Assembly (NCBI RefSeq): GCF_030065535.1
Contig: NZ_JASJND010000004.1
Location: 248,001 to 312,000, forward strand
Reading direction: 5' to 3'
Origin: Microbacterium dauci
GTDB taxonomy: Bacteria > Actinomycetota > Actinomycetes > Actinomycetales > Microbacteriaceae
Length of the DNA stretch: 64,000 nucleotides
Numbering within the stretch: position 1 is the first letter of the stretch; each line of letters begins with the position of its first letter. The position numbers and the translations under genes are program-made. Shown piece after piece: positions 1 to 64,000 of this stretch. The notes under the pieces are model-generated. The model was not told the DNA's origin, ran no database searches, and saw only the letters and a program-made list of their open reading frames with translations.

Positions 1-224
1 AGGCGTTCACGGAAGAGGACCGCTACGATTCCCGCGCGACCGGTGCGCAGCGACGCGGCGCGCGGGTCGGGTCCGGTGTAGCCGAGCGACTCGGCGGCGG
101 CGAGTACGCGCTCGCGCGTGGCATCCGACACCGGCGCCTTCCCGCTAAAGACGACAGACGCCGTCGACGGCGACACTCCGGCTTCGCGCGCGACGTCACT
201 GATGGTGGCGCGACGGGTACCCAT
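1..224 (-). CDS. LacI-family transcriptional regulator, N-terminal part (cut by window edge)
   Basis: The 74 visible codons begin [20 protein letters not shown], the classic LacI helix-turn-helix, followed by the hinge-type segment [18 protein letters not shown]. The ligand-binding domain lies beyond the window. The ATG at 224 is preferred because a TACCAT -10 hexamer occupies 236-231 on the minus strand, seven bases before it, which suggests a leaderless message. It diverges from an MFS gene and a LacI-type operator lies between them, so it probably represses itself and the transporter in response to a sugar or related ligand. The ligand cannot be read from this part. Confidence 0.9.
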
Positions 225-255
225 GCGCCGATGGTAACCCCTGGCGAGACGGGAT

Positions 256-269
256 TCGAATCGTTTCGA
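256..269. promoter_or_regulatory. LacI-family operator between the regulator and the MFS gene
   Basis: TCGAATCGTTTCGA is a near-perfect palindrome centred on CG, of the form TnGAAnCGnTTnCA used by many LacI/GalR members. It sits between the two divergent -10 hexamers (TACCAT on minus at 236-231, TACAGT on plus at 279-284), so a bound repressor could block both promoters. Binding is inferred from position and symmetry. Confidence 0.7.
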
Positions 270-290
270 CACTTCCGTTACAGTATCCGC

Positions 291-1505
291 GTGAACACCG
301 TCGTCGCCCCCTCGCGCCTACTCGCCTGGCGTCTCGCCGTCTTCGCGATCTTCACCGCCAGCGGTCTGAGCATCGCCACCTGGGCCGCGCGCGTCCCGTC
401 GATCAAGACGGCGCTCGACATCGACAACTCGGCGATCGGTCTTCTCCTGCTCGGCATGGGCACTGCGTCGATCATCGGCCTGTCCTGCTCGTCGGTGATC
501 GCCGCGCGCATCGGCACTCGCCGGGGCATGCTCGCGATGATGCTGATGCTCGCGGCCGGGCTCGCGACGATCGGCGTCGGGACGGATGCCGCGCCGTCGC
601 TCACCCTCGTGCTGATCGGCCTGGCGCTGTTCGGCTTCGGCAACGGCGCGCTCGACGTGATGATGAACGTCGACGGTGCGGCCATCGAGGTCGCCGTCGG
701 CAAGACGATCCTGCCGCTGTTCCACGCCTTCTTCAGCTTCGGCACCGTGATCGGGGCCGGCCTCGGCGCCGCAGCCGCGGGCGCCCGCATCGACGTCTTC
801 TCACACGCAGTGGCGGTCGCGATCTCGATCGTCGTGCTCGCGTTCATCGCGTTCGCGTTCGTCCCGCAGCGGGACTTCGGTGCACCGGATGCCGCGCCGT
901 CGGGCTGGCGCGAACGGCTGTCGACCGCGCTGTCGGCGTGGCGCGAGCCCCGCACCTATGTGCTCGGGGTCGTGATGCTCGGAATGGCGTTCGCCGAGGG
1001 TGGCGCCAACGACTGGATGGCGCTCGGCGTGAGCGAGGACCACGAGGGAGGCCCGGCACTCGGCGCCGTCGCGCTGACGGTGTTCTCGGTCGCGATGACG
1101 GTCGTCCGCGTGATCGGCGGCCCGCTCGTCGACCGGTTCGGCCGCGTCGTGACCCTCCGCGTGCTCGCGGTGACGGCGACCGCCGGCATCCTGCTGTTCA
1201 TCCTCGCGCCGAACCTGCCGCTCGTCTTCGTCGGCGCGGCGCTGTGGGGTATCGGCGCGTCGCTCGGCTTCCCTCTGGGCATGTCCGCCGCGGCCGACGA
1301 TCCCGCGAAGGCAGCGGCCCGAGTGAGCGCGGCAGCGACGATCGGCTACGTCGCGTTCCTGTGCGGCCCGCCCGTGCTCGGCGTCATCAGCGACCACATC
1401 GGGCTGCTGAACACGCTGTACATCATCGTCGCCCTCGTCGTGGCATCCGGCTTCGCGTCAGGTGCGGCGAAGCCACTCCCCGGCACGCGCGGCACCGGCC
1501 ACTGA
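291..1505 (+). CDS. MFS transporter, YbjJ-like permease
   Basis: This is a 404-residue protein with about twelve hydrophobic segments and MFS loop motifs such as [14 protein letters not shown] and [10 protein letters not shown]. The open frame extends upstream to 231, but that stretch contains the LacI-type operator. The GTG at 291 lies seven bases after TACAGT and fits a leaderless start. Motifs and length resemble the YbjJ group of putative exporters; the substrate is unknown. It is probably controlled by the divergent LacI regulator. Confidence 0.8.
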
Positions 1506-1512
1506 CAAAGGG

Positions 1513-2202
1513 TCAGAACAGGCGCGGTGCGCCAGACTGCACACCCTTCATCTCGTCGTAGTCGAGGGTCACACAGCGGATGCCGCGGTCGGTGGCGAGC
1601 ACCTTCGCCTGCGGCTTGATCTCCTGGGCAGCGAACACGCCGGTGACGGGAGCCAGGTGCGGGTCGCGGCCGAGCAGCTCGAGGTAGCGGGTGAGCTGTT
1701 CGACGCCGTCGATGTCGCCGCGGCGCTTCACCTCGACGGCGATCGTGCCGCCTTCGGGGTTGCGCAGCAGCAGGTCGACGGGACCGATCGCGGTGGGGAA
1801 CTCGCGACGCACGAGGGTGAGATTCTCGCCGATGACACCCACCTGCTCGGCGAGGAGGCGCTGCAGGTCGGCCTCGACGCCGTCCTTGATGAGGCCGGGG
1901 TCGACACCGAGGTCGTGCGAGCTGTCGTGGATGACCTCGTACAGCCGGACGGTGAGCGCGTCGCCGGACTTCGCGTGCGTGACACGCCACATCTCGACGA
2001 CGTCCTCGTCGTCCTCCCCCGGTTCGACGACCGTGAGGGTGCACGGCGGGCTCATCCAGTTGAGCGGCTTGTACGAGCCGCCGTCGGAGTGCACGAGCAG
2101 GCTGCCGTCGCCCTTGTGGACCAGCAGGCGCGTGGCCAGCGGCAGGTGGGCATTGAGGCGGCCCGTGTAGTCGACGGAGCAGCGGGCGATGACGAGACGC
2201 AC
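1513..2202 (-). CDS. nucS: Endonuclease NucS/EndoMS, mismatch-specific
   Basis: NucS cuts both strands at mismatches and provides non-canonical mismatch repair in Actinobacteria that lack MutS/MutL. The 229-residue protein begins [16 protein letters not shown]. Its RecB-like nuclease core is in the C-terminal half: GPVDLLLRN (Asp143) and AVEVKRRG (Glu157, Lys159) match the D-ExK catalytic set. The C-terminus, APRLF, resembles the short tail that binds the DnaN clamp in the Corynebacterium enzyme. The GTG at 2202 was chosen because a TAGGCT hexamer at 2215-2210 on minus ends eight bases before it and the family starts here. The frame runs further upstream without homology. Confidence 0.95.
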
Positions 2203-2339
2203 GGCGACGAGCCTACCCGCGGCGGTGTACGGGATCGTCCGAGAACGCTCGATCTGCCGAGCGAGCGGTCCGAGGGTTCCTAGCGTGTGGAGTGAGCGGG
2301 TGCACTGGGGTCCGCTCGTCGTCTCCTGGGGAGGAAGAC

Positions 2340-3659
2340 ATGTCCGGCTCCATCGCCGTCCGCAGCCGCGCGCGGCTCGCACTCGCCCTGCTGGTCTCGG
2401 TCGTGCTCGTCATGGCCGGCGGTGCGCTCGTACCCGCGTATGCCGCAGCGACAACGCTCACGATCCGTGGATCGATCGTCGTGCCGAAGGGCGTCAGCCC
2501 CGCCGACTATCTCGACGGCGTGAGCCTCGAGTGGCGGAACGCGGCCTGGAAGGTCGGCGCGGACAACGCGTACGGCCGGGCGACGCTCGACGAGCGAACC
2601 GGGGCGTTCTCGATCACCGGAGTGGATGCCGGCAGCTACACCATCCGGCTCGCGGGTAGCACCACGGTGAAGGGCATCACCGTCGACTGGGACGGGACAC
2701 CCGGACCGGTCGAGCCGAGATCGGGCGGCGCCACGGGCGGCGGCGGGTACGGCTGGGGCGTGGACACGCCGAATACGTGGGTGACCGTCTCGGGCGCGGA
2801 CGCGACGGCAGAGCCGCTCATCGCACCGGCGTTCGGCGCCGTGACAGGCAAACTCATCCTCACCGACGCGCTGCCGCGCGGCGAGGAGACCGTGTTGTTC
2901 CTCGAGGCGACCGAGATCGGCGGCATGCCGTGGGACATCTGGCGAACCACAGCGCCCGTACGCCCCGGCGTCCTCAGCCAGACGTGGCGTCGCGCGGTCG
3001 ACGCCGGCACCTTCGACGTCGACGCCGTGGCACGTGCCTACGTCGACGGCACGTACAAGGTGTGGCGCTACGTCGGCTCGAAGCGCGTCACCGTGCCTGC
3101 CTTCGGCACCGCGACCATGGACGTCGTCGAGCAGCGGCCCAAGATCACCGGCACAGCAAAGGTCGGCCAGCGCCTGCGCGCCTCCACCGGCACCTGGCCG
3201 GCGGGCTCGAAGCCGACCTTCCAGTGGCTCCGGGGCGGCAAGGCGATCGCAGGCGCCAAGGGCTCCACGTACACGATCACCGCAGCGGATGCCGGCGCGA
3301 AGCTCTCCGTTCGGGTGTCAGGCCCGAGCTCCGCGTGGGGCCCGGTCCCCACGATCCGGCGCACGTCCGCGACCGTGACCGTGGCGAAGGCGACGCTCGC
3401 GGCGTCCACTCCCCGCATCACCGGCACCGCGAAGGTCGGGCGGACGGTCAAGGTCGTCGCCGGGAAGTGGACGTCGGGCACGAAGCTCACCTACCAATGG
3501 CGCGCGAACGGCGTCGCACTGAAGGGCGCGACGAAGTCGAGTTACAAGCTCCCGGCATCCGTTCGGGGAAAGCGCATCACGGTGACCGTCACCGGCACGA
3601 AGTCGGGGTACGTGACCAAGAAGATGACGAGCCGCAGCACGTCGAAGGTCGCCCGCTGA
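2340..3659 (+). CDS. Secreted protein with two C-terminal Ig-like repeats
   Basis: The ATG at 2340 follows a strong ribosome-binding site (GGGGAGGAAG). The 439-residue product starts with a Sec signal peptide: basic SIAVRSRAR, a hydrophobic core, then AYAA as the likely cleavage site. The middle, around residues 35-260, contains a segment like a carboxypeptidase regulatory or prealbumin-type fold ([19 protein letters not shown]). Two repeats beginning ITGTAKVG (about 265-345 and 360-435) are Ig-like folds common in actinobacterial surface proteins. No LPXTG signal or C-terminal anchor is visible, so it is probably released. A TAGCGT -10 hexamer lies at 2281-2286. Substrate or partner is unknown. 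Confidence 0.75.
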
Positions 3660-3691
3660 GCCGCGTCAGACGGGCCTCATAGAATGACGAT

Positions 3692-4627
3692 GTGGGGGGT
3701 ACGAGCGACACGAGCGCGGCGACGATCGATGCGCTGATCACCGACCTCCGCGCGCTGCGCGCAGCGAAAGGCGTCTCGTACCGCGACCTCGCAACCCGGA
3801 TCACGGACCGACGGATCGCCGACGGCACGAGTCCTGCAGCGGCGCGGGTGCCGCACACCACCATCTCCGACGCGTTCCGGCTCGGCCGTCGCCGCTTGAA
3901 CGCGGGGCTGATCGCCGAGATCGTGCGAGCGCTCGACGAGGATGCCGCGGCGGTCGATGCCTGGCGTGCCCGTGTCGCCGCCGCGACCGCGGCCGAGCCG
4001 GCGCCCGAGCTCGAGCCGGCGCCCGAGCTCGAGCCGGCGACGACGCCGGCCGCCCGCTCGTCGCCGGGATGGGTGCTCCTCGTGATGCTCGCCGGTCTCC
4101 TCCTGAACTCGACCGGGAAGTTCGTGAACCCGCTGCTCGGCGACGTCTTCTTCTTCGACATGGTGGGGACGGCGCTCGTCGCGATCCTTGCCGGGCCGTG
4201 GGCGGCTGCCGGGGTCGGTGTGCTGTTCATCGTCGTCGAACTCCTGAAGGGCCAAGTCATCGCGGCGGTGTTCGCGGTGACGATGGTGTCGGCCGGCGTG
4301 ATCTGGGGTCTCGGCGCGCGTCGATTCCGGCTCGCTGAGACGCTCCCGCGATTCCTCGCCCTGAGCGCGCTCGTCGCCGTCGTCACCTCGCTGATCGCGG
4401 TGCCGATCACCGTGATCATGCTGGGCGGCGCCACCGATCGGGGGCTCGACGGTCTCCGTGACGCGGTGCTCGCGGTCACCGGAGTCGACCATGATCTCGC
4501 GATCGGCATCGTGAACTTCACCGTGTCGCTCGTCGACAAGCTGGCGGTCGGCGCCGCAGCGTTCGCGATCGCGACGCTCCTGCGCCGGGTCGACGGCGTC
4601 GGTCGGCGGGTTCCAGCCGCCCCCTAG
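3692..4627 (+). CDS. Helix-turn-helix domain fused to a multi-pass membrane domain (ECF S-component-like)
   Basis: The 311-residue protein has a DNA-binding-like N-terminus: residues 11-95 include LRALRAAKGVSYRDLATRI and HTTISDAFRLGRR, an XRE-type helix-turn-helix. An acidic proline linker at about 100-120 is followed by five or six membrane segments to the end. The membrane part (GKFVNPLLGDVFFFDMVGTA and NFTVSLVDKLAVG) resembles S-component-like ECF transporter proteins, which is an inference. The GTG at 3692 follows a TAGAAT hexamer (3680-3685) by seven bases, so the message is probably leaderless. Function is unknown. It could be a membrane-tethered regulator. Confidence 0.65.
   Translation: MGGTSDTSAATIDALITDLRALRAAKGVSYRDLATRITDRRIADGTSPAAARVPHTTISDAFRLGRRRLNAGLIAEIVRALDEDAAAVDAWRARVAAATAAEPAPELEPAPELEPATTPAARSSPGWVLLVMLAGLLLNSTGKFVNPLLGDVFFFDMVGTALVAILAGPWAAAGVGVLFIVVELLKGQVIAAVFAVTMVSAGVIWGLGARRFRLAETLPRFLALSALVAVVTSLIAVPITVIMLGGATDRGLDGLRDAVLAVTGVDHDLAIGIVNFTVSLVDKLAVGAAAFAIATLLRRVDGVGRRVPAAP
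3995..4039 (+). repeat. Tandem 18-bp in-frame repeat in the HTH-membrane linker
   Basis: The unit GAGCCGGCGCCCGAGCTC occurs twice in tandem (3995-4012, 4013-4030) followed by a half copy to 4039. It encodes EPAPEL-EPAPEL-EPA. Because the unit is six codons, gain or loss would change linker length without a frameshift. Confidence 0.9.
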
Positions 4628-4636
4628 GCTGGAGCC

Positions 4637-5317
4637 ATGACGACGCGCTCTCCCTGGTCTTGCATCCTCTGGGACGTGGACGGCACCATCGTCGATGCGT
4701 CAGAGGGCATCTTGAGCCGGCTGACCCGCTGCCTCGAGCATTTCGGCCGACCCGCCCCGACGCGCGAGGAGCTGGTGCACTGGATCGGCCCGCCCATGTT
4801 CGAGTCGTTCCAGAAGAACGTCGGCATGACGCCCGAGCAGGCGACCGAGGCTGTCGCGTACTACCGCGCGATCGGCAAGGCGGACGGGCACACGACCGGC
4901 GCGCGCCTCTATGAGGGTGTCGGCGAGCTGATCGCCGAGATCGCGGATGCCGGTGTGCCGCAGTCGACCGCGAGCTCGAAGCCCGAGAACCAGGTCGTCG
5001 CGCTCATGGAGCACTTCGCCATTGCGCCGCGACTGCAGGAGATGGTCGGGGCGACGCCCGACGAGAAGACCCTGGCATCCAAAGCCGACATCGTGGCCGA
5101 GGCATTGCGGCGCCTCAAGGCCGACGGTGTCGACGTCAGTCGGCCGGTCCTGATCGGCGACCGTCACCACGACGTGGACGGTGGCGCCGCCCAGGGCGTG
5201 CCGGTGATCTTCGTGCGGTGGGGCTTCAGCTGGCCGCACGAATCCGAGGGAGCGCAGGCGGCGGTCGACACGGTGGCCGAACTCCGCCGCCTGCTCCTGG
5301 TGTCAGACGAGGTCTGA
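4637..5317 (+). CDS. HAD-family hydrolase, phosphoglycolate phosphatase-like
   Basis: This 226-residue cytoplasmic enzyme has the HAD motifs in order: WDVDGTIVD near residue 13 (nucleophile Asp in DxD), TASSKP near 116 (motif II), the lysine region LASKADIV, and IGDRHHDVDGGAAQG (motif IV). The helical cap between motifs I and II fits the phosphoglycolate phosphatase/Gph type, which removes phosphate from small metabolites. The exact substrate is unknown. The ATG at 4637 lies seven bases after TAGGCT (4625-4630), fitting a leaderless transcript. It is convergent with the cold-shock gene nine bases downstream. Confidence 0.85.
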   Translation: MTTRSPWSCILWDVDGTIVDASEGILSRLTRCLEHFGRPAPTREELVHWIGPPMFESFQKNVGMTPEQATEAVAYYRAIGKADGHTTGARLYEGVGELIAEIADAGVPQSTASSKPENQVVALMEHFAIAPRLQEMVGATPDEKTLASKADIVAEALRRLKADGVDVSRPVLIGDRHHDVDGGAAQGVPVIFVRWGFSWPHESEGAQAAVDTVAELRRLLLVSDEV

Positions 5318-5326
5318 CCGAGGACC

Positions 5327-5533
5327 TCAGAGGGGGCGGATGTTCTCCGCCTGCAGGCCCTTGGGGCCCTGTGCGATGTCGAACTCGACGCGCTGGTTCT
5401 CTTCCAGCGAGCGGTAGCCCGAGGAGTCGATGGCCGAGTAGTGGGCGAAGACGTCGGCGCCGCCCTCATCGGGAGCGATGAACCCGAAGCCCTTCTCCGA
5501 GTTGAACCACTTGACGGTGCCGCTGACGCTCAT
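5327..5533 (-). CDS. cspA: Cold-shock protein, CspA family
   Basis: This is a single 68-residue cold-shock domain that binds single-stranded RNA or DNA as a chaperone. It has [20 protein letters not shown], including RNP1 (KGFGFI), and RNP2 as DVFAHYSAI. Length and composition match standard CspA-like proteins. The ATG at 5533 has AAGG about eight bases upstream on the minus strand. Upstream extension of the frame has no homology. Confidence 0.95.
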
Positions 5534-5641
5534 GAACTGCCTTACTGATAGTTGCCGGCGACACGTCCGCCGGTCCCTCCCCAACCTAGCCGCCACCACC
5601 GACGGTGTCTCCCCCCGAAAGAGAAGGTGACACAAACGTTG

Positions 5642-6007
5642 CGGGGCCGGCGCGAGACGGTGCACGCGGCGATCGACCGCGCGAAGGCGGCCGGGACGAC
5701 GGTCACGTTCGACGTGAACTACCGGTCGCGGCTGGCCGCGGCAGACGACGCCCGCCCCGTGCTGCGCGAGATCGCCGAGCGCGCCGACGTTGTGTTCGGC
5801 GGGGCCGAGGAACTCGTGCTGTGGTTCCCCGAGACGGATGCCGCGGGCGCGGCATCCCGCCTGCTCGAGGGCGGTGCGCGCCAGGTCGTCTTGAAGGACG
5901 GCGCCGCCGGCGCGACGCTGTTCGACGGTGGCGCGCCCGTCATCGCCCCGGGCTTCGTCATCGACGTGGTCGACACGGTCGGCGCCGGCGACCCCGTCGT
6001 CCGCTGA
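5642..6007 (+). pseudogene. Remnant of a PfkB-family sugar kinase (2-keto-3-deoxygluconate kinase-like)
   Basis: The frame encodes the middle of a ribokinase/PfkB kinase: FDVNYRSRL near the start is typical of KdgK, then [14 protein letters not shown], and [10 protein letters not shown], the catalytic motif. The N-terminal half is missing: there is no GG substrate motif and no good start. Right after GAGD the sequence changes to PVVR and stops, where intact enzymes continue with AFxAG. It is therefore truncated at both ends and should be inactive. It lies beside tRNA-Leu, a common site of rearrangement. Confidence 0.8.
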
Positions 6008-6035
6008 CTCACGTCGTCTTGGCGCGAAAACGACG

Positions 6036-6068
6036 AAGCCGGTCGGGGTTCTCACCACCGACCGGCTT
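6036..6068 (-). terminator. Intrinsic terminator after tRNA-Leu
   Basis: A perfect 11-bp inverted repeat, AAGCCGGTCGG (6036-6046) and CCGACCGGCTT (6058-6068), has an 11-base loop. On the minus strand it is followed within five bases by a TTTT run (AAAA at 6027-6030). It lies 14 bases past the tRNA 3' end. Confidence 0.85.
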
Positions 6069-6081
6069 GTCTCGCACCTGC

Positions 6082-6168
6082 TGGTGCGCGAGGGGGGACT
6101 TGAACCCCCACGCCCATAAGGGCACTGGCACCTGAAGCCAGCGCGTCTGCCAATTCCGCCACTCGCGC
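6082..6168 (-). tRNA. tRNA-Leu (anticodon CAG)
   Basis: On the minus strand the acceptor arm GCGCGAG (6168-6162) pairs with CTCGCGC (6092-6086), then A and an encoded CCA follow. The anticodon stem CTGGC/GCCAG encloses TTCAGGT, giving CAG. The T-arm is GGGGGTTCAAGTCCCCC, and a long variable arm (around TGCCCTTATGGGCG) confirms a class II leucine tRNA. Confidence 0.97.
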
Positions 6169-6250
6169 GAGCCCGTGTCGCCACGGGATCAACTTTCCGA
6201 GGATATCATGGCGCGAGCGACCCCGAGAATCGCGTCCAGCCCGTCTTCCC

Positions 6251-6279
6251 CAGACCCTGCCAGGGTCTGCAACTAGCAT
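6251..6279 (+). promoter_or_regulatory. Promoter of the fha-pst-rod-pbp-pkn operon with a perfect palindrome
   Basis: CAGACCCTGCCAGGGTCTG (6251-6269) is a perfect 9+1+9 palindrome. It is followed by a TAGCAT -10-like hexamer at 6274-6279 and, 34 bases later, the GTG of fhaA. The palindrome covers the spacer and -35 zone of this promoter, so a repressor or other dimeric factor may bind there. No protein is assigned. Confidence 0.55.
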
Positions 6280-6312
6280 GTACGCACCGGTCCAGACTGC
6301 CTGAGGAGCCCC

Positions 6313-7050
6313 GTGGGACTACTTGACAGCTTCGAGAAGGGGATCGAGCGCGCCGTGAACGGTGCGTTCGCGAAGACCTTCCGCAGCGGCGTGCAGCCCG
6401 TCGAGATCGCTTCCGCACTGCGCAGCGAGCTTGACGCGAAGGCTGCCGTCGTCTCTCGCGACCGCATCCTCGTCCCGAACACCCTCGAGGTGCGGCTCGC
6501 CGCCGCCGACCATGAGCGCATGCAGGCCATCGGATCGGCGCTGGACGACGAGCTCCGCCAGCTGGTCGAGCGGCACGCCAAGGACCAGAACTACAGCTTC
6601 GCGGGCCCCATCTCGATCCGCCTCGTCACCGACGAGAAGCTCTCGACCGGCACAGTGCGCGTCAACTCGCGCTCCGCGGCCACCGCCGAGGACGTGTCGT
6701 GGCAGGGCGTCGTCGAGATCGACGGCACGCGGCATCCGCTCACCAAGAGCCGCACGGTCATCGGTCGCGGGTCGGATGCCGACATCACGATCCCCGACGC
6801 GGGCACGAGCCGCCGCCACGTCGAGATCCTGTGGGACGGCCGCCGGGCGATGGTCCGCGACCTCGGGTCGACCAACGGCACGCAGCTGAACGGCCAGAAG
6901 GTGAGCGAGGCCGCCCTCGAACCGGATGGCGTCGTGACGATCGGCCGCACCCGCATCACCTTCCGCGTCGTCGCCCAGGCGCCGCGCATCCCCTCCCGCC
7001 CCGCCGATGACGACGCGACGCGGATGTTCGACCTCGGAGGCTCGGCGTGA
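6313..7050 (+). CDS. fhaA: FhaA, DUF3662 and FHA domain protein
   Basis: The 245-residue protein has an N-terminal DUF3662 domain (GLLDSFEKGIERAVNGAFAK onward, about 1-110). Its C-terminal FHA domain runs from about 147 to 235, with GRGSDADITI, SRRHVEI and DLGSTNGT forming the phosphothreonine-binding loops. In Mycobacterium FhaA binds phosphorylated partners of PknB, including the pseudokinase domain of MviN, and modulates peptidoglycan synthesis. It is the first gene of a seven-gene operon. Its stop overlaps the GTG of fhaB by four bases, implying translational coupling. Confidence 0.95.
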   Translation: MGLLDSFEKGIERAVNGAFAKTFRSGVQPVEIASALRSELDAKAAVVSRDRILVPNTLEVRLAAADHERMQAIGSALDDELRQLVERHAKDQNYSFAGPISIRLVTDEKLSTGTVRVNSRSAATAEDVSWQGVVEIDGTRHPLTKSRTVIGRGSDADITIPDAGTSRRHVEILWDGRRAMVRDLGSTNGTQLNGQKVSEAALEPDGVVTIGRTRITFRVVAQAPRIPSRPADDDATRMFDLGGSA

Positions 7051-7586
7051 GTGAACTGACCCTGCTCCTCCTGCAGATCGGGTTCCTGATCCTGCTGTGG
7101 TTCTTCGTGTTCGCCGTCGTCTATTCGCTGCGCGCCGACCTGTTCGGCGTGAAGGTCAGGCGGATGCCGGAACCTGCACCGGCCGCGCCCGGTCCGATCC
7201 CCACGGCGTCGCCCGGCGCCGAGACGTCGCTCGTCGCGCCGCTCGGGCAGCGTCCTGCGGCATCCCCGTCAGGACCGCAGAAGGCCACGACGAACACCGT
7301 CTCGCGCATCGTGATCACGAGCGGACCGAAGGCGGGCCTCGAGCTCGCCCTCGGCGACGAGCCCCTCACGATCGGCCGCTCGAGCGAATCCGGCCTCGTC
7401 ATCCGCGACGACTACACCTCGAGCCACCACGCGCGTCTCGTGCTGTGGGGCGAGCAGTGGATGGTGCAGGACCTCGACTCCACGAACGGCACCTGGCACG
7501 ACGGCGAGCGCGTGGCATCCCCCGTCCCGATCATCGTCGGCGCACCGATCAAGGTCGGCGCCACGACGTTCGAGCTGCGGAAGTAA
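7047..7586 (+). CDS. fhaB: FhaB (FipA-type), membrane-anchored FHA protein
   Basis: This 179-residue protein begins with one membrane segment (LTLLLLQIGFLILLWFFVFA), then a proline-rich linker to about residue 85. A C-terminal FHA domain follows with LTIGRSSESGLVI, SSHHARL and DLDSTNGT. It is the smaller FHA protein of the conserved division locus. In Mycobacterium it links PknA/PknB phosphorylation to FtsZ/FtsQ complex assembly. The GTG start lies within a GTGA overlap with fhaA. Confidence 0.95.
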   Translation: MSELTLLLLQIGFLILLWFFVFAVVYSLRADLFGVKVRRMPEPAPAAPGPIPTASPGAETSLVAPLGQRPAASPSGPQKATTNTVSRIVITSGPKAGLELALGDEPLTIGRSSESGLVIRDDYTSSHHARLVLWGEQWMVQDLDSTNGTWHDGERVASPVPIIVGAPIKVGATTFELRK

Positions 7587-7598
7587 CGGCCCGCTTCG

Positions 7599-8831
7599 AT
7601 GGCTTTCGAGGGCTCGAGCACCGCGATCTCCCATACCGGGAAGGTGCGCTCCAACAACCAGGATTCGGGCTATTCCGGCTCGAACCTGTTCATGGTCGCC
7701 GACGGCATGGGCGGGCACGCGGGCGGTGACATCGCCTCGAGCATCGCGGTGCACCAGCTGAAGGCGCTCGACCACCCGTTCCCGACGCCGGCCGAGGCCG
7801 AACGCGAACTGCGCGAATCGATCACGGATGCCGCGCATGTCCTCGTCGACACGGTCGCCGAGCGGCCGCAGCTCGCCGGCATGGGCACCACCGTGAGCGC
7901 CGTGCTGATGGTCGACGAGTACGCGGTCATCGCGCACATCGGCGACTCCCGCGTGTACCTGTTCCGCGACGGCATCCTCACCCAGATCACCACCGACCAC
8001 ACCTTCGTGCAGCGGCTGGTGGACTCGGGCCGCATCACGCCCGAAGAAGCCCGGTACCACCCGCGCCGATCGGTGCTGATGCGCGTGCTCGGCGACATGG
8101 GCACCGACCCCGAGGTCGACGCGTTCATCATGCAGACGCAGCCGGGGGACCGCTGGCTGATCTGCTCGGACGGACTCTGCGGTGTCGTCGACGACGCCCA
8201 GACCGCCAAGGTGCTCCGCCAGGACCTCGCACCCGGTCGCACCGCCGACCTGCTGCTCAAGCTCGCACTCGACGCCGGCGCGCCCGACAACGTGACCATC
8301 GTCCTCGCCGACGTGGGCGGTCGGCACCCGATGTTCAGCGGCACCGCGACGATCGTCGGATCGGCTGCGACGCCCAAGGGCATTGAGATCCCCGTCGAGC
8401 GACCTGGCCGCACCGGCTGGTTCCAGACCGGCAAGCAGGCGGCCAACGAGCCGACGCATTTCGAGCCGGCTGCCGAGTACCTCGAAGAGCTCATCGAAGA
8501 AGACCGTCGCCGCTCGCGACGCCGGCGGGTCTGGTGGTTCGTCGGCTTCATCGCGATCGTCGCGGCGATCGCGGCGGCGGCATTCGTCGCCTACTCGTGG
8601 ACCCAGACGCGCTACTTCGTGGGCCCCGACGACGACAGCGTCGTCATCTACCGTGGCATCCAGCAGGACATCGGTCCCATCTCGCTGTCGACGCCGTACG
8701 AAGACACCGACATCCTCCTCGCCGACCTGCCCGCATACCAGCGGCTGTCGGTGGAGCAGACGATCTCGGCGCGCTCGCTCGCCGACGCGCAGGCGATCGT
8801 CGACAACCTCCGAGGGGAGGGCACCCCGTGA
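7599..8831 (+). CDS. pstP: PstP, PP2C-family protein Ser/Thr phosphatase
   Basis: PstP dephosphorylates PknA, PknB and their targets. The 410-residue protein has an N-terminal PP2C domain (about 1-240) with metal-binding motifs NNQDSGY, VADGMGGHAGGD, IGDSRVYLFRDG and CSDGLCGVVDD-APDNVT. A basic juxtamembrane stretch (RRRSRRRR) precedes one transmembrane helix at about 308-330 and a short extracytoplasmic tail. It starts 12 bases after fhaB and overlaps rodA by GTGA. Confidence 0.96.
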   Translation: MAFEGSSTAISHTGKVRSNNQDSGYSGSNLFMVADGMGGHAGGDIASSIAVHQLKALDHPFPTPAEAERELRESITDAAHVLVDTVAERPQLAGMGTTVSAVLMVDEYAVIAHIGDSRVYLFRDGILTQITTDHTFVQRLVDSGRITPEEARYHPRRSVLMRVLGDMGTDPEVDAFIMQTQPGDRWLICSDGLCGVVDDAQTAKVLRQDLAPGRTADLLLKLALDAGAPDNVTIVLADVGGRHPMFSGTATIVGSAATPKGIEIPVERPGRTGWFQTGKQAANEPTHFEPAAEYLEELIEEDRRRSRRRRVWWFVGFIAIVAAIAAAAFVAYSWTQTRYFVGPDDDSVVIYRGIQQDIGPISLSTPYEDTDILLADLPAYQRLSVEQTISARSLADAQAIVDNLRGEGTP

Positions 8832-10204
8832 GCGACACGATCGAGACGGACACCACCGTCATCAAGGCACTCCGCAAGCTCCGGATGCCGGCGACGCAGC
8901 GCAACCGCGAGCTCGGGCTGCTGCTCTTCGCCATCCTCATCACCACGTCGGCGACGATCCTCGTGCAGCTCGGCACCCACGGTGAGATCGACCCCACGTT
9001 CTTGTCGTACTGCGGTGGCCTCGCCGCACTCGCGCTGACCCTGCACGTCGTCAACCGGATCAAGGCGCGGGACGCCGACCCGTTCGTCGTCCCGATCGCG
9101 ACGCTGCTCACCGGTCTCGGCATCGCGATGATCTACCGACTCGACATCGCCGATGACTCCAGCGGGTGGGGCTCCCTCGGTCTGCGCCAGCTGGTGTGGG
9201 CTGCGATTGCGGTGGCCGGCGCGATCGCGATCGTGATCTTCCTGCGCAACTACCGCGTGCTGTTCCGGTACACCTACCTGTTCGGGCTGAGCGGCATCCT
9301 TCTGCTCCTCCTGCCCTTCATCCCGGGTCTCGGCGTCGAAGCCGGCGCGGACGTATGGGTCTCCGTCGCCGGCGTCTTCACCTTCCAGCCCGGTGAGCTC
9401 GCGAAGATCTGCCTCGCGATCTTCTTCGCCGGTTACCTCGTTCGCACTCGAGAGGCCCTCGCCTCGACGGGCACGAAGTTCCTCGGCATCACGTGGCCGA
9501 AGGCCCGGCAGCTCGGACCGCTCCTGATCATCTGGGTCGCGTCACTCGGCATCATCGTGCTGCAGCGCGACCTCGGCACCGGCATCCTCATCTTCGGCAT
9601 GTTCATCGCGACGCTCTACGTCGCGACCGGCAAGACCAGCTGGGTGATCCTGGGGGTCGGACTCGCGGTCTCCGGCGCACTCGTCGCGTCGCAGATCCTT
9701 CCGTACGTGGGATTGCGCTTCTCGAACTGGCTCGACGCGTTCAACCCCGACTACATCAACGGCAGCAGCTACCAACTCGTCTCGGGGCTCTTCGGTCTGG
9801 CGCACGGCGGGCTGCTCGGCACCGGCTGGGGCCTCGGTCGACCCGACCTCACCCCGCTGGCGCACAACGACTACATCCTCCCGAGCCTCGGTGAAGAGCT
9901 GGGCCTCGTCGGCGTCTTCGCGATCCTCGCGCTCTACATGGTGTTCGTCAGCCGTGGCATCCGCGTCGGTATCGCCGGCCAGGACGACTTCGGCAAGCTC
10001 CTCGCGACCGGCCTGTCGTTCACGCTCGCGCTGCAGGTGTTCATCATGGTCGGCGGTGTGACGCGACTCATCCCGCTGACCGGCCTCACCATGCCGTTCC
10101 TCGCCGCCGGTGGCTCATCCCTCATCGCGAACTTCCTCATCGTCGGCATCCTGCTGCGGATCTCCGACGCCGTTCGCTCACGTCCCCGGGTGGTGATCGG
10201 ATGA
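8828..10204 (+). CDS. rodA: RodA/FtsW-family peptidoglycan glycosyltransferase
   Basis: A SEDS protein of 458 residues with about ten membrane helices. It polymerises lipid II during cell elongation together with the class B PBP encoded next. Family signatures include FQPGELAKICLAIFFA (QPSE-like motif), LQRDLGTGILI (containing the catalytic Asp region) and the C-terminal PLTGLTMPFLAAGGSS. The open frame extends upstream, but the GTG at 8828 gives a four-base overlap with pstP and the correct family length. Confidence 0.95.
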   Translation: MSDTIETDTTVIKALRKLRMPATQRNRELGLLLFAILITTSATILVQLGTHGEIDPTFLSYCGGLAALALTLHVVNRIKARDADPFVVPIATLLTGLGIAMIYRLDIADDSSGWGSLGLRQLVWAAIAVAGAIAIVIFLRNYRVLFRYTYLFGLSGILLLLLPFIPGLGVEAGADVWVSVAGVFTFQPGELAKICLAIFFAGYLVRTREALASTGTKFLGITWPKARQLGPLLIIWVASLGIIVLQRDLGTGILIFGMFIATLYVATGKTSWVILGVGLAVSGALVASQILPYVGLRFSNWLDAFNPDYINGSSYQLVSGLFGLAHGGLLGTGWGLGRPDLTPLAHNDYILPSLGEELGLVGVFAILALYMVFVSRGIRVGIAGQDDFGKLLATGLSFTLALQVFIMVGGVTRLIPLTGLTMPFLAAGGSSLIANFLIVGILLRISDAVRSRPRVVIG

Positions 10205-11655
10205 CCAAGCAGCTCCGAAGGCTCAGCGTCGTGGTCCTGCTGATGTTCATCAGCCTGTTCGCGGCGACAAGTTGGATCCAGGTCGCCATCGCCGGCGAGC
10301 TGTCGGCCAACCCCGAGAATCGACGCACGCTCTACGACTCGTACGAGGTGCAGCGCGGCACGATCTTCGCCGGCGGCACCGCGATCGCGACGTCCGTACC
10401 GAGCAACGACCTCTACAGTTGGTCGCGCTCGTACCCGGATGCCGAGATGTGGGCACCCGTCACGGGGTTCATCAACCCGGTGCTGCGTTCGTCCACGGGG
10501 CTCGAGCAGGCGATGAACGCGGCGCTCGCGGGCACGGGTAGCCAGCAGTTCCTCACCCGTGTCGAGCAGATCGTCAGTGGTCAGCCGGCACGCGGGTCGA
10601 ACGTGCTCCTCTCGCTCGACCCCGCCCTGCAGCAGGTGGCCTACGACTCGCTCGACGGCTACGAGGGCGCGGTGGTCGCGCTCGAGCCCGACACCGGTCG
10701 CATCCTCGCCCTCGCGACGAGCCCCAGCTTCGACACGAACCTGCTCGCCTCGCACAACAGCTCCGAGGTGAACGCCGCCGACCAGCAGCTCAACGACGAC
10801 CCGCTGCGACCCAAGATCAACCGGGTGACGAGCGAGACCGACCCGCCCGGATCAACCTTCAAGCTCGTGGTGACCGCCGCGGCGCTGGCGTCGGGGGAGT
10901 ACACACCAGAGTCGACCTTCGACAACCCGGCGACCTTCACGCTGCCCGGGACGGACACCGACATCCACAACTTCGACCGCGGCACGTGCGGCCGCGGCGA
11001 CGAGGTCACGCTCGAGACGGCGCTGCGACTCAGCTGCAACATCCCGATGGCCGAACTCGCCCTCGAACTCGGCACCGACGCGATCCGCGAGCAGGCCGAG
11101 AAGTTCGGATTCAACTCGACCTTCGAGATCCCGCTCGACGTGACAGCCTCGTCGTACCCCGAAGGCCTCAACGAGCCGCAGACCGCGCTCAGCGGGTTCG
11201 GGCAGACCGACGTCCGGGCCACGCCGCTGCAGGTCGCGATGATCTCGGCCGCGATCGCCAACGAGGGCATCGTGATGAACCCGCGCATGGTCGACCGTGT
11301 CGTGGCATCCGATCTGACCGTGCAGGATGAGCCGGCCGACACGGAGTTCGGTCGGGCGATGACCGCCGAAGACGCCGCGACGCTCACCGAGATGATGGTC
11401 GGCAATGTCGAAAACGGCGCGGCGAGCGGTGCGAGAATAGACGGTGTCGACGTGGCCGGGAAGACCGGTACCGCGGAGCACAATCCGGGGGACCCGTACA
11501 CGCTGTGGTTCACCGGGTTCGCGCCCGCCGAGAATCCCGAAGTGGTCGTCGCGGTGATGGTGCAAAACGGTGGAGGGCTCGGCCAAGAGGGCACGAGCAG
11601 TGGGATCGCGGCCCCGATCGCGAAACGAGTGATTGAGGCGGTGCTGAGCGAATGA
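10201..11655 (+). CDS. pbpA: Class B penicillin-binding protein PbpA
   Basis: This peptidoglycan transpeptidase of 484 residues has one N-terminal membrane anchor (VVLLMFISLFAATSWIQVAI), a dimerisation/pedestal region and the penicilloyl-serine domain. The active-site motifs are visible: S218-T-F-K221, S278-C-N, and K421-T-G with TAEH following. It acts with RodA in the same operon, overlapping it by ATGA and the following kinase by another ATGA. It resembles mycobacterial PbpA. Confidence 0.96.
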   Translation: MTKQLRRLSVVVLLMFISLFAATSWIQVAIAGELSANPENRRTLYDSYEVQRGTIFAGGTAIATSVPSNDLYSWSRSYPDAEMWAPVTGFINPVLRSSTGLEQAMNAALAGTGSQQFLTRVEQIVSGQPARGSNVLLSLDPALQQVAYDSLDGYEGAVVALEPDTGRILALATSPSFDTNLLASHNSSEVNAADQQLNDDPLRPKINRVTSETDPPGSTFKLVVTAAALASGEYTPESTFDNPATFTLPGTDTDIHNFDRGTCGRGDEVTLETALRLSCNIPMAELALELGTDAIREQAEKFGFNSTFEIPLDVTASSYPEGLNEPQTALSGFGQTDVRATPLQVAMISAAIANEGIVMNPRMVDRVVASDLTVQDEPADTEFGRAMTAEDAATLTEMMVGNVENGAASGARIDGVDVAGKTGTAEHNPGDPYTLWFTGFAPAENPEVVVAVMVQNGGGLGQEGTSSGIAAPIAKRVIEAVLSE

Positions 11656-13430
11656 GACCCACTCAGGGTGTGAGCTTCGGTGGACGGTACGAGCTGGATT
11701 CTCGGATCGCCATCGGCGGCATGGGCGAGGTCTGGGAGGCGACTGATCACGTCATCGGCCGCACCGTCGCGATCAAGATCCTCAAGGACGAGTACATGGG
11801 CGACCCCGGGTTCCTCGAGCGGTTCCGCGCCGAGGCCCGTCACGCCGCGCTCGTCAACCACGAAGGCATCGCCAGCGTGTTCGACTACGGCGAAGAGAAC
11901 GGCTCTGCGTTCCTCGTCATGGAACTCGTCCCCGGCGAGGCCCTCTCGACGATCCTCGAGCGCGAGGGCACCCTCTCCACCGACAAAACGCTCGACATCG
12001 TCGCGCAGACCGCGTCGGCGCTTCAGGCCGCGCACGCGGCCGGTCTCGTCCACCGCGACATCAAGCCGGGCAACCTGCTCATCACGCCCGACGGTCGCGT
12101 GAAGATCACCGACTTCGGTATCGCCCGCATCGCCGACCAGGTGCCGCTGACCGCGACCGGTCAGGTGATGGGCACCGTGCAGTACCTGTCGCCCGAGCAG
12201 GCGTCCGGGCACGCGGCATCGCCGTCGACCGACATCTACTCGCTCGGCATTGTGGCGTACGAACTGCTCGCAGGTCGTCGCCCGTTCACGGGCGAGTCGC
12301 AGGTCGCCATCGCGATGGCGCAGATCAACGACACCCCGCCGCCGCTGCCCGACACGGTCGCAGAGCCCGTGCAGCGCTTCGTGATGAGCATGATCGCGAA
12401 GAAGCCCGACGACCGTCCGTCCTCGACGTCGGCTGTCGCGCGTGCCGCGACCGCACTGCGCCGCGGCGACATCGCCGGCGCCGCCGCGATCGTGCCCGCC
12501 ATCGGCGGCACTGCGGCGGACGACGAGTTCACGCAGCTGCTCACCTCGGCGGGATCGACTGGCGCCGCGACGCGCATCCTCCCGACCACGACCCCGCAGC
12601 CGGTCGCTCCCGTCGCCGAAGCCGACGTGGCCGAGAAGCCGAAGAAGAAGCGCAGCCCGTGGACGTGGCCGCTGATCGCCCTCATCGCGCTCCTCGCGAT
12701 CGTGCTCATCGGCACGCTGATCGCGCTGTTCGCGAACCAGGGTGGCGACGCCGACCCGTCCTCGCCTCCGCCCACGAGCCCGACGACGACGCAGACCGAG
12801 CCGGAGCCCGAGCCCACTGAGACCGAACCGACGCGGGGCAACCCCGGCACGCTCGGCCTCGAGGGCAAGACGTGCGACGAGGCTGCGGCGCTGCTCGAAG
12901 GGGCCGGTTTCGACAACTACGTCTGCGAGCCCGGCAACCCCGCGGCCTCCGACGATCAGGTCGACCGCATCTACTCGGTCAACCCCACCGGGAACCTCGA
13001 GTTCGACCGCGAGATCACGCTGACGTTCTACGGACCGCTCAGCCAGATGGAGACGCCCGGGACGCCGCGTATCGAAGGCGGCAACGCCGACGGCACGGTC
13101 ACCGGTGGTTCGACCGTCAGCGTCGCATGGGACAGCTACACCTGCCCCTCCGCTGCACCGACCGCGGGAAGCTACACGTTCACGCTGTCGGGCGGGGTGT
13201 TCGAGGAGACCGGCGAGTCGACCGGCAGCTTCAACATCGGCGACCGACCCGTCGGCGTGATCGCGGACGAGAGCGGCACCCTCGCGGTCACCTACACCGT
13301 CACCTGCATGGGCGAGGATGCGGAGCGCGTGTCTGGCGCGTCCGACGAGGCATCCGCATCGATCGTGCCCGCGCAGCAGGAGCCCGACCCCGAGGTCACC
13401 ATTCCGGGCGACGGCGAGAGCGACGGCTGA
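11652..13430 (+). CDS. pknA: Ser/Thr protein kinase, PknA position
   Basis: A transmembrane Ser/Thr kinase of 592 residues. The catalytic domain (about 10-270) has Lys42 in VAIKIL, HRD at 134-136, DFG at 154-156 and the SPEQASG activation segment. A KKKR stretch precedes the single membrane helix (WPLIALIALLAIVLIGTLIA, about 336-358). Outside lies one PASTA-like domain (CDEAAALLEGAGFDNYVCEP) and a C-terminal beta-rich extension. Mycobacterial PknA has no PASTA domain, so the extracellular part is family-specific. It is the sixth gene of the operon and probably phosphorylates FHA partners and division proteins. Confidence 0.93.
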   Translation: MRPTQGVSFGGRYELDSRIAIGGMGEVWEATDHVIGRTVAIKILKDEYMGDPGFLERFRAEARHAALVNHEGIASVFDYGEENGSAFLVMELVPGEALSTILEREGTLSTDKTLDIVAQTASALQAAHAAGLVHRDIKPGNLLITPDGRVKITDFGIARIADQVPLTATGQVMGTVQYLSPEQASGHAASPSTDIYSLGIVAYELLAGRRPFTGESQVAIAMAQINDTPPPLPDTVAEPVQRFVMSMIAKKPDDRPSSTSAVARAATALRRGDIAGAAAIVPAIGGTAADDEFTQLLTSAGSTGAATRILPTTTPQPVAPVAEADVAEKPKKKRSPWTWPLIALIALLAIVLIGTLIALFANQGGDADPSSPPPTSPTTTQTEPEPEPTETEPTRGNPGTLGLEGKTCDEAAALLEGAGFDNYVCEPGNPAASDDQVDRIYSVNPTGNLEFDREITLTFYGPLSQMETPGTPRIEGGNADGTVTGGSTVSVAWDSYTCPSAAPTAGSYTFTLSGGVFEETGESTGSFNIGDRPVGVIADESGTLAVTYTVTCMGEDAERVSGASDEASASIVPAQQEPDPEVTIPGDGESDG

Positions 13431-13467
13431 CCGGCCCGTTTTCAAGCGGCTCTCCGGAGCACTCGGA

Positions 13468-13473
13468 TAGGCT
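13468..13473 (+). promoter_or_regulatory. Internal -10 hexamer before pknB
   Basis: TAGGCT lies 25 bases upstream of the pknB GTG, after the pknA stop at 13430. With a start point near 13480 it would give a short leader carrying the CTGGGAG ribosome-binding site. It would let pknB be transcribed apart from the operon. No clear -35 is seen. Confidence 0.45.
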
Positions 13474-13498
13474 TTCCCCGTTCAGTCCTGGGAGTGAT

Positions 13499-15214
13499 GT
13501 GTCCGTTCAGTCACGCGTGCTATCCGACCGCTACCGCGTCGATGACCTCATCGGCCGGGGCGGCATGGCTTCGGTGTACCGCGGCGAGGATCTGACGCTC
13601 GGCCGACCGGTCGCGATCAAGATCCTCGAACGTGACCTCGCGTCCGACGCGGCTTTCCGCACCCGGTTTCGCCTTGAGGCGCAGTCGGCGTCGCGCATGT
13701 CTCACCCCGCGATCGTTCGGGTCTTCGACGCCGGCGAGGACACCCGCGTCGACGCCGACGGCACCACCCATCCCGAGCCGTACATCGTCATGGAGCTCGT
13801 GACCGGGCGGCTGTTGAAAGACATCGTCGAGGAGGGGCCGCTCGACGTCGCCGACGCGCTCCGCTACACCGACGGCATCCTCGAAGCGCTCGAGTACTCG
13901 CACCTCGCGGGCGTCGTGCACCGTGACATCAAGCCGGGCAACGTGATGGTGACGGATGCCGGTCAGGTGAAGGTCATGGACTTCGGCATCGCCCGCGCGG
14001 TGTCGGACTCCTCGTCGACGGTCGCCGAGACCACGGCGATCATCGGTACGGCGTCGTACTTCTCGCCCGAAATGGCGAAGGGGGAACCGGTCGACGCGCG
14101 CGCCGACATCTACTCGGCGGGCATCGTCCTCTACGAACTCCTCACGGGTCGGCCGCCGTTCCGCGGTGAGAATCCGATCGCCGTGGCCTACCAGCACGTG
14201 AGCGAAGCGCCGGTCCCGCCCTCCGAGGTGACCGAGACGGTGCCCCGCTCGCTCGATGCGCTCGTCCTGCGCTCGCTCGCGAAGGATCCGTTCCAGCGCC
14301 CTCAAACCGCGGCGGCATTCCGCGACGCGCTCGCGACGGCCGCCGGCCGTAAGGCGCCGAGCAAGCGCAAGGTCGAGTCCCTCAGCAACGAGCTGTATGG
14401 CGCCGATCCGCGCCACGCGGCCGAGACGGCGCGCTCGCTGCGCCAGCTCACCAGCGACGACACGATGCGACGCACCCAGTCGGGCCCTCCCGTTGCATGG
14501 GTGTGGGCCGGCGTCGCGATGATCGCGGTCCTGCTCATCTCGGTGCTGATCTGGGTGACGGCATTCCGCCCGGCAGGCGAAGAGGTCACTCCGGGCGCGA
14601 TCCTCGTGCCCGACGTCGTGACGATGTCGTGGGAGCGCGCCGACGAGGTGCTGACCGAGACGCAGCTCGAAACGCGCCGGGTCGTCGAGCCGAGCGCCGA
14701 TGTGCCCGTCGACGCGGTCATCCGCACCGACCCGCTCGCCGGGACGAGCGTCGCCGCGGGCGACGAGATCACCGTCTATGTCTCGAGCGGCGTCGAGACG
14801 ACGTCGGTGCCCCGCCTCGAGACGCTCACGCTGACCGAGGCGACCGAGGCGCTCGAGTCCGCCGACCTCAGCCTCGGCGCGGTCAGCCGCCGCAACGACC
14901 CTGCGCTCCCGAAGGACACCGTCATCAGCGCGACCGTGTCGACATCGACTATCGCTGCCGGCGATGAGCTCCCGGTCGGCACGTCCGTCGACCTCGTCAT
15001 CGCGACCGGCACGGTGACGGTCGAGGACTTCGCCCTGAACTACAGCGTCGACAAGGCGATCGAGATCCTCGAGTCCGACGCGTACGGGCTCACGCCGATC
15101 GTGCAGGAAGATCCGTCGTGCCCCGCGACGGAGCCCCGCATGGTGAAGGTCCAGTCCGCGGTCGGCGAGGTGCCGGTGCGGTCGGAGATCACCCTCACGA
15201 CCTGCAGCGGCTGA
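13499..15214 (+). CDS. pknB: Ser/Thr protein kinase PknB with three PASTA domains
   Basis: An essential-type cell-wall sensor kinase of 571 residues. The kinase domain is at about 10-275: Lys41 (VAIKIL), HRD 141-143, DFG 161-163 and the activation loop TTAIIGTASYFSPE with candidate autophosphorylation threonines. A single helix (VAWVWAGVAMIAVLLISVLIWV, about 332-353) leads to three PASTA repeats beginning VPDVVTMSWERADE, SVPRLETLTLTEAT and EDFALNYSVDKAI. PASTA domains bind muropeptides or lipid II. Three repeats is fewer than the four of Mycobacterium PknB. The GTG at 13499 follows CTGGGAG and gives the normal family N-terminus. The longer open frame upstream lacks homology. Confidence 0.95.
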   Translation: MSVQSRVLSDRYRVDDLIGRGGMASVYRGEDLTLGRPVAIKILERDLASDAAFRTRFRLEAQSASRMSHPAIVRVFDAGEDTRVDADGTTHPEPYIVMELVTGRLLKDIVEEGPLDVADALRYTDGILEALEYSHLAGVVHRDIKPGNVMVTDAGQVKVMDFGIARAVSDSSSTVAETTAIIGTASYFSPEMAKGEPVDARADIYSAGIVLYELLTGRPPFRGENPIAVAYQHVSEAPVPPSEVTETVPRSLDALVLRSLAKDPFQRPQTAAAFRDALATAAGRKAPSKRKVESLSNELYGADPRHAAETARSLRQLTSDDTMRRTQSGPPVAWVWAGVAMIAVLLISVLIWVTAFRPAGEEVTPGAILVPDVVTMSWERADEVLTETQLETRRVVEPSADVPVDAVIRTDPLAGTSVAAGDEITVYVSSGVETTSVPRLETLTLTEATEALESADLSLGAVSRRNDPALPKDTVISATVSTSTIAAGDELPVGTSVDLVIATGTVTVEDFALNYSVDKAIEILESDAYGLTPIVQEDPSCPATEPRMVKVQSAVGEVPVRSEITLTTCSG

Positions 15215-15218
15215 CGCC

Positions 15219-15881
<663 letters not shown>

Positions 15882-15903
15882 CGGTGTCACGGGCAAGGGT
15901 GTG

Positions 15904-16068
15904 TCACCCACCGCCGATCGTCGACTCCTGGTCGGGCGCGAAGAACGTGAAGACCCACGGGAAGACGTGGAAGTACAGCGCGTAGAGCACACCGGCCAGC
16001 AGGACCAGCAGGATGAGGACGCGGACCCACCACGGGCCCGGGAGGACGCGCCACAGTGCGGCGTACAT
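15904..16068 (-). CDS. Small single-pass membrane protein, coupled to the sortase gene
   Basis: A 54-residue product with one long hydrophobic segment, VRVLILLVLLAGVLYALYFH, flanked by Trp/Pro-rich ends and finishing QESTIGGG. Its ATG overlaps the sortase stop as ATGA, implying translational coupling. The same arrangement, a class E sortase followed by a tiny membrane protein, suggests an accessory role, but no function is known. It is 22 bases upstream of the amidotransferase and probably in the same operon. Confidence 0.75.
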   Translation of the reverse strand: MYAALWRVLPGPWWVRVLILLVLLAGVLYALYFHVFPWVFTFFAPDQESTIGGG

Positions 16069-16868
16069 CAGGCGGCCACCCCTTCGGTCAGCGAGGTGGG
16101 CGGGCCGTCGGCGCGCGGGGTGAAGTCCTCGAAGAGGGCATATGCGACGATCCGCTCGAGCATGTTCAACTTCGGTGCACAGCTCGTGAGGGTGAGGTAG
16201 CGCCCGTTCGCCTCGACGTCGGTCTGATTCGGGACGGGGAGCAGCACCTCGACCTGGGTCTCCTGCACGTACTCCGACGAACGGAACCGGTAGGTGTACC
16301 AGCCCTCTTTCGTCTCGATCACGATCGCATCGCCGATGACGAGCTTGTCGATCGGATCGAACGGCGCACCCGAGGTCCATCGGTGGGCCGCGAACGCGGC
16401 GTTGCCGATCTCGCCCGGCATCGCCGTGTCGGGGTAGTGTCCGACGCGACCTTGGTCGAGGACGTCAGCGCGGGTGATCCCGGACGCGATGTTGAACTTC
16501 CAGTCGTCGCCGAAGCGCGGGATGCGCATGATGCCGAAGATCGTCCCGTGCGACTGCTCCCCGAGCACCGGGATGTTCGCCGGATCGGTCGGCTCCGGGC
16601 CGGTATCTGACTCGGGTTCGGTGGGCTCCGGCGCCGGACTCGCGGCCTCTCGGTCCCACTGCTCCGAGAGCGCGTCGGCTTCGGCGTGCTGCTGACCGGC
16701 GATGATGATGTCGCCGACCCAGATGTGCCAGCTGACGTACAGCAGGGCGAGCACGCCGGCCGTCATGAGGAGCTCGCCGACCACGCTGAGGAACGTCGCG
16801 CGGGGTCGCGGACGTCGGCGTCGGGTTCGCCGGGAGTCTGCCGCGTCGGGCGGCGTGAGCTCGGTCAC
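16068..16868 (-). CDS. Class E sortase
   Basis: A membrane-anchored cysteine transpeptidase of 266 residues that links surface proteins to the cell wall. A basic cytoplasmic tail (RRTRRRRPRPR) precedes one helix at about 26-50, then an acidic Pro/Glu linker. The sortase fold starts near 105. Catalytic residues are His162 (AAHR), Cys230 (TLTSCAPKLN) and Arg239 (ERIVAY). The TLTSC context is typical of class E. No sorting-signal substrate was found among the secreted proteins in this window. Confidence 0.92.
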   Translation of the reverse strand: MTELTPPDAADSRRTRRRRPRPRATFLSVVGELLMTAGVLALLYVSWHIWVGDIIIAGQQHAEADALSEQWDREAASPAPEPTEPESDTGPEPTDPANIPVLGEQSHGTIFGIMRIPRFGDDWKFNIASGITRADVLDQGRVGHYPDTAMPGEIGNAAFAAHRWTSGAPFDPIDKLVIGDAIVIETKEGWYTYRFRSSEYVQETQVEVLLPVPNQTDVEANGRYLTLTSCAPKLNMLERIVAYALFEDFTPRADGPPTSLTEGVAA

Positions 16869-16923
16869 GCTCGGATTCTAATCCGCACAGGCTGTCGAAG
16901 GGCTGACGGGTAGACTTTCGCCC

Positions 16924-17160
16924 ATGGCACGTGGAGACAAGGACGAGGATCGCCTCGTCGAGCCCGAAGGCGAAGCAGCCCCGAACCCGGTGTGGTTCAA
17001 GCCCATCATGCTGGGGCTGATGTTGATCGGACTCGTTTGGATCATCGTGTTCTACCTGAGTGGCCAGGCGTACCCGATTCCGGGCATCGAAGCCTGGAAC
17101 CTCGTCATCGGCTTCGGGATCGCCTTCATCGGCTTCCTGATGACCACACGCTGGCGTTGA
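16924..17160 (+). CDS. crgA: Cell division protein CrgA
   Basis: A 78-residue divisome scaffold that in Mycobacterium and Streptomyces interacts with FtsZ, FtsQ, FtsI and Wag31. After an acidic N-terminus there are two membrane segments, MLGLMLIGLVWIIVFYLSG and WNLVIGFGIAFIGFLM, ending TTRWR, the typical CrgA pattern. The ATG follows TAGACT (16911-16916) by eight bases, so the transcript is probably leaderless. Confidence 0.95.
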   Translation: MARGDKDEDRLVEPEGEAAPNPVWFKPIMLGLMLIGLVWIIVFYLSGQAYPIPGIEAWNLVIGFGIAFIGFLMTTRWR

Positions 17161-17209
17161 TCACGGCCGCATCCGCGGCATCCGAATCACCTGAATGACA
17201 CGGGTGTAA

Positions 17210-17242
17210 TTCATCCCCACCTGTGGATGAACCTGTGGATAA
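17210..17242. promoter_or_regulatory. DnaA-box cluster between crgA and the rhomboid gene
   Basis: Three DnaA-like boxes are packed in 33 bases: a weak inverted box TTCATCCCCA (17210-17219), TGTGGATGA (17222-17230, one mismatch) and a perfect TGTGGATAA (17234-17242). They are bracketed by a 7-bp inverted repeat, CACCTGA at 17188-17194 and TCAGGTG at 17244-17250. The site is about 12 kb from oriC in a convergent gap. Confidence 0.65.
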
Positions 17243-17243
17243 C

Positions 17244-18110
17244 TCAGGTGTAGAGCACCGGGGGCACCGCGAAGATCACCGCGAGCAGGCCCACCGCGAC
17301 ACCGCCGAGCATCAGCTTCTGTCGGGTCTGCTGACGGATGCCGCGCGTTCGCGAGAAGATCCAACCCAGCAGGAGTCCCACCAGGCCGCCGCCGATGTGC
17401 GCCTGCCACGAGACGCCGGCGCCGGGGAGGAACGAGAACACCAGGTTGATCCCGAGCAGGACCAGGATCGGGATCACGTTCACGCCGAGATTGCGGCCGA
17501 TGATGAGCATCGCGCCGAGGAGACCCCACACCGCACCGGAGGCGCCGACCACGGTCGTGCCGGGCGCAAGGAGCGCGACGAGAACCGATCCGCCCACGGC
17601 GCTCAGGACGTAGAGGGTCAGGTAACGCCACCGGCCGAGCAGCGGCTCAAGGCTGCGGCCGAGCGCCCACAGCGCCAACATGTTGAGCGCGACGTGGAAG
17701 ATCCCAGAATGCACGAGCACCACCGTGACGATGCGCCACGGTTCGAAGGGATACCCGGGGAGGAGGAGCGCGCTGTTGAACGCGAGCCATCCCTGGGTCT
17801 GGTTGCCGATCCCCGGAATCAACCCGAACAGGTACAGCGCGATCGTGACGGCCATGATCGCGTAGGTCACGATCGGGCGGTCGCCACCCATACGTCGTGC
17901 GATGCGCTTCGGCATCCGACGCACGTTGTCGGCGCGCTGTCCCTTCTGCTGCTCCGCCATGCACTCGGGGCAGATCACGCCCACGGGCATGGGCGTCTGG
18001 CATTCGTGGCACACCGTGCGCAGGCAGCGCTGGCAGAGCACGAAGCTCTGTCGGTCGGGGTGCCGGTAGCAGAAGTTGTCCGGGTTGCTCCGGGGATCGG
18101 TGGAGCTCAC
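17244..18110 (-). CDS. Rhomboid-family intramembrane serine protease with N-terminal zinc-ribbon
   Basis: This 288-residue protein starts with a cysteine-rich metal-binding region: CYRHPDR, CQRC, CHEC and CPEC (Cys at about 14, 26, 29, 34, 37, 47, 50). Six membrane helices follow. The catalytic dyad is Ser191 in GASGAVWG and His238 in WQAHIGGG, with His139 and Asn143 (HVALNML) in the oxyanion helix. Rhomboids cleave membrane proteins within the bilayer; the substrate is unknown. It starts with GTG four bases after the cyclophilin stop, so the two are likely cotranscribed. Confidence 0.93.
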   Translation of the reverse strand: MSSTDPRSNPDNFCYRHPDRQSFVLCQRCLRTVCHECQTPMPVGVICPECMAEQQKGQRADNVRRMPKRIARRMGGDRPIVTYAIMAVTIALYLFGLIPGIGNQTQGWLAFNSALLLPGYPFEPWRIVTVVLVHSGIFHVALNMLALWALGRSLEPLLGRWRYLTLYVLSAVGGSVLVALLAPGTTVVGASGAVWGLLGAMLIIGRNLGVNVIPILVLLGINLVFSFLPGAGVSWQAHIGGGLVGLLLGWIFSRTRGIRQQTRQKLMLGGVAVGLLAVIFAVPPVLYT

Positions 18111-18114
18111 GCGA

Positions 18115-18672
18115 TCAGACGGTCGCGATGTCGATCGACGAGATCACGACGGGCTCGACCGGGCGGTCCTGTGCACCCGTGGGGACGGCGCTGATCGCGT
18201 CGACGACCGCGCGCGACGCGTCGTCGGCGACCTCACCGAAAATGGTGTGCTTGCCGTTGAGCCACGGGGTCGGGTCGGTCGTGATGAAGAACTGCGAACC
18301 GTTGGTGCCCTCGGCCTTGCCGGTGATGGCGTTGCGGCGCAGGCCGGCGTTCGCCATGGCGAGCAGGTACGGCGTCGAGAAGGTCAGCTCGGGGCTGATC
18401 TCGTCGTCGAAGTTGTATCCAGGCCCACCGATGCCCTGCCCGAGCGGGTCGCCGCCCTGGATCATGAAGCCGGGGATGATGCGGTGGAAAATGACGTCGG
18501 TGTAGAGGGGACCGGTCCCGGGCTGGCCCGTGGCCGGGTCGGTCCAGGACTGCGAGCCGTCGGCCAGGCCGACGAAGTTCTTGACGGTGCGCGGCGCCTG
18601 GTCGCCGAACAGGTTGACGACGATGTCGCCGTGGTTGGTGTGCAGGGTCGCGACAGCGGAGTGAATCGGCAT
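18115..18672 (-). CDS. ppiA: Peptidyl-prolyl cis-trans isomerase, cyclophilin type
   Basis: A cytoplasmic protein-folding enzyme of 185 residues. Cyclophilin motifs are clear: TVKNFVGLADG, VIFHRIIPGFMIQGGDPLG (catalytic Arg in FHRI), GTNGSQFFITT, and WLNGKHTIFGEV with the Trp that marks cyclosporin-binding types. An in-frame ATG three codons upstream (18681) is a possible alternative start with GAGAGA before it. It is followed by the rhomboid gene. Confidence 0.95.
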   Translation of the reverse strand: MPIHSAVATLHTNHGDIVVNLFGDQAPRTVKNFVGLADGSQSWTDPATGQPGTGPLYTDVIFHRIIPGFMIQGGDPLGQGIGGPGYNFDDEISPELTFSTPYLLAMANAGLRRNAITGKAEGTNGSQFFITTDPTPWLNGKHTIFGEVADDASRAVVDAISAVPTGAQDRPVEPVVISSIDIATV

Positions 18673-18772
18673 ACTGATCATTCTCTCACTTGCAACCCCC
18701 TTGGCCGTCGGGATGCGTCTGGCAGTATGGGGGAACGATCGTCCCCGGATGCCCCGGAGAGGGAGAGACACT

Positions 18773-19345
18773 GTGAGCCTCAACCGCAAGCGCAAGAAGG
18801 AACTCCGCAAGCTGCAGAGCCAGGCAACCAAGCTGTGGGAGACGCAGCAGGTGCTCGTCGGCGAAGCCGGAGACATCGCGCGCGAAGCCGGCCGTCAGCT
18901 CGGCAACTACAACCGCGAGCACGTCGTCCCGACCGTGCAGCACTCCTACGACAAGTACGCCGCCCCCTATGTGGAACAGGGCGTCGAGACCGGTCGCCGC
19001 GTGCTGAACGAGGGCATCGTCCCCGCAGCCGGTGCCGTCGTCGGCACCGCACTGTCGGTGTGGGATCTCGCCAACGAGAAGCGCCACCGCCTCGCGCACG
19101 GCAAGAGCTTCGGCGGGTTCGACGCCGCAGCGTTCAAGAAGCAGGCCTCCAAGGCCGGCAAGAAGGCGGCGAAGCAGTTCACCGTCGCGCCCCCCGCCAA
19201 GAAGGGCATCGGTGCCGGTGGCATCCTCGCCATCATCTTCGGCGTCGCCGCAACCGCAGGTGTCCTCTACGCCGCATGGCAGACGCTCCGCGCCGATGAC
19301 GAGCTCTGGGTGGCGGACGACCCGCTGCGCGCGCCGGATGCCTGA
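18773..19345 (+). CDS. Conserved hypothetical protein with C-terminal membrane segment
   Basis: A 190-residue protein with a strongly basic start (SLNRKRKKELRKLQ), a long amphipathic helical stretch to about 130, and a Lys/Ala-rich part (FKKQASKAGKKAAKQF). One membrane helix follows (GGILAIIFGVAATAGVLYAAW, about 145-167), then an acidic tail (ADDELWVADD). The GTG at 18773 follows GGGAGAG. A CAGTAT -10-like hexamer is at 18723-18728. No family is recognised. The basic head and coiled middle suggest a surface- or nucleic-acid-associated membrane protein, unproven. Confidence 0.7.
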   Translation: MSLNRKRKKELRKLQSQATKLWETQQVLVGEAGDIAREAGRQLGNYNREHVVPTVQHSYDKYAAPYVEQGVETGRRVLNEGIVPAAGAVVGTALSVWDLANEKRHRLAHGKSFGGFDAAAFKKQASKAGKKAAKQFTVAPPAKKGIGAGGILAIIFGVAATAGVLYAAWQTLRADDELWVADDPLRAPDA

Positions 19346-19835
19346 ATCAGCATCTTCACCGTCGGAGCGCGTCGCGGAAGCGGCGCGCTCCCGGTCTTTG
19401 TCCATCGAGGTGCGGGATCGTCCGGCCGCGAAGAGCCTCGACGAGGCGGCATCCCTTCTCGGACTCGAGCCGTCGGACATCGTGAAGACGCTCGTGGTCA
19501 AGCGCAGCGACGACACGTACCTGTTCGCGCTGATCCCGGGGGATCGTTCGATCTCGTGGCCGAAGCTGCGCAGTGTCGTCGGCGTGAACAAGCTGCGGCT
19601 GCCCGAACCCGAGCTCGCCCTCGCCGCCACCGGCTACGAGCGCGGCACCATCACGCCGATCGGGAGCACCACCGATTGGCCGGTCTTCGCTGACGAGCGC
19701 ATCGTCGGGAAGCGGATCGCGATGGGTGCCGGCGCGCACGGGTACAGCCTCTTCGTCGAGGCGGACGACCTGATCGACGCCTACGGCGCGACGGTCGCCG
19801 ATATCTCCGAGGAGCTGGCTGCGATCAGCCGCTGA
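19338..19835 (+). CDS. YbaK/EbsC-family aminoacyl-tRNA deacylase
   Basis: A 165-residue trans-editing domain related to YbaK and ProX, which hydrolyse misacylated tRNA such as Cys-tRNA(Pro). The core has KTLVVKRSDDTYLFALIPGDRS, NKLRLP and GTITPIG, followed by VGKRIAMGAGAHGYSLFVE. These match the family, including the conserved lysine. The ATG at 19338 overlaps the preceding gene by eight bases. The 3' end overlaps the convergent Nudix gene by 11 bases. Confidence 0.88.
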   Translation: MPESASSPSERVAEAARSRSLSIEVRDRPAAKSLDEAASLLGLEPSDIVKTLVVKRSDDTYLFALIPGDRSISWPKLRSVVGVNKLRLPEPELALAATGYERGTITPIGSTTDWPVFADERIVGKRIAMGAGAHGYSLFVEADDLIDAYGATVADISEELAAISR

Positions 19836-20244
19836 GTCCGGCCATCGTGAACGCGGCGTCGACGAGTGCGACGCGGGGGAGCTGTGCGACGTCGGCGAGT
19901 GAGAACCACGCCGCCTCGTCGGTCGTTCCATCGAGTTCGTTGCGGAGTGCTCCGCCGACGACGTGGGCGCGGTAGACGATCCGCAGTGCCTGGAGCGGGC
20001 CGGTGCCGTGAAGCCGGTCGCGCGCTGCGATCACGTGCGAGTCGACACCGATGACGCCGTCGAGTTCCACGTGAAACCCGGTCTCTTCGAAGACCTCGCG
20101 CACCGCGGCATCCGCCGGGTGTTCGCCGGGCTCGAGACCGCCGCCGGGCAGCGTCCACGATGGGCGACGGGCGTCGTTCCAGTGGGCGAGCAGCACACGG
20201 TCGCCGTCGTTGATGACAGCGTAGGCCGCGACCCTCATGTCCAT
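19825..20244 (-). CDS. Nudix hydrolase
   Basis: A 139-residue Nudix enzyme cleaving nucleoside-diphosphate-linked compounds. The Nudix box is GGGLEPGEHPADAAVREVFEETGF, with REVFEETG carrying the catalytic glutamates. The start MDMRVAAYAVI at 20244 is supported by TAGGGT on minus at 20256-20251, seven bases before, the leaderless spacing seen elsewhere here. Its substrate is not predictable. Confidence 0.88.
   Translation of the reverse strand: MDMRVAAYAVINDGDRVLLAHWNDARRPSWTLPGGGLEPGEHPADAAVREVFEETGFHVELDGVIGVDSHVIAARDRLHGTGPLQALRIVYRAHVVGGALRNELDGTTDEAAWFSLADVAQLPRVALVDAAFTMAGLSG
20064..20077. promoter_or_regulatory. Single-mismatch parS-like sequence inside the Nudix gene
   Basis: GTTCCACGTGAAAC differs from the parS core GTTTCACGTGAAAC at one base. 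It lies in coding sequence about 14 kb from the true parS cluster and may be chance or a weak ParB site. Confidence 0.3.
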
Positions 20245-20288
20245 CCCGTCACCCTATCGGGAGCGCCCGCGGTGGCCCGGGGAAAGCA

Positions 20289-20315
20289 GAATGCCGGCCA
20301 CGAGGACCGGCATTC
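20289..20315 (-). terminator. Terminator after tRNA-Ala
   Basis: A perfect 9-bp inverted repeat, GAATGCCGG and CCGGCATTC, with a 9-base loop lies ten bases past the tRNA-Ala 3' end on the minus strand. It is followed by a short CTTTCC pyrimidine run. Confidence 0.75.
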
Positions 20316-20324
20316 GGGAGATTG

Positions 20325-20397
20325 TGGAGCCTAGGAGATTCGAACTCCTGACATCCTGCTTGCAAAGCAGGCGCTCTACCAACTGAGCTAAGGCCCC
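20325..20397 (-). tRNA. tRNA-Ala (anticodon TGC)
   Basis: On minus the sequence starts GGGGCCTTAGCTCAGTTGG and ends AGGCTCCA. The acceptor pairs, the anticodon stem CTGCT/AGCAG encloses TTGCA-type loop giving TGC, and the T-arm is AGGAGTTCGAATCTCCT. CCA is not encoded. It follows tRNA-Ile by 11 bases and is likely cotranscribed with it. Confidence 0.97.
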
Positions 20398-20408
20398 GTG
20401 GGGGTGAG

Positions 20409-20482
20409 TGGGGCTACCAGGACTTGAACCTGGGACCTCTTCATTATCAGTGAAGCGCTCTAACCGCCTGAGCTATAGCCCC
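20409..20482 (-). tRNA. tRNA-Ile (anticodon GAT)
   Basis: On minus it begins GGGGCTATAGCTCAGGCGG. The anticodon arm CTTCA-CTGATAA-TGAAG gives GAT, the T-arm is CCAGGTTCAAGTCCTGG and the 3' end is TAGCCCCA without encoded CCA. A TAAAGT hexamer on minus at 20521-20516 is a plausible -10 for the Ile-Ala pair. This tRNA pair near gyrA is a conserved actinobacterial arrangement. Confidence 0.97.
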
Positions 20483-20597
20483 GTCGTTGTCAGGCTTACG
20501 CCTGCAACCTCCAAGACTTTACCCGAAGACGTCGCCGTTTGACGAATCCGGATGCCACACGACCCTCGGCATCCCTCCGATCTGGTTCACTGGCGTC

Positions 20598-21308
20598 ATG
20601 ACCGACGTGCGCCACGACGAACCACACGACGCGAAGATCGGCGCGAAGCTCAACTGGCTGCGCGCCGGCGTGCTCGGCGCGAACGACGGAATCGTGTCCG
20701 TCGCGGCCGTCGCCGTGGGTGTTGCTGGAGCGACGACCGCTGTCGGACCGATCGCGACCGCGACCACAGCAGCCCTCGTCGGCGGTGCCATCTCGATGGC
20801 GCTCGGCGAGTACGTCTCGGTCAGCAGCCAGCGCGACACCGAGAAGGCGCTCATCGAGAAGGAACGACGCGAGCTCGAGGAGATGCCGGAGGAGGAACTC
20901 GCCGAACTGACCGCGCTCTACCGGGAGCGTGGGCTGTCCGAAGAGACCGCGCACCGGGTGGCGGTGGAGCTCACCGAACACGACGCCCTCGCCGCGCACC
21001 TCGAGGTGGAGCTCGGCATCGACCCGGACGAGCTCACGAACCCCTGGCACGCTGCGCTCTCGTCGGCGATCGCGTTCACCGCCGGCGCGCTGCTGCCGTT
21101 GCTTGCGATCCTGCTCCCGCCGCCTGAGTGGCGGGTCCCGACCACGTTCGTCGCGGTGCTGCTCGCCCTCGTGATCACGGGCACGTTGTCGGCGCGGCTC
21201 GGCGATGCGGGCAAGCGTCGGGCGGCCGCTCGACTCGTGATCGGCGGCGCACTCGCGCTCGCAGCGACCTGGGCGATCGGCGCCCTGCTGGGGACGACGG
21301 TCCTGTGA
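20598..21308 (+). CDS. VIT1/CCC1-family iron or manganese transporter
   Basis: A 236-residue membrane protein with five helices. N-terminal LRAGVLGANDGIVSVAAVAVGVAGA and SMALGEYVSVSSQRDTEKA are the signature of the VIT1/CCC1 family. Between helices 2 and 3 lies a charged hydrophilic domain rich in Glu (KERRELEEMPEEELAELTALY) that binds metal in plant VIT1. It probably moves Fe2+ or Mn2+ out of the cytoplasm. The ATG at 20598 was chosen because homology starts there; the upstream frame extends towards the tRNA. It stands alone between two minus-strand units. Confidence 0.88.
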   Translation: MTDVRHDEPHDAKIGAKLNWLRAGVLGANDGIVSVAAVAVGVAGATTAVGPIATATTAALVGGAISMALGEYVSVSSQRDTEKALIEKERRELEEMPEEELAELTALYRERGLSEETAHRVAVELTEHDALAAHLEVELGIDPDELTNPWHAALSSAIAFTAGALLPLLAILLPPPEWRVPTTFVAVLLALVITGTLSARLGDAGKRRAAARLVIGGALALAATWAIGALLGTTVL

Positions 21309-21326
21309 CCGCCGCCCCTGCGGGGA

Positions 21327-21727
21327 TCAGTTCGAGGTGAAACCGACGAGCAGGCCGCCCGTGACCTTCACCATGAGGTTGTAGATACCGGCGACGACCG
21401 CGCCGAGCACCGTGATGACGATGAGGTTGAGGATCGCGACCACCGCGGCGAACGCCATGACCTGCGGCAGGTTCAGGAACGCCGCGAGCTGGAACTCACC
21501 ACCGGTCACGGCGCCCAGGAGCTCGTCGACCTGACCGATCAGATTCGTCGACTGCAGCACCAGGAAGACCAGGAACGTCGCGACGATCGTCACGATCGCG
21601 AAGGCCACTGCGGTCAGGAACGACAGCTTCACGGCCGACCAGAAGTCGACGTAGACCAACCGCAGGCGGACCTGCTTCGCGCTCGTCTTACTCGATGACT
21701 TCTTGGCCAACTTGTCGGCTACAGAGC

Positions 21728-21731
<4 letters not shown>
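21327..21731 (-). CDS. DUF3566 transmembrane protein
   Basis: A 134-residue protein with a basic Ser/Lys head ([19 protein letters not shown]), two membrane helices ([21 protein letters not shown] and [24 protein letters not shown]) and a short C-terminus. DUF3566 proteins sit directly after gyrA across Actinobacteria. In mycobacteria the related CwsA/DUF3566 members touch cell-wall synthesis, but the role here is unproven. Its ATG overlaps the gyrA stop (ATGA), so it is the last gene of the gyrase unit. Confidence 0.88.
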
Positions 21732-24286
<2,555 letters not shown>

Positions 24287-24368
24287 GTTCTCTCAGTCTT
24301 CGTTCTTCGTCGCGTCGCGCGGTGATCGGATGCCGCCGGCGCAGATGCCGGTGCTCAAATGGCGGTGT

Positions 24369-26438
<2,070 letters not shown>

Positions 26439-26534
26439 TCAAGCTTCCCGACAGTCTACCCGCAATCGGTCGCCATCCGCCGCTGAACGGCCCTGTGGCG
26501 CGCGGAAATGGAAACGGGGGATCGTGGACGTGGG

Positions 26535-27020
26535 TCAGCCGTAGGTATCGCGAGGGCCACGGCCTGGAACGGCTCTGGGGCCCCATTTCCAAGAGGGGAC
26601 GTCCGGGCCGACGAAACGGATGGACTCGACACCCGCCTCGGGGAAGCGTCGGATGAGCTCGGTGACGATGGTCGCGCGCATCAGATGAAGGTTCTTCGCC
26701 CAGGCCGTCGAGTCGCACTGGACCGTGAGGACACCATCGCTCAACGCGACCGGATCTGCATGCCGGGCGGTCTCCTCCCCGGCCACTTCGGCCCACTGGA
26801 GGACGAGGTCCTCCCGCGCGAGCTGCGGGTTCCATCCCGCCTGCCGAGTGAGATCGGTGAGAAGATCACCGAGCCCCTTCGGATCGCGTCCGGGCGCGAA
26901 CGGCAGGTTGTCCTCGTCGGTCTCACGGCGTCGACGCCGACGCTTCTTCGCGGCCGACGGCTCGAGGCCGCGCAGACGCAGATAGGTGGCGGTCGTCTCG
27001 GCGATCTCGTCGTCAGCCAT
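26535..27020 (-). CDS. dciA: DciA-like protein (DUF721)
   Basis: A 161-residue DUF721 protein. DciA is the ancestral loader or operator of replicative helicase DnaB in bacteria lacking DnaC/DnaI. The N-terminus is basic (AAKKRRRRRRET). The domain core is LGDLLTDLTRQAGWNPQLARE, VAGEETARHADPVALSDGVLTVQCDSTAWAKNL and LNLIRRF-like VTELIRRFPEAGVESIRFVG. The ATG at 27020 overlaps the recF stop by eight bases, as expected for this conserved position. Confidence 0.92.
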   Translation of the reverse strand: MADDEIAETTATYLRLRGLEPSAAKKRRRRRRETDEDNLPFAPGRDPKGLGDLLTDLTRQAGWNPQLAREDLVLQWAEVAGEETARHADPVALSDGVLTVQCDSTAWAKNLHLMRATIVTELIRRFPEAGVESIRFVGPDVPSWKWGPRAVPGRGPRDTYG

Positions 27021-28212
27021 CGTCGGGCTCCCGGTCCGGCGCGGCCGCATGTTCGTCCGCTTCGGTGAGGATCGTCCCCGCCTCGACCCGGACGGTCCGG
27101 GCACGCAACGGCGCCGGCACGTCGCCCTCGACGGCGGCTGTCACGATCACCTGCTCGAAGTCCGCGACGACATCGGCGAGACGGGTGCGACGATCGGCGT
27201 CCAACTCGGCGAACACGTCGTCCAGGATGACGATCGGGTCGCCGAGTCGCAGCTGGTCGCGTAGCAGCTGCGCCGATGACAACCGCAACGACAGTGCGAC
27301 CGACCACCCCTCGCCGTGCGAGGCGTAGCCCTTCACCGGCAAGCCGCGCAGTCGCAGGAGGAGGTCGTCGCGGTGCGGACCGACGAGCGTCACGCCGCGC
27401 TCCAGTTCCTGCGTGCGCTTGGCGCCGAGGGCGGCGCGGAATGCCGCGGCGGTGGCATCCGTCCCCTCGAACACCGCGCCGGCAGTGGCGTCACCGTCGT
27501 CTTCGGGGTCGGCACCCGCGATCGTCGAGACCCACTCGAGCTGCGGATCGTGATCCGCGCCGGCGATCGCCTCATACGCGGTCCGGAGGGGCCCGGCGAG
27601 ATCCTCGGCCAGGCGCACCCGCGCGAGGATGATCTCCGTCCCGAGCGCGACGAGCTTTTCGTCCCAGACATCGAGCGTCGTGAGCTGCTCCGCCTTGAGC
27701 CCGCGGGCACGGGCCGACTTCAGCAGCGCGGTGCGCTGCTTGAGCACTCGGTCGTAGTCGGCGAGCACGCCGGCCAGTCGAGGCGCGCGCTGGATCAGCA
27801 GTTGATCCGCGAAGCGGCGACGCGCGGACGGGTCGCCGCGGACGATGTTCAGGTCTTCGGGGGCGAACAACACGACCTGCGCGTAGCGCGGCAGTTCCGA
27901 GGTGCGCACGGGGGCGCCGTTGACGCGGGCCTTGTTCGATCCCGAGCGATTGAGTTGCGCCTCGAGCTGGATGCGACGCTCGCCGTACCCGAGCCGGGCG
28001 CGGACGAAGGCGGCATCCGCACCGAATCGGACCATCGGCGCATCCTGCGACACCCGGTGCGAACCGAGCGTCGCGAAATAGCCGATCGCCTCGGCGAGAT
28101 TCGTCTTGCCCTGGCCGTTCTTGCCCACGAAGACGTTCGGTCCCGGGTGGAGCGCGACGTCGGCGGCCGCATAGTTGCGGAAGTCGACGAGACTCAGGTG
28201 CTCCACGATCAC
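27013..28212 (-). CDS. recF: DNA replication and repair protein RecF
   Basis: An SMC-like ATPase of 399 residues that helps load RecA at gaps. The Walker A motif is GKNGQGKTNLAEAIGY (about 31-46), the ABC-type signature lies in LSLRLSSAQLLRDQ, and Walker B is DPIVILDDVFAELD. It starts with GTG (VIVEHLSLVDFRNY). It is directly downstream of dnaN with no gnd gene between, unlike Mycobacterium and Streptomyces. Confidence 0.96.
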   Translation of the reverse strand: MIVEHLSLVDFRNYAAADVALHPGPNVFVGKNGQGKTNLAEAIGYFATLGSHRVSQDAPMVRFGADAAFVRARLGYGERRIQLEAQLNRSGSNKARVNGAPVRTSELPRYAQVVLFAPEDLNIVRGDPSARRRFADQLLIQRAPRLAGVLADYDRVLKQRTALLKSARARGLKAEQLTTLDVWDEKLVALGTEIILARVRLAEDLAGPLRTAYEAIAGADHDPQLEWVSTIAGADPEDDGDATAGAVFEGTDATAAAFRAALGAKRTQELERGVTLVGPHRDDLLLRLRGLPVKGYASHGEGWSVALSLRLSSAQLLRDQLRLGDPIVILDDVFAELDADRRTRLADVVADFEQVIVTAAVEGDVPAPLRARTVRVEAGTILTEADEHAAAPDREPDDG

Positions 28213-28254
28213 CAGATCACCCTCCTTCGGGGGTCCGACACCCGAAGCGCGGGG

Positions 28255-29397
28255 TCAGCGCAGGAGCAGATTGGGCTGCAGCAGGTACTTGAAGCTCTCG
28301 GGCGTGCCCGAGGTTTGCGGCGTGATGAGCACCGGGCTGAGCTTGTTGGCGTTCTCGCTCGAGGTGAACGTGATCCGCGTGAACTCGCTCTTCACGGCGC
28401 CGAGCGCTTCGAGCAAGTACTGCGGGTTGAGGCCCAGCGTGACCTCCTCGCCGGCGAGCGTCGCGTCGACGGACTCGGTCGCGCGCGCCTGCTCGGTGCC
28501 CGAGGCATCCATCGACACCCCGTCCTCCGAGAACGTGAACCGCAGCGGCGCCGACCGGTCGAGCACCAGCGACACACGGCGGACCGCTTCGGCGAGCTCG
28601 GCGGTGTTCACGACCGCGTAGTGCTCGGTCTGCGCGGGGAACAGGCGGCGGACCGGCGGGAAGTTGCCCTTGATGAGCAGCGACGTGACGGTCTTGTTGC
28701 CCGCGGTGAACGCGATGATCTCTCGGTCACCCGAACCCGAGAACGACACCTGGATGTCACCGGCGTTCGAGAACGTCTTGCCGACCTCGGTCAGCGTGCG
28801 TGCGGGAACGAGCGCGGTGGTCGACTCTTCGCGGGCGACGGCGCCGCTGTCGAAGACGATCTCGCGCAGTGCGACGCGGTAGCGGTCGGTCGCCACGAGG
28901 CTGAGCTCGTTGCCGGTGACCTCGAGCTGCACGCCCGTGAGCACGGGGGTCACGTCGTCGCGTGACGCGGCGAAGGCGACCTGCGCGATGGCGGTCGAGA
29001 AGTCCTCACCCTTGACGAGGCCGGACTCGCCCGAGACCTCGGGGATCGCGGGGTACTCGGCGACCGGCATGGATGCCAACGTGAACTTGGCGGATCCGCA
29101 CGTGAGGAGGATCTCGCCGTCGGCATCCTGCTCGATCTGGATCGGTGCGTTCGGCAGACGGCTTGCGATCTCGGAGAGGAGTCGGCCGTGGACGAGGATC
29201 GTGCCCGGCGCATCGACGGTCGCTTCGATGAGCGTGCGAGCGGATGCTTCGTAGTCGAATGCCGCGAGTGAGAGTCCTGCGTCGGAGGCCTCGATGAGGA
29301 CACCTGCGAGGATCGGCTGCGGATTGCGCTGCGGGAGCAGCTTGACCACGAAGGACACGGCTTCGCTGAAGACGTCGCGGTTGACGTGGAACTTCAC
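28255..29397 (-). CDS. dnaN: DNA polymerase III beta sliding clamp
   Basis: The 380-residue processivity clamp, with three repeated clamp domains. It starts VKFHVNRDVFSEAVSFVVKLLPQRNPQPIL and ends ESFKYLLQPNLLLR. The GTG at 29397 has GGGAGC seven bases upstream and gives the family length; the frame extends upstream without homology. Clamp clients in this window include NucS, which carries a candidate clamp-binding tail. Confidence 0.97.
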   Translation of the reverse strand: MKFHVNRDVFSEAVSFVVKLLPQRNPQPILAGVLIEASDAGLSLAAFDYEASARTLIEATVDAPGTILVHGRLLSEIASRLPNAPIQIEQDADGEILLTCGSAKFTLASMPVAEYPAIPEVSGESGLVKGEDFSTAIAQVAFAASRDDVTPVLTGVQLEVTGNELSLVATDRYRVALREIVFDSGAVAREESTTALVPARTLTEVGKTFSNAGDIQVSFSGSGDREIIAFTAGNKTVTSLLIKGNFPPVRRLFPAQTEHYAVVNTAELAEAVRRVSLVLDRSAPLRFTFSEDGVSMDASGTEQARATESVDATLAGEEVTLGLNPQYLLEALGAVKSEFTRITFTSSENANKLSPVLITPQTSGTPESFKYLLQPNLLLR

Positions 29398-29862
29398 TGA
29401 TGCTCCCTTGACTGCGGATGGGCCTTCCCATGCTAGTGCCCAGAGTTCGCTGGTCCGGAAGCCTGTCATTCGATCGAGTGCCGCGGGTGCCGGCATCCGT
29501 CGCCCACCGCTTCAGGTGATCGGACGGGGTTTCATGAAGAAGAGATCTGTCATGGTGTTAACGGTTGTGGAAACTGTGGATAACTCGGCGGATCCCGCTC
29601 GTGGAGCCGAAACCACACGCGTGTAACTTGTGCATGGGCTGCGGAGAGCGCGTGAACAGTGGGTTTTGCGGCGACCACGCGTTCGGACGCTCATCCACAG
29701 GTTGTCGCCGGTCGTCCACATTCGAGCCGAATCACCGCACAGTTATCCACAGGCTTTCCACACTGTGGGAAACGCGAATGATGAGGGCGGCGCGGGGTTC
29801 ATGTCAAGTCGGGCGGTCAGCCGGCGACGCGTCGCGGTGTCGTGGTGCCGACGTGATCCGCG
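29398..29862. other. oriC: Chromosome origin region (oriC), dnaN-dnaA intergenic
   Basis: The 465-base gap between dnaN and dnaA holds a run of DnaA boxes: TGTGGAAAC (29566), perfect TGTGGATAA (29575-29583), TCATCCACA (29691-29699), TCGTCCACA (29712-29720), perfect TTATCCACA (29743-29751), CTTTCCACA (29754-29762) and TGTGGGAAA (29764-29772). An AT-richer stretch around 29528-29566 (CATGAAGAAGAGATCTGTC...GTGTTAACGG) could serve as the unwinding element. Location and box density match actinobacterial origins. Exact borders are not known. Confidence 0.9.
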
Positions 29863-31287
29863 TCAGCGTGCGGAACGACCGAGTTGCGACGTGATCTCAG
29901 AGACCTGGTTGTAGATCGAGCGACGCTCTTTCATGAGTTCGCTGATCTTCTTGTACGCGTACATGACCGTCGTGTGGTCGCGATTGCCGAAGAGCTGACC
30001 GATCTTCGGGAGGGACAGGCTCGTCCGTTCGCGACAGAGATACATGGCGATCTGTCGTGCGGTTGCGACCGACTGCGAACGGCTCGAGCCGTAGAGGTCG
30101 TCGACCGTCAGACGGAAGTACTGCGCCGTGGCCGAGATGATGTCGGTCGGCGAGATGACGTTGGCGTCGTCCTGGTCGACGATGTCGCGGAGCACGGTCT
30201 GTGCGAGCGAGATGTCGAGGTTCGAGCGGTTCAGGCTCGCGAAGGCCGAAACGCGGATGAGCGCGCCTTCGAGTTCACGGATGTTGCTCGAGACCTTCGT
30301 CGCGATGTACTCGAGCACCTCGTCGGGCACCTGGAGCCGCTCGGACTGCGCCTTCTTGCGGAGGATCGCGATACGCGTCTCGAGGTCGGGGGCCTGCACA
30401 TCGGTGATGAGGCCCCACTCGAAGCGGCTGCGCATGCGGTCTTCGAACCCGGTGAGATGCCGCGGGGGCACGTCGCTCGTGATCACGACCTGCTTGTCGT
30501 GGTCGTGCAGCTGGTTGAAGGTGTGGAAGAACGCCTCCTGCGTCTCGGCGCGACCCTGCAAGAACTGGATGTCGTCGATGAGGAGGATGTCGACGTCGCG
30601 GTACCGCGCCTGGAAGGCGGACGCGCGGTTGTTGACGATCGAGTTGATGAAGTCGTTCGTGAACTCTTCGCTCGAGACGTACCTCACCTTGATGCCGGCG
30701 TAGAGGTTGATGGCGTAGTCGCCGATCGCGTGCAGGAGGTGGGTCTTGCCGAGGCCGGAGTCGCCGTAGATGAACAGCGGGTTGTAGGCCTTCGCCGGTG
30801 CTTCGGCGACGGCGACCGCAGCAGCGTGCGCGAAGCGGTTGGACTGGCCGATGACGAAGTTGTCGAACGTGTACTTCGGGTTCAGTCGCGTGTCGCTCCG
30901 AGCGGTGGATGCCACCGGCTCGCTGTACTCCTCGCCGGCCGGCCGGGCGGGTGCCAACGAGGTGGGTGCGAGCGCGGACTGGACCGGGACCGGTGCGGTG
31001 AGGTGTGCGTCACCGAGCTCGGGGTTGACGACGACACGGAAGGTGGATGCCGCGGGCTCCGCGTCGACCTGGGCGAGCGCCTCCAGGATCGGACCGCGAA
31101 GGCGCTTGTTCAACTGCGCCGCGGTGAGATCGTTCGGCACATCGAGATAGAGCGTCCCGCCCATCACACCCTGCGCGACGGCGAGGCTGATGAAGCCCTG
31201 CATCTGCGGCGTGACGCGGTCGTCGGTGGCGAGCACATCGAGCACTGCGATCCAGACCGGGACGTCCGGAAGGTGCTGCTCGGACAT
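29863..31287 (-). CDS. dnaA: Chromosomal replication initiator DnaA
   Basis: The 474-residue initiator. Domain I occupies about 1-90 (VWIAVLDVL...), a Pro/Ala linker follows to about 130, then the AAA+ domain starting [22 protein letters not shown]. Walker A is GDSGLGKT at 175-182 and Walker B lies in [12 protein letters not shown]. The C-terminal DNA-binding domain carries the signature of DnaA ([18 protein letters not shown], then [12 protein letters not shown]). The ATG at 31287 was chosen by homology; the upstream frame crosses DnaA boxes. Four boxes directly upstream suggest autoregulation. Confidence 0.98.
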
Positions 31288-31589
31288 GACCCTCCAGGGT
31301 GTGGATAAAGATGTGCAAGGCTCTGTGTAAGGCCTGTGGATAACAGACCCGTTCACGCTAGTCACCGGCGACGAGCACCGCAAAACCAACTGTAGGCGGG
31401 CGCCGCGTGTCGTGGCGACTGTGGATAAGCGACCGGTGGATAATGGACGGTCGACCACGCCGGTTTGGGATCTCGGCAATCTCGACGTATCCTAGGTCGG
31501 TTGACTTCTGCCCTCGGGCGAGTCCCCCATGTACCTGTGTCCCCGGTCTAGAGCGTTCGGGTGACCCCGCCGATCCCGGAGTGATCTTC
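31288..31589. promoter_or_regulatory. dnaA-rpmH divergent promoter region with DnaA boxes
   Basis: This 302-base gap carries three perfect TGTGGATAA boxes (31300-31308, 31335-31343, 31420-31428) and one GGTGGATAA (31435-31443), all in the same orientation. For rpmH a promoter TTGGGA (31465-31470), 17-base spacer, TATCCT (31488-31493) is plausible. The boxes cover the dnaA leader, consistent with DnaA autorepression, and may form the second half of a bipartite origin. Confidence 0.8.
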
Positions 31590-31727
31590 ATGAGCAAGCG
31601 CACGTTCCAGCCCAACAACCGCCGTCGTGCCAAGAAGCACGGCTTCCGCGCCCGCATGCGTACGCGTGCCGGCCGCGCGATCCTCTCGGCTCGCCGCGGC
31701 AAGGGCCGCACCGAGCTTTCGGCCTGA
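31590..31727 (+). CDS. rpmH: Ribosomal protein bL34
   Basis: The 45-residue large-subunit protein bL34: [39 protein letters not shown] is the invariant family sequence. It opens the rightward unit rpmH-rnpA-yidD-yidC-khpB-rsmG, the standard order beside dnaA. Confidence 0.98.
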
Positions 31728-31737
31728 CTTCGTCGCA

Positions 31738-32076
31738 GTGCTGACGCGCGGGCATCGCATCACCCGCGGAGCGGACTACCGGGCCGTCGTCCGCGGTGGC
31801 GCCCGGTGTGCCGGATCGCACACCGTGACCCACGTCGTCAGTACCTCGGCACAACGCCCCCCACGCTTCGGCTTCATCGTGAGCAAGCACGTGGGGGGCG
31901 CTGTCGTACGCAATACCGTCCGTCGCCGACTCAAGGCGATCTGTGCCGAGGCGCTTCCGGGCGTTCGCGACGGCGCCGACATCGTGATCCGCGCACTCCC
32001 GTCGTCCGCGACCGCCGACTTCTCGGCGCTGCGGGCGGAGGTCCTGCGCTGCCTCGACCGGAAGGCGGCGGTGTGA
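31738..32076 (+). CDS. rnpA: Ribonuclease P protein component
   Basis: A 112-residue basic protein that assists the catalytic RNA in maturing tRNA 5' ends. The RNR motif region is GAVVRNTVRRRLKAI, preceded by FGFIVSKHVG. The GTG at 31738 gives the family N-terminus (LTRGHRITRGADYRAVV) and lies ten bases after rpmH. The longer upstream frame overlaps rpmH and is not used. Its stop overlaps the yidD start. Confidence 0.95.
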   Translation: MLTRGHRITRGADYRAVVRGGARCAGSHTVTHVVSTSAQRPPRFGFIVSKHVGGAVVRNTVRRRLKAICAEALPGVRDGADIVIRALPSSATADFSALRAEVLRCLDRKAAV

Positions 32077-32429
32077 GCACGTCGACACTGCCGTCGTACA
32101 CCCGGGGTGAGGCCGTCTTCGTTCCGGCATCCGTCGTCGCAGCCGTCCCGCTGGTCCCCCGCAACCTCGTCATCGGCTTCCTCCATGGTTACCGTGCGAC
32201 TGTGTCACGTGTGTACGGCGACGTCTGCAAGTACTACCCCTCGTGTTCTGCCTACGCTGTCGGCGCAGTGCAGCAGCACGGGGTGGTGAAGGGCGTCGCA
32301 CTGACGGCCGGCAGACTCGCACGCTGCCACCCGTGGGCCGCCGGCGGCATCGACGACGTGCCGGCACATGCGCACTTCCCGCACCAATTGACTTCGCACG
32401 GATTCGTCGTGCCCCTCAGAAAGGACTGA
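32073..32429 (+). CDS. yidD: Membrane protein insertion efficiency factor YidD
   Basis: A 118-residue protein of the YidD family, which aids insertion of inner-membrane proteins by YidC. The signature YRATVSRVYGDVCKYYPSCSAYA and GVVKGVALTAGRLARCHPW are present. The N-terminus is extended by about 30 residues relative to minimal members, and the C-terminus is longer too. The GTG at 32073 overlaps the rnpA stop (GTGTGA). Confidence 0.93.
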   Translation: MSTSTLPSYTRGEAVFVPASVVAAVPLVPRNLVIGFLHGYRATVSRVYGDVCKYYPSCSAYAVGAVQQHGVVKGVALTAGRLARCHPWAAGGIDDVPAHAHFPHQLTSHGFVVPLRKD

Positions 32430-32432
32430 TCC

Positions 32433-33614
32433 TTGCTGGATCTCTTCGCCGCGACGCAGGCTGTTCTCGCCTCGACCGCGACTCCGACTCCCGTGGTGCC
32501 GAACCCCACGACGGCGCCTCCCGGAGGCATGGACTTCTTCAGCACGATCATGTGGCCCTTCAAGTGGGTCGTCGAGGCGATCCTCTTCGTCTGGCACTGG
32601 ATCTTCACAGCGATCGGTCTGGCACCGGATGCCGGTCTGACCTGGGTTTTGTCGATCGTCGGCCTCGTCATCGTGGTGCGATCTGCGCTGATCCCGCTGT
32701 TCGTCCGCCAGATCAAGAGCCAGCGGAAGATGCTCGAGCTCGCGCCCGAGATGCGCAAGATCCAGGAGCGCTACCGCGGCAAAACCGACCAGCTCTCGCG
32801 TGAAGCCATGAGCCGCGAGACCATGGCGATGTACAAGAAGCACGGGACGACGCCGTTCTCGAGCTGCATGCCGCTCCTCGTGCAGATGCCGATCCTCCTC
32901 GGCATGTTCTACGTCCTCAGCGACGTCAAGAAGCACGCGGAGTGGGGCGTCGGCGGCGTCGGCCTGCTGAACGTCGAGCTCACCAAGCAGTTCTACGACG
33001 CACAGCTGTTCGGCGTCGCTCCCCTGCACGTGAACATGACCGAGGCGTGGGGCAACGGTCAGACCGTCACCGTCGTGATCCTGATCATCCTCGTCATCCT
33101 GATGATCGCGTCGCAGTTCTTCACGCAGCTGCAGATCATCTCGAAGAACCTCTCGCCCGAGGCCAAGACCGGCCAGGCGTACCAGATGCAGCGCATCATG
33201 CTCTACATCCTGCCGCTGGCGTTCGTCTTCTCGGGTGTCTTCTTCCCGCTCGGTGTCGTCATGTACTGGTTCGTCTCGAACCTCTGGACCATGGCGCAGC
33301 AGTTCATCGTCATCCACAACATGCCGACGCCCGGCTCCGAGGCAGCGAAGGCCCGTGAGGAGCGGCTCGCGAAGCGCGGCAAGGCGCTGGATGCCAAGGG
33401 TCGGGTCATCCCGATGGAGAAGTACGAGGCCGAGCAGCAGCGCCTGGTCGAAGAGGCCGAGAAGAAGAAGGCCGAGCAGCCGAAGCGCCAGCAGCCGATG
33501 GGCAAGCAGCGCGCGAAGAAGCAGGCCCAGAAGGGCAAGCCGGACGGAAAGACGAACGGTACGCCCGGCGAGACACCGACCGACGACTCGCCCAAGGGAG
33601 GGAGCGCATCGTGA
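32433..33614 (+). CDS. yidC: Membrane protein insertase YidC
   Basis: A 393-residue insertase/chaperone of the Oxa1 superfamily. It has the conserved core of five helices: GLVIVVRSALIPLFVRQIKSQRKM with the groove arginine, SCMPLLVQMPILLGMFYVLSD, and PLAFVFSGVFFPLGVVMYWFVSNLWTMAQQF. The tail is long and basic (KKKAEQPKRQQPMGKQRAKKQ), which in Gram-positives contacts ribosomes. The TTG start at 32433 sits three bases after yidD. Confidence 0.95.
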   Translation: MLDLFAATQAVLASTATPTPVVPNPTTAPPGGMDFFSTIMWPFKWVVEAILFVWHWIFTAIGLAPDAGLTWVLSIVGLVIVVRSALIPLFVRQIKSQRKMLELAPEMRKIQERYRGKTDQLSREAMSRETMAMYKKHGTTPFSSCMPLLVQMPILLGMFYVLSDVKKHAEWGVGGVGLLNVELTKQFYDAQLFGVAPLHVNMTEAWGNGQTVTVVILIILVILMIASQFFTQLQIISKNLSPEAKTGQAYQMQRIMLYILPLAFVFSGVFFPLGVVMYWFVSNLWTMAQQFIVIHNMPTPGSEAAKAREERLAKRGKALDAKGRVIPMEKYEAEQQRLVEEAEKKKAEQPKRQQPMGKQRAKKQAQKGKPDGKTNGTPGETPTDDSPKGGSAS

Positions 33615-34114
33615 CGAACGTTGAGCAGAGCGGTGACGCTCGGGTGCCGGCATCCGTCGAGCAGCTCGAGCAGGAAGGCGACATCGCCGCTGACTACCTC
33701 GAGGGCATCCTCGACATCGCCGACATCGACGGCGACCTCGCCATGGACGTCCGCAGTGGACGTGCGTACGTCTCCGTCGAAAATGACGACCCCGCGGCGC
33801 TCGCTCTGCTGTCGGATCCCGACACCGTCCAGGCGCTGCAGGAGCTGACCCGTCTCGCCGTGCAGGCGAAGACCGGGCAGTTCTCGCGACTCATCCTCGA
33901 CATCGCCGGCTCGCGCGACGCACGGCAGGACCAGCTCGCTGCGCTCGTCGATCGTGCGATCGCCCGCCTCGACGAAGGTGCGTCGCAGGCGTCGCTGCCC
34001 GCGATGTCGAGCTACGAGCGAAAGCTCATCCACGACATCGTGGCTGAGCGAGGGCTCGTGTCGGAGTCGTACGGCGAGGGCGCGACGCGTCACACCGTCA
34101 TCCGTCGCGGCTGA
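33611..34114 (+). CDS. khpB: RNA-binding protein KhpB/Jag
   Basis: A 167-residue protein with an N-terminal KH-type region (DYLEGILDIADIDGDLAMDVRSGRAYVSV) and a C-terminal R3H domain with SSYERKLIHDIVAER. KhpB with KhpA binds RNA and influences division and envelope homeostasis. The extra Jag N-terminal domain of Firmicutes is missing, as in other Actinobacteria. It overlaps yidC by GTGA. Confidence 0.92.
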   Translation: MTNVEQSGDARVPASVEQLEQEGDIAADYLEGILDIADIDGDLAMDVRSGRAYVSVENDDPAALALLSDPDTVQALQELTRLAVQAKTGQFSRLILDIAGSRDARQDQLAALVDRAIARLDEGASQASLPAMSSYERKLIHDIVAERGLVSESYGEGATRHTVIRRG

Positions 34115-34119
34115 GTTCC

Positions 34120-34770
34120 GTGTCCGACGTTTCACGTGAAACATCCGTCCTCGAGTCCGAGCCGGATGCCGCAGCGACGGTCTTCGGACCGCAGCTCGAG
34201 CTCGCACGCCGATTCACGGCAGCACTGGCCGATCAGGGCGAAGAGCGCGGGCTGATCGGCCCGCTCGAACTTCCGCGGCTGTGGACCCGACACATCCTGA
34301 ACAGCGCCGTCGCGGCGCCGCTCTTCGAGGCCGGCGCCCGCGTCGGTGACATCGGTTCGGGGGCCGGTCTTCCGGGACTCGTGCTCGCAATCGCACGTCC
34401 CGATGTGCGCTGGGTGCTCATCGAACCGATGGAGCGTCGCATCGCGTGGCTGACGGAGCAGGTGGCTGCACTCGAGCTCACCAACGTCGAGGTCGTGCGC
34501 GCCCGTGGCGAGGAGTGGGTCGAGGGTCCGGTCCTCGACGCCGTTACCGCACGTGCAGTGAGCGCGCTGCGCACACTCATCCCGCTGACCGCACCGCTCG
34601 TGCGTGATGGCGGCGAGCTCGTGCTTCTCAAGGGCGCGAATGCGGCGAACGAGATCACCGCGGCCGAGAAGCAGATCCGGAAGTTCCGCCTGACCGACGT
34701 GCGCGTCGAGCCGGTGGGTGAGGGCGTCATCGACGAACCCACCCGCGTGATCCGGGCGACGGTCCGCTGA
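34120..34770 (+). CDS. rsmG: 16S rRNA (guanine-N7) methyltransferase RsmG
   Basis: A 216-residue SAM-dependent methyltransferase that modifies G527 of 16S rRNA; loss gives streptomycin resistance. The SAM motif is VGDIGSGAGLPGLVLAIARP, followed by EPMERRIAWLTEQ. The N-terminus SDVSRETS is translated from a parS site, a known constraint in this gene. It starts with GTG five bases after khpB. Confidence 0.95.
   Translation: MSDVSRETSVLESEPDAAATVFGPQLELARRFTAALADQGEERGLIGPLELPRLWTRHILNSAVAAPLFEAGARVGDIGSGAGLPGLVLAIARPDVRWVLIEPMERRIAWLTEQVAALELTNVEVVRARGEEWVEGPVLDAVTARAVSALRTLIPLTAPLVRDGGELVLLKGANAANEITAAEKQIRKFRLTDVRVEPVGEGVIDEPTRVIRATVR
34129..34142. promoter_or_regulatory. parS: parS site 1 (inside rsmG)
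   Basis: GTTTCACGTGAAAC, a perfect palindrome, lies in codons 4-8 of rsmG and encodes VSRET. ParB binds here to load clamps on the origin region. Confidence 0.95.
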
Positions 34771-34771
34771 C

Positions 34772-34785
34772 GTTTCACGTGAAAC
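34772..34785. promoter_or_regulatory. parS: parS site 2
   Basis: GTTTCACGTGAAAC, two bases after the rsmG stop, is identical to site 1 in its 14-bp core. Confidence 0.95.
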
Positions 34786-34814
34786 ATCGCTTCATCGGTT
34801 CAGACTGGCTGCGA

Positions 34815-34830
34815 TGTTTCACGTGAAACA
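34815..34830. promoter_or_regulatory. parS: parS site 3 (full 16-bp palindrome)
   Basis: TGTTTCACGTGAAACA is the complete 16-bp consensus, in the rsmG-parA gap 44 bases after site 2. Confidence 0.96.
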
Positions 34831-34883
34831 CGCCGGGAGCGGCATCCGCCGGGCGGTCGCTTCGTGCTCATGACGAATCGACC

Positions 34884-34897
34884 GTTTCACGTGAAAC
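34884..34897. promoter_or_regulatory. parS: parS site 4, upstream of the parA promoter
   Basis: The GTTTCACGTGAAAC core lies about 31 bases before a TACAGT -10-like hexamer (34929-34934) for parA. ParB loaded here may repress parAB. Confidence 0.95.
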
Positions 34898-34966
34898 ATG
34901 AGCCACCGGCAATGACGGTGTCCTCGACTACAGTGGGATGGTCCTCGAGAACGACAGGAGTTACAG

Positions 34967-35893
34967 GTGCAGGAATCGGAGAACGCGACCGCACCCGCAC
35001 CCTTCTCTTTCGACGACAGCCCGATCGCGCGGGAACTCGCAGATCTGACGTCGCGTCGGAAGGCACTCGCTGACGTGCACCTCGAATTCGACGGCACGAC
35101 CCGCGTAATCACCGTCTCGAACCAGAAGGGCGGGGTCGGGAAGACCACGACCACCGTCAATCTCGCCGCGGGCCTGGCATCGGTCGGTGCCCGCGTCCTC
35201 GTGATCGACCTCGATCCGCAGGGGAACGCGTCCACCGCCCTCGGTGTGCCGCATCACGCCGATGTGCCCAGCATCTACGACGTCCTTATCGACGAGGAGC
35301 CGCTCGCTGACGTCGTGCAGGAGAGCCCGGAGTCGCCGAATCTGCTGTGCGCGCCGAGCACGATCCACCTGGCGGGCGCGGAAATCGAGTTGGTGTCGCG
35401 CGTCGCACGCGAACACCGCCTGCGGACGGCGCTCGAGACCTACACCGCCGAGCACCACGTGGACTTCATCTTCATCGATTGCCCGCCGTCGCTCGGCTTG
35501 CTCACGATCAACGCCTTCACGGCGGCGACCGAGGTGCTGATCCCCATCCAGTGCGAGTACTACGCACTCGAAGGCCTCAGCCAGCTACTCGGCAGTGTCA
35601 CGATGATCCAGAAGCACCTCAATACGAAGCTCCACCTGTCGACGATTCTGCTCACGATGTACGACGGACGTACGCGTCTTGCGCAGCAGGTGGCCGACGA
35701 GGTGCGCACGCACTTCCCGGAGCAGGTGCTCACCACCGTCATCCCGCGGTCGGTGCGGGTTTCCGAGGCGCCGAGCTTCGGGCAGACGGTCATCGCCTAC
35801 GACGGGCAGTCCGCGGGCGCCGTCGCCTACCGCGAAGCGGCGGTAGAGATCGTGACCAAGGGTCAGCAGCGTACGAACGAAGGGGCTCAGTGA
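34967..35893 (+). CDS. parA: Chromosome partitioning ATPase ParA (Soj)
   Basis: A 308-residue deviant Walker A ATPase that drives origin segregation. The motif is SNQKGGVGKTTTTVNLAAGLA with Lys54 and Lys59. Walker B-type DFIFIDCPPSLGLLTINAF and the dimer/DNA-binding C-terminal half are intact. The GTG at 34967 follows AGGAG. The stop TGA shares one base with the parB ATG. Confidence 0.97.
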   Translation: MQESENATAPAPFSFDDSPIARELADLTSRRKALADVHLEFDGTTRVITVSNQKGGVGKTTTTVNLAAGLASVGARVLVIDLDPQGNASTALGVPHHADVPSIYDVLIDEEPLADVVQESPESPNLLCAPSTIHLAGAEIELVSRVAREHRLRTALETYTAEHHVDFIFIDCPPSLGLLTINAFTAATEVLIPIQCEYYALEGLSQLLGSVTMIQKHLNTKLHLSTILLTMYDGRTRLAQQVADEVRTHFPEQVLTTVIPRSVRVSEAPSFGQTVIAYDGQSAGAVAYREAAVEIVTKGQQRTNEGAQ

Positions 35894-36867
35894 TGGCCAA
35901 GCGAACCGGACTGGGCCGAGGCATCGGCGCACTCATCCCCACGGCGGACTCGAGCGAGTCGCGCCCGGTCGACGTCTTCTTCCCCGGCGCGAAGACGGTC
36001 ATCGAGGATTCGACTCCTGCGGGGGAGGCGGCGGAGACGGATGCCGCGGCCGACCTCGTCGCCGTCCCCGGCACCCGACTCATCCAGGTCGACCCGAATG
36101 CGATCGTCCCGAACCCGCGGCAGCCGCGCACGAACTTCGACGCCGACGACCTCGCGGAGCTCGTCCACAGTGTGCGCGAGTTCGGCGTGCTGCAGCCGGT
36201 CGTCGTCCGTCTCAATGAGGACGGCGACTACGAGCTCATCATGGGTGAACGTCGCACCCGCGCGTCGCGGGAAGCCGGCCTCACCTCGATCCCGGCGATC
36301 CTGCGCGAGACCGAGGACGAGCACCTCCTCCGCGACGCGCTCCTCGAGAACCTGCACCGTTCGCAGCTCAACCCGTTGGAAGAGGCCTCGGCGTACCAGC
36401 AGCTGCTCGAGGACTTCGGGATCACCCAGGAGGAACTCGCCGGGCGGATCGGACGCTCGCGTCCGCAGATCAGCAACACGATCCGTCTCCTGAAGCTCCC
36501 GGTGCCGGTACAGCAGCGCGTCGCGGCAGGCGTGCTCAGCGCGGGCCACGCGCGAGCGATCCTGTCGCTCGACACCGTCGACGGCATGCAGCGCCTCGCC
36601 GACAAGATCGTCAACGAGGACCTCTCGGTGCGCGCGGCCGAGGCCGCAGCGAAGACGTCGGGCAACCGGGTCGCCGTTCCGCCGAAGGCCGGCGGGCGTC
36701 GCGGGCACCTCGACGAGGTCGCGGAGCGACTGGGCGATCGGCTCAACACACGCGTCAAGATCTCGTTGTCTGCCCGAAAAGGCCAGATCAGCATTGATTT
36801 CGCGACGATCCAGGATCTGAATCGCATTCTCGCCGAGCTCGGTGAAACCGAGTACGGCGCACGCTGA
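35893..36867 (+). CDS. parB: Chromosome partitioning protein ParB
   Basis: A CTP-dependent parS-binding clamp of 324 residues. The N-terminal RTGLGRGIGALIP segment stimulates ParA. The CTP domain includes NPRQPRTNF, YELIMGERRTRAS and LLENLHRSQLNPLEEA. The central helix-turn-helix (ITQEELAGRIGRSRPQISNTIRLLKLP) recognises parS. The C-terminal dimer domain ends ILAELGETEYGAR. The ATG at 35893 overlaps the parA stop; an upstream frame extension lies within parA and is not used. Confidence 0.97.
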   Translation: MAKRTGLGRGIGALIPTADSSESRPVDVFFPGAKTVIEDSTPAGEAAETDAAADLVAVPGTRLIQVDPNAIVPNPRQPRTNFDADDLAELVHSVREFGVLQPVVVRLNEDGDYELIMGERRTRASREAGLTSIPAILRETEDEHLLRDALLENLHRSQLNPLEEASAYQQLLEDFGITQEELAGRIGRSRPQISNTIRLLKLPVPVQQRVAAGVLSAGHARAILSLDTVDGMQRLADKIVNEDLSVRAAEAAAKTSGNRVAVPPKAGGRRGHLDEVAERLGDRLNTRVKISLSARKGQISIDFATIQDLNRILAELGETEYGAR

Positions 36868-36931
36868 CGCGGCATCCGATTCCTGTCCACACGCGGCCCG
36901 CGACGTCGGCAGACGCGCGTAGCCTGGAGGG

Positions 36932-37267
36932 GTGACCGACCAGCCGAACCTCCCCCGTCGCGCCAGCCTCGAGCTGCTGCGCGCCGAGGCCGGTGACGAG
37001 CTGTCGGTCCTCATCGAGGAGCGCCTGCGCGACGGTGAGGATCCGTGGGACTTCATGGAAGACCTCCCCAGCGTCGATGAGCTCGTCGTCTTGACTCTCC
37101 GCGCCGAGAACATCGCGGCGGACGGTGGCCAACGGCCGACCGAGGCCCGGAACTACCGAGTGCTTCGGCAGATCGCGCTCGACTTTCCACCGCTGAGTCC
37201 CGCCGTTTGGCGCCTGCTCGGCAGTGAGCCGCACCGCACGTGGGATCTCTCGGTCCGAGCGTCCTGA
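36932..37267 (+). CDS. Conserved hypothetical protein
   Basis: A 111-residue soluble, acidic protein (ELSVLIEERLRDGEDPWDFMEDLPSVDELVVLTLRAENI, then NYRVLRQIALDFPPLSPAVWRLL). No family is recognised and no membrane or metal motif is seen. The GTG at 36932 lies seven bases after TAGCCT (36920-36925), the leaderless pattern. It sits between parB and another unassigned gene. Confidence 0.7.
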   Translation: MTDQPNLPRRASLELLRAEAGDELSVLIEERLRDGEDPWDFMEDLPSVDELVVLTLRAENIAADGGQRPTEARNYRVLRQIALDFPPLSPAVWRLLGSEPHRTWDLSVRAS

Positions 37268-37293
37268 GCGCCGAGGTCGCGTAGCCTGAATGT

Positions 37294-38532
37294 GTGCGAA
37301 CCCCGACACCGTCCGCCGCGTCGCTCTACTTCGATCCAATCGCTGATCAGGGATTCTCTGCGAATCGCATCATCGAGGAGCTGCAGCGCCGTCGGATCCC
37401 GGCGGTCGTGCTCGATGCCGACCACCCGGACGGCCCGCTCGCCCGCGTCGCCGTGGACGAGCGTGGTGATCTCATCGTCGTGTCGACAGACGGGTCGATG
37501 GTGACGACGGATGCCGCTGCCGTCATCACTTCGCTCGCGGCGGCGTGGGGTGTCGGCCTCGTCCTGGAGGCGGAGCACGTCTTCCACGCCGCCGATTTCG
37601 GTGGTGACGCCATCGATGGCCTGGTGGCCGAAGAACACGACCGCAGCGGTGCGACGGTCGTGTATGTCGTCGGCGGCGCCGTGCCGATCGACCCCGCACG
37701 GCGGCTCGAGATCGCTGCGCAGCTTGAATCCTCTGTCACGATCGTGCCGGCGGACGATACGCACCTCGTCGTTCCGCACGGCGAAGTGAGGGACTACTGG
37801 CTTCCCGCCCAACGCCCGGTGGTCGCCGTGCGGCACGATGCGGGCTCACTCGTCGTCGACATCTTCAGCACCTCGGGCCTCCGGACGACGGGGCCGGTGC
37901 GCGAGCGGATGGCGATGCGTGCGCTGCCTGACGTGCGACTGCACTGGCACACGGGGTGGCTCCCCGTCCTCGCAGGTGACGGCGAGATCGCAGCCGTTCA
38001 GCGACTGCTGGCGCGCGGAACCGTTTCGGGTGGATTGTTCTCCGGTGACGAGCGTGACATCGAGCCGGGCCTCGGCGAACTCGGCACCTCGCGCGCTGTG
38101 ATCGACGACGTGCTGGACCGCTCCGACGACCCGGAACTGGTGCCGACAGTCGTCGCAGCACTCCGAGTGCCGACCGTCGTCGGGTCGCTCGTCGAACGCT
38201 CGGTCCATGTGGACACGCTCCCCGGCGCGCAGCGTGTCGAACGCACCGGGATCGGGCGGATGGTGTGGGAGCAGACGATCGCGCCGGCTCGCGGATCGTC
38301 GTGGTGGGCACGATGGCAGCGGATGCCGCATCGCCGCCCACGACTCGCTGCGGTACTCACCCTTCTCGAAGCCCTGGTGACGATCGCGATGGTGTCGCTT
38401 CTCCTGACGGCGCCGCCGACCGGACCATGGGACGTGGTGTTGTGGGTCGTGGCATCCGTTCTCGCTATCGACGTCGTGAGCGACATCGTCCTCCTGGTCG
38501 CACTGGCGATGCGACGCCGACGTTTCACGTGA
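37294..38532 (+). CDS. Unassigned protein with two C-terminal membrane helices
   Basis: A 412-residue protein. The first 340 residues look soluble, with alternating alpha/beta character (GATVVYVVGGAVPIDPARRLEIAAQLESSVTIVPAD) and no recognised motif. Two membrane helices follow (LAAVLTLLEALVTIAMVSLLLT, then VVLWVVASVLAIDVVSDIVLLVALAM), ending RRRRFT. The GTG at 37294 is seven bases after TAGCCT (37282-37287), suggesting a leaderless start. The last codons overlap a parS site. The N-terminal region could be a degenerate Rossmann-like domain; I cannot assign it. Confidence 0.7.
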   Translation: MRTPTPSAASLYFDPIADQGFSANRIIEELQRRRIPAVVLDADHPDGPLARVAVDERGDLIVVSTDGSMVTTDAAAVITSLAAAWGVGLVLEAEHVFHAADFGGDAIDGLVAEEHDRSGATVVYVVGGAVPIDPARRLEIAAQLESSVTIVPADDTHLVVPHGEVRDYWLPAQRPVVAVRHDAGSLVVDIFSTSGLRTTGPVRERMAMRALPDVRLHWHTGWLPVLAGDGEIAAVQRLLARGTVSGGLFSGDERDIEPGLGELGTSRAVIDDVLDRSDDPELVPTVVAALRVPTVVGSLVERSVHVDTLPGAQRVERTGIGRMVWEQTIAPARGSSWWARWQRMPHRRPRLAAVLTLLEALVTIAMVSLLLTAPPTGPWDVVLWVVASVLAIDVVSDIVLLVALAMRRRRFT

Positions 38533-38535
38533 AAC
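38522..38535. promoter_or_regulatory. parS: parS site 5 (end of the 37294-38532 gene)
   Basis: GTTTCACGTGAAAC overlaps the stop of the unassigned membrane gene, about 3.6 kb from site 4, and precedes a terminator. Confidence 0.95.
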
Positions 38536-38538
38536 GAC

Positions 38539-38571
38539 GAAGCGCCCGGCGACGGATCGCACGGGCGCTTC
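38539..38571. terminator. Bidirectional terminator between the parB-side genes and trxA
   Basis: A perfect 10-bp inverted repeat, GAAGCGCCCG (38539-38548) and CGGGCGCTTC (38562-38571), has a 13-base loop between convergent genes. No long T-run follows, as is common in high-GC genomes. Confidence 0.75.
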
Positions 38572-38584
38572 GGGGGAGCGTGGG

Positions 38585-38908
38585 TCAGCCGATGTAGGCG
38601 GCGAGGTCCTGCTCGAGGGCGAACTTGGGCTTCGCGCCGATGATCGTCTTCTCGACCTCACCCTTGTTGAAGACCTTCATCGCGGGGATCGAAGTGATCT
38701 GGTACTCCATCGCGAGATTGGGGTTCTCGTCGACGTTGAGCTTCAGGACCGTGATCTTCTCGGGGTTCTCGGTCTGGATCTCGTCGAGGATCGGCCCGAC
38801 CATGCGACAGGGTCCGCACCAGGCTGCCCAGAAGTCCACCAGTACGGGGCCTTCGGCGTCGATGACGTCCTGCTGCCAGGTGCTCTCGCTCGTGGCCTTG
38901 GCGGTCAT
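38585..38908 (-). CDS. trxA: Thioredoxin
   Basis: A 107-residue disulfide reductase carrier with the active site WCGPC (Cys31, Cys34) in VDFWAAWCGPCRMVGPILDE, and cis-Pro loop ITSIPAMKVF. It has AAGGAG before the ATG. It receives electrons from the adjacent thioredoxin reductase; the pair sits beside the origin in many Actinobacteria. Confidence 0.97.
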   Translation of the reverse strand: MTAKATSESTWQQDVIDAEGPVLVDFWAAWCGPCRMVGPILDEIQTENPEKITVLKLNVDENPNLAMEYQITSIPAMKVFNKGEVEKTIIGAKPKFALEQDLAAYIG

Positions 38909-38983
38909 ATCTGTGTCTCCTTCGGAATCGACACGGTGTGTGTCAGTGTTCGGAACGCGGGGGAAGCCTGGATTGTTCCGGGC

Positions 38984-39964
38984 TCAGACGGCGGCGGGAA
39001 GTCCGTCGATCTCGGCGGCATCCACTGCCGGTGAGCCCGCGTCGCCACGTCCGGCGAGGTAGTGCTCGAGGTCGAGGGCGGCGATGGTGCCGCTGCCAGC
39101 AGCGGTGACCGCCTGACGGTAGGTGTCGTCGATCACGTCGCCAGCGGCGAAGACGCCCGTGACGGAGGTCTTCGACGTGCGACCGTCGACCCAGATGGTG
39201 CCGTGTTCGGTGAGGTCGAGCACGCCGTGCACGAGGTGCGTGCGCGGGTCGTGGCCGATCGCGACGAAGACACCCTCGAGGTCGAGCTCGCGCGTGCTGC
39301 CGTCGACGGTGTCGCGGAGGACGACGCCCGTGACCGCGTCATCGCCGAGGATGTCGACGATCTCGCTGTTCCAGACGAACTCGATCTTCTCGTTCGCCAT
39401 GGCGCGGTCCTGCATGATCTTGGAGGCGCGCAGCTCGTCACGACGGTGGATCACATAGACCTTCGAGGCGAACTTGGTGAGGAACGTCGCCTCTTCCATC
39501 GCCGAGTCGCCGCCGCCGACGACGGCGATCGCCTTCTCGCGGAAGAAGAACCCATCGCACGTGGCGCAGTACGAGACGCCGCGACCGGACAGGCGCGACT
39601 CGCCCTCGATGCCGATCTTGCGCGGCGCGGAGCCCGTCGCGAAGACGATCGCCTCGGCCTCATGGGTGACACCGCTGCCGAGCGTGACCGACTTGATGTC
39701 ACCCGAGAAATCAACTGCCGTGACGTCGTCGTACGCGACGGTGGCACCGAACTTCTCGGCCTGCTCCTGCATCTTCGCCATCAGGTCGGGCCCCATGACG
39801 CCCTCGGGGAACCCGGGGAAGTTCTCGACCTCGGTCGTGTTCATGAGCTCGCCGCCGACTTCGACGGAGCTGGCCACGACGAGGGGGGACAGGTTCGCGC
39901 GTGCCGCGTAGATCGCGGCCGTGAAACCCGCGGGGCCGGAGCCGATGATGATGACCTTGTGCAC
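38984..39964 (-). CDS. trxB: Thioredoxin reductase
   Basis: An NADPH-dependent flavoenzyme of 326 residues that reduces thioredoxin. FAD site GSGPAGFTAAIYAARA, redox pair Cys133 and Cys136 (SYCATCDGFFF), NADPH site GGGDSAMEEATFL, and the second FAD motif TGVFAAGDVIDDTYRQAVTAAGSG. The GTG at 39964 has AAGGGA upstream and gives the canonical N-terminus; the frame continues 18 codons upstream without homology. Confidence 0.97.
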   Translation of the reverse strand: MHKVIIIGSGPAGFTAAIYAARANLSPLVVASSVEVGGELMNTTEVENFPGFPEGVMGPDLMAKMQEQAEKFGATVAYDDVTAVDFSGDIKSVTLGSGVTHEAEAIVFATGSAPRKIGIEGESRLSGRGVSYCATCDGFFFREKAIAVVGGGDSAMEEATFLTKFASKVYVIHRRDELRASKIMQDRAMANEKIEFVWNSEIVDILGDDAVTGVVLRDTVDGSTRELDLEGVFVAIGHDPRTHLVHGVLDLTEHGTIWVDGRTSKTSVTGVFAAGDVIDDTYRQAVTAAGSGTIAALDLEHYLAGRGDAGSPAVDAAEIDGLPAAV

Positions 39965-40073
39965 GCTGCATCCCTTCTCTTCCGGAGCGATGTTCGCGCT
40001 CCGGACATGTGCAACCAATCGTAGCCGCGCGACATTCCGGCGGGAGTGGGCGCACCGGGCGCACCCGGCGGAC

Positions 40074-41690
40074 TCAGCGTCCGGGGAGGAAGCGGCGGAG
40101 CGCGCGGGTGGCGACCGCGAGTTCGGGGGTGCGGAACAGTGCCAGGAACCCCACGTAGACGAGCAGCGTCACGGCGCCGATGAGGGCGGCGCCGAGGAAG
40201 CCGAGGAAGCCGTTCGTCGTCGTCCACCCGTCCACGCCACCGGCGAGCAAGAAGAGACCGAGACCGACCAGGGCAGCCGGGACGGCGGCGACCACGAAGA
40301 CGGCGATGCCACGACCCGCGTGTGCGAGCCCCAGCCGACCGAGACGACGCCGGAGCAGTGTCACCGCGAGTGCGAACTGCACGATGTTCGCCACCGACTG
40401 ACCGAGTGCGATCACCGGCGCGAGCCAGACGAGCGGCAGGACGTCGTTGGCGGCCAGGATGCCGGCGGTCGTCGCGCTGGCGATGACGAGGATCGACTGG
40501 ACGAGCGTGTAGAAGAACGGTGTCCGCGTGTCTTTCAGTGCGTAGAACGTGCGCTGGACACCGAACTGGAACGACAGCGGGAGGAGCGCGACGAGGTATG
40601 CGGCGAGGACGGCGGCGAACGCCACCGCGGCATCCGGGCTGTCGGTGAAGACACGGGCGAGCGGCACGATCGCGGCGAGCATTGCAGCGAGCACACCAAC
40701 CATGAAGACGCCGACGGTGCGCGTGAGGGAGCTCAGGTCGGCCGTCACCGCTTCGGTCCGGCCCTCCGCCACGTGCTCGCTGAGCTGCGTGTAGTACGGG
40801 GTGCCGAGCGAGAGCACGATCACGCTGAACGGCAACATGAACAGGAGCCACGCGTACTGGAGAGTCGCGTTGGCGGCGGCCTCTCCCGACGCCAGGCCCA
40901 CCACGTACACCTGGAAGGCACCGGCGATCTGTCCGACGACGACCATGAGGAATGTCCACCCGGCGAGACGACCGATGTCGCGGAGTCCGATCCCGCGCCA
41001 CTGGAAGTCAGGCCTGACGTGCAGGCCCGCGCGACGCCAGAACAGGAACAGGATGAGCGCCTGCACGACGATGCCGGCTGTCGCGGTGCCACCCATGAGC
41101 GCGACCATCTCGGGGGTCCACCCGGATGCCGAGCGCCACGGTCCGAACAGCCAGATGAACGCTACAAAGCCGATGATCGAGACGATGTTGTTGACGATCG
41201 GCGCGAAGGCGAACGGACCGAAGATGCGCCGCGCGTTCAAGACTTCGCCGACGAGCGCGTACAGCCCGTAGAACAGGAGCTGCGGGAGACACCAGTACGC
41301 GAGGGCGAGCGTGAGCGCCTTGCCCTCGGGCGAGAACTCGCCACCGTAGATCTGCACCAGGACGGGGGCCGCCACGACCGCGAGCCCGGTCACGGCGGTG
41401 AGCACGACGAAGCCCAGCGTGAGGAGCTTCGAGACGAAGGCGCTGCCACCGTCGGTGTGCGTCTTCACGGCCTTGACGATCTGCGGCACGATGACGCCAG
41501 CAAGCAGGCCCGACGACACCAGGGTGTACACGGAATTGGGGAGCTGGTTGGCGACGGAGAACGCGTCGGCGGCGCGTCCGCCGACGACCGGGAGCGCGGC
41601 GGTCAGGACGATGTTGCGGACCAGGCCGGTCAGCCGCGAGGCAAGGGTGCCGGCGGCGACGGTCGCGCTCGCCTTACCCAGCCCGGCCAT
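40074..41690 (-). CDS. murJ: Lipid II flippase MurJ
   Basis: A 538-residue MATE-type flippase that moves lipid II across the membrane. About 14 helices; the N-terminal signature ASRLTGLVRNIVLTAALP and the family loop LIFTLVQ-type region are present. It lacks the C-terminal pseudokinase and extracellular domains of mycobacterial MviN. Its first 17 bases overlap the upstream DUF6049 gene, so the two are coupled. Confidence 0.95.
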   Translation of the reverse strand: MAGLGKASATVAAGTLASRLTGLVRNIVLTAALPVVGGRAADAFSVANQLPNSVYTLVSSGLLAGVIVPQIVKAVKTHTDGGSAFVSKLLTLGFVVLTAVTGLAVVAAPVLVQIYGGEFSPEGKALTLALAYWCLPQLLFYGLYALVGEVLNARRIFGPFAFAPIVNNIVSIIGFVAFIWLFGPWRSASGWTPEMVALMGGTATAGIVVQALILFLFWRRAGLHVRPDFQWRGIGLRDIGRLAGWTFLMVVVGQIAGAFQVYVVGLASGEAAANATLQYAWLLFMLPFSVIVLSLGTPYYTQLSEHVAEGRTEAVTADLSSLTRTVGVFMVGVLAAMLAAIVPLARVFTDSPDAAVAFAAVLAAYLVALLPLSFQFGVQRTFYALKDTRTPFFYTLVQSILVIASATTAGILAANDVLPLVWLAPVIALGQSVANIVQFALAVTLLRRRLGRLGLAHAGRGIAVFVVAAVPAALVGLGLFLLAGGVDGWTTTNGFLGFLGAALIGAVTLLVYVGFLALFRTPELAVATRALRRFLPGR

Positions 41691-43797
41691 CGGACCGCAC
41701 CACCCCTCGACGTCGGCGTCGCACCGTTCGGACGACGCCGAAGACCAGCAGCGCGGTCACGAGCACGCTCAGCGCGATCATCGCGAACGACTCCCACTCG
41801 GCCTGCACCTCGACGGCATAGGTCTGTCGATCGCCGAGTTGGATGCCGGTAGGGGTGCGCAGCTGCAGGTCGATGGACGAGCGGCCGCTGCCGACGAGTG
41901 CCTCGACCGGCACCTGGACGCGCGCGGTCTGCTCGCCGCCGACGGTGACGGGGGTGGAGCGCTGCACGACGAGCCGCGCGTCGTTCGGCACAGTGAGGAG
42001 TTCGACCGTCGCGGGCCACGGGAGGTCGTTGCGGACGGTGAACTGCAGCGCGGCGTTGGATCCGGCGAGCAGGATGTCCTGCCCCGGGATGAGCGCGACG
42101 CCGTCCGACCACGTGTCGATGCGCTCCTGATGCGCCGTCGCCGCGTCGGTCCAGGTGTCGGGCGTGCGCAGCCACGCGTTGCCGAGCAACTGCAGGACGG
42201 TGGCGCGCTCGTTCGACAGCAACAGGTCGGGATCTTCGAGGACGCTCGCGATCTGCTCCAGGTCGGGCGCGGCATCCAGGTATGCGGAGAGGGTCTCGAC
42301 ACGATCGGCATCCGGAGCGATCTCGTCGAGCGTCACGCGCGCCGGCGTCGTCTCCGCCAGTGCGTCCAAGCCGACCGCGAGCCGCGAGGGGAAGCCGGCG
42401 ACGGCGAGGATGCTCTCGCGCATGGCCTCGCTCGACCGCCCTTCGGCGCGGTCGAGCGTCACGAGCAGGGGAGCGCTGTCGTCGAGTGTCGAGCGCGCCG
42501 TCAACGCGGCGAGCAGCGCCGCTCGGTCGACCGGGGACGTCGTCGACGAGGCGTCTTGCAGTGCGGTCGAGACCTCATCGTCGTAGACGAGGAGGTCGGC
42601 GCTGCCACCGACAGCCCGTGCCGCAGCATCGCCACGCGTGATGACGGATGACGGCAGCAGGGTGAGTGCGGCGTCGTCTTCGTCGGCCAGTGCCGCCGCG
42701 ACCTCCGCGCCGGCGGTGCCCGTGGCCGGCCAGTAGACCGACGAACGGGTGGCGCCGACATCGAGGAGCTCCTCAGCCGTCGGCAGTTCGGTGACACCGG
42801 GCGTCGGACTCGGCGTGGCATCCGCTTCGGCCGACGCGAAGTTCGCGGCGTCGAGGTACGGCGCAAACGTCGTCATCTCGAGCGGCGTGCTCACCCCGGC
42901 GCCGATCTGCGTCGCGAGGTCGGCATCGCCATACTGCAGCGAGAACCGCTCGTTCGGCAGCGCCATGAGCTGCTCGAGCCACGTGACCGCTTCGGCCGGT
43001 GCCGCCGTTCCGAGCGCGCGGATGGATGCCACGATCGCGGGATCGACCGCGAGGATCGCGGGCGTCGCGGTGACCGCGTCGAGCTGGGCCCGGAGTTCGC
43101 CGTCGGCACCGGTCAGCTCGGCGAGGGCGTCGCCACCCAGGAGTCCGGTGGAGATTGCACCGGCGGTGATCGGCACGATCACGCCGATCGGCGCGGTGCC
43201 GCTCGCACTGCGCGGCAGCACGATCACGCTGCGGGCGACCACCCGTTCGCCGTCCGTCTCGTACGTCGCACGGATCGGGTAGATGCCGTTCGACAGGTCG
43301 TCGAGCCCAGCGTCCGAGGCATCCACGGCGATCGTCTGCGCGTCTTCGCTCTGCCCGGGGATCTCGTCGGTCTCAGCGGTCGACACTTCGATGAACGAGC
43401 CCGCGGCGGTGCCGCTCTCGAGCCACGTGTCGAGCGCCGCCTCCGAGGTCAGCCCCCGAGCGCCCCGTTCGATGGTCACCTCCCCGGCCGCGAGCGGGTC
43501 GGGGCCGGGGTTCGCGGTCGACAGCGAGAGCACGAGCTGCTGCGTCGTGGAGACGACACCCTGATTCGCCGGCGCCATCGAGAACGACACCTCGGGAACG
43601 GCAGCCTCGTCGTCGGTCGCGGCTGCCGCCGGGAGCGGAGCGAGCAGGAGCGCGCTCGCGACCACGGCGCCGACCCAACGAGCCAGGCGCCCGCCTGCGC
43701 CGATGCGCGACGGGACCGGCGCGGTGGCGCGTCCCGTGGCAGGCGAGGAGAAGGTCATGGCGAGGTCGTTTTCCTGGGCGATACGGGACCGCACCAT
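41674..43797 (-). CDS. DUF6049-family secreted membrane-anchored protein
   Basis: A 707-residue protein found upstream of murJ across Actinobacteria. The signal segment WVGAVVASALLLAPLPAAAA lies near residues 41-60, then a large extracytoplasmic part and one C-terminal helix (SFAMIALSVLVTALLVFGVV) with a basic tail (RTVRRRRRG). Role unknown; position suggests cell-wall precursor export. The ATG at 43797 is supported by TAGAAT on minus (43811-43806), nine bases before. An ATG 13 codons later would shorten the long n-region. Confidence 0.8.
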   Translation of the reverse strand: MVRSRIAQENDLAMTFSSPATGRATAPVPSRIGAGGRLARWVGAVVASALLLAPLPAAAATDDEAAVPEVSFSMAPANQGVVSTTQQLVLSLSTANPGPDPLAAGEVTIERGARGLTSEAALDTWLESGTAAGSFIEVSTAETDEIPGQSEDAQTIAVDASDAGLDDLSNGIYPIRATYETDGERVVARSVIVLPRSASGTAPIGVIVPITAGAISTGLLGGDALAELTGADGELRAQLDAVTATPAILAVDPAIVASIRALGTAAPAEAVTWLEQLMALPNERFSLQYGDADLATQIGAGVSTPLEMTTFAPYLDAANFASAEADATPSPTPGVTELPTAEELLDVGATRSSVYWPATGTAGAEVAAALADEDDAALTLLPSSVITRGDAAARAVGGSADLLVYDDEVSTALQDASSTTSPVDRAALLAALTARSTLDDSAPLLVTLDRAEGRSSEAMRESILAVAGFPSRLAVGLDALAETTPARVTLDEIAPDADRVETLSAYLDAAPDLEQIASVLEDPDLLLSNERATVLQLLGNAWLRTPDTWTDAATAHQERIDTWSDGVALIPGQDILLAGSNAALQFTVRNDLPWPATVELLTVPNDARLVVQRSTPVTVGGEQTARVQVPVEALVGSGRSSIDLQLRTPTGIQLGDRQTYAVEVQAEWESFAMIALSVLVTALLVFGVVRTVRRRRRGVVRSDGRAG

Positions 43798-43875
43798 CGG
43801 GAGCGATTCTAGGGCGCACTGCCTGTGGAACCCCCGACCTCAGCGGTGCGCCCCCGCGAGCGGTTGAATGGGACC

Positions 43876-45399
43876 GTGCCCGATCTCCCCGCCATCGACT
43901 CCGCGCTCGTCGCCGCCCTCCGCACCGACCTCGCCGCGGCCGACTTCACTGCCGACGCCGTCCGCGTCGCGTGGGGGCCGGTCGCCGACGCCGCGACCGG
44001 ACGCGGCCTGCTCGGTCCGGCGCTGCGCGCCCTCGAGGGGCGCACCGACCCGCTCGCCGTGCTCGCGCGGTCGTTGTACCTCGGGGGCGCGGCATCCGTC
44101 GCCGACATGGATGCCGCGCTGCCGACCACCGGCGCACGAGGGCTGGCCGCGCTCGGCCTCGTTCGGATCGACGGGGACGAGGTCACCCCGACGGTGCTGC
44201 TGCGACCGCAGGACATGACGGACGCCGACGGCGACACCCAGTGGTGGGTCGCGAGCGACCTCGACGAGGCCGCGCTCGGCGGTGCGCTGCCGACCGGCCA
44301 CGTACTCGGTGTCGGCGGCGCCTCGCTGACGCTCGCCGGGCTGCAGCTGACCACGCCCGCTCGTCGCGTGCTCGACCTGGGGACGGGGTGCGGCATCCAA
44401 GCACTGCGTGCACGACGTGCGGCACCGCAGGTCATCGCGACCGACGTCTCGGCGCGGGCGCTGTGGTTCACCGAGCTCAACGTCGCGCTGAACGACCTCG
44501 GCGGCGTCGAGACGAGACTCGGCAGCCTCTTCGAGCCGGTCGCCGGGGAGCAGTTCGACCGCGTCGTCTCGAACCCGCCGTTCGTCATCACGCCGCGCGT
44601 GGCCGGCGTCCCCGAGTACGAGTACCGCGACGCGGGCTTCGCGGGCGACGACCTCGTGTCAGCGTTCGTCCGCGGCGTCGGCGACGTGCTCATCCCGGGC
44701 GGCACCGCGCAGCTGCTCGGCAACTGGGAGTACCGCGGCGGCGGTGACGGTCTCGATCGCGTGCGCGGCTGGGTCGCGGCATCCGCTGTCCCGCTCGACG
44801 CGTGGATCGTGGAACGCGAGCAGCTCGACCCGCTCGCGTATGCCGAGCTCTGGGTGCGCGACGGCGGCACGGTGCCCGGCAGCCCCGAGTACGCGCGGCT
44901 CATCGAGGCGTGGCTCGCCGATTTCGCCGCGCGCGGCGTGACGGCGATCGGCTTCGGCTACCTGCTGCTGCGCCGGACGCCGATCGGGATGCCACCCCTC
45001 GCCCGCTACGAGCGGATCGGTCAGCCCGTCGCGGGCGCCCTCGGCCCGCACCTCGGCGAGGCGCTCGGCGCGTGGGACCGGCTCGGGCTGCTCGACGACG
45101 AGGCGCTCGCCGCGTCGACCGTGATCGTGGCGGGCGACGTCACCGAGGCGCGACACCACCGCCCCGGTGACGAGGACCCGACGGTCATCGAGCTGCGGCA
45201 GGGCGGCGGGTTCGCCCGCGTGCTTGACGTCGACCCCGCGCTCGCGGCGCTCGTCGGGGCATCCGACGGCGACCTCCCCGTCGGCGTGCTCATCGACGCG
45301 ATCGCCGACCTGCTCGACGCGGATGCCGCCGCGCTCCGCGCCGACCTCCTCCCGCGCGTGCGCGAGCTCGTCTTCACCGGGTTCCTGCGGTTGGCCTGA
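43876..45399 (+). CDS. SAM-dependent methyltransferase with NPPF motif (DUF7059-type)
   Basis: A 507-residue protein. The N-terminal third (about 1-150) matches the DUF7059-type extension found before this methyltransferase. The catalytic domain has the SAM motif VLDLGTGCGIQALRARR, ATDVSARAL, and SNPPFVITP, the NPPF motif of N-methyltransferases acting on amino groups of RNA, DNA or protein. A long C-terminal region follows. The substrate is unknown; HemK-like or RNA MTases are candidates. The GTG at 43876 follows TTGAAT (43864-43869) by seven bases. Confidence 0.8.
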   Translation: MPDLPAIDSALVAALRTDLAAADFTADAVRVAWGPVADAATGRGLLGPALRALEGRTDPLAVLARSLYLGGAASVADMDAALPTTGARGLAALGLVRIDGDEVTPTVLLRPQDMTDADGDTQWWVASDLDEAALGGALPTGHVLGVGGASLTLAGLQLTTPARRVLDLGTGCGIQALRARRAAPQVIATDVSARALWFTELNVALNDLGGVETRLGSLFEPVAGEQFDRVVSNPPFVITPRVAGVPEYEYRDAGFAGDDLVSAFVRGVGDVLIPGGTAQLLGNWEYRGGGDGLDRVRGWVAASAVPLDAWIVEREQLDPLAYAELWVRDGGTVPGSPEYARLIEAWLADFAARGVTAIGFGYLLLRRTPIGMPPLARYERIGQPVAGALGPHLGEALGAWDRLGLLDDEALAASTVIVAGDVTEARHHRPGDEDPTVIELRQGGGFARVLDVDPALAALVGASDGDLPVGVLIDAIADLLDADAAALRADLLPRVRELVFTGFLRLA

Positions 45400-45429
45400 G
45401 GCGTCGGGGCGTCGCCGCCGCGCGCGACC

Positions 45430-45496
45430 ACAACTCAGGCTGTTTCAGCGTGTTCGGGCTGTTCATCGCGGTCGCGACGCGTTCTGCCTGAGTTGT
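45430..45496. repeat. Intergenic inverted repeat
   Basis: ACAACTCAGGC (45430-45440) and GCCTGAGTTGT (45486-45496) form a perfect 11-bp inverted repeat enclosing 45 bases. It lies in the 287-base gap after the methyltransferase. It could terminate that gene or belong to a dispersed palindrome family; a genome-wide search would tell. Confidence 0.6.
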
Positions 45497-45533
45497 GCGC
45501 CGGTCGACCTCGTACGTCGCCCCGGCGCGCGAA

Positions 45534-45604
45534 TGCAATGGACCCGGTCCGACATTCCGGGAGATGGATGCCGCTGCCCTGCGTGTTGCGCGGCATCCAT
45601 TGCA
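45534..45604. repeat. Nested intergenic palindrome before pcnA
   Basis: An 11-bp perfect stem ATGGATGCCGC (45564-45574) / GCGGCATCCAT (45590-45600) with a 15-base loop competes with an outer pairing of TGCAATGGA (45534-45542) with TCCATTGCA (45596-45604). The stems contain the genome-typical GGATGCC word. No coding sequence is seen from 45400 to 45686. Confidence 0.55.
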
Positions 45605-45686
45605 ATCGTGCTTGGCGACCCGCTCGGTCCACCGCGGACCCGGCACACCACGGGGCAGCGTCGCGGCCGCCGATAAACTCGGAGGC

Positions 45687-47114
45687 ATGCTGAACATGGT
45701 CGACGGTCTCGCGCGCCTGGGGGCGCTGGCCGAGTCGCCGGTCACCGCGGCGCTCGGCCGCGCGTTCGCCGACGCGGGCTTCGAGCTCGCGGTCGTGGGC
45801 GGCCCCGTGCGCGACGCGCTCCTCGGCCGCCCGACGAACGACCTCGACTACACGACGAACGCCCGTCCGGACGACATCCTGCGCATCGCGAAGCCGCTCG
45901 CGACGGCGACGTGGGACATCGGCCGCGCCTTCGGCACCATCGGCGCGAAGGTGCAGGGCGAGCAGGTCGAGATCACCACGTACCGCGCCGACAGCTACGA
46001 CGGGGTCACCCGCAAGCCCACCGTCGCGTTCGGCGAGACGCTCGAAGAAGACCTGCTGCGCCGCGACTTCACGGTCAACGCGATGGCGCTCCGTGTGCCC
46101 GGCCCCTCGCTCGTCGACCCCACCGGCGGTGTCGAAGACCTCGTCGCGGGCACGCTCCGCACCCCGACCGACCCCGACGTCAGCTTCGGCGACGACCCGC
46201 TGCGCATGCTCCGAGCGGCGCGCTTCGCGAGCCAGCTCGGCATGGACGTCGCGGACGCCACCGTCGACGCGATGGAACGCCTCGCGCCGACGCTCGACAT
46301 CGTGAGCCCCGAGCGCATCCAGGGCGAGCTGGTGAAGCTCCTCCAGGCCGGGGCGCCGGATCGCGGCATCCGTCTGCTCGTCGACACCGGACTGATGGGG
46401 CGCTTCCTGCCCGAGGTCCCCGCGCTGCGCCTCGAGGTCGACGAGCACCACCACCACAAGGACGTGTACGAGCACTCGCTGACGGTGCTGACGCAGACCA
46501 TCGACCTCGAAGGCGCGCGTCACCCGGATGCCGCGCCCGACGTCACCCTGCGACTGGCGGCGCTGCTGCACGACATCGGTAAGCCGGCGACCCGCAAGCT
46601 CGAGCGTGGCGGCGCGGTGAGCTTCCACCACCACGACGTCAAGGGTGCGCGGATGGCGCGCAAGCGCCTGCAGGCGTTGCGCTTCGACGGTGCGACGATC
46701 GACGCCGTCGCGCAGCTCATCGAGCAGCACCTGCGGTTCTTCGGGTACTCCGAGGGTGCCTGGACCGACTCGGCCGTGCGGCGCTACGTCCGCGATGCGG
46801 GTGAGCAGCTCGAGCGGCTGCACATCCTGACCCGCGCCGACGTGACGACCCGCAATAAGCGCAAGGCGAACCGCCTGCGCACGGCGTACGACGACATCGA
46901 GGCGCGCATCGCGCAGCTCGCCGAGCAGGAGGAGCTCGACGCCATGCGCCCCGAGCTCGACGGCAACCGCATCCAGGAGCTGCTCGGCATCGGCCCCGGC
47001 CGCGAGGTCGGCGAGGCGTACCGGTTCCTGCTCGAGATTCGCCTCGACGAGGGCGTCATCGGACCGGATGCCGCCGAGCGGCGCCTCCTCGATTGGTGGG
47101 CTGCCCGGGGCTGA
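45687..47114 (+). CDS. pcnA: CCA tRNA nucleotidyltransferase
   Basis: Adds or repairs the 3' CCA end of tRNAs; here tRNA-Ala and tRNA-Ile lack an encoded CCA. The 475-residue protein has the nucleotidyltransferase core VVGGPVRDALLGR (38-49) with catalytic DLDY (Asp52, Asp54), RRDFTVNAMA, and a C-terminal HD phosphohydrolase domain with LLHDIGKP. The ATG at 45687 follows TAAACT (45674-45679) by eight bases, with GGAGG between; the message may be leaderless. Confidence 0.94.
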   Translation: MLNMVDGLARLGALAESPVTAALGRAFADAGFELAVVGGPVRDALLGRPTNDLDYTTNARPDDILRIAKPLATATWDIGRAFGTIGAKVQGEQVEITTYRADSYDGVTRKPTVAFGETLEEDLLRRDFTVNAMALRVPGPSLVDPTGGVEDLVAGTLRTPTDPDVSFGDDPLRMLRAARFASQLGMDVADATVDAMERLAPTLDIVSPERIQGELVKLLQAGAPDRGIRLLVDTGLMGRFLPEVPALRLEVDEHHHHKDVYEHSLTVLTQTIDLEGARHPDAAPDVTLRLAALLHDIGKPATRKLERGGAVSFHHHDVKGARMARKRLQALRFDGATIDAVAQLIEQHLRFFGYSEGAWTDSAVRRYVRDAGEQLERLHILTRADVTTRNKRKANRLRTAYDDIEARIAQLAEQEELDAMRPELDGNRIQELLGIGPGREVGEAYRFLLEIRLDEGVIGPDAAERRLLDWWAARG

Positions 47115-47132
47115 GCCCTTGCACGCGGCGGG

Positions 47133-47330
47133 TCACTCCCCGTCCGGCTCGAACACGGTCTCGATCGTCGTCTCGAACAGGCGGGCGATGCGGAACGCGA
47201 GCGGCAGGCTGGGGTCGAAGCGCCCGCGTTCGATGGAGATGATCGTCTGGCGCGAGACGCCGAGCTCGTCGGCGAGGCGCTGCTGCGACCAGCCGCGGGC
47301 CTGACGGAGTGCGGGCAGGGAGTTCAGCAC
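47133..47330 (-). CDS. Small XRE-family transcriptional regulator
   Basis: A 65-residue single helix-turn-helix protein: LPALRQARGWSQQRLADELGVSRQTIISIERGRFDPSL, then FRIARLFETTIETVFEPDGE. It belongs to the YozG/short XRE group usually paired with a membrane protein. It starts with GTG two bases after the upstream gene. It probably controls its own operon through the palindrome at 47834-47848. Confidence 0.88.
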   Translation of the reverse strand: MLNSLPALRQARGWSQQRLADELGVSRQTIISIERGRFDPSLPLAFRIARLFETTIETVFEPDGE

Positions 47331-47332
47331 GC

Positions 47333-47809
47333 TCAGCCCCGACGTCGCGCGATCAGATAGCGGATGCCGCAGCTGCCCATCGCGACGACGAGCACGCCGA
47401 TCAGGGCGATCAGCATGTCGACGCGGATGCTGGTGATGGCGAAGAACGCCGTGCCGAGGCCCGTGATCAGTAGCGTGTCCGAGAACGCGCCCTGCGCGGC
47501 CTTGTCGTACCAGGCGCCCTCGATGGACTCCTCGGGGCGGTCGATCGCGCCGCGGATGGTCTCGCGATCGACGAGGAACGCCCACACCAGGCCGACGAGC
47601 GCCGGCAGGGTGACGACGGTGAAACCGATCCCGACGATGAACGGCGGGGTGGGGGCGTTCCACATCGCGCCGGCGGTGGCGCCGACCGCGACGGCGAGCA
47701 CGAGGCCGGCCGGGATCGCGATCGCCATCGCTGGGGTGCGGCTGCCGCCGCGCAGGCGGCCCCATCGCGTGCGGTCGAGCTGTGGCGCGGTGTCGCCGAT
47801 GCCGGCCAT
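47333..47809 (-). CDS. Four-helix membrane protein paired with the XRE regulator
   Basis: A 158-residue protein with four membrane segments (AMAIAIPAGLVLAVAVGATAGAM; FIVGIGFTVVTLPALVGLVWAF; DTLLITGLGTAFFAI; MLIALIGVLVVAMGSCGIRYL). No family is assigned. GGAGGA precedes the ATG by five bases. It is first in a two-gene operon with the regulator; such pairs often respond to envelope or growth signals, but nothing here shows the signal. Confidence 0.75.
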   Translation of the reverse strand: MAGIGDTAPQLDRTRWGRLRGGSRTPAMAIAIPAGLVLAVAVGATAGAMWNAPTPPFIVGIGFTVVTLPALVGLVWAFLVDRETIRGAIDRPEESIEGAWYDKAAQGAFSDTLLITGLGTAFFAITSIRVDMLIALIGVLVVAMGSCGIRYLIARRRG

Positions 47810-47833
47810 GATGTCCTCCGATATGTCAAGGTC

Positions 47834-47848
47834 GCTTTACTGTAAAGC
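47834..47848. promoter_or_regulatory. Operator-like palindrome of the XRE/membrane operon
   Basis: GCTTTACTGTAAAGC is a perfect 7+1+7 palindrome. On minus its centre contains TACAGT, a good -10 hexamer 30 bases before the operon start, so a bound repressor would block initiation. The local XRE protein is the obvious candidate. Confidence 0.65.
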
Positions 47849-47887
47849 AACCTCGACACAGACGGAACGATCGGCGCAAGGCCGTCG

Positions 47888-48280
47888 TCAAAGGCGTCGC
47901 GCTGCGGTGAGGTCGATGACGAAGAGCGCGGCGCCCTGAAGGACGATCGCGAGACCGTGTCCGCGGGCATCCGCCCGGCTCAGGCGCCCCCCGAACGAGG
48001 GCGTACGCGCCGCGAGGTGGGCGCCGGTGGCGACGTAACCGACGTCGAGCGCCGCGTTCACCAAGAGGATGCGGCGCAGCATCCGCTTCTTCGGGACGCC
48101 GCCCTGTCGTCGGGTGAACTCCGCGAGGGCGACGTCGATCGCCCCCCACATCAGGTTCTGCAGACCGAACGCGCGGGTGCGCGGGAACAGCGCGAGGGCG
48201 CCGCCGATGACGACGGATGCCGTGCCCCACCGCGTCAGGCGGCGGACGACGACGGCGGCGACGGTCCTCGTGGAGCTCAT
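47888..48280 (-). CDS. Small membrane protein, unassigned
   Basis: A 130-residue protein with three or four membrane segments: TASVVIGGALALF, FGLQNLMWGAIDVALAEF, ILLVNAALDVGYVATGAHLA and AIVLQGAALFVIDLTAARRL. A basic loop GGVPKKRMLRR follows the second. No family is named. The ATG at 48280 was chosen because the hydrophobic domain starts there; the frame extends far upstream antisense to the regulator gene. It is followed by no clear terminator. Confidence 0.65.
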   Translation of the reverse strand: MSSTRTVAAVVVRRLTRWGTASVVIGGALALFPRTRAFGLQNLMWGAIDVALAEFTRRQGGVPKKRMLRRILLVNAALDVGYVATGAHLAARTPSFGGRLSRADARGHGLAIVLQGAALFVIDLTAARRL

Positions 48281-48469
48281 GGCTTCATCATCGCCCGGCG
48301 GCGGGGCCCCCGGGGCCGTTCGCCTTTCACGATCTGCCGCCGGCGACGGCGTGTCGTGACGGGCGAGGGCGGGTGGTCGCCTCGCCGCGGGCCGCCGCCG
48401 CCCTGTCGCTCGGGGGGCACGCCGATCTAGACTGACCGGCACCGCTCCTTCGACGATGATCGGAGCCCC

Positions 48470-49783
48470 ATGAGCTCGCCGTGGTCCGCCCGGGTCGAGG
48501 TCGCGCCCGCCACCTCGCGCCTGTTGATCGAGCGCGCGCACGAGGAGCTGCTCGCCGGGAACGCCGGCGACCCGCGACTCGAGGACGTCCGGCCGCTGGT
48601 CCGGGAATCGTGGCGCCGGTCGCTGGCCTCGGATGCCGCCGCCGAAGGGCTCCCACGCCTCGACATGACGGCCGACGAACTCGACGCCTACCGGCGGGCG
48701 CACCCGCTCGCAAGCGTCATGGAGATGGTGCGATCGCTCCTGCTGCCCGGTTCCGCCGAGGACTCGGGTGTCATCGTCGCGGTCGGGGACGCCTCGGGTC
48801 GCCTCCTGTGGGTCGAGGGCGACCGCGGGGTGCGCACCCTCACCGGCGACATGGGGTTCGTCGCCGGCGCGGACTGGGCCGAGGCATCCGTCGGCACGTC
48901 GGCGCCCGGTACGGCGCTCGCGCTCGACCGGGCGGTGCAGATCCGGCAGGCCGAGCACTTCAACCGCTTCGTGCAGCCGTGGTCGTGCACCGCGGCGCCG
49001 GTCCACGACCCCGAGACCCGGCGCCTGCTCGGGGTGATCGACGTCACCGGCGGCAGCGAGGCCGTCACGCCGCAGGCCCAACTCCTCGTCGACGCGACGG
49101 CGCGCGCCATCGAGAGCGAGCTGCTCGTCGGACGGCTGCGCTCCCGCGCCGAGGCGCCCCGGCGCCGAGCCCTCCGCGCCGCGACCGTCCGGCACGCGAC
49201 CCTGCGGGTGCTGGGGCGCGACCGGGCGCTGCTCGAGACGGAGGGGGATGCCGCGGCATCCGTCGTCGAGCTCAGCGCACGACACGCGGAGATCCTGCTC
49301 ATGCTCGCCAGCCATCGCGAAGGCCTGTCGGCCGAGGCGCTCGCCGATCTCGTCTACGGCGAGCCCGCGGTCGAGACCCTGCGACCCGAGATGGTGCGCC
49401 TGCGCAGGGTGCTCGAGAAGCAGGCGCCGCAGCTCGTGCCGCTCTCGCGCCCGTACCGGCTGCCCGCGGAGCTCGAGACCGACGTTCAGCACGTCGTGTC
49501 GCTGCTCGACCGCGGGGCGCACCGCGTCGCGCTCGCCGCGTACACCGGGCCGGTGCTGCCGGACTCCGTCGCGCCCGGGGTGGAGGAGCTGCGCACGTCG
49601 GTGCGGGCCACCCTGCGCGAGACGATGATCGGCGAAGCCGGCGTCGAAGCGCTGCTCGCCTACGCCGACAGCGCCGACGGACGGGAGGATGCCGAGGTGC
49701 TCCGGCTCTGCCTGCGCATGCTGCCGCCGCGCTCGCCGCGTCGCCCCGGGCTCGTCGCCCGGCTCGAGGCCCTCACCGCCTGA
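48470..49783 (+). CDS. GAF-domain transcriptional regulator of the aldehyde dehydrogenase
   Basis: A 437-residue regulator. The N-terminal part ([14 protein letters not shown] then [42 protein letters not shown]) is the AcoR-like GAF sensor. The sigma-54 AAA+ domain is missing. Instead a winged-helix region follows ([31 protein letters not shown] and [14 protein letters not shown]). This is the actinobacterial form found beside ExaC-type aldehyde dehydrogenases. TAGACT at 48428-48433 is a likely -10; GGAG precedes the ATG. Confidence 0.85.
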
Positions 49784-49794
49784 CGGGTCGTTCC

Positions 49795-49835
49795 CCTGTC
49801 GCAAACGGCAGGCCGCCGCGGCGTGTTGCGACAGG
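49795..49835. promoter_or_regulatory. Inverted repeat between regulator and aldehyde dehydrogenase
   Basis: CCTGTCGCAA (49795-49804) and TTGCGACAGG (49826-49835) form a perfect 10-bp inverted repeat with a GC-rich 21-base loop. It lies 12 bases after the regulator stop and 115 bases before the dehydrogenase. It may be a terminator for the first gene or a binding site for the GAF regulator. Confidence 0.55.
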
Positions 49836-49950
49836 CGAAGGCGGGGACGGGGGATGCCGGGCGCAACCGGATGCAACGTTGCGCGGCGTAGCGTGCCGGC
49901 ATCCGATCCGCGGCGCTGACGCCGCACCCATGTCCGTCGAAGGAGACAAC

Positions 49951-51498
<1,548 letters not shown>

Positions 51499-51512
51499 GC
51501 TCGCACCGGATC

Positions 51513-51899
51513 ATGAGCGAGACGATGTTCAGCAGGGTCGCCGTCACCGCAGATGCGGCGGCCCTGCTGCGCACCCTGACCGCCCAGCACGGCCCGCTGA
51601 TGTTCCATCAGTCGGGCGGATGCTGCGACGGCAGCGCCCCCATGTGTTACCCGGTCGGCATGTTCGTCATCGGTCCGAGCGACGTGCACCTGGGTGACCT
51701 CGATGTCGGCCTCGACGACCCCATCGAGGTCTACATGTCGGAGAGCCAGTTCGAGTACTGGAAGTTCACGCACCTCACCATCGACGTCGTCCCCGGTCGC
51801 GGCGCCGGCTTCAGCGTCGAAGGACCGACGGGCATGCGATTCCTCATCCGGTCGCGCATGCTGACCGATGCCGAGGCGGATGCCGCCGGACTCCGCTGA
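51513..51899 (+). CDS. DUF779 protein, aldehyde dehydrogenase partner
   Basis: A 128-residue protein with the DUF779 core HGPLMFHQSGGCCDGSAPMCYP, in which three cysteines and His suggest metal binding, and GDVHLGD-type loops. It is nearly always encoded next to ExaC-like aldehyde dehydrogenases. Its biochemical role is unknown. It starts with ATG 14 bases after the dehydrogenase and shares its terminator. Confidence 0.9.
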   Translation: MSETMFSRVAVTADAAALLRTLTAQHGPLMFHQSGGCCDGSAPMCYPVGMFVIGPSDVHLGDLDVGLDDPIEVYMSESQFEYWKFTHLTIDVVPGRGAGFSVEGPTGMRFLIRSRMLTDAEADAAGLR

Positions 51900-51910
51900 C
51901 CGATGACGTG

Positions 51911-51948
51911 AAGAGCCCCTCACCCGATCGTCCGGGTGAGGGGCTCTT
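51911..51948. terminator. Strong bidirectional terminator
   Basis: A perfect 15-bp stem, AAGAGCCCCTCACCC (51911-51925) and GGGTGAGGGGCTCTT (51934-51948), encloses an eight-base loop. It separates DUF779 from the convergent lipoprotein gene. Confidence 0.92.
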
Positions 51949-51958
51949 CGTCGCACGA

Positions 51959-52495
51959 TCAGCCCGCGCAGGCGGTCGAGATCTCGCTGCTGGCGTCGAT
52001 GAGGCCCGTCGTGGTCTCCTGGAAACCGGCCGAAGCCTCGTTCAGCGCCTCGGTGTCCTGCGACTCCGCCGCTGCGGCGATCTCGCCGAAGATCGTCTCG
52101 AACTCGCCCCAGGCGGTCGAGTACGACTCGAATGCCGCGGAGACGTCGGCGTTGGTGATCTGCCCCGCGATCTCGTCGATCTTCGTGCTCGTCTCGGCGA
52201 CGAGCGCCTCAGCCGCGGCGGTGTCGCCCGAGGTCATCGCCTCGGACAGCTCGGTGCTGGCCTCGTTGAGGGAAGACGAGAGCTCCGTCATCTCGGTCTG
52301 GAGGATCATGCACGCGTCGGCGACGCTCTGGTCGCCCGCGGGGGCCTCTTCGGTTTCGGTTTCGGGCGCCTCGGCCTCGGCGGACGAGGAGGTCTCGTCG
52401 GTGGGCTCCTCGGCAGGGCCGGCGCAGCCGGTGAGGGCGAGCAGGGCGATGGCGGCGGCGGCGAGGCCGGTGGACACGGTCAGCTTGTGCGGCAT
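51959..52495 (-). CDS. Secreted lipoprotein, unassigned
   Basis: A 178-residue protein. The signal peptide ends in a lipobox: AAIALLALTGCAG with the lipidated cysteine at about 24. An acidic, Ser/Glu/Thr-rich linker (ETSSSAEAEAPETETEEAP) leads to a helical domain with one cysteine pair (DACMILQ near 62 and TACAG at the C-terminus). AGGAGAAG lies before the ATG. The helical part resembles small periplasmic binding or sensor folds, without assignment. Confidence 0.8.
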   Translation of the reverse strand: MPHKLTVSTGLAAAAIALLALTGCAGPAEEPTDETSSSAEAEAPETETEEAPAGDQSVADACMILQTEMTELSSSLNEASTELSEAMTSGDTAAAEALVAETSTKIDEIAGQITNADVSAAFESYSTAWGEFETIFGEIAAAAESQDTEALNEASAGFQETTTGLIDASSEISTACAG

Positions 52496-52732
52496 GTGAT
52501 CTTCTCCTTGGTTCGCGCCGGAGGCGTGCGACCCGCAGGAAACGCCCCCCGACGGGCGGCAACGATACCGGGAGCGACATCCGATCCCCATCCGCTAGGC
52601 ACGGCGTGCGCTGGTCGCTACACTGCGTCGATCCGGCATCGCTGCGGCATCCGGTGCCGCAGATGCGCACTCGTAAGCCGACGTTCACCGAACCGCCACC
52701 CCGAGGTCACGATCGATTGTGACCATGGCGGC

Positions 52733-53710
52733 GTGCCGAAACCGATCGTGACCGTCATCCTCCCCGCGAAGGATGCCGCTCCGTTCATCGCCACGACCCT
52801 CATGACCCTCGCGCGACAGTTCGAGGACACCTCGCGGCTCCGACTGATCGCGATCGACGACGGCTCGACGGACGAGACCGGCGCGCAGATGCTGCACTAC
52901 GGCGAGCAGTTCGATCACGTCCAGGTGATCGCGAACCCCGTCCCCAAGGGGCTCGCAGCGGCGCGCAATCAGGGGCTCGATCGCGTCGACACCGAATACT
53001 TCTGCTTCGTCGACGGCGACGACTGGATGCAGCCGGGACGGCTGGACGCGCTCGTCGAGACGATGCGGCAGCTGGAATGCGACTTCGTGCGCACCGACCA
53101 CCTGACGGTCACCGACACGCAGCGCAAGATCATCCGCGCCCCGCACCCGTGGCGTGGCGTCGTCGCGCCGGCGCGCGATGCGATCCTCCCGATCGACGAC
53201 AACTCGATGGTCGACTACCCGTATGCGTGGGCCGGTATGTTCCACCGCCGGATGCTCGACGACGGTCTCGTCGAGTTCCCGACCGGGTTGCACACGGCCG
53301 AGGATCGACCCTGGATCTGGCGCCTTCACCTCTCTGACGCGTCGTTCGCCGTCGTCGACGCACCGTCGATCCTGTACCGCCGCGGTGTCTCCACCTCGCT
53401 CACCCAGGTGTTCGATCGGCGACAGCTCGACTTCATCCCGGCGTTCGCGCAGGCCTACGAGCTGGTCGACGCCGATCGTGACGCCGACCTGTATCGCCCC
53501 AAGATCGTCGCGACGATCCTCGCGATCTGCTCCCACCACCTCTTCCGGGCGCGGGCAATGGCGGCGCCGCATCGAGCGGAGCTGCGCACCGGACTGCGAG
53601 AACTTCTCCGTCCGATCCCGGACGACGAGCTCGACGGTGCGATCTCGCGACTCTCGGATCGGCGTCGACGCCTGCTCGCCCGCACGGTGCGAGAGGTGCG
53701 GCGGGCATGA
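52733..53710 (+). CDS. Family 2 glycosyltransferase
   Basis: A 325-residue GT-A glycosyltransferase opening the nonulosonate cluster. VTVILPAKDAAPFIATTLMTL and LIAIDDGSTDETG form the nucleotide-sugar site, and FCFVDGDDWMQPGRL the DxD-type metal motif. No membrane helix is seen. It probably adds a sugar to a lipid-linked or wall polymer acceptor. The GTG at 52733 begins PKPIVTVILP; the upstream frame lacks homology. Its stop overlaps the next gene as ATGA. Confidence 0.88.
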   Translation: MPKPIVTVILPAKDAAPFIATTLMTLARQFEDTSRLRLIAIDDGSTDETGAQMLHYGEQFDHVQVIANPVPKGLAAARNQGLDRVDTEYFCFVDGDDWMQPGRLDALVETMRQLECDFVRTDHLTVTDTQRKIIRAPHPWRGVVAPARDAILPIDDNSMVDYPYAWAGMFHRRMLDDGLVEFPTGLHTAEDRPWIWRLHLSDASFAVVDAPSILYRRGVSTSLTQVFDRRQLDFIPAFAQAYELVDADRDADLYRPKIVATILAICSHHLFRARAMAAPHRAELRTGLRELLRPIPDDELDGAISRLSDRRRRLLARTVREVRRA

Positions 53711-55056
53711 CGCAGGTCTTCGCCCCGCACTCGACGTTCGGGCTCATGACCGTGGTGGCCGCCATCGACGCGGGGGTGATCCCCCCGACGAAGGGCGAGC
53801 GCATCCTGTTGGCCGTGAACTCGGCCGTCGTGCCTGAAGCCAGCACCGGTATCGACGAGATCCCGCACCTGCGGGGCTTGCTCCGACGCTTCGACCGCGT
53901 CGAGTCCCTCAACGAGCTCATCGCGCCGACCCACCCGACGCAGTGGGCGCCGTCGCCCGAAGACCTCGTGGTCGTCGAACGGCTGCTGCGACGCACCTGG
54001 GGGCTCGGCGCCGGGCCGGTGCAGCTGTACGTGCAGAGTCCGCAGGTCGCACCCGCCCGCACCCTCGCGGCGATGTTCGGCTCCGCCGAGCTGGGCGTCA
54101 TCGGCGATGGACTGATGACCTATGCGCCGATGCGCGTCGCACTCCCCGCCTCGATGCTGTCGCGGATGACGAGCGTCATCGCCGCCGACATCGTCCCCGG
54201 CGTCGCACCGCTCGTGCTCTCGGAGCGCGGCGTTCCGTTCCGCGCGGTCCCCGTCGAGGGCATGCGGGCCGTGCTCGACGAGGTCGAGGCCGAGGTGGTC
54301 GACGCGCGACTCGCGCGACTCACACGGACCTCCCCGCGCACGGTGCTCGTGCTCGGGCAGTATCTCGCTGCGCTCGGACTGGTGTCCGCGGCCGAGGAAG
54401 CGGCGATGCAGCGCGACATGGTCGACGCCGCCCTCGCCTGGTCGCCGGAGCGGATCGTCTTCAAGCCTCATCCTTCGGCGCCGCCCGTCGCCGCCGACGC
54501 CGTGGTGGCCCGCGCACGCGAGCTCGACCTCGAGGTCGACGTCTACTCCGGTGACGTCCCCGCGGAGCTGGTCGCCCGGCGGCTCGACCCGGTCGGCGTC
54601 GTTGCGGGCTTCTCCACCGCGCTGCCCACGGTGCACGCGCTCGCCGCGACCCCGATCGCCGCGGTCGGCACCGAGACCCTCCTCGCGCGGTTCCGTCCGT
54701 ACGAGAACAGCAACCGCATGGCCGTGACGATCGTCGACGCGATGACCCGAGCGGATGCCGCGACCCCGATGCGCGATCTGGTGTGCGCGGTCGGCTACGC
54801 GATGCAGCCCGAGATCATGCGGCATCTGCGTCCGCGCGCGGTCGAGGTCATCGGTGCGATGAGCGCCGCGGACCGCGAGCGGTACGTCGGATCGCGCCGA
54901 CTGACCGAGCTGCACCTGCCGGGTGCGGACGGCTCCCTCGGCGCGCGGCTGCGGTTCGCACCGGCATCCGTCAGCCGACTCGAACAGGCGCGACTCGTCG
55001 CCCGCGGCGCGCGCCGTCGGGCGGGTCGGGCATGGAAGGAATTGAAGGGCCGATGA
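53707..55056 (+). CDS. Polysialyltransferase-family glycosyltransferase
   Basis: A 449-residue protein with the three motifs of bacterial polysialyltransferases and related GT-B enzymes: GDGLMTY at 133-139 (D/E-D/E-G type), KPHPSAPP with His255-Pro256, and GFSTALPTVHAL with Ser303-Thr304 (SS-type). These bind the CMP-sugar and act in catalysis. The neighbouring CMP-sugar synthetase makes the donor, so it probably transfers or polymerises a nonulosonic acid. It overlaps the genes on both sides by ATGA. Confidence 0.82.
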   Translation: MTQVFAPHSTFGLMTVVAAIDAGVIPPTKGERILLAVNSAVVPEASTGIDEIPHLRGLLRRFDRVESLNELIAPTHPTQWAPSPEDLVVVERLLRRTWGLGAGPVQLYVQSPQVAPARTLAAMFGSAELGVIGDGLMTYAPMRVALPASMLSRMTSVIAADIVPGVAPLVLSERGVPFRAVPVEGMRAVLDEVEAEVVDARLARLTRTSPRTVLVLGQYLAALGLVSAAEEAAMQRDMVDAALAWSPERIVFKPHPSAPPVAADAVVARARELDLEVDVYSGDVPAELVARRLDPVGVVAGFSTALPTVHALAATPIAAVGTETLLARFRPYENSNRMAVTIVDAMTRADAATPMRDLVCAVGYAMQPEIMRHLRPRAVEVIGAMSAADRERYVGSRRLTELHLPGADGSLGARLRFAPASVSRLEQARLVARGARRRAGRAWKELKGR

Positions 55057-56201
55057 GCAGCATCGACGTCGTCGCCGTGATCCCCGCCCGCGGCGGATCG
55101 AAGGGCGTGCCGCGCAAGAACGTCCGACGGGTGGGCGGTGTACCGCTCATCGCTCGCGCCGTTCAGGCGGCCAGCGCCGCGGCATCCGTCGATCTCGTCG
55201 TCGTCTCGACGGACGACGCCGACATCGCCGCAGCCGCGACGGCCGCCGGCGCCCGCATCGTGACGCGACCGGCCGACCTCGCCGGCGACACCGCGTCGTC
55301 GGAGTCCGCCCTTCTCCACGCCCTCGAGAGGCTCGACGCCGACGGGATCAGCCCGGAGGTGCTCGTGTTCCTGCAGGCCACGTCGCCGTTCATCCCGAGC
55401 GAGGGCATCGACGAGGCGGTCGACGCCGTCCGCGGCGAGTACGACTCGGCCTTCTCTGCGGTCGAGACCTACGGCTTCCTCTGGCAGCGCGGGGCCGAGA
55501 CGGCGACGGGCATCAACCACGAGGCATCCCATCGTCCCCGGCGGCAGGACCGCGAGCCGCACTACCTCGAGACCGGGGCGTTCTATGCGATGGATGCCGC
55601 CGGCTTCCGCCGTGCCGGGCACCGCTTCTTCGGGCGCACCGCGATCATCGAGGTGCCCGAGCGCACGGCGATCGAGATCGACGACAAGCATCAGCTGAAG
55701 CTCGCCCGGGCGCTGGCTCCGCTCGTGTCGCCGGCCGAGAAGATCGACGTCGACGCGGTCGTCACCGACTTCGACGGCGTGCACACCGACGACACCGCGC
55801 GGGTCGACGTCGACGGCCGCGAATCCGTGCGGGTGAGCCGGTCGGACGGGATGGGCGTCTCGCTGCTGCGGCGGGCGGGTGTGCCGGTGTTCATCCTGTC
55901 GAGCGAGACGAACCCGGTCGTGCGCGCGCGAGCCGAGAAGCTGCAGGTGCCGGTCGTGCACGGGGTCGCCGACAAGGCGACGGTGCTGCGGGAGTGGGCG
56001 GAGCGCGAGGGCGTCGCGCTCGAGCGCATCGCGTACCTCGGCAACGACGTCAACGACCTGCCCGCGTTCGCGCTCGTCGGCTGGCCGATCGCGACCGCCG
56101 ACGCGCACCCGACGGTCCGCGCGGCGGCCCGAGTCGTCCTCGGTCGACGCGGCGGCGACGGTGCGGTGCGCGAACTCGCCGACCGGGTGTTGCAGGACTG
56201 A
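55053..56201 (+). CDS. CMP-nonulosonate synthetase fused to a HAD phosphatase
   Basis: A 382-residue two-domain enzyme. Residues 1-225 form an acylneuraminate/Kdn cytidylyltransferase: IPARGGSKGVPRKNVRRVGG (CTP loop), LQATSPF, HYLETGAFYAMD and IEIDDKHQLKLA. Residues 230-382 form a HAD phosphatase of KdsC type with DFDGVHTDD (Asp239, Asp241), a lysine in ADKATVL and GNDVNDLPAF. The same fusion occurs in Bacteroides Kdn enzymes, where the HAD part removes the 9-phosphate. It starts within an ATGA overlap. Confidence 0.88.
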   Translation: MSSIDVVAVIPARGGSKGVPRKNVRRVGGVPLIARAVQAASAAASVDLVVVSTDDADIAAAATAAGARIVTRPADLAGDTASSESALLHALERLDADGISPEVLVFLQATSPFIPSEGIDEAVDAVRGEYDSAFSAVETYGFLWQRGAETATGINHEASHRPRRQDREPHYLETGAFYAMDAAGFRRAGHRFFGRTAIIEVPERTAIEIDDKHQLKLARALAPLVSPAEKIDVDAVVTDFDGVHTDDTARVDVDGRESVRVSRSDGMGVSLLRRAGVPVFILSSETNPVVRARAEKLQVPVVHGVADKATVLREWAEREGVALERIAYLGNDVNDLPAFALVGWPIATADAHPTVRAAARVVLGRRGGDGAVRELADRVLQD

Positions 56202-56318
56202 CAGCCGACGGTCCGGCGGCGGCCACCCCCGGTTCAACGCTCGTTCATCACCCCGGCGGACGCTGAGGAAGCACGAGCAGTCCCCGGTGCAGAAGGCCGG
56301 GTTTCGAGGAGGACCACC

Positions 56319-57191
56319 ATGACCGTCACCATCGGATCGAACGTCTTGGGCGGCGGCAAGCCCGTCTATGTGATCGGCGAGATCGGCCTCAACCACAACG
56401 GCGACGTCGACATCGCCAAGAAGCTCATCGACGTCGCGGCTCGCGCCGGTGCGAACGCGGTGAAGTTCCAGAAGCGCACCCCCGAGATCGCGACGCCCGC
56501 GCACATGCGCGACGTGCAGCGCGAGACGCCCTGGGGCACCATGAGCTACCTCGACTACCGGTACCGCGTCGAGTTCGACCGCGACCAGTACATCGAGATC
56601 GGCGACCACGCCACGATGCTCGGCCTCGACTGGTTCGCCTCCCCCTGGGACGTGCCGAGCGTCGACTTCCTCGAAGACCTGAACGTGGTCGCCCACAAGG
56701 TGGCATCCGCCAGCCTCACCGACATCGAGCTGCTCGAGGCGCTCCGCGCGACCGGCAAGCCCGTCATCCTCTCCACCGGCATGTCGACGATCGAGCAGAT
56801 CGACCGCGCGCTCGAGGTGCTCGGCACCGACCAGACCGTGCTCATGCACGCCACCTCGACGTACCCGATGGAGCCCGACGAGGCGAACCTCAAGGTCATC
56901 GGCACGCTCCGCGACCGCTACGCCGGCATCCCCGTCGGCTACTCGGGCCACGAGCGCGGCCTGCAGATCTCGCTCGCGGCCGTCGCACTCGGCGCCGTCG
57001 CCGTGGAGCGTCACATCACGCTCGACCGCACCATGTGGGGCTCCGACCAGGCGGCATCCCTCGAGCCCACCGGACTCGAGCACCTCGTCCGCGACATCCG
57101 CGTCATCGAGACGGCGCTCGGCGACGGCGTGAAGCGCGTCTTCGACGGCGAGCTCGCACCGATGGCGAAGCTGCGTCGCGTCCCGGCATGA
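56319..57191 (+). CDS. NeuB-family nonulosonic acid synthase, short form
   Basis: Condenses phosphoenolpyruvate with a six-carbon sugar to make a nonulosonic acid or its 9-phosphate. The 290-residue TIM barrel has IGEIGLNHNGDVDIAKKL (Glu21, His26), AVKFQKRTPE, FASPWDVPSVDFLE, HKVASASLTD, STGMSTIEQI and IPVGYSGHERG. The C-terminal SAF (antifreeze-like) domain of typical sialic acid synthases, normally making about 340 residues, is missing. GAGGAGGACC precedes the ATG. A 117-base gap separates it from the synthetase; it overlaps the next gene by ATGA. Confidence 0.9.
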   Translation: MTVTIGSNVLGGGKPVYVIGEIGLNHNGDVDIAKKLIDVAARAGANAVKFQKRTPEIATPAHMRDVQRETPWGTMSYLDYRYRVEFDRDQYIEIGDHATMLGLDWFASPWDVPSVDFLEDLNVVAHKVASASLTDIELLEALRATGKPVILSTGMSTIEQIDRALEVLGTDQTVLMHATSTYPMEPDEANLKVIGTLRDRYAGIPVGYSGHERGLQISLAAVALGAVAVERHITLDRTMWGSDQAASLEPTGLEHLVRDIRVIETALGDGVKRVFDGELAPMAKLRRVPA

Positions 57192-58486
57192 CCTTCCGGG
57201 CAGAGCGTGCGCCGCGACTGCGTGTCGTGGTGATCGCCGACGCCGACTCGTTCGTGAAGTGGGGCACCCACCTCGTCGACGCGGTGCCCGGCGCGAGCCG
57301 GCACCTGCTGCTGGTGCGCACGCCGTTGACCGTGAACGACACCCAGCTGGATGCCGCGCTGACCGACACCACGTTCGGTGGCGATCGGGTCACGCGTGTC
57401 GACTTCGACGAGGTGCCGTCGTGGCTCACACACGATCGTCCCGACATCGTGGTGCTCGCCGGTCGGGGACCGTTCGTGCGGTTGCTCGGCACGCAGATCG
57501 ACCGTGTGCACCCGCGGCCGGTCGTCGTCGCGGGACTCCCCGGCATCTCGATCCCGGCGCTCCGCGGTGCTGCGCAGTACCGGAAGTACGCGGATCTGTT
57601 CGTCGTGCATTCGCACCGTGAGGTGCGCGCATTCCGAGAGCTGGGCGCCACGTTGGGCATCGCAACCGAGCCCGCGCTGGCGACCCTGCCGTTCGCCCGA
57701 CGGCGTTCCGTCGCGGGCGGCACCGACCTCGTGTTCGCGGCGCAGGCGCTCATTCCGCGGTCGACCGAGGAGCGCATGCGGATGGCCGACATCCTGCGGG
57801 ATGCCGCGCTCGCCGACCCGACCCGCCGTGTCGTCGTCAAGCTCCGAGCTCGCGCCGGTGAGGCGCAGACGCACGAGGAACGGGTCTCGCTCGAAACGCT
57901 CCTGCGGGACCGACCCGACAACCTCGTGTTCTCGTACGAGCCGATGTCGCAGGCGCTCGAGACCGCAGAGGGGCTCGTCACCGTGAGCTCCACCGCCGCG
58001 ATCGAGGCGATCGCCGCCGGCATCCCGGTCATCGCACTCGACGAGTTCGGCGTCTCGAAAGACAACATCAACACGGTGTTCGCGCGTAGCGGGCTGCTCG
58101 GCACCGCGGCCGACGTCGCGGAGCGCCAGTTCCGGCACCCCAATGCGGTGTGGATGCGTGACAACTATTTCCACGACCAGGCGGATGCCACATGGTGGGC
58201 GCGTGCGCAGCGACTGGTCGCGCGCCGCCGCGCTGGCGAGCTCGCCGCGAGGCGTGTGCCCACGCCGCGCGGCGGTGCGCTGCACGCGGCCTGGCACCGG
58301 CGGAGCGTGCTCGGCGACGCCGACCGCACCGTGTCGGGTGCGATCGCGGTGCGCGTCGGAGGTCCGATCGTGCGCGCGCTCGTCGCACTCCAGCGGCTAC
58401 GCCGCCCGCGGGTCGGGAGCTGGCGGGGTGCCGACGACTTCACCCTGACGCCGTCCCGCAACGCGAACCCCGTGCCGCTGCGCTGA
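57188..58486 (+). CDS. Putative glycosyltransferase, DUF6716-type
   Basis: A 432-residue protein with GT-B-like organisation: N-terminal LRVVVIADADSFVKWGTHLVDAV, a middle segment VVAGLPGISIPALRGAAQYRKYADLFVVHS, and SLVTVSSTAAIEAIAAGIPVIALDEFG, whose SSTAAIEA loop resembles the donor site of CMP-sugar-using transferases. It matches DUF6716 putative glycosyltransferases, in my judgement. It overlaps neuB by ATGA, so the two are coupled. The last five codons are duplicated downstream. Confidence 0.75.
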   Translation: MTFRAERAPRLRVVVIADADSFVKWGTHLVDAVPGASRHLLLVRTPLTVNDTQLDAALTDTTFGGDRVTRVDFDEVPSWLTHDRPDIVVLAGRGPFVRLLGTQIDRVHPRPVVVAGLPGISIPALRGAAQYRKYADLFVVHSHREVRAFRELGATLGIATEPALATLPFARRRSVAGGTDLVFAAQALIPRSTEERMRMADILRDAALADPTRRVVVKLRARAGEAQTHEERVSLETLLRDRPDNLVFSYEPMSQALETAEGLVTVSSTAAIEAIAAGIPVIALDEFGVSKDNINTVFARSGLLGTAADVAERQFRHPNAVWMRDNYFHDQADATWWARAQRLVARRRAGELAARRVPTPRGGALHAAWHRRSVLGDADRTVSGAIAVRVGGPIVRALVALQRLRRPRVGSWRGADDFTLTPSRNANPVPLR

Positions 58487-58508
58487 TCCTTTCGTGCCGC
58501 TGCGCTGA
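58471..58508 (+). repeat. Direct repeat duplicating the 3' end of the DUF6716 gene
   Basis: CGTGCCGCTGCGCTGA occurs at 58471-58486, where it encodes the last residues and stop, and again at 58493-58508, six bases later. It looks like a recent slippage or tandem duplication. Confidence 0.85.
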
Positions 58509-58594
58509 GCCGCTGCGCGGCATCCGCTCGCCTGCGCTCCCGCCGCGATCTGCGCTCCAGCGGTCGAATTCGCACGATTCCTTCCGCGCGAAGG

Positions 58595-58620
58595 AGGATC
58601 ACCGCGGGACGGCTGATCCT
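58595..58620. terminator. Weak hairpin at the LysR gene end
   Basis: AGGATCA (58595-58601) and TGATCCT (58614-58620) form a 7-bp perfect stem with a GC-rich 12-base loop. It overlaps the LysR stop codon and lies between convergent genes. No T-run, so termination is uncertain. Confidence 0.4.
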
Positions 58621-59528
58621 CAGTGCCGCCCGGCGAGCATCGCCGCTGCGGCGACGGTCTCGGCGCGGAGCGCGTCGGCGACCGCGGCGACGGCGGGGAT
58701 TCGCAGCGACTCCGGGCGCACGACCATCCAGTACGGCAGTTGCTCGTCGAACTCATCCGGGAGCAGTCGCACCAGGTCGTCGTGCCGGTCGGCGACGAAG
58801 CACGGCAGCAACCCGATCCCGGCGCCCGCGCGGGTCGCTTCGACGTGCACGAACACGTTCGTCGAGCTGAGTCCGTCGACCATCTCGGGGACGAGTCGGC
58901 GCGGCAGGTCGAGCGCCTCGACCTGCAGGATCGCGTCGACGAAGTAGACGAGTGGATGCCGCATGAGCTCGGCGGCATCCGTCGGCACGCCCTCGCGGTC
59001 GAGATACTCCCGCGACGCGTACATCCCCAGCGTGTAGGCGCCGAGCTCGACGCCCTGGGCGCGCTGCGACTGGGGCGCGCCGACGACGACCTCGATGTCG
59101 AGGCCGGGCCGGTGGGCCGCGGCGCGGCGCGTGACGGTCACGATCTCGACACTCAGGCGGGGGTGGGTGCGTCGCAGCGCCGCGATGGCGGGCGCGGCGA
59201 TGTAGGCGCTGTAGCCGTCGGTCGCCGACATCCGCACGACGCCCGAGATCGGGTCGTGGTCGTCGCCGGCGCCGGCGAGCTGGGTGAGCGCTGACTCGAT
59301 GCGGCCGGCGGTGTCGACGGCCTGTCGACCGAGCGCGGTGAGCTCCCAGCCGCTGCCGGTCTGGGCGACGAGGCGGCCGCCGATCGCGTCTTCCAGCGCT
59401 GAGATCCGGCGGGCGACGGTGGTGTGGTCGACGCCGAGGTGCGCCGCGGCAGCGGTGTACCGACCCGACCGGGCGACGGCGAGCAGCACGAGCAGATCAT
59501 CGGCACGCAGGCGGGGGGCGGCATCCAT
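58620..59528 (-). CDS. LysR-family transcriptional regulator
   Basis: A 302-residue LysR regulator. The N-terminal helix-turn-helix is LLVLLAVARSGRYTAAAAHLGVDHTTVARRISALEDAIGGRL, followed by the linker and a substrate-binding domain (GVVRMSATDGYSAYIAAPAIAALRRTHPRLSVEIV). The ATG at 59528 gives the family N-terminus. It diverges from a transporter-dehydrogenase operon that it probably controls. The effector may be a hydroxy acid. Confidence 0.9.
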   Translation of the reverse strand: MDAAPRLRADDLLVLLAVARSGRYTAAAAHLGVDHTTVARRISALEDAIGGRLVAQTGSGWELTALGRQAVDTAGRIESALTQLAGAGDDHDPISGVVRMSATDGYSAYIAAPAIAALRRTHPRLSVEIVTVTRRAAAHRPGLDIEVVVGAPQSQRAQGVELGAYTLGMYASREYLDREGVPTDAAELMRHPLVYFVDAILQVEALDLPRRLVPEMVDGLSSTNVFVHVEATRAGAGIGLLPCFVADRHDDLVRLLPDEFDEQLPYWMVVRPESLRIPAVAAVADALRAETVAAAAMLAGRH

Positions 59529-59538
59529 TCTGCAATTG

Positions 59539-59555
59539 TGCACACCTATGGTGCA
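59539..59555. promoter_or_regulatory. LysR-type binding site in the divergent promoter
   Basis: TGCAC (59539-59543), seven bases, GTGCA (59551-59555) form a dyad in the 131-base gap between the LysR and transporter genes, with CTGCA and TGCAG flanks. Dyads of this sort are typical of LysR boxes. Assignment is by position. Confidence 0.5.
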
Positions 59556-59659
59556 GGACTGGTCATTGATACCCATTCGAGATGGCCTGAGACTTTCTTG
59601 CGGACGTAGGCGTCCATCCCGCGACCCGGATGTCATCGTCGACATCGAACGGAGAGAAC

Positions 59660-61039
59660 ATGTCTTCCCCCACCGCCGCAGACCCCGCGGCATCCACCCC
59701 GCGCAGCTCGCTCAAGCGCGTCGTCGCCGCCTCGATGGCCGGCACCGTCGTCGAGTGGTACGAGTTCTTCCTCTACGCGACCGCCGCGAGCCTCGTCTTC
59801 GGCACCTACTTCTTCCCGCCCACCGGTTCGACGCTCGACGGCGTCATCGCCGCGTTCGTGACCTACGCGGTCGGCTTCATCGCGCGCCCGCTCGGCGGCA
59901 TCGTCTTCGGCCAGATCGGCGACCGCTTCGGCCGCAAGCCGACCCTGCAGGCGACGATCATCATCGTCGGCGCAGCGACCTTCCTCATGGGCTGCCTCCC
60001 CGGATTCAACGACATCGGCTTCTGGGCGCCGGCGCTCCTCGTCGCACTGCGCTTCATCCAGGGCTTCGCCGTCGGCGGCGAGTGGGGCGGCGCCGTCCTG
60101 CTCGTGGCCGAGCAGAGCCCGAACCGCGAGCGCGCGTTCTGGTCGAGCTGGCCGCAGGCCGCCGTGCCGGTCGGCAACCTGCTCGCGACGCTCGTGCTGC
60201 TCATCACCTCGTGGGTGCTGAGCTCGGAGGACTTCCTCGGGTGGGGCTGGCGTATCGCGTTCTGGCTGTCGGCCGTGATCGTGCTCGTCGGGTTCTACAT
60301 CCGCCGCCACGTCGAGGAGGCACCGATCTTCCTCGAGGCGAAGGCGCAGGTCGAGGCCGAGAAGGCCGTCTCGTACGGTGTGCTCGAGGTGCTCCGCCGC
60401 TACCCGGTGGGCGTGCTGCAGGCCATGGGCGTCCGCTTCGCGGAGAACATCGTCTACTACATCGTCGTGAGCTTCTCGATCGTCTACCTCAAGGCGGTGC
60501 ACGAGTACGACACCAGCCAGCTGCTGCTCGCCCTCCTCATCGCGCACGTCGTGCACTTCCTCGTGATCCCGCAGGTGGGTCGCCTCGCCGACCGCATCGG
60601 ACGCCGTCCCGTCGCCCTCACCGGCGCCGCGCTCAGCGCGGCATGGGCGTTCTTCGCCTTCCCGATGTTCGACACGCTGAACCCCGTCCTCATCGTGCTG
60701 GCCGTGACGATCGGCCTCTGCTTCCACGCGTTCCTCTACGCGCCGCAGCCCGCCATCATGGCCGAGCTCTTCCCGACCCGCATGCGGTACTCGGGAGTCT
60801 CGCTGGGCTCGCAGGTAACCGCCATCGCCGCTGGTTCGCTCGCCCCGATCCTCGCGACCCAGTGGCTGCGCGACTTCGGCTCCTGGACCCCGGTGTCGAT
60901 CTACATCGCCGTCGCCTGCGTCATCACCGGCGCCACCATCCTCGTCATGCGCGAGACGAAGGGTGTGTCGCTGCAGGCGATCGACGACGCGGATGCCGCG
61001 CGCACGGCGCAGCTGCGCGGCGAGAAGAGCGCGGTATGA
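59660..61039 (+). CDS. MFS transporter, metabolite:H+ symporter (MHS) family
   Basis: A 459-residue transporter with 12 helices. N-terminal SMAGTVVEWYEFFLYATAASLVFG, FARPLGGIVFGQIGDRFGRKPTL-type loop and GFAVGGEWGGAVLLVAE are the MHS signatures (ProP, KgtP, ShiA relatives). Substrates of this family are organic acids and compatible solutes. With the adjoining dehydrogenase a hydroxy acid such as 3-hydroxybutyrate is plausible. GGAGAG precedes the ATG at 59660. Its stop overlaps the dehydrogenase ATG (ATGA). Confidence 0.9.
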   Translation: MSSPTAADPAASTPRSSLKRVVAASMAGTVVEWYEFFLYATAASLVFGTYFFPPTGSTLDGVIAAFVTYAVGFIARPLGGIVFGQIGDRFGRKPTLQATIIIVGAATFLMGCLPGFNDIGFWAPALLVALRFIQGFAVGGEWGGAVLLVAEQSPNRERAFWSSWPQAAVPVGNLLATLVLLITSWVLSSEDFLGWGWRIAFWLSAVIVLVGFYIRRHVEEAPIFLEAKAQVEAEKAVSYGVLEVLRRYPVGVLQAMGVRFAENIVYYIVVSFSIVYLKAVHEYDTSQLLLALLIAHVVHFLVIPQVGRLADRIGRRPVALTGAALSAAWAFFAFPMFDTLNPVLIVLAVTIGLCFHAFLYAPQPAIMAELFPTRMRYSGVSLGSQVTAIAAGSLAPILATQWLRDFGSWTPVSIYIAVACVITGATILVMRETKGVSLQAIDDADAARTAQLRGEKSAV

Positions 61040-61845
61040 CCGACCTCCACACTCCCGGCGGTGCGGTGGGCTCCCCCCAGCCCACCGGCCGCCGGGCCGT
61101 CGGCTCACTCGACGGGCGCCGTGCGCTCGTCACCGGCGGCGCGAGCGGCATCGGCCAGGCGTGCGCCACGGCGTTCGCCGCCGCCGGTGCCCACGTCACC
61201 GTCGCCGACATCGACGCGGACGGCGCCCAGCGCGTCGCCGCGTCGATCGGCGGCGAGGCGTGGCACGTCGACCTCGCCGACACCGCCTCGCTCCACGATC
61301 TGCGGCTCGATGTCGACATCCTCGTGAACAATGCGGGCATCCAGCACGTGCGACCGCTCGAGGAGTTCGAGCCCGACCGGTTCTCGTTCATGCTCCGCCT
61401 CATGCTCGAGGCGCCGTTCCTCCTCATCCGGGCGGCCCTGCCCGGCATGTACGAGCGCGGCTTCGGTCGCATCCTCAACATGTCGAGCGTGCACGGGCTC
61501 GTGGCATCCCCGTACAAGTCGGCCTACGTGGCGGCCAAGCACGGCCTCGAGGGGCTGTCGAAGGCGACGGCACTCGAGGGTGGCGCCCACGGTGTGACGA
61601 GCAACTGCATCAACCCGGGCTACGTGCGCTCGCCGCTCGTCGAGAAGCAGATCGCCGACCAGGCGAAGCTGCACGGCATCGGCGAGGACGAGGTGCTCGA
61701 AGGCGTGCTGCTCGCCGAGGCTGCGGTGAAGCGCCTGGTCGAACCCGACGAGGTCGCGGCGCTCGCCGTCTTCCTCGCCGGCGACGGCGCCGGGATGATC
61801 AGCGGCGCGAGCTACACGATGGACGGCGGCTGGTCGGCGCGCTGA
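61036..61845 (+). CDS. Short-chain dehydrogenase, 3-hydroxybutyrate dehydrogenase-like
   Basis: A 269-residue NAD-dependent SDR. Rossmann motif TGGASGIGQACATAF, NNAGIQHVRPLEEF, catalytic Ser in NMSSVHGLV and the YVAAKHG Tyr-Lys pair (SAYVAAKHGLEGLSKA). The C-terminal ISGASYTMDGGWSAR and the NNAGIQHV and PYKSAYVAAKHG contexts match 3-hydroxybutyrate dehydrogenases. It overlaps the transporter gene, so uptake and oxidation appear coupled. The first 25 residues are an unusual Pro/Gly extension. Confidence 0.85.
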   Translation: MTDLHTPGGAVGSPQPTGRRAVGSLDGRRALVTGGASGIGQACATAFAAAGAHVTVADIDADGAQRVAASIGGEAWHVDLADTASLHDLRLDVDILVNNAGIQHVRPLEEFEPDRFSFMLRLMLEAPFLLIRAALPGMYERGFGRILNMSSVHGLVASPYKSAYVAAKHGLEGLSKATALEGGAHGVTSNCINPGYVRSPLVEKQIADQAKLHGIGEDEVLEGVLLAEAAVKRLVEPDEVAALAVFLAGDGAGMISGASYTMDGGWSAR

Positions 61846-61851
61846 CGCAGG

Positions 61852-62997
61852 TCAGCGGAAGATCGCGCTGAAGAGGCTGCCGAAGAGTCCGGACTGGATC
61901 GCGACGAACCCGATCCCGAACACCGCGACCATCACGATCGCGACCCAGGGCACACCACCCTGCAGCCGCCGACCCTGGAGGGCGACACCGACGGGCGGTC
62001 GGAGCGCTTCGACCGGGGGTGTGAACGGGAGGGATGCCGCGCCCGCGGCATCCGCTGGTCCAGACGTCATCGCGGTCTGAGACGTCATCGCGAGTCGGTC
62101 GTCGCGCCATCGCTCCCACTGCCCGAGCTTGTCGAGCAGCGCGCCGACCACAGAGAACAGCCAGGCCCAGGTGTTCGGATCGAGGGTCGAGAAGTCGCGC
62201 TTCGCGTAGAGGAAGAGCCAGTCGTCGACGATCTCGACGTCGAGCTGCGCCGCGTGGTCGATGAAGCGGGCCATGATGTCGGGCGTGAACAGGTAGAGCG
62301 CGTCCTGCTCGTAGCCGCGCGGGCAGTACAACGCGAAGTGCTGGTCGAAGTCGCCCTCGAAGCTCAGCCGCTGATCCTTGTCGAAGACCTGCGGCAGGTT
62401 CGACCCGAACAGCGCGTTGTTGCCGACGGCGTCGAGGACGATGTGGGGCAGCGGGGTCGCGAGCTTGATCGCGACGTATCCCCAGCGATGGGTGGTCTGG
62501 TTCTTGCCCGACCCGGTCGTGTACCGGTAGTTCGCGAACTCCACGAACCGTGGACGGTCGCCGCGCAGCAGATCGGATGCCTGCCGCGAGCTGCCGTGCG
62601 AGAAGATCATGCCCGGCAGCGCCGGTGCGGGCGCGGTGGGGAACCAGGTCATGCCGTTCGCCTGCGCGAACCGGTCGAGCCGGTACCAGCGCTCGCCCGA
62701 CCTGCCGATGCCGCGGATGATGAGCGCCCCGACCCCCACGCCCGCGCCAGCGACCACGACCACGGTCATGACCGCGCCGGTCGCCGCGGCTGCACCGCCG
62801 CCCGATCCGATCACCGTGATCAGACCGATGCCGACGTTCAGCAGCACGATGCCGAAGATGACCGCCGCGATGATGCCGACGACGAGACCGGCCGTGCCGC
62901 CGCTCGGCGCACGGCCCGATGCGACGAGCTGCTGCCGGTAGGCCTTGACCGTCGCGCGGTCGACCGGCTCGGTGAGGGGGCGCGGGTCGAAGCTCAT
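61852..62997 (-). CDS. Membrane protein, unassigned
   Basis: A 381-residue protein. Two helices lie near the N-terminus (AGLVVGIIAAVIFGIVLLNVGIGLITVIG and GAVMTVVVVAGAGVGVGALII), a large soluble part follows (SGERWYRLDRFAQANGMTWFPTAPAPALPGMIF, then RFVEFANYRYTTGSGKNQTTHRWGYVAIKL), and one helix is at the end. The middle resembles a conserved actinobacterial domain seen in membrane proteins of unknown role. The ATG at 62997 is eight bases after TACGGT on minus (63010-63005), a leaderless start. It ends seven bases before the convergent dehydrogenase. Confidence 0.75.
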   Translation of the reverse strand: MSFDPRPLTEPVDRATVKAYRQQLVASGRAPSGGTAGLVVGIIAAVIFGIVLLNVGIGLITVIGSGGGAAAATGAVMTVVVVAGAGVGVGALIIRGIGRSGERWYRLDRFAQANGMTWFPTAPAPALPGMIFSHGSSRQASDLLRGDRPRFVEFANYRYTTGSGKNQTTHRWGYVAIKLATPLPHIVLDAVGNNALFGSNLPQVFDKDQRLSFEGDFDQHFALYCPRGYEQDALYLFTPDIMARFIDHAAQLDVEIVDDWLFLYAKRDFSTLDPNTWAWLFSVVGALLDKLGQWERWRDDRLAMTSQTAMTSGPADAAGAASLPFTPPVEALRPPVGVALQGRRLQGGVPWVAIVMVAVFGIGFVAIQSGLFGSLFSAIFR

Positions 62998-63023
62998 GCC
63001 CGCCACCGTACCGGGCGGGGGTG

Positions 63024-64000
63024 TCAGGGGTTCAGGGGGTCGGGGATGTCGTATCCGAGTGCCGTGCCCTCGGGGATCTCGGCGGCCTCGAGATGTGGAT
63101 CGGCGACGAGGGCCGCGACGAGCTCCGCCGACCCGCCGACGATCGTCGAGTCGAAGTCGATCTCACTGACCAGCACCCACGCCCGGTCGTCGGGCCACGC
63201 GAGGCTCGGGCTGTAGGCGCCGGGCGGGAACCCGTGCGACTCGGCCTTGACGTCGCGCCACGGCGCTGTCAGCACCCAGTCTTCGTCGGTGAGCGCGGAG
63301 ACACCACCGGAGAACAGCACGAAGTCACGGTTCGGAAGGCGCAGGCGAGGACCCTCGGAGACGTCCCGTGACAGGATGCCCTCCTGCCACGTCGGGCGCC
63401 GGAAGACGTTGTTCCACACATCCTTGAAGCTGCGACCGAGCATCTGGTTGTGGCGGGCGATCGAGCCGTCATCGTCGGCCTGATAGAACGCACGCGACGG
63501 ACCGATGCCGAGGTGCCCGACCAGACCGCCATGTCCGTCCCAGAGCGCGGCGAAACCGGCATCCGGTGTGCTGGTGTGACGGGAGAGCACGCGCGTGACC
63601 GAGGCGAGAATGTCCGTCGGCAGCGCGCTTTGGTCAGGGTCGTGATAGCGCCACCCTTCGGCGTCGCGCGGGTCATTCTCCCGATTCGCGACCTCGTCGC
63701 GACGTGCGAGCGCGTCCCATTGCGCCAGCGGGTGCATCGTCGTCCCCAGCGCTACGGCAGTCTGCGCCCACGTCACCCGCTCGTCCTCGATGTCGAGACC
63801 GGGATGCCGCTCCATGAACGCCGTCCACGCCCGCTCGTCGGAGTACGGCTGCGGCGGCCATGCCGCGCCGATCGGTCGATCTCGGGATGCCGGGTGGAAC
63901 ACCCGCGCATAGGCCTCGAAGCCGCGCGGCACGACGTCGTGCATCGTCCCGCGCCACGGGTCGTCGATGCGCTCCCGCAGCCAGTCGCCGGCAGAGACAT
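63024..64000 (-). CDS. Hypothetical protein, 5' end beyond the window
   Basis: The frame stays open to the window edge. Before an internal Met at 63944 it reads SAGDWLRERIDDPWRGTMHD, so the true start lies outside. The visible part is soluble and Trp-rich (PIGAAWPPQPYSDERAWTAFMERHPG, HLGIGPSRAFYQ, ILFSGGVSAL-like VLFSGGVSALTDEDWVL, DRAWVLVSEIDFDSTIVGGS). It looks like a conserved actinobacterial family with no named function. It reads from the same strand as, and 26 bases before, the preceding gene. Confidence 0.75.
   Translation of the reverse strand, partial: VSAGDWLRERIDDPWRGTMHDVVPRGFEAYARVFHPASRDRPIGAAWPPQPYSDERAWTAFMERHPGLDIEDERVTWAQTAVALGTTMHPLAQWDALARRDEVANRENDPRDAEGWRYHDPDQSALPTDILASVTRVLSRHTSTPDAGFAALWDGHGGLVGHLGIGPSRAFYQADDDGSIARHNQMLGRSFKDVWNNVFRRPTWQEGILSRDVSEGPRLRLPNRDFVLFSGGVSALTDEDWVLTAPWRDVKAESHGFPPGAYSPSLAWPDDRAWVLVSEIDFDSTIVGGSAELVAALVADPHLEAAEIPEGTALGYDIPDPLNP

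Follow-up and report, generated by a model that had tools for sequence, protein, structure and literature searches.

We propose, at a probability of roughly three in four, that a compact five-gene cluster of Microbacterium dauci is controlled by PhoP and makes a phosphate-free, Kdn-containing glycopolymer of the cell wall, i.e., a teichulosonic acid. New here are the triple 11-nt PHO-box repeats found at both promoters of this cluster. It lies in the stretch of 64,000 nucleotides that was analyzed (hereinafter the window), and its five open reading frames proved intact, uniformly on the plus strand and of the extent originally predicted: a GT2 glycosyltransferase with a GTG start (52733-53710; PF00535, E 2.5e-26); a polysialyltransferase-like GT-B enzyme (PST; 53707-55056; PF07388, E 2.5e-17), which is a candidate Kdn transferase; a CMP-nonulosonate synthetase (approximately residues 1-228) fused to a HAD domain of the KdsC/Kdn-9-P-phosphatase type (approximately residues 229-382; together CMP-HAD; 55053-56201; PF02348, E 3.8e-22); a SAF-less NeuB-family synthase, the proposed Kdn-9-phosphate synthase (56319-57191; PF03102, E 1.2e-78); and a DUF6716 protein with a GT-B fold, a proposed glycosyltransferase (57188-58486; PF20471, E 7e-120). 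The tight junctions likewise hold, with ATGA overlaps at 53707, 55053 and 57188, and with 117 bp between CMP-HAD and NeuB as the sole intergenic gap of the cluster. None of the five genes encodes an exporter, flippase or wall ligase.

The two promoter regions share a repeat architecture. Upstream of the GT2 start is a PHO-box-like operator of three 11-nt direct repeats (GTTCACC, CGCCACC and GGTCACG; 52683-52715, plus strand; score 18/21), and the gap between CMP-HAD and NeuB holds a second one (GGCCACC, GTTCAAC and GTTCATC; 56221-56253, plus strand), which with 19/21 is the best of the window; on both strands of the window, these two are the only sites scoring at least 18. Both the repeat score and the pattern used on the genome were devised after the window's repeats had been noticed, and were built on the Streptomyces consensus, whose unit we take to be GKTCAYY. 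With the middle unit of that pattern relaxed, the site at 52683-52715 is one of two 1-mismatch matches genome-wide; pstS and phoU of the same genome have PHO-type boxes too. Across the Microbacteriaceae, 51 of 77 SAF-less clusters score at least 17 at the period of 11, as against 0-2 of the same 77 at periods of 8-10 and 12-15, 0.62% of 5193 background tiles, and none of the 27 SAF-length NeuB hits of the family (under a looser choice of the first gene, the SAF-type loci L131 and L129 score 17 and 16, respectively); 26 of the 77 SAF-less clusters fall below 17. The site in the gap before NeuB recurs, at a score of 17, in two clusters of the same genus (L094 and L120) and in 0 of 74 others. A chance origin of the repeats was considered and put aside in view of the period, strand and tile controls. 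Both promoters of the cluster carry the sequence signature of a predicted phosphate-starvation control by PhoP.

The NeuB is indeed short, as originally predicted: its 290 residues match PF03102, and the C-terminal SAF domain is missing. We entertained a frameshift as the cause; this is refuted because the 77 NeuB genes of the family, the window's included, all stop no more than 20 residues from one common end point on the profile. The window's version is 65% identical to three SAF-less NeuB rows from Streptomyces, and scores 258.2 bits against the N-acetylneuraminate synthase equivalog TIGR03569, below its cut-off of 399.65. Arginine 314 of the SAF domain, which positions ManNAc, is described as required for the activity of the meningococcal NeuB with ManNAc (PMC6795526), and this residue is absent from the window's NeuB, which stops before that domain. 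Its best sequence match in the PDB, 6ncs, likewise has 290 residues and no room for a SAF domain; as the depositors of this SAF-less chain named it N-acetylneuraminic acid synthetase, the absence of SAF alone is no proof of Kdn.

The predicted fusion of a CMP-sugar synthetase to a KdsC-like phosphatase was borne out by a PF02348 match and a KdsC-type C-terminal domain in a single reading frame. The HAD domain scores 101.6 bits with the Kdn-9-P phosphatase model NF058599, under its curated cut-off of 180, and lower (86.7 bits) with the KdsC model NF007019. By identity it is equally close to KdsC 1j8d, presumably from Haemophilus (37.6%), and to 3e81 (37.2%), which we take to be BT1713, the Kdn-9-P phosphatase of Bacteroides. 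It retains the Glu and Lys that align with E56 and K67 of 3e81, presumably the specificity pair of the Kdn-9-P phosphatase; each of these residues is found in 54 of the 58 other HAD domains of the family and in 80/80 from Streptomyces. The corresponding residues are R and D in 1j8d, and among other PDB entries 4hgq departs from 3e81 at the first position of the pair and 4hgr at both.

On the side of precursor supply, the original prediction had noted that the stretch lacks a UDP-GlcNAc 2-epimerase. This extends to the whole genome (100% complete), which has 0 matches to PF02350 (NeuC/MnaA) and in which no NanE or AGE match was found as a ManNAc source elsewhere; a mannose-6-phosphate isomerase is present. 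An ordinary Neu5Ac capsule was put aside, no ManNAc route having been matched in the genome.

As for the transferases, PST exceeds the cut-off of PF07388 (63.8 versus 23.3 bits), and its structural model best matches the polysialyltransferase structures 5wc6 (Z 17.6) and 5wcn (Z 17.3). All 12 PST rows have the motifs KPHP and [DE]G, and we take DG and HP to be the catalytic motifs of GT38 enzymes. A sequence search of the PDB with PST returned nothing, and one with DUF6716 no more than weak rows from phage baseplates and spikes; the profile comparison of PST with NeuC is weak (0.4%, E 0.17). In some Microbacteriaceae clusters, the synthetase is preceded by a member of a family marked by the motifs VESPLQL, DDG and HRRE, as seen with an upstream-gene finder that returned no gene for 36 of 74 loci; this gene is absent from the window's locus. 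The family drew no usable name in scans against Pfam and NCBIfam, one of which took 10 of its 12 aligned rows, and a PDB sequence search gave one weak methyltransferase row (E 0.0036). Its profile comparison with PST is weak (2.2%, E 0.022) and pairs DDG with DG and PHRRE with PHP; those of DUF6716 with this family (0.7%, E 0.084) and with PST (0.6%, E 0.096) are weak as well.

The closest known counterparts come from Streptomyces, where PST, GT2, DUF6716, the CMP synthetase, HAD and SAF-less NeuB occur together in 77 of 80 named loci, with a gene order compatible with the annotation of SCO4877-4881 in PMC2267785. All of these components of the SCO4873-4882 type are found in the window, a likeness drawn from gene order and annotation, with no S. 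coelicolor-titled record among the 80 loci. SCO4873-SCO4882 is described as a PhoP-controlled teichulosonic-acid cluster, credited to Ostash et al. 2014 (PMC13011467), and the Streptomyces polymer as containing Kdn (PMC11481543). A further source tabulates the SCO4880 counterpart as 'sialic acid synthase', off by one against the inferred order, and reports Pho-activated counterparts of Kdn wall-polymer genes in Planobispora (PMC8269224). Triple PHO repeats are also present at the divergent promoters of the Streptomyces loci (51 of 77), several of which share the weak CGCCAC middle unit with the window. However, in those loci PST-GT2 diverges from DUF6716-CMP-HAD-NeuB, and seven printed loci have the VESPLQL/DDG/HRRE gene after NeuB, whereas the window's five genes are co-directional and without that gene, DUF6716 follows NeuB, and NeuB has a second PHO-like box ahead of it. 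The original prediction mentioned neither the promoter repeats nor this Streptomyces counterpart.

More distant systems offer partial parallels. Bacteroides thetaiotaomicron is reported to make CMP-Kdn in three steps, via the Kdn-9-P synthase BT1714, a Kdn-9-P phosphatase and a CMP-Kdn synthetase (PMC6200933); the course proposed here would share these steps through mannose-6-P and Kdn-9-P, with the E/K pair conserved in the phosphatase, but the phosphatase is fused to the synthetase (HAD 37% identical to 3e81), and Pho-type promoters and polymer transferases are added. The KDN capsule of Serratia marcescens KL1/KL2 is likewise described as a neuB-dependent Kdn polymer with neuA adjacent, and the main text of that study carries no mention of neuC; unlike the window's system, it is a Gram-negative capsule with some Neu5Ac (~1:20), and its NeuB bears an extra sugar-phosphate isomerase/epimerase domain (PMC9000132). 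The meningococcal polysialic acid capsule shares the polysialyltransferase fold (5wcn-type) and the NeuB and NeuA families, yet its NeuB has SAF and uses ManNAc (PMC6795526), for which no route was matched in the window's genome. Among titles and abstract openings, we recognized no literature on Kdn walls in Microbacteriaceae.

Taken together, the want of a ManNAc-route match, the mannose-6-phosphate isomerase, the E/K pair of the HAD domain, the lost SAF arginine and the Streptomyces counterpart support the Kdn assignment of the original prediction; of the two destinations it had offered, the wall has gained support and the capsule has become the less supported one. For substrate, product, PhoP binding and the individual transferase roles, we infer the following plausible course. 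ManA would supply mannose-6-phosphate, from which the SAF-less NeuB would form Kdn-9-phosphate by condensation with PEP; within the fused protein, the HAD domain would release Kdn, and the synthetase domain would convert it with CTP to CMP-Kdn. Kdn would then be transferred by PST and probably DUF6716, while GT2 would contribute a different sugar to the repeat unit. Low phosphate would induce the cluster through its two PHO-box-like promoters, and the polymer would therefore supplement or replace the phosphate-rich teichoic acid that is predicted from the PF04464 teichoic-acid polymerase genes present elsewhere in the genome.

Among the alternatives, NeuB might condense free mannose or another unphosphorylated hexose, with a structural HAD and a product that remains Kdn or closely related to it, which we consider unlikely. 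The fused HAD domain of the animal CMP-sialate synthetase is reportedly suspected of being structural, and in 18 of the 77 SAF-less clusters the locus encodes the synthetase without an HAD, although the NeuB of such clusters can be close to the window's (76% identity for L055, 77% for L065). However, barring the Asn that takes the place of the first Asp of 3e81 in the GDD motif, the catalytic positions of HAD are conserved in the window's protein and in 55-58 of 58 family domains. Further, the Kdn-9-P synthase of Prymnesium is reported to take mannose-6-P as its sole substrate with no recognized partner phosphatase (PMC6200933), and hence a separate phosphatase can suffice. A pseudaminic- or legionaminic-type acid for a capsule or glycoprotein is highly improbable: PseF is the top NCBIfam match of the synthetase domain, but its 128 bits miss the cut-off of 205.7; the dehydratase, aminotransferase and acetyltransferase genes that these routes need are absent from the five-gene cluster; and the Streptomyces counterparts of these families go with Kdn.

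It is also conceivable, though quite unlikely in our estimate, that DUF6716 represents a divergent UDP-GlcNAc 2-epimerase and hence the "missing NeuC", making the product an N-acetylneuraminic-type acid instead of Kdn. In structure comparison, its predicted model (pLDDT 90) appears nearest to UDP-GlcNAc 2-epimerases and then to GT-B transferases (Z 21.6 to 8sxy, 20.4 to the Neisseria epimerase 6vlb and 18.0 to NeuC 5zlr); in 70 of the 77 SAF-less clusters the gene lies close to NeuB in the same orientation, and the name of 6ncs would suit such a product. Against this, PF02350 does not match DUF6716, and the profile comparison with six NeuC-type rows (probability 11%, E 0.0027) covers the C-terminal part alone. 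A check of the catalytic motifs of UDP-GlcNAc 2-epimerases placed GDR, GGE and FHP of the NeuC-type rows on RGP, LPG and AAQ in DUF6716, in the register of predicted strands only; thus, the catalytic acids seem to be missing. Moreover, an epimerase would leave unexplained why the HAD domain has residues of the Kdn-9-P type.

Returning to the PhoP-controlled Kdn wall polymer, a broader proposal, which we hold tentatively and at somewhat short of even odds, is that a PhoP-controlled Kdn module of CMP-HAD, SAF-less NeuB and DUF6716 is widespread in Microbacteriaceae and that, in phosphate starvation, the phosphate-free Kdn polymer it makes takes the place of teichoic acid in the wall. Interchangeable transferases would vary this polymer, either PST with GT2 or the VESPLQL...DDG...HRRE family; the latter and DUF6716 would be two new families of CMP-Kdn transferases. 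If true, this would provide two uncharacterized candidate families of Kdn transferases and tractable enzymes in the form of a SAF-less Kdn-9-P synthase and a one-chain phosphatase and CMP-Kdn synthetase; it also suggests a sequence rule for predicting Kdn walls, i.e., SAF-less NeuB, an E/K HAD, no NeuC and PHO repeats. Regulation of such a wall polymer by phosphate, described for Streptomyces, would then reach many Microbacteriaceae, a family with members in soil, plants and water.

The cluster at 52733-58486 (forward strand) is most readily understood as directing a wall polymer of the teichulosonic-acid type, containing Kdn, made under phosphate starvation and putatively PhoP-controlled, a reading to which we assign a probability of about 0.74. 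The Kdn assignment of the original prediction is thereby both supported and sharpened by four features: a genome without a matched ManNAc route, a residue pair in the HAD domain, the loss of the NeuB SAF domain and the corresponding loci of Streptomyces. All five genes are intact in the open reading frames of the window, and Pfam names their products as a GT2 enzyme, a polysialyltransferase-like protein (PST; PF07388), a cytidylyltransferase with a HAD domain, NeuB (PF03102) and DUF6716 (PF20471). Three of the junctions overlap by ATGA, and the fourth is a gap of 117 bp. Upstream lie a small opposite-strand ORF, lipoprotein-like by eye, and (by Pfam) an aldehyde dehydrogenase and a DUF779 gene; downstream Pfam recognizes a LysR regulator and a sugar transporter, and none of these immediate flanking genes on either side is a wall-polymer gene.

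The absence of a UDP-GlcNAc 2-epimerase, first claimed for the window, extends to the whole host genome (2.88 Mb, 13 contigs, completeness 100): the genome-wide search for neuC or another ManNAc source that had been proposed left PF02350, NanE and AGE all unmatched, and located a mannose-6-phosphate isomerase and a single NeuB. Across Microbacteriaceae, NeuB was found in 108 of 299 genomes searched. The 100 stretches fetched from these (excluding places on short contigs and fragments), together with the window, yield 77 SAF-less NeuBs, 5 long fusions and 27 SAF-length hits, in which certain proteins are counted as two pieces. Of the 75 other genomes with a SAF-less NeuB, 23 have PF02350, yet none of its 25 places there falls within 20 kb of that gene: 11 share its contig (the nearest at about 24 kb, in genome G021) and 14 are on a different one. 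In contrast, among 31 genomes with NeuB of the SAF or fusion type, as judged by frame length where the stretch was unfetched, 14 encode PF02350, directly adjoining NeuB in eight (G057, G067, G104, G111, G112, G204, G206 and G277). Both systems coexist in genome G057, a SAF-type NeuB with PF02350 adjoining and a separate SAF-less Kdn-type cluster (contigs C1 and C8; loci L100 and L063), which makes this genome a useful internal control.

Relative to the meningococcal enzyme 1xuu, the window NeuB keeps the positions of Glu25, Gln55, Lys129, Tyr186, Ser213, His215 and Glu234, replaces Thr110 by Ser, Phe112 by Trp and Asn184 by Ser (the last also seen in the SAF-type relative L063), and stops ahead of Phe288 and Arg314. 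According to one study, Arg314 of the meningococcal SAF domain positions ManNAc, R314A is inactive, and the meningococcal enzyme refuses mannose, whereas the human one accepts mannose-6-phosphate (PMC6795526). NeuBs of five loci (L119 and L123 to L126) bear about 350 additional C-terminal residues, which brings them close in length to a Kdn-making Serratia NeuB fusion (PMC9000132). In two further loci a synthetase and a SAF-less NeuB occupy one open frame devoid of the HAD domain (L075, ORF at 6888; L109, ORF at 1572; both forward strand), a possible CMP-synthetase/NeuB fusion.

At the two positions corresponding to Glu56 and Lys67 of 3e81, which we take to be BT1713, the window HAD domain has the same residues, and 1j8d, a KdsC, carries Arg and Asp; within the stretch aligned, 4hgq departs from 3e81 at the first of the two and 4hgr at both. 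The Glu and the Lys are each conserved in 54 of the family's 58 other HAD domains and in all 80 Streptomyces domains (the best 80 of 538 loci), and the GDD motif begins with Asn instead of Asp in the window and in these same proportions (54/58 and 80/80). Overall sequence identity, 37.2% to 3e81 and 37.6% to 1j8d, does not decide between the two types. The phosphatase is not universal, since 18 of the 77 SAF-less clusters have a synthetase without HAD in the locus; the Prymnesium pathway likewise has no recognized phosphatase (PMC6200933).

What weighs most heavily against the Kdn reading is the epimerase-like fold predicted for DUF6716: its model lies closest to UDP-GlcNAc 2-epimerases (Z 21.6), with GT-B transferases ranking below, and were it an enzyme of that type the cluster would not be a Kdn cluster. 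The best PDB match of the window NeuB, 6ncs, points the same way and against the argument from SAF loss, as it too has just 290 residues and is named N-acetylneuraminic acid synthetase. Nevertheless, we regard an epimerase role as improbable: the conserved columns of DUF6716, lined up by strands and without superposed coordinates, appear to hold no counterpart of the NeuC-type catalytic motifs and favour a transferase, and the profile match to NeuC-type rows is weak (11%, E 0.0027). Of the 77 SAF-less clusters, 70 have DUF6716 close to NeuB and in the same orientation; among the remaining seven, four (L032, L101, L102 and L113) carry it on the opposite strand of the stretch. Its cut-off is passed in 17 of 396 genomes of the phylum; outside the family, 12 of 13 stretches (11 genomes) also hold a synthetase and a SAF-less NeuB ending 14 to 29 residues past the profile end. 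An Escherichia coli control genome also has a match above cut-off.

The PST model (pLDDT 88) best matches the polysialyltransferase 5wc6/5wcn (Z 17.6/17.3), followed by a sialyltransferase (Z 13.8), below which sialyltransferases are interspersed with epimerases and other GT-B enzymes. PST and GT2 accompany the core in only 4 of the 77 family clusters. All four lack the VESPLQ family, a candidate new transferase family encoded upstream on the same strand in 15 of the 77 (members include L087:10009-11037, reverse strand, and L132:11547-12458, forward strand). VESPLQ, DDG and HRRE are invariant in its 12 aligned rows, and neither Pfam nor NCBIfam supplies a name.

The Kdn reading draws further on Streptomyces, whose named genomes were scanned with a Streptomyces HAD fragment. 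Among the best 80 of 538 loci, 77 carry two groups on opposite strands, PST with GT2 in one and DUF6716 with CMP-synthetase, HAD and SAF-less NeuB in the second; the remaining three show just CMP-synthetase, HAD and NeuB, and are probably those starting less than 1 kb ahead of the match (L136, L202 and L209). The window NeuB is 65% identical to its Streptomyces counterparts (three aligned rows) and the PST 37-41% (eight rows). The S. coelicolor genes SCO4877 to SCO4881, annotated as hypothetical, glycosyltransferase, conserved hypothetical, transferase and polysaccharide-biosynthesis protein (PMC2267785), fit this arrangement by order and annotation alone, the 80 loci including no record titled S. 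coelicolor. SCO4881 is termed NeuB in one paper (PMC2367054), and a table in another places the sialic acid synthase at SCO4880, one off from the fitted order (PMC8269224). In seven Streptomyces loci, those with coordinates printed, a VESPLQ homologue follows NeuB, where SCO4882 would stand. Other papers cite SCO4873-4882 as the PhoP-controlled teichulosonic-acid cluster (PMC13011467) and describe galactose and Kdn in the Streptomyces polymer (PMC11481543).

The S. coelicolor PHO box is built from directly repeated 11-nt units, in which GTTCACC is the best-conserved motif (PMC4415409). We scored three such units (maximum 21) against a unit taken from the Streptomyces consensus and written after the repeats were noticed. 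On both strands of the window, only 52683-52715, ahead of the GT2 gene, and 56221-56253, in the gap ahead of NeuB, score at least 18. Upstream of the first gene and at period 11, a score of 17 or more is reached in 51 of the 77 SAF-less clusters and one of 16 or more in 61, as against 0 to 2 clusters at 17 with periods 8-10 and 12-15, three on the other strand, and 0.62% (at least 17) and 1.8% (at least 16) of 5193 background tiles. At 17 or more, the repeat is found with 0 of 27 SAF-length hits and 0 of 5 fusions; a looser choice of first gene gave 17 for L131 and 16 for L129. Of the 77 Streptomyces divergent promoters, from the best 80 of 538 loci, 51 reach at least 17 toward GT2 and one does so toward DUF6716; other periods give 0 to 1, and 0.87% of 5636 tiles score as high; several printed loci share the middle unit CGCCAC with the window. 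A pattern relaxed to admit such middle units, with up to 2 mismatches, finds 10 sites in the host genome, against 2 for the reversed pattern; among the 10 are both cluster sites and one located 80 bp upstream of a phoU gene. The pstS ORF (TIGR00975, E 3.4e-57; 193.7 bits, below the cut-off of 205) is preceded by a score-18 box that begins 88 bp ahead of its first start codon. Two sites in the genome have a single mismatch, the one ahead of the GT2 gene and one (C10:173892-173920; L218, L229) in a region encoding an ABC transporter with a TOBE_2 domain.

Host contig C6 encodes two PF04464 teichoic-acid polymerases above cut-off and a third match below it. In that region a PHO-like repeat (C6:17163-17191; L220, L227) precedes an ABC-transporter ORF by 138 bp and may link wall-polymer export to phosphate. 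In some bacteria the phosphate-free teichuronic acid replaces teichoic acid under starvation (PMC4415409), and since the host has PF04464 polymerases a comparable switch is possible. While this kind of cluster was already known, the regulatory and family-wide evidence is new.
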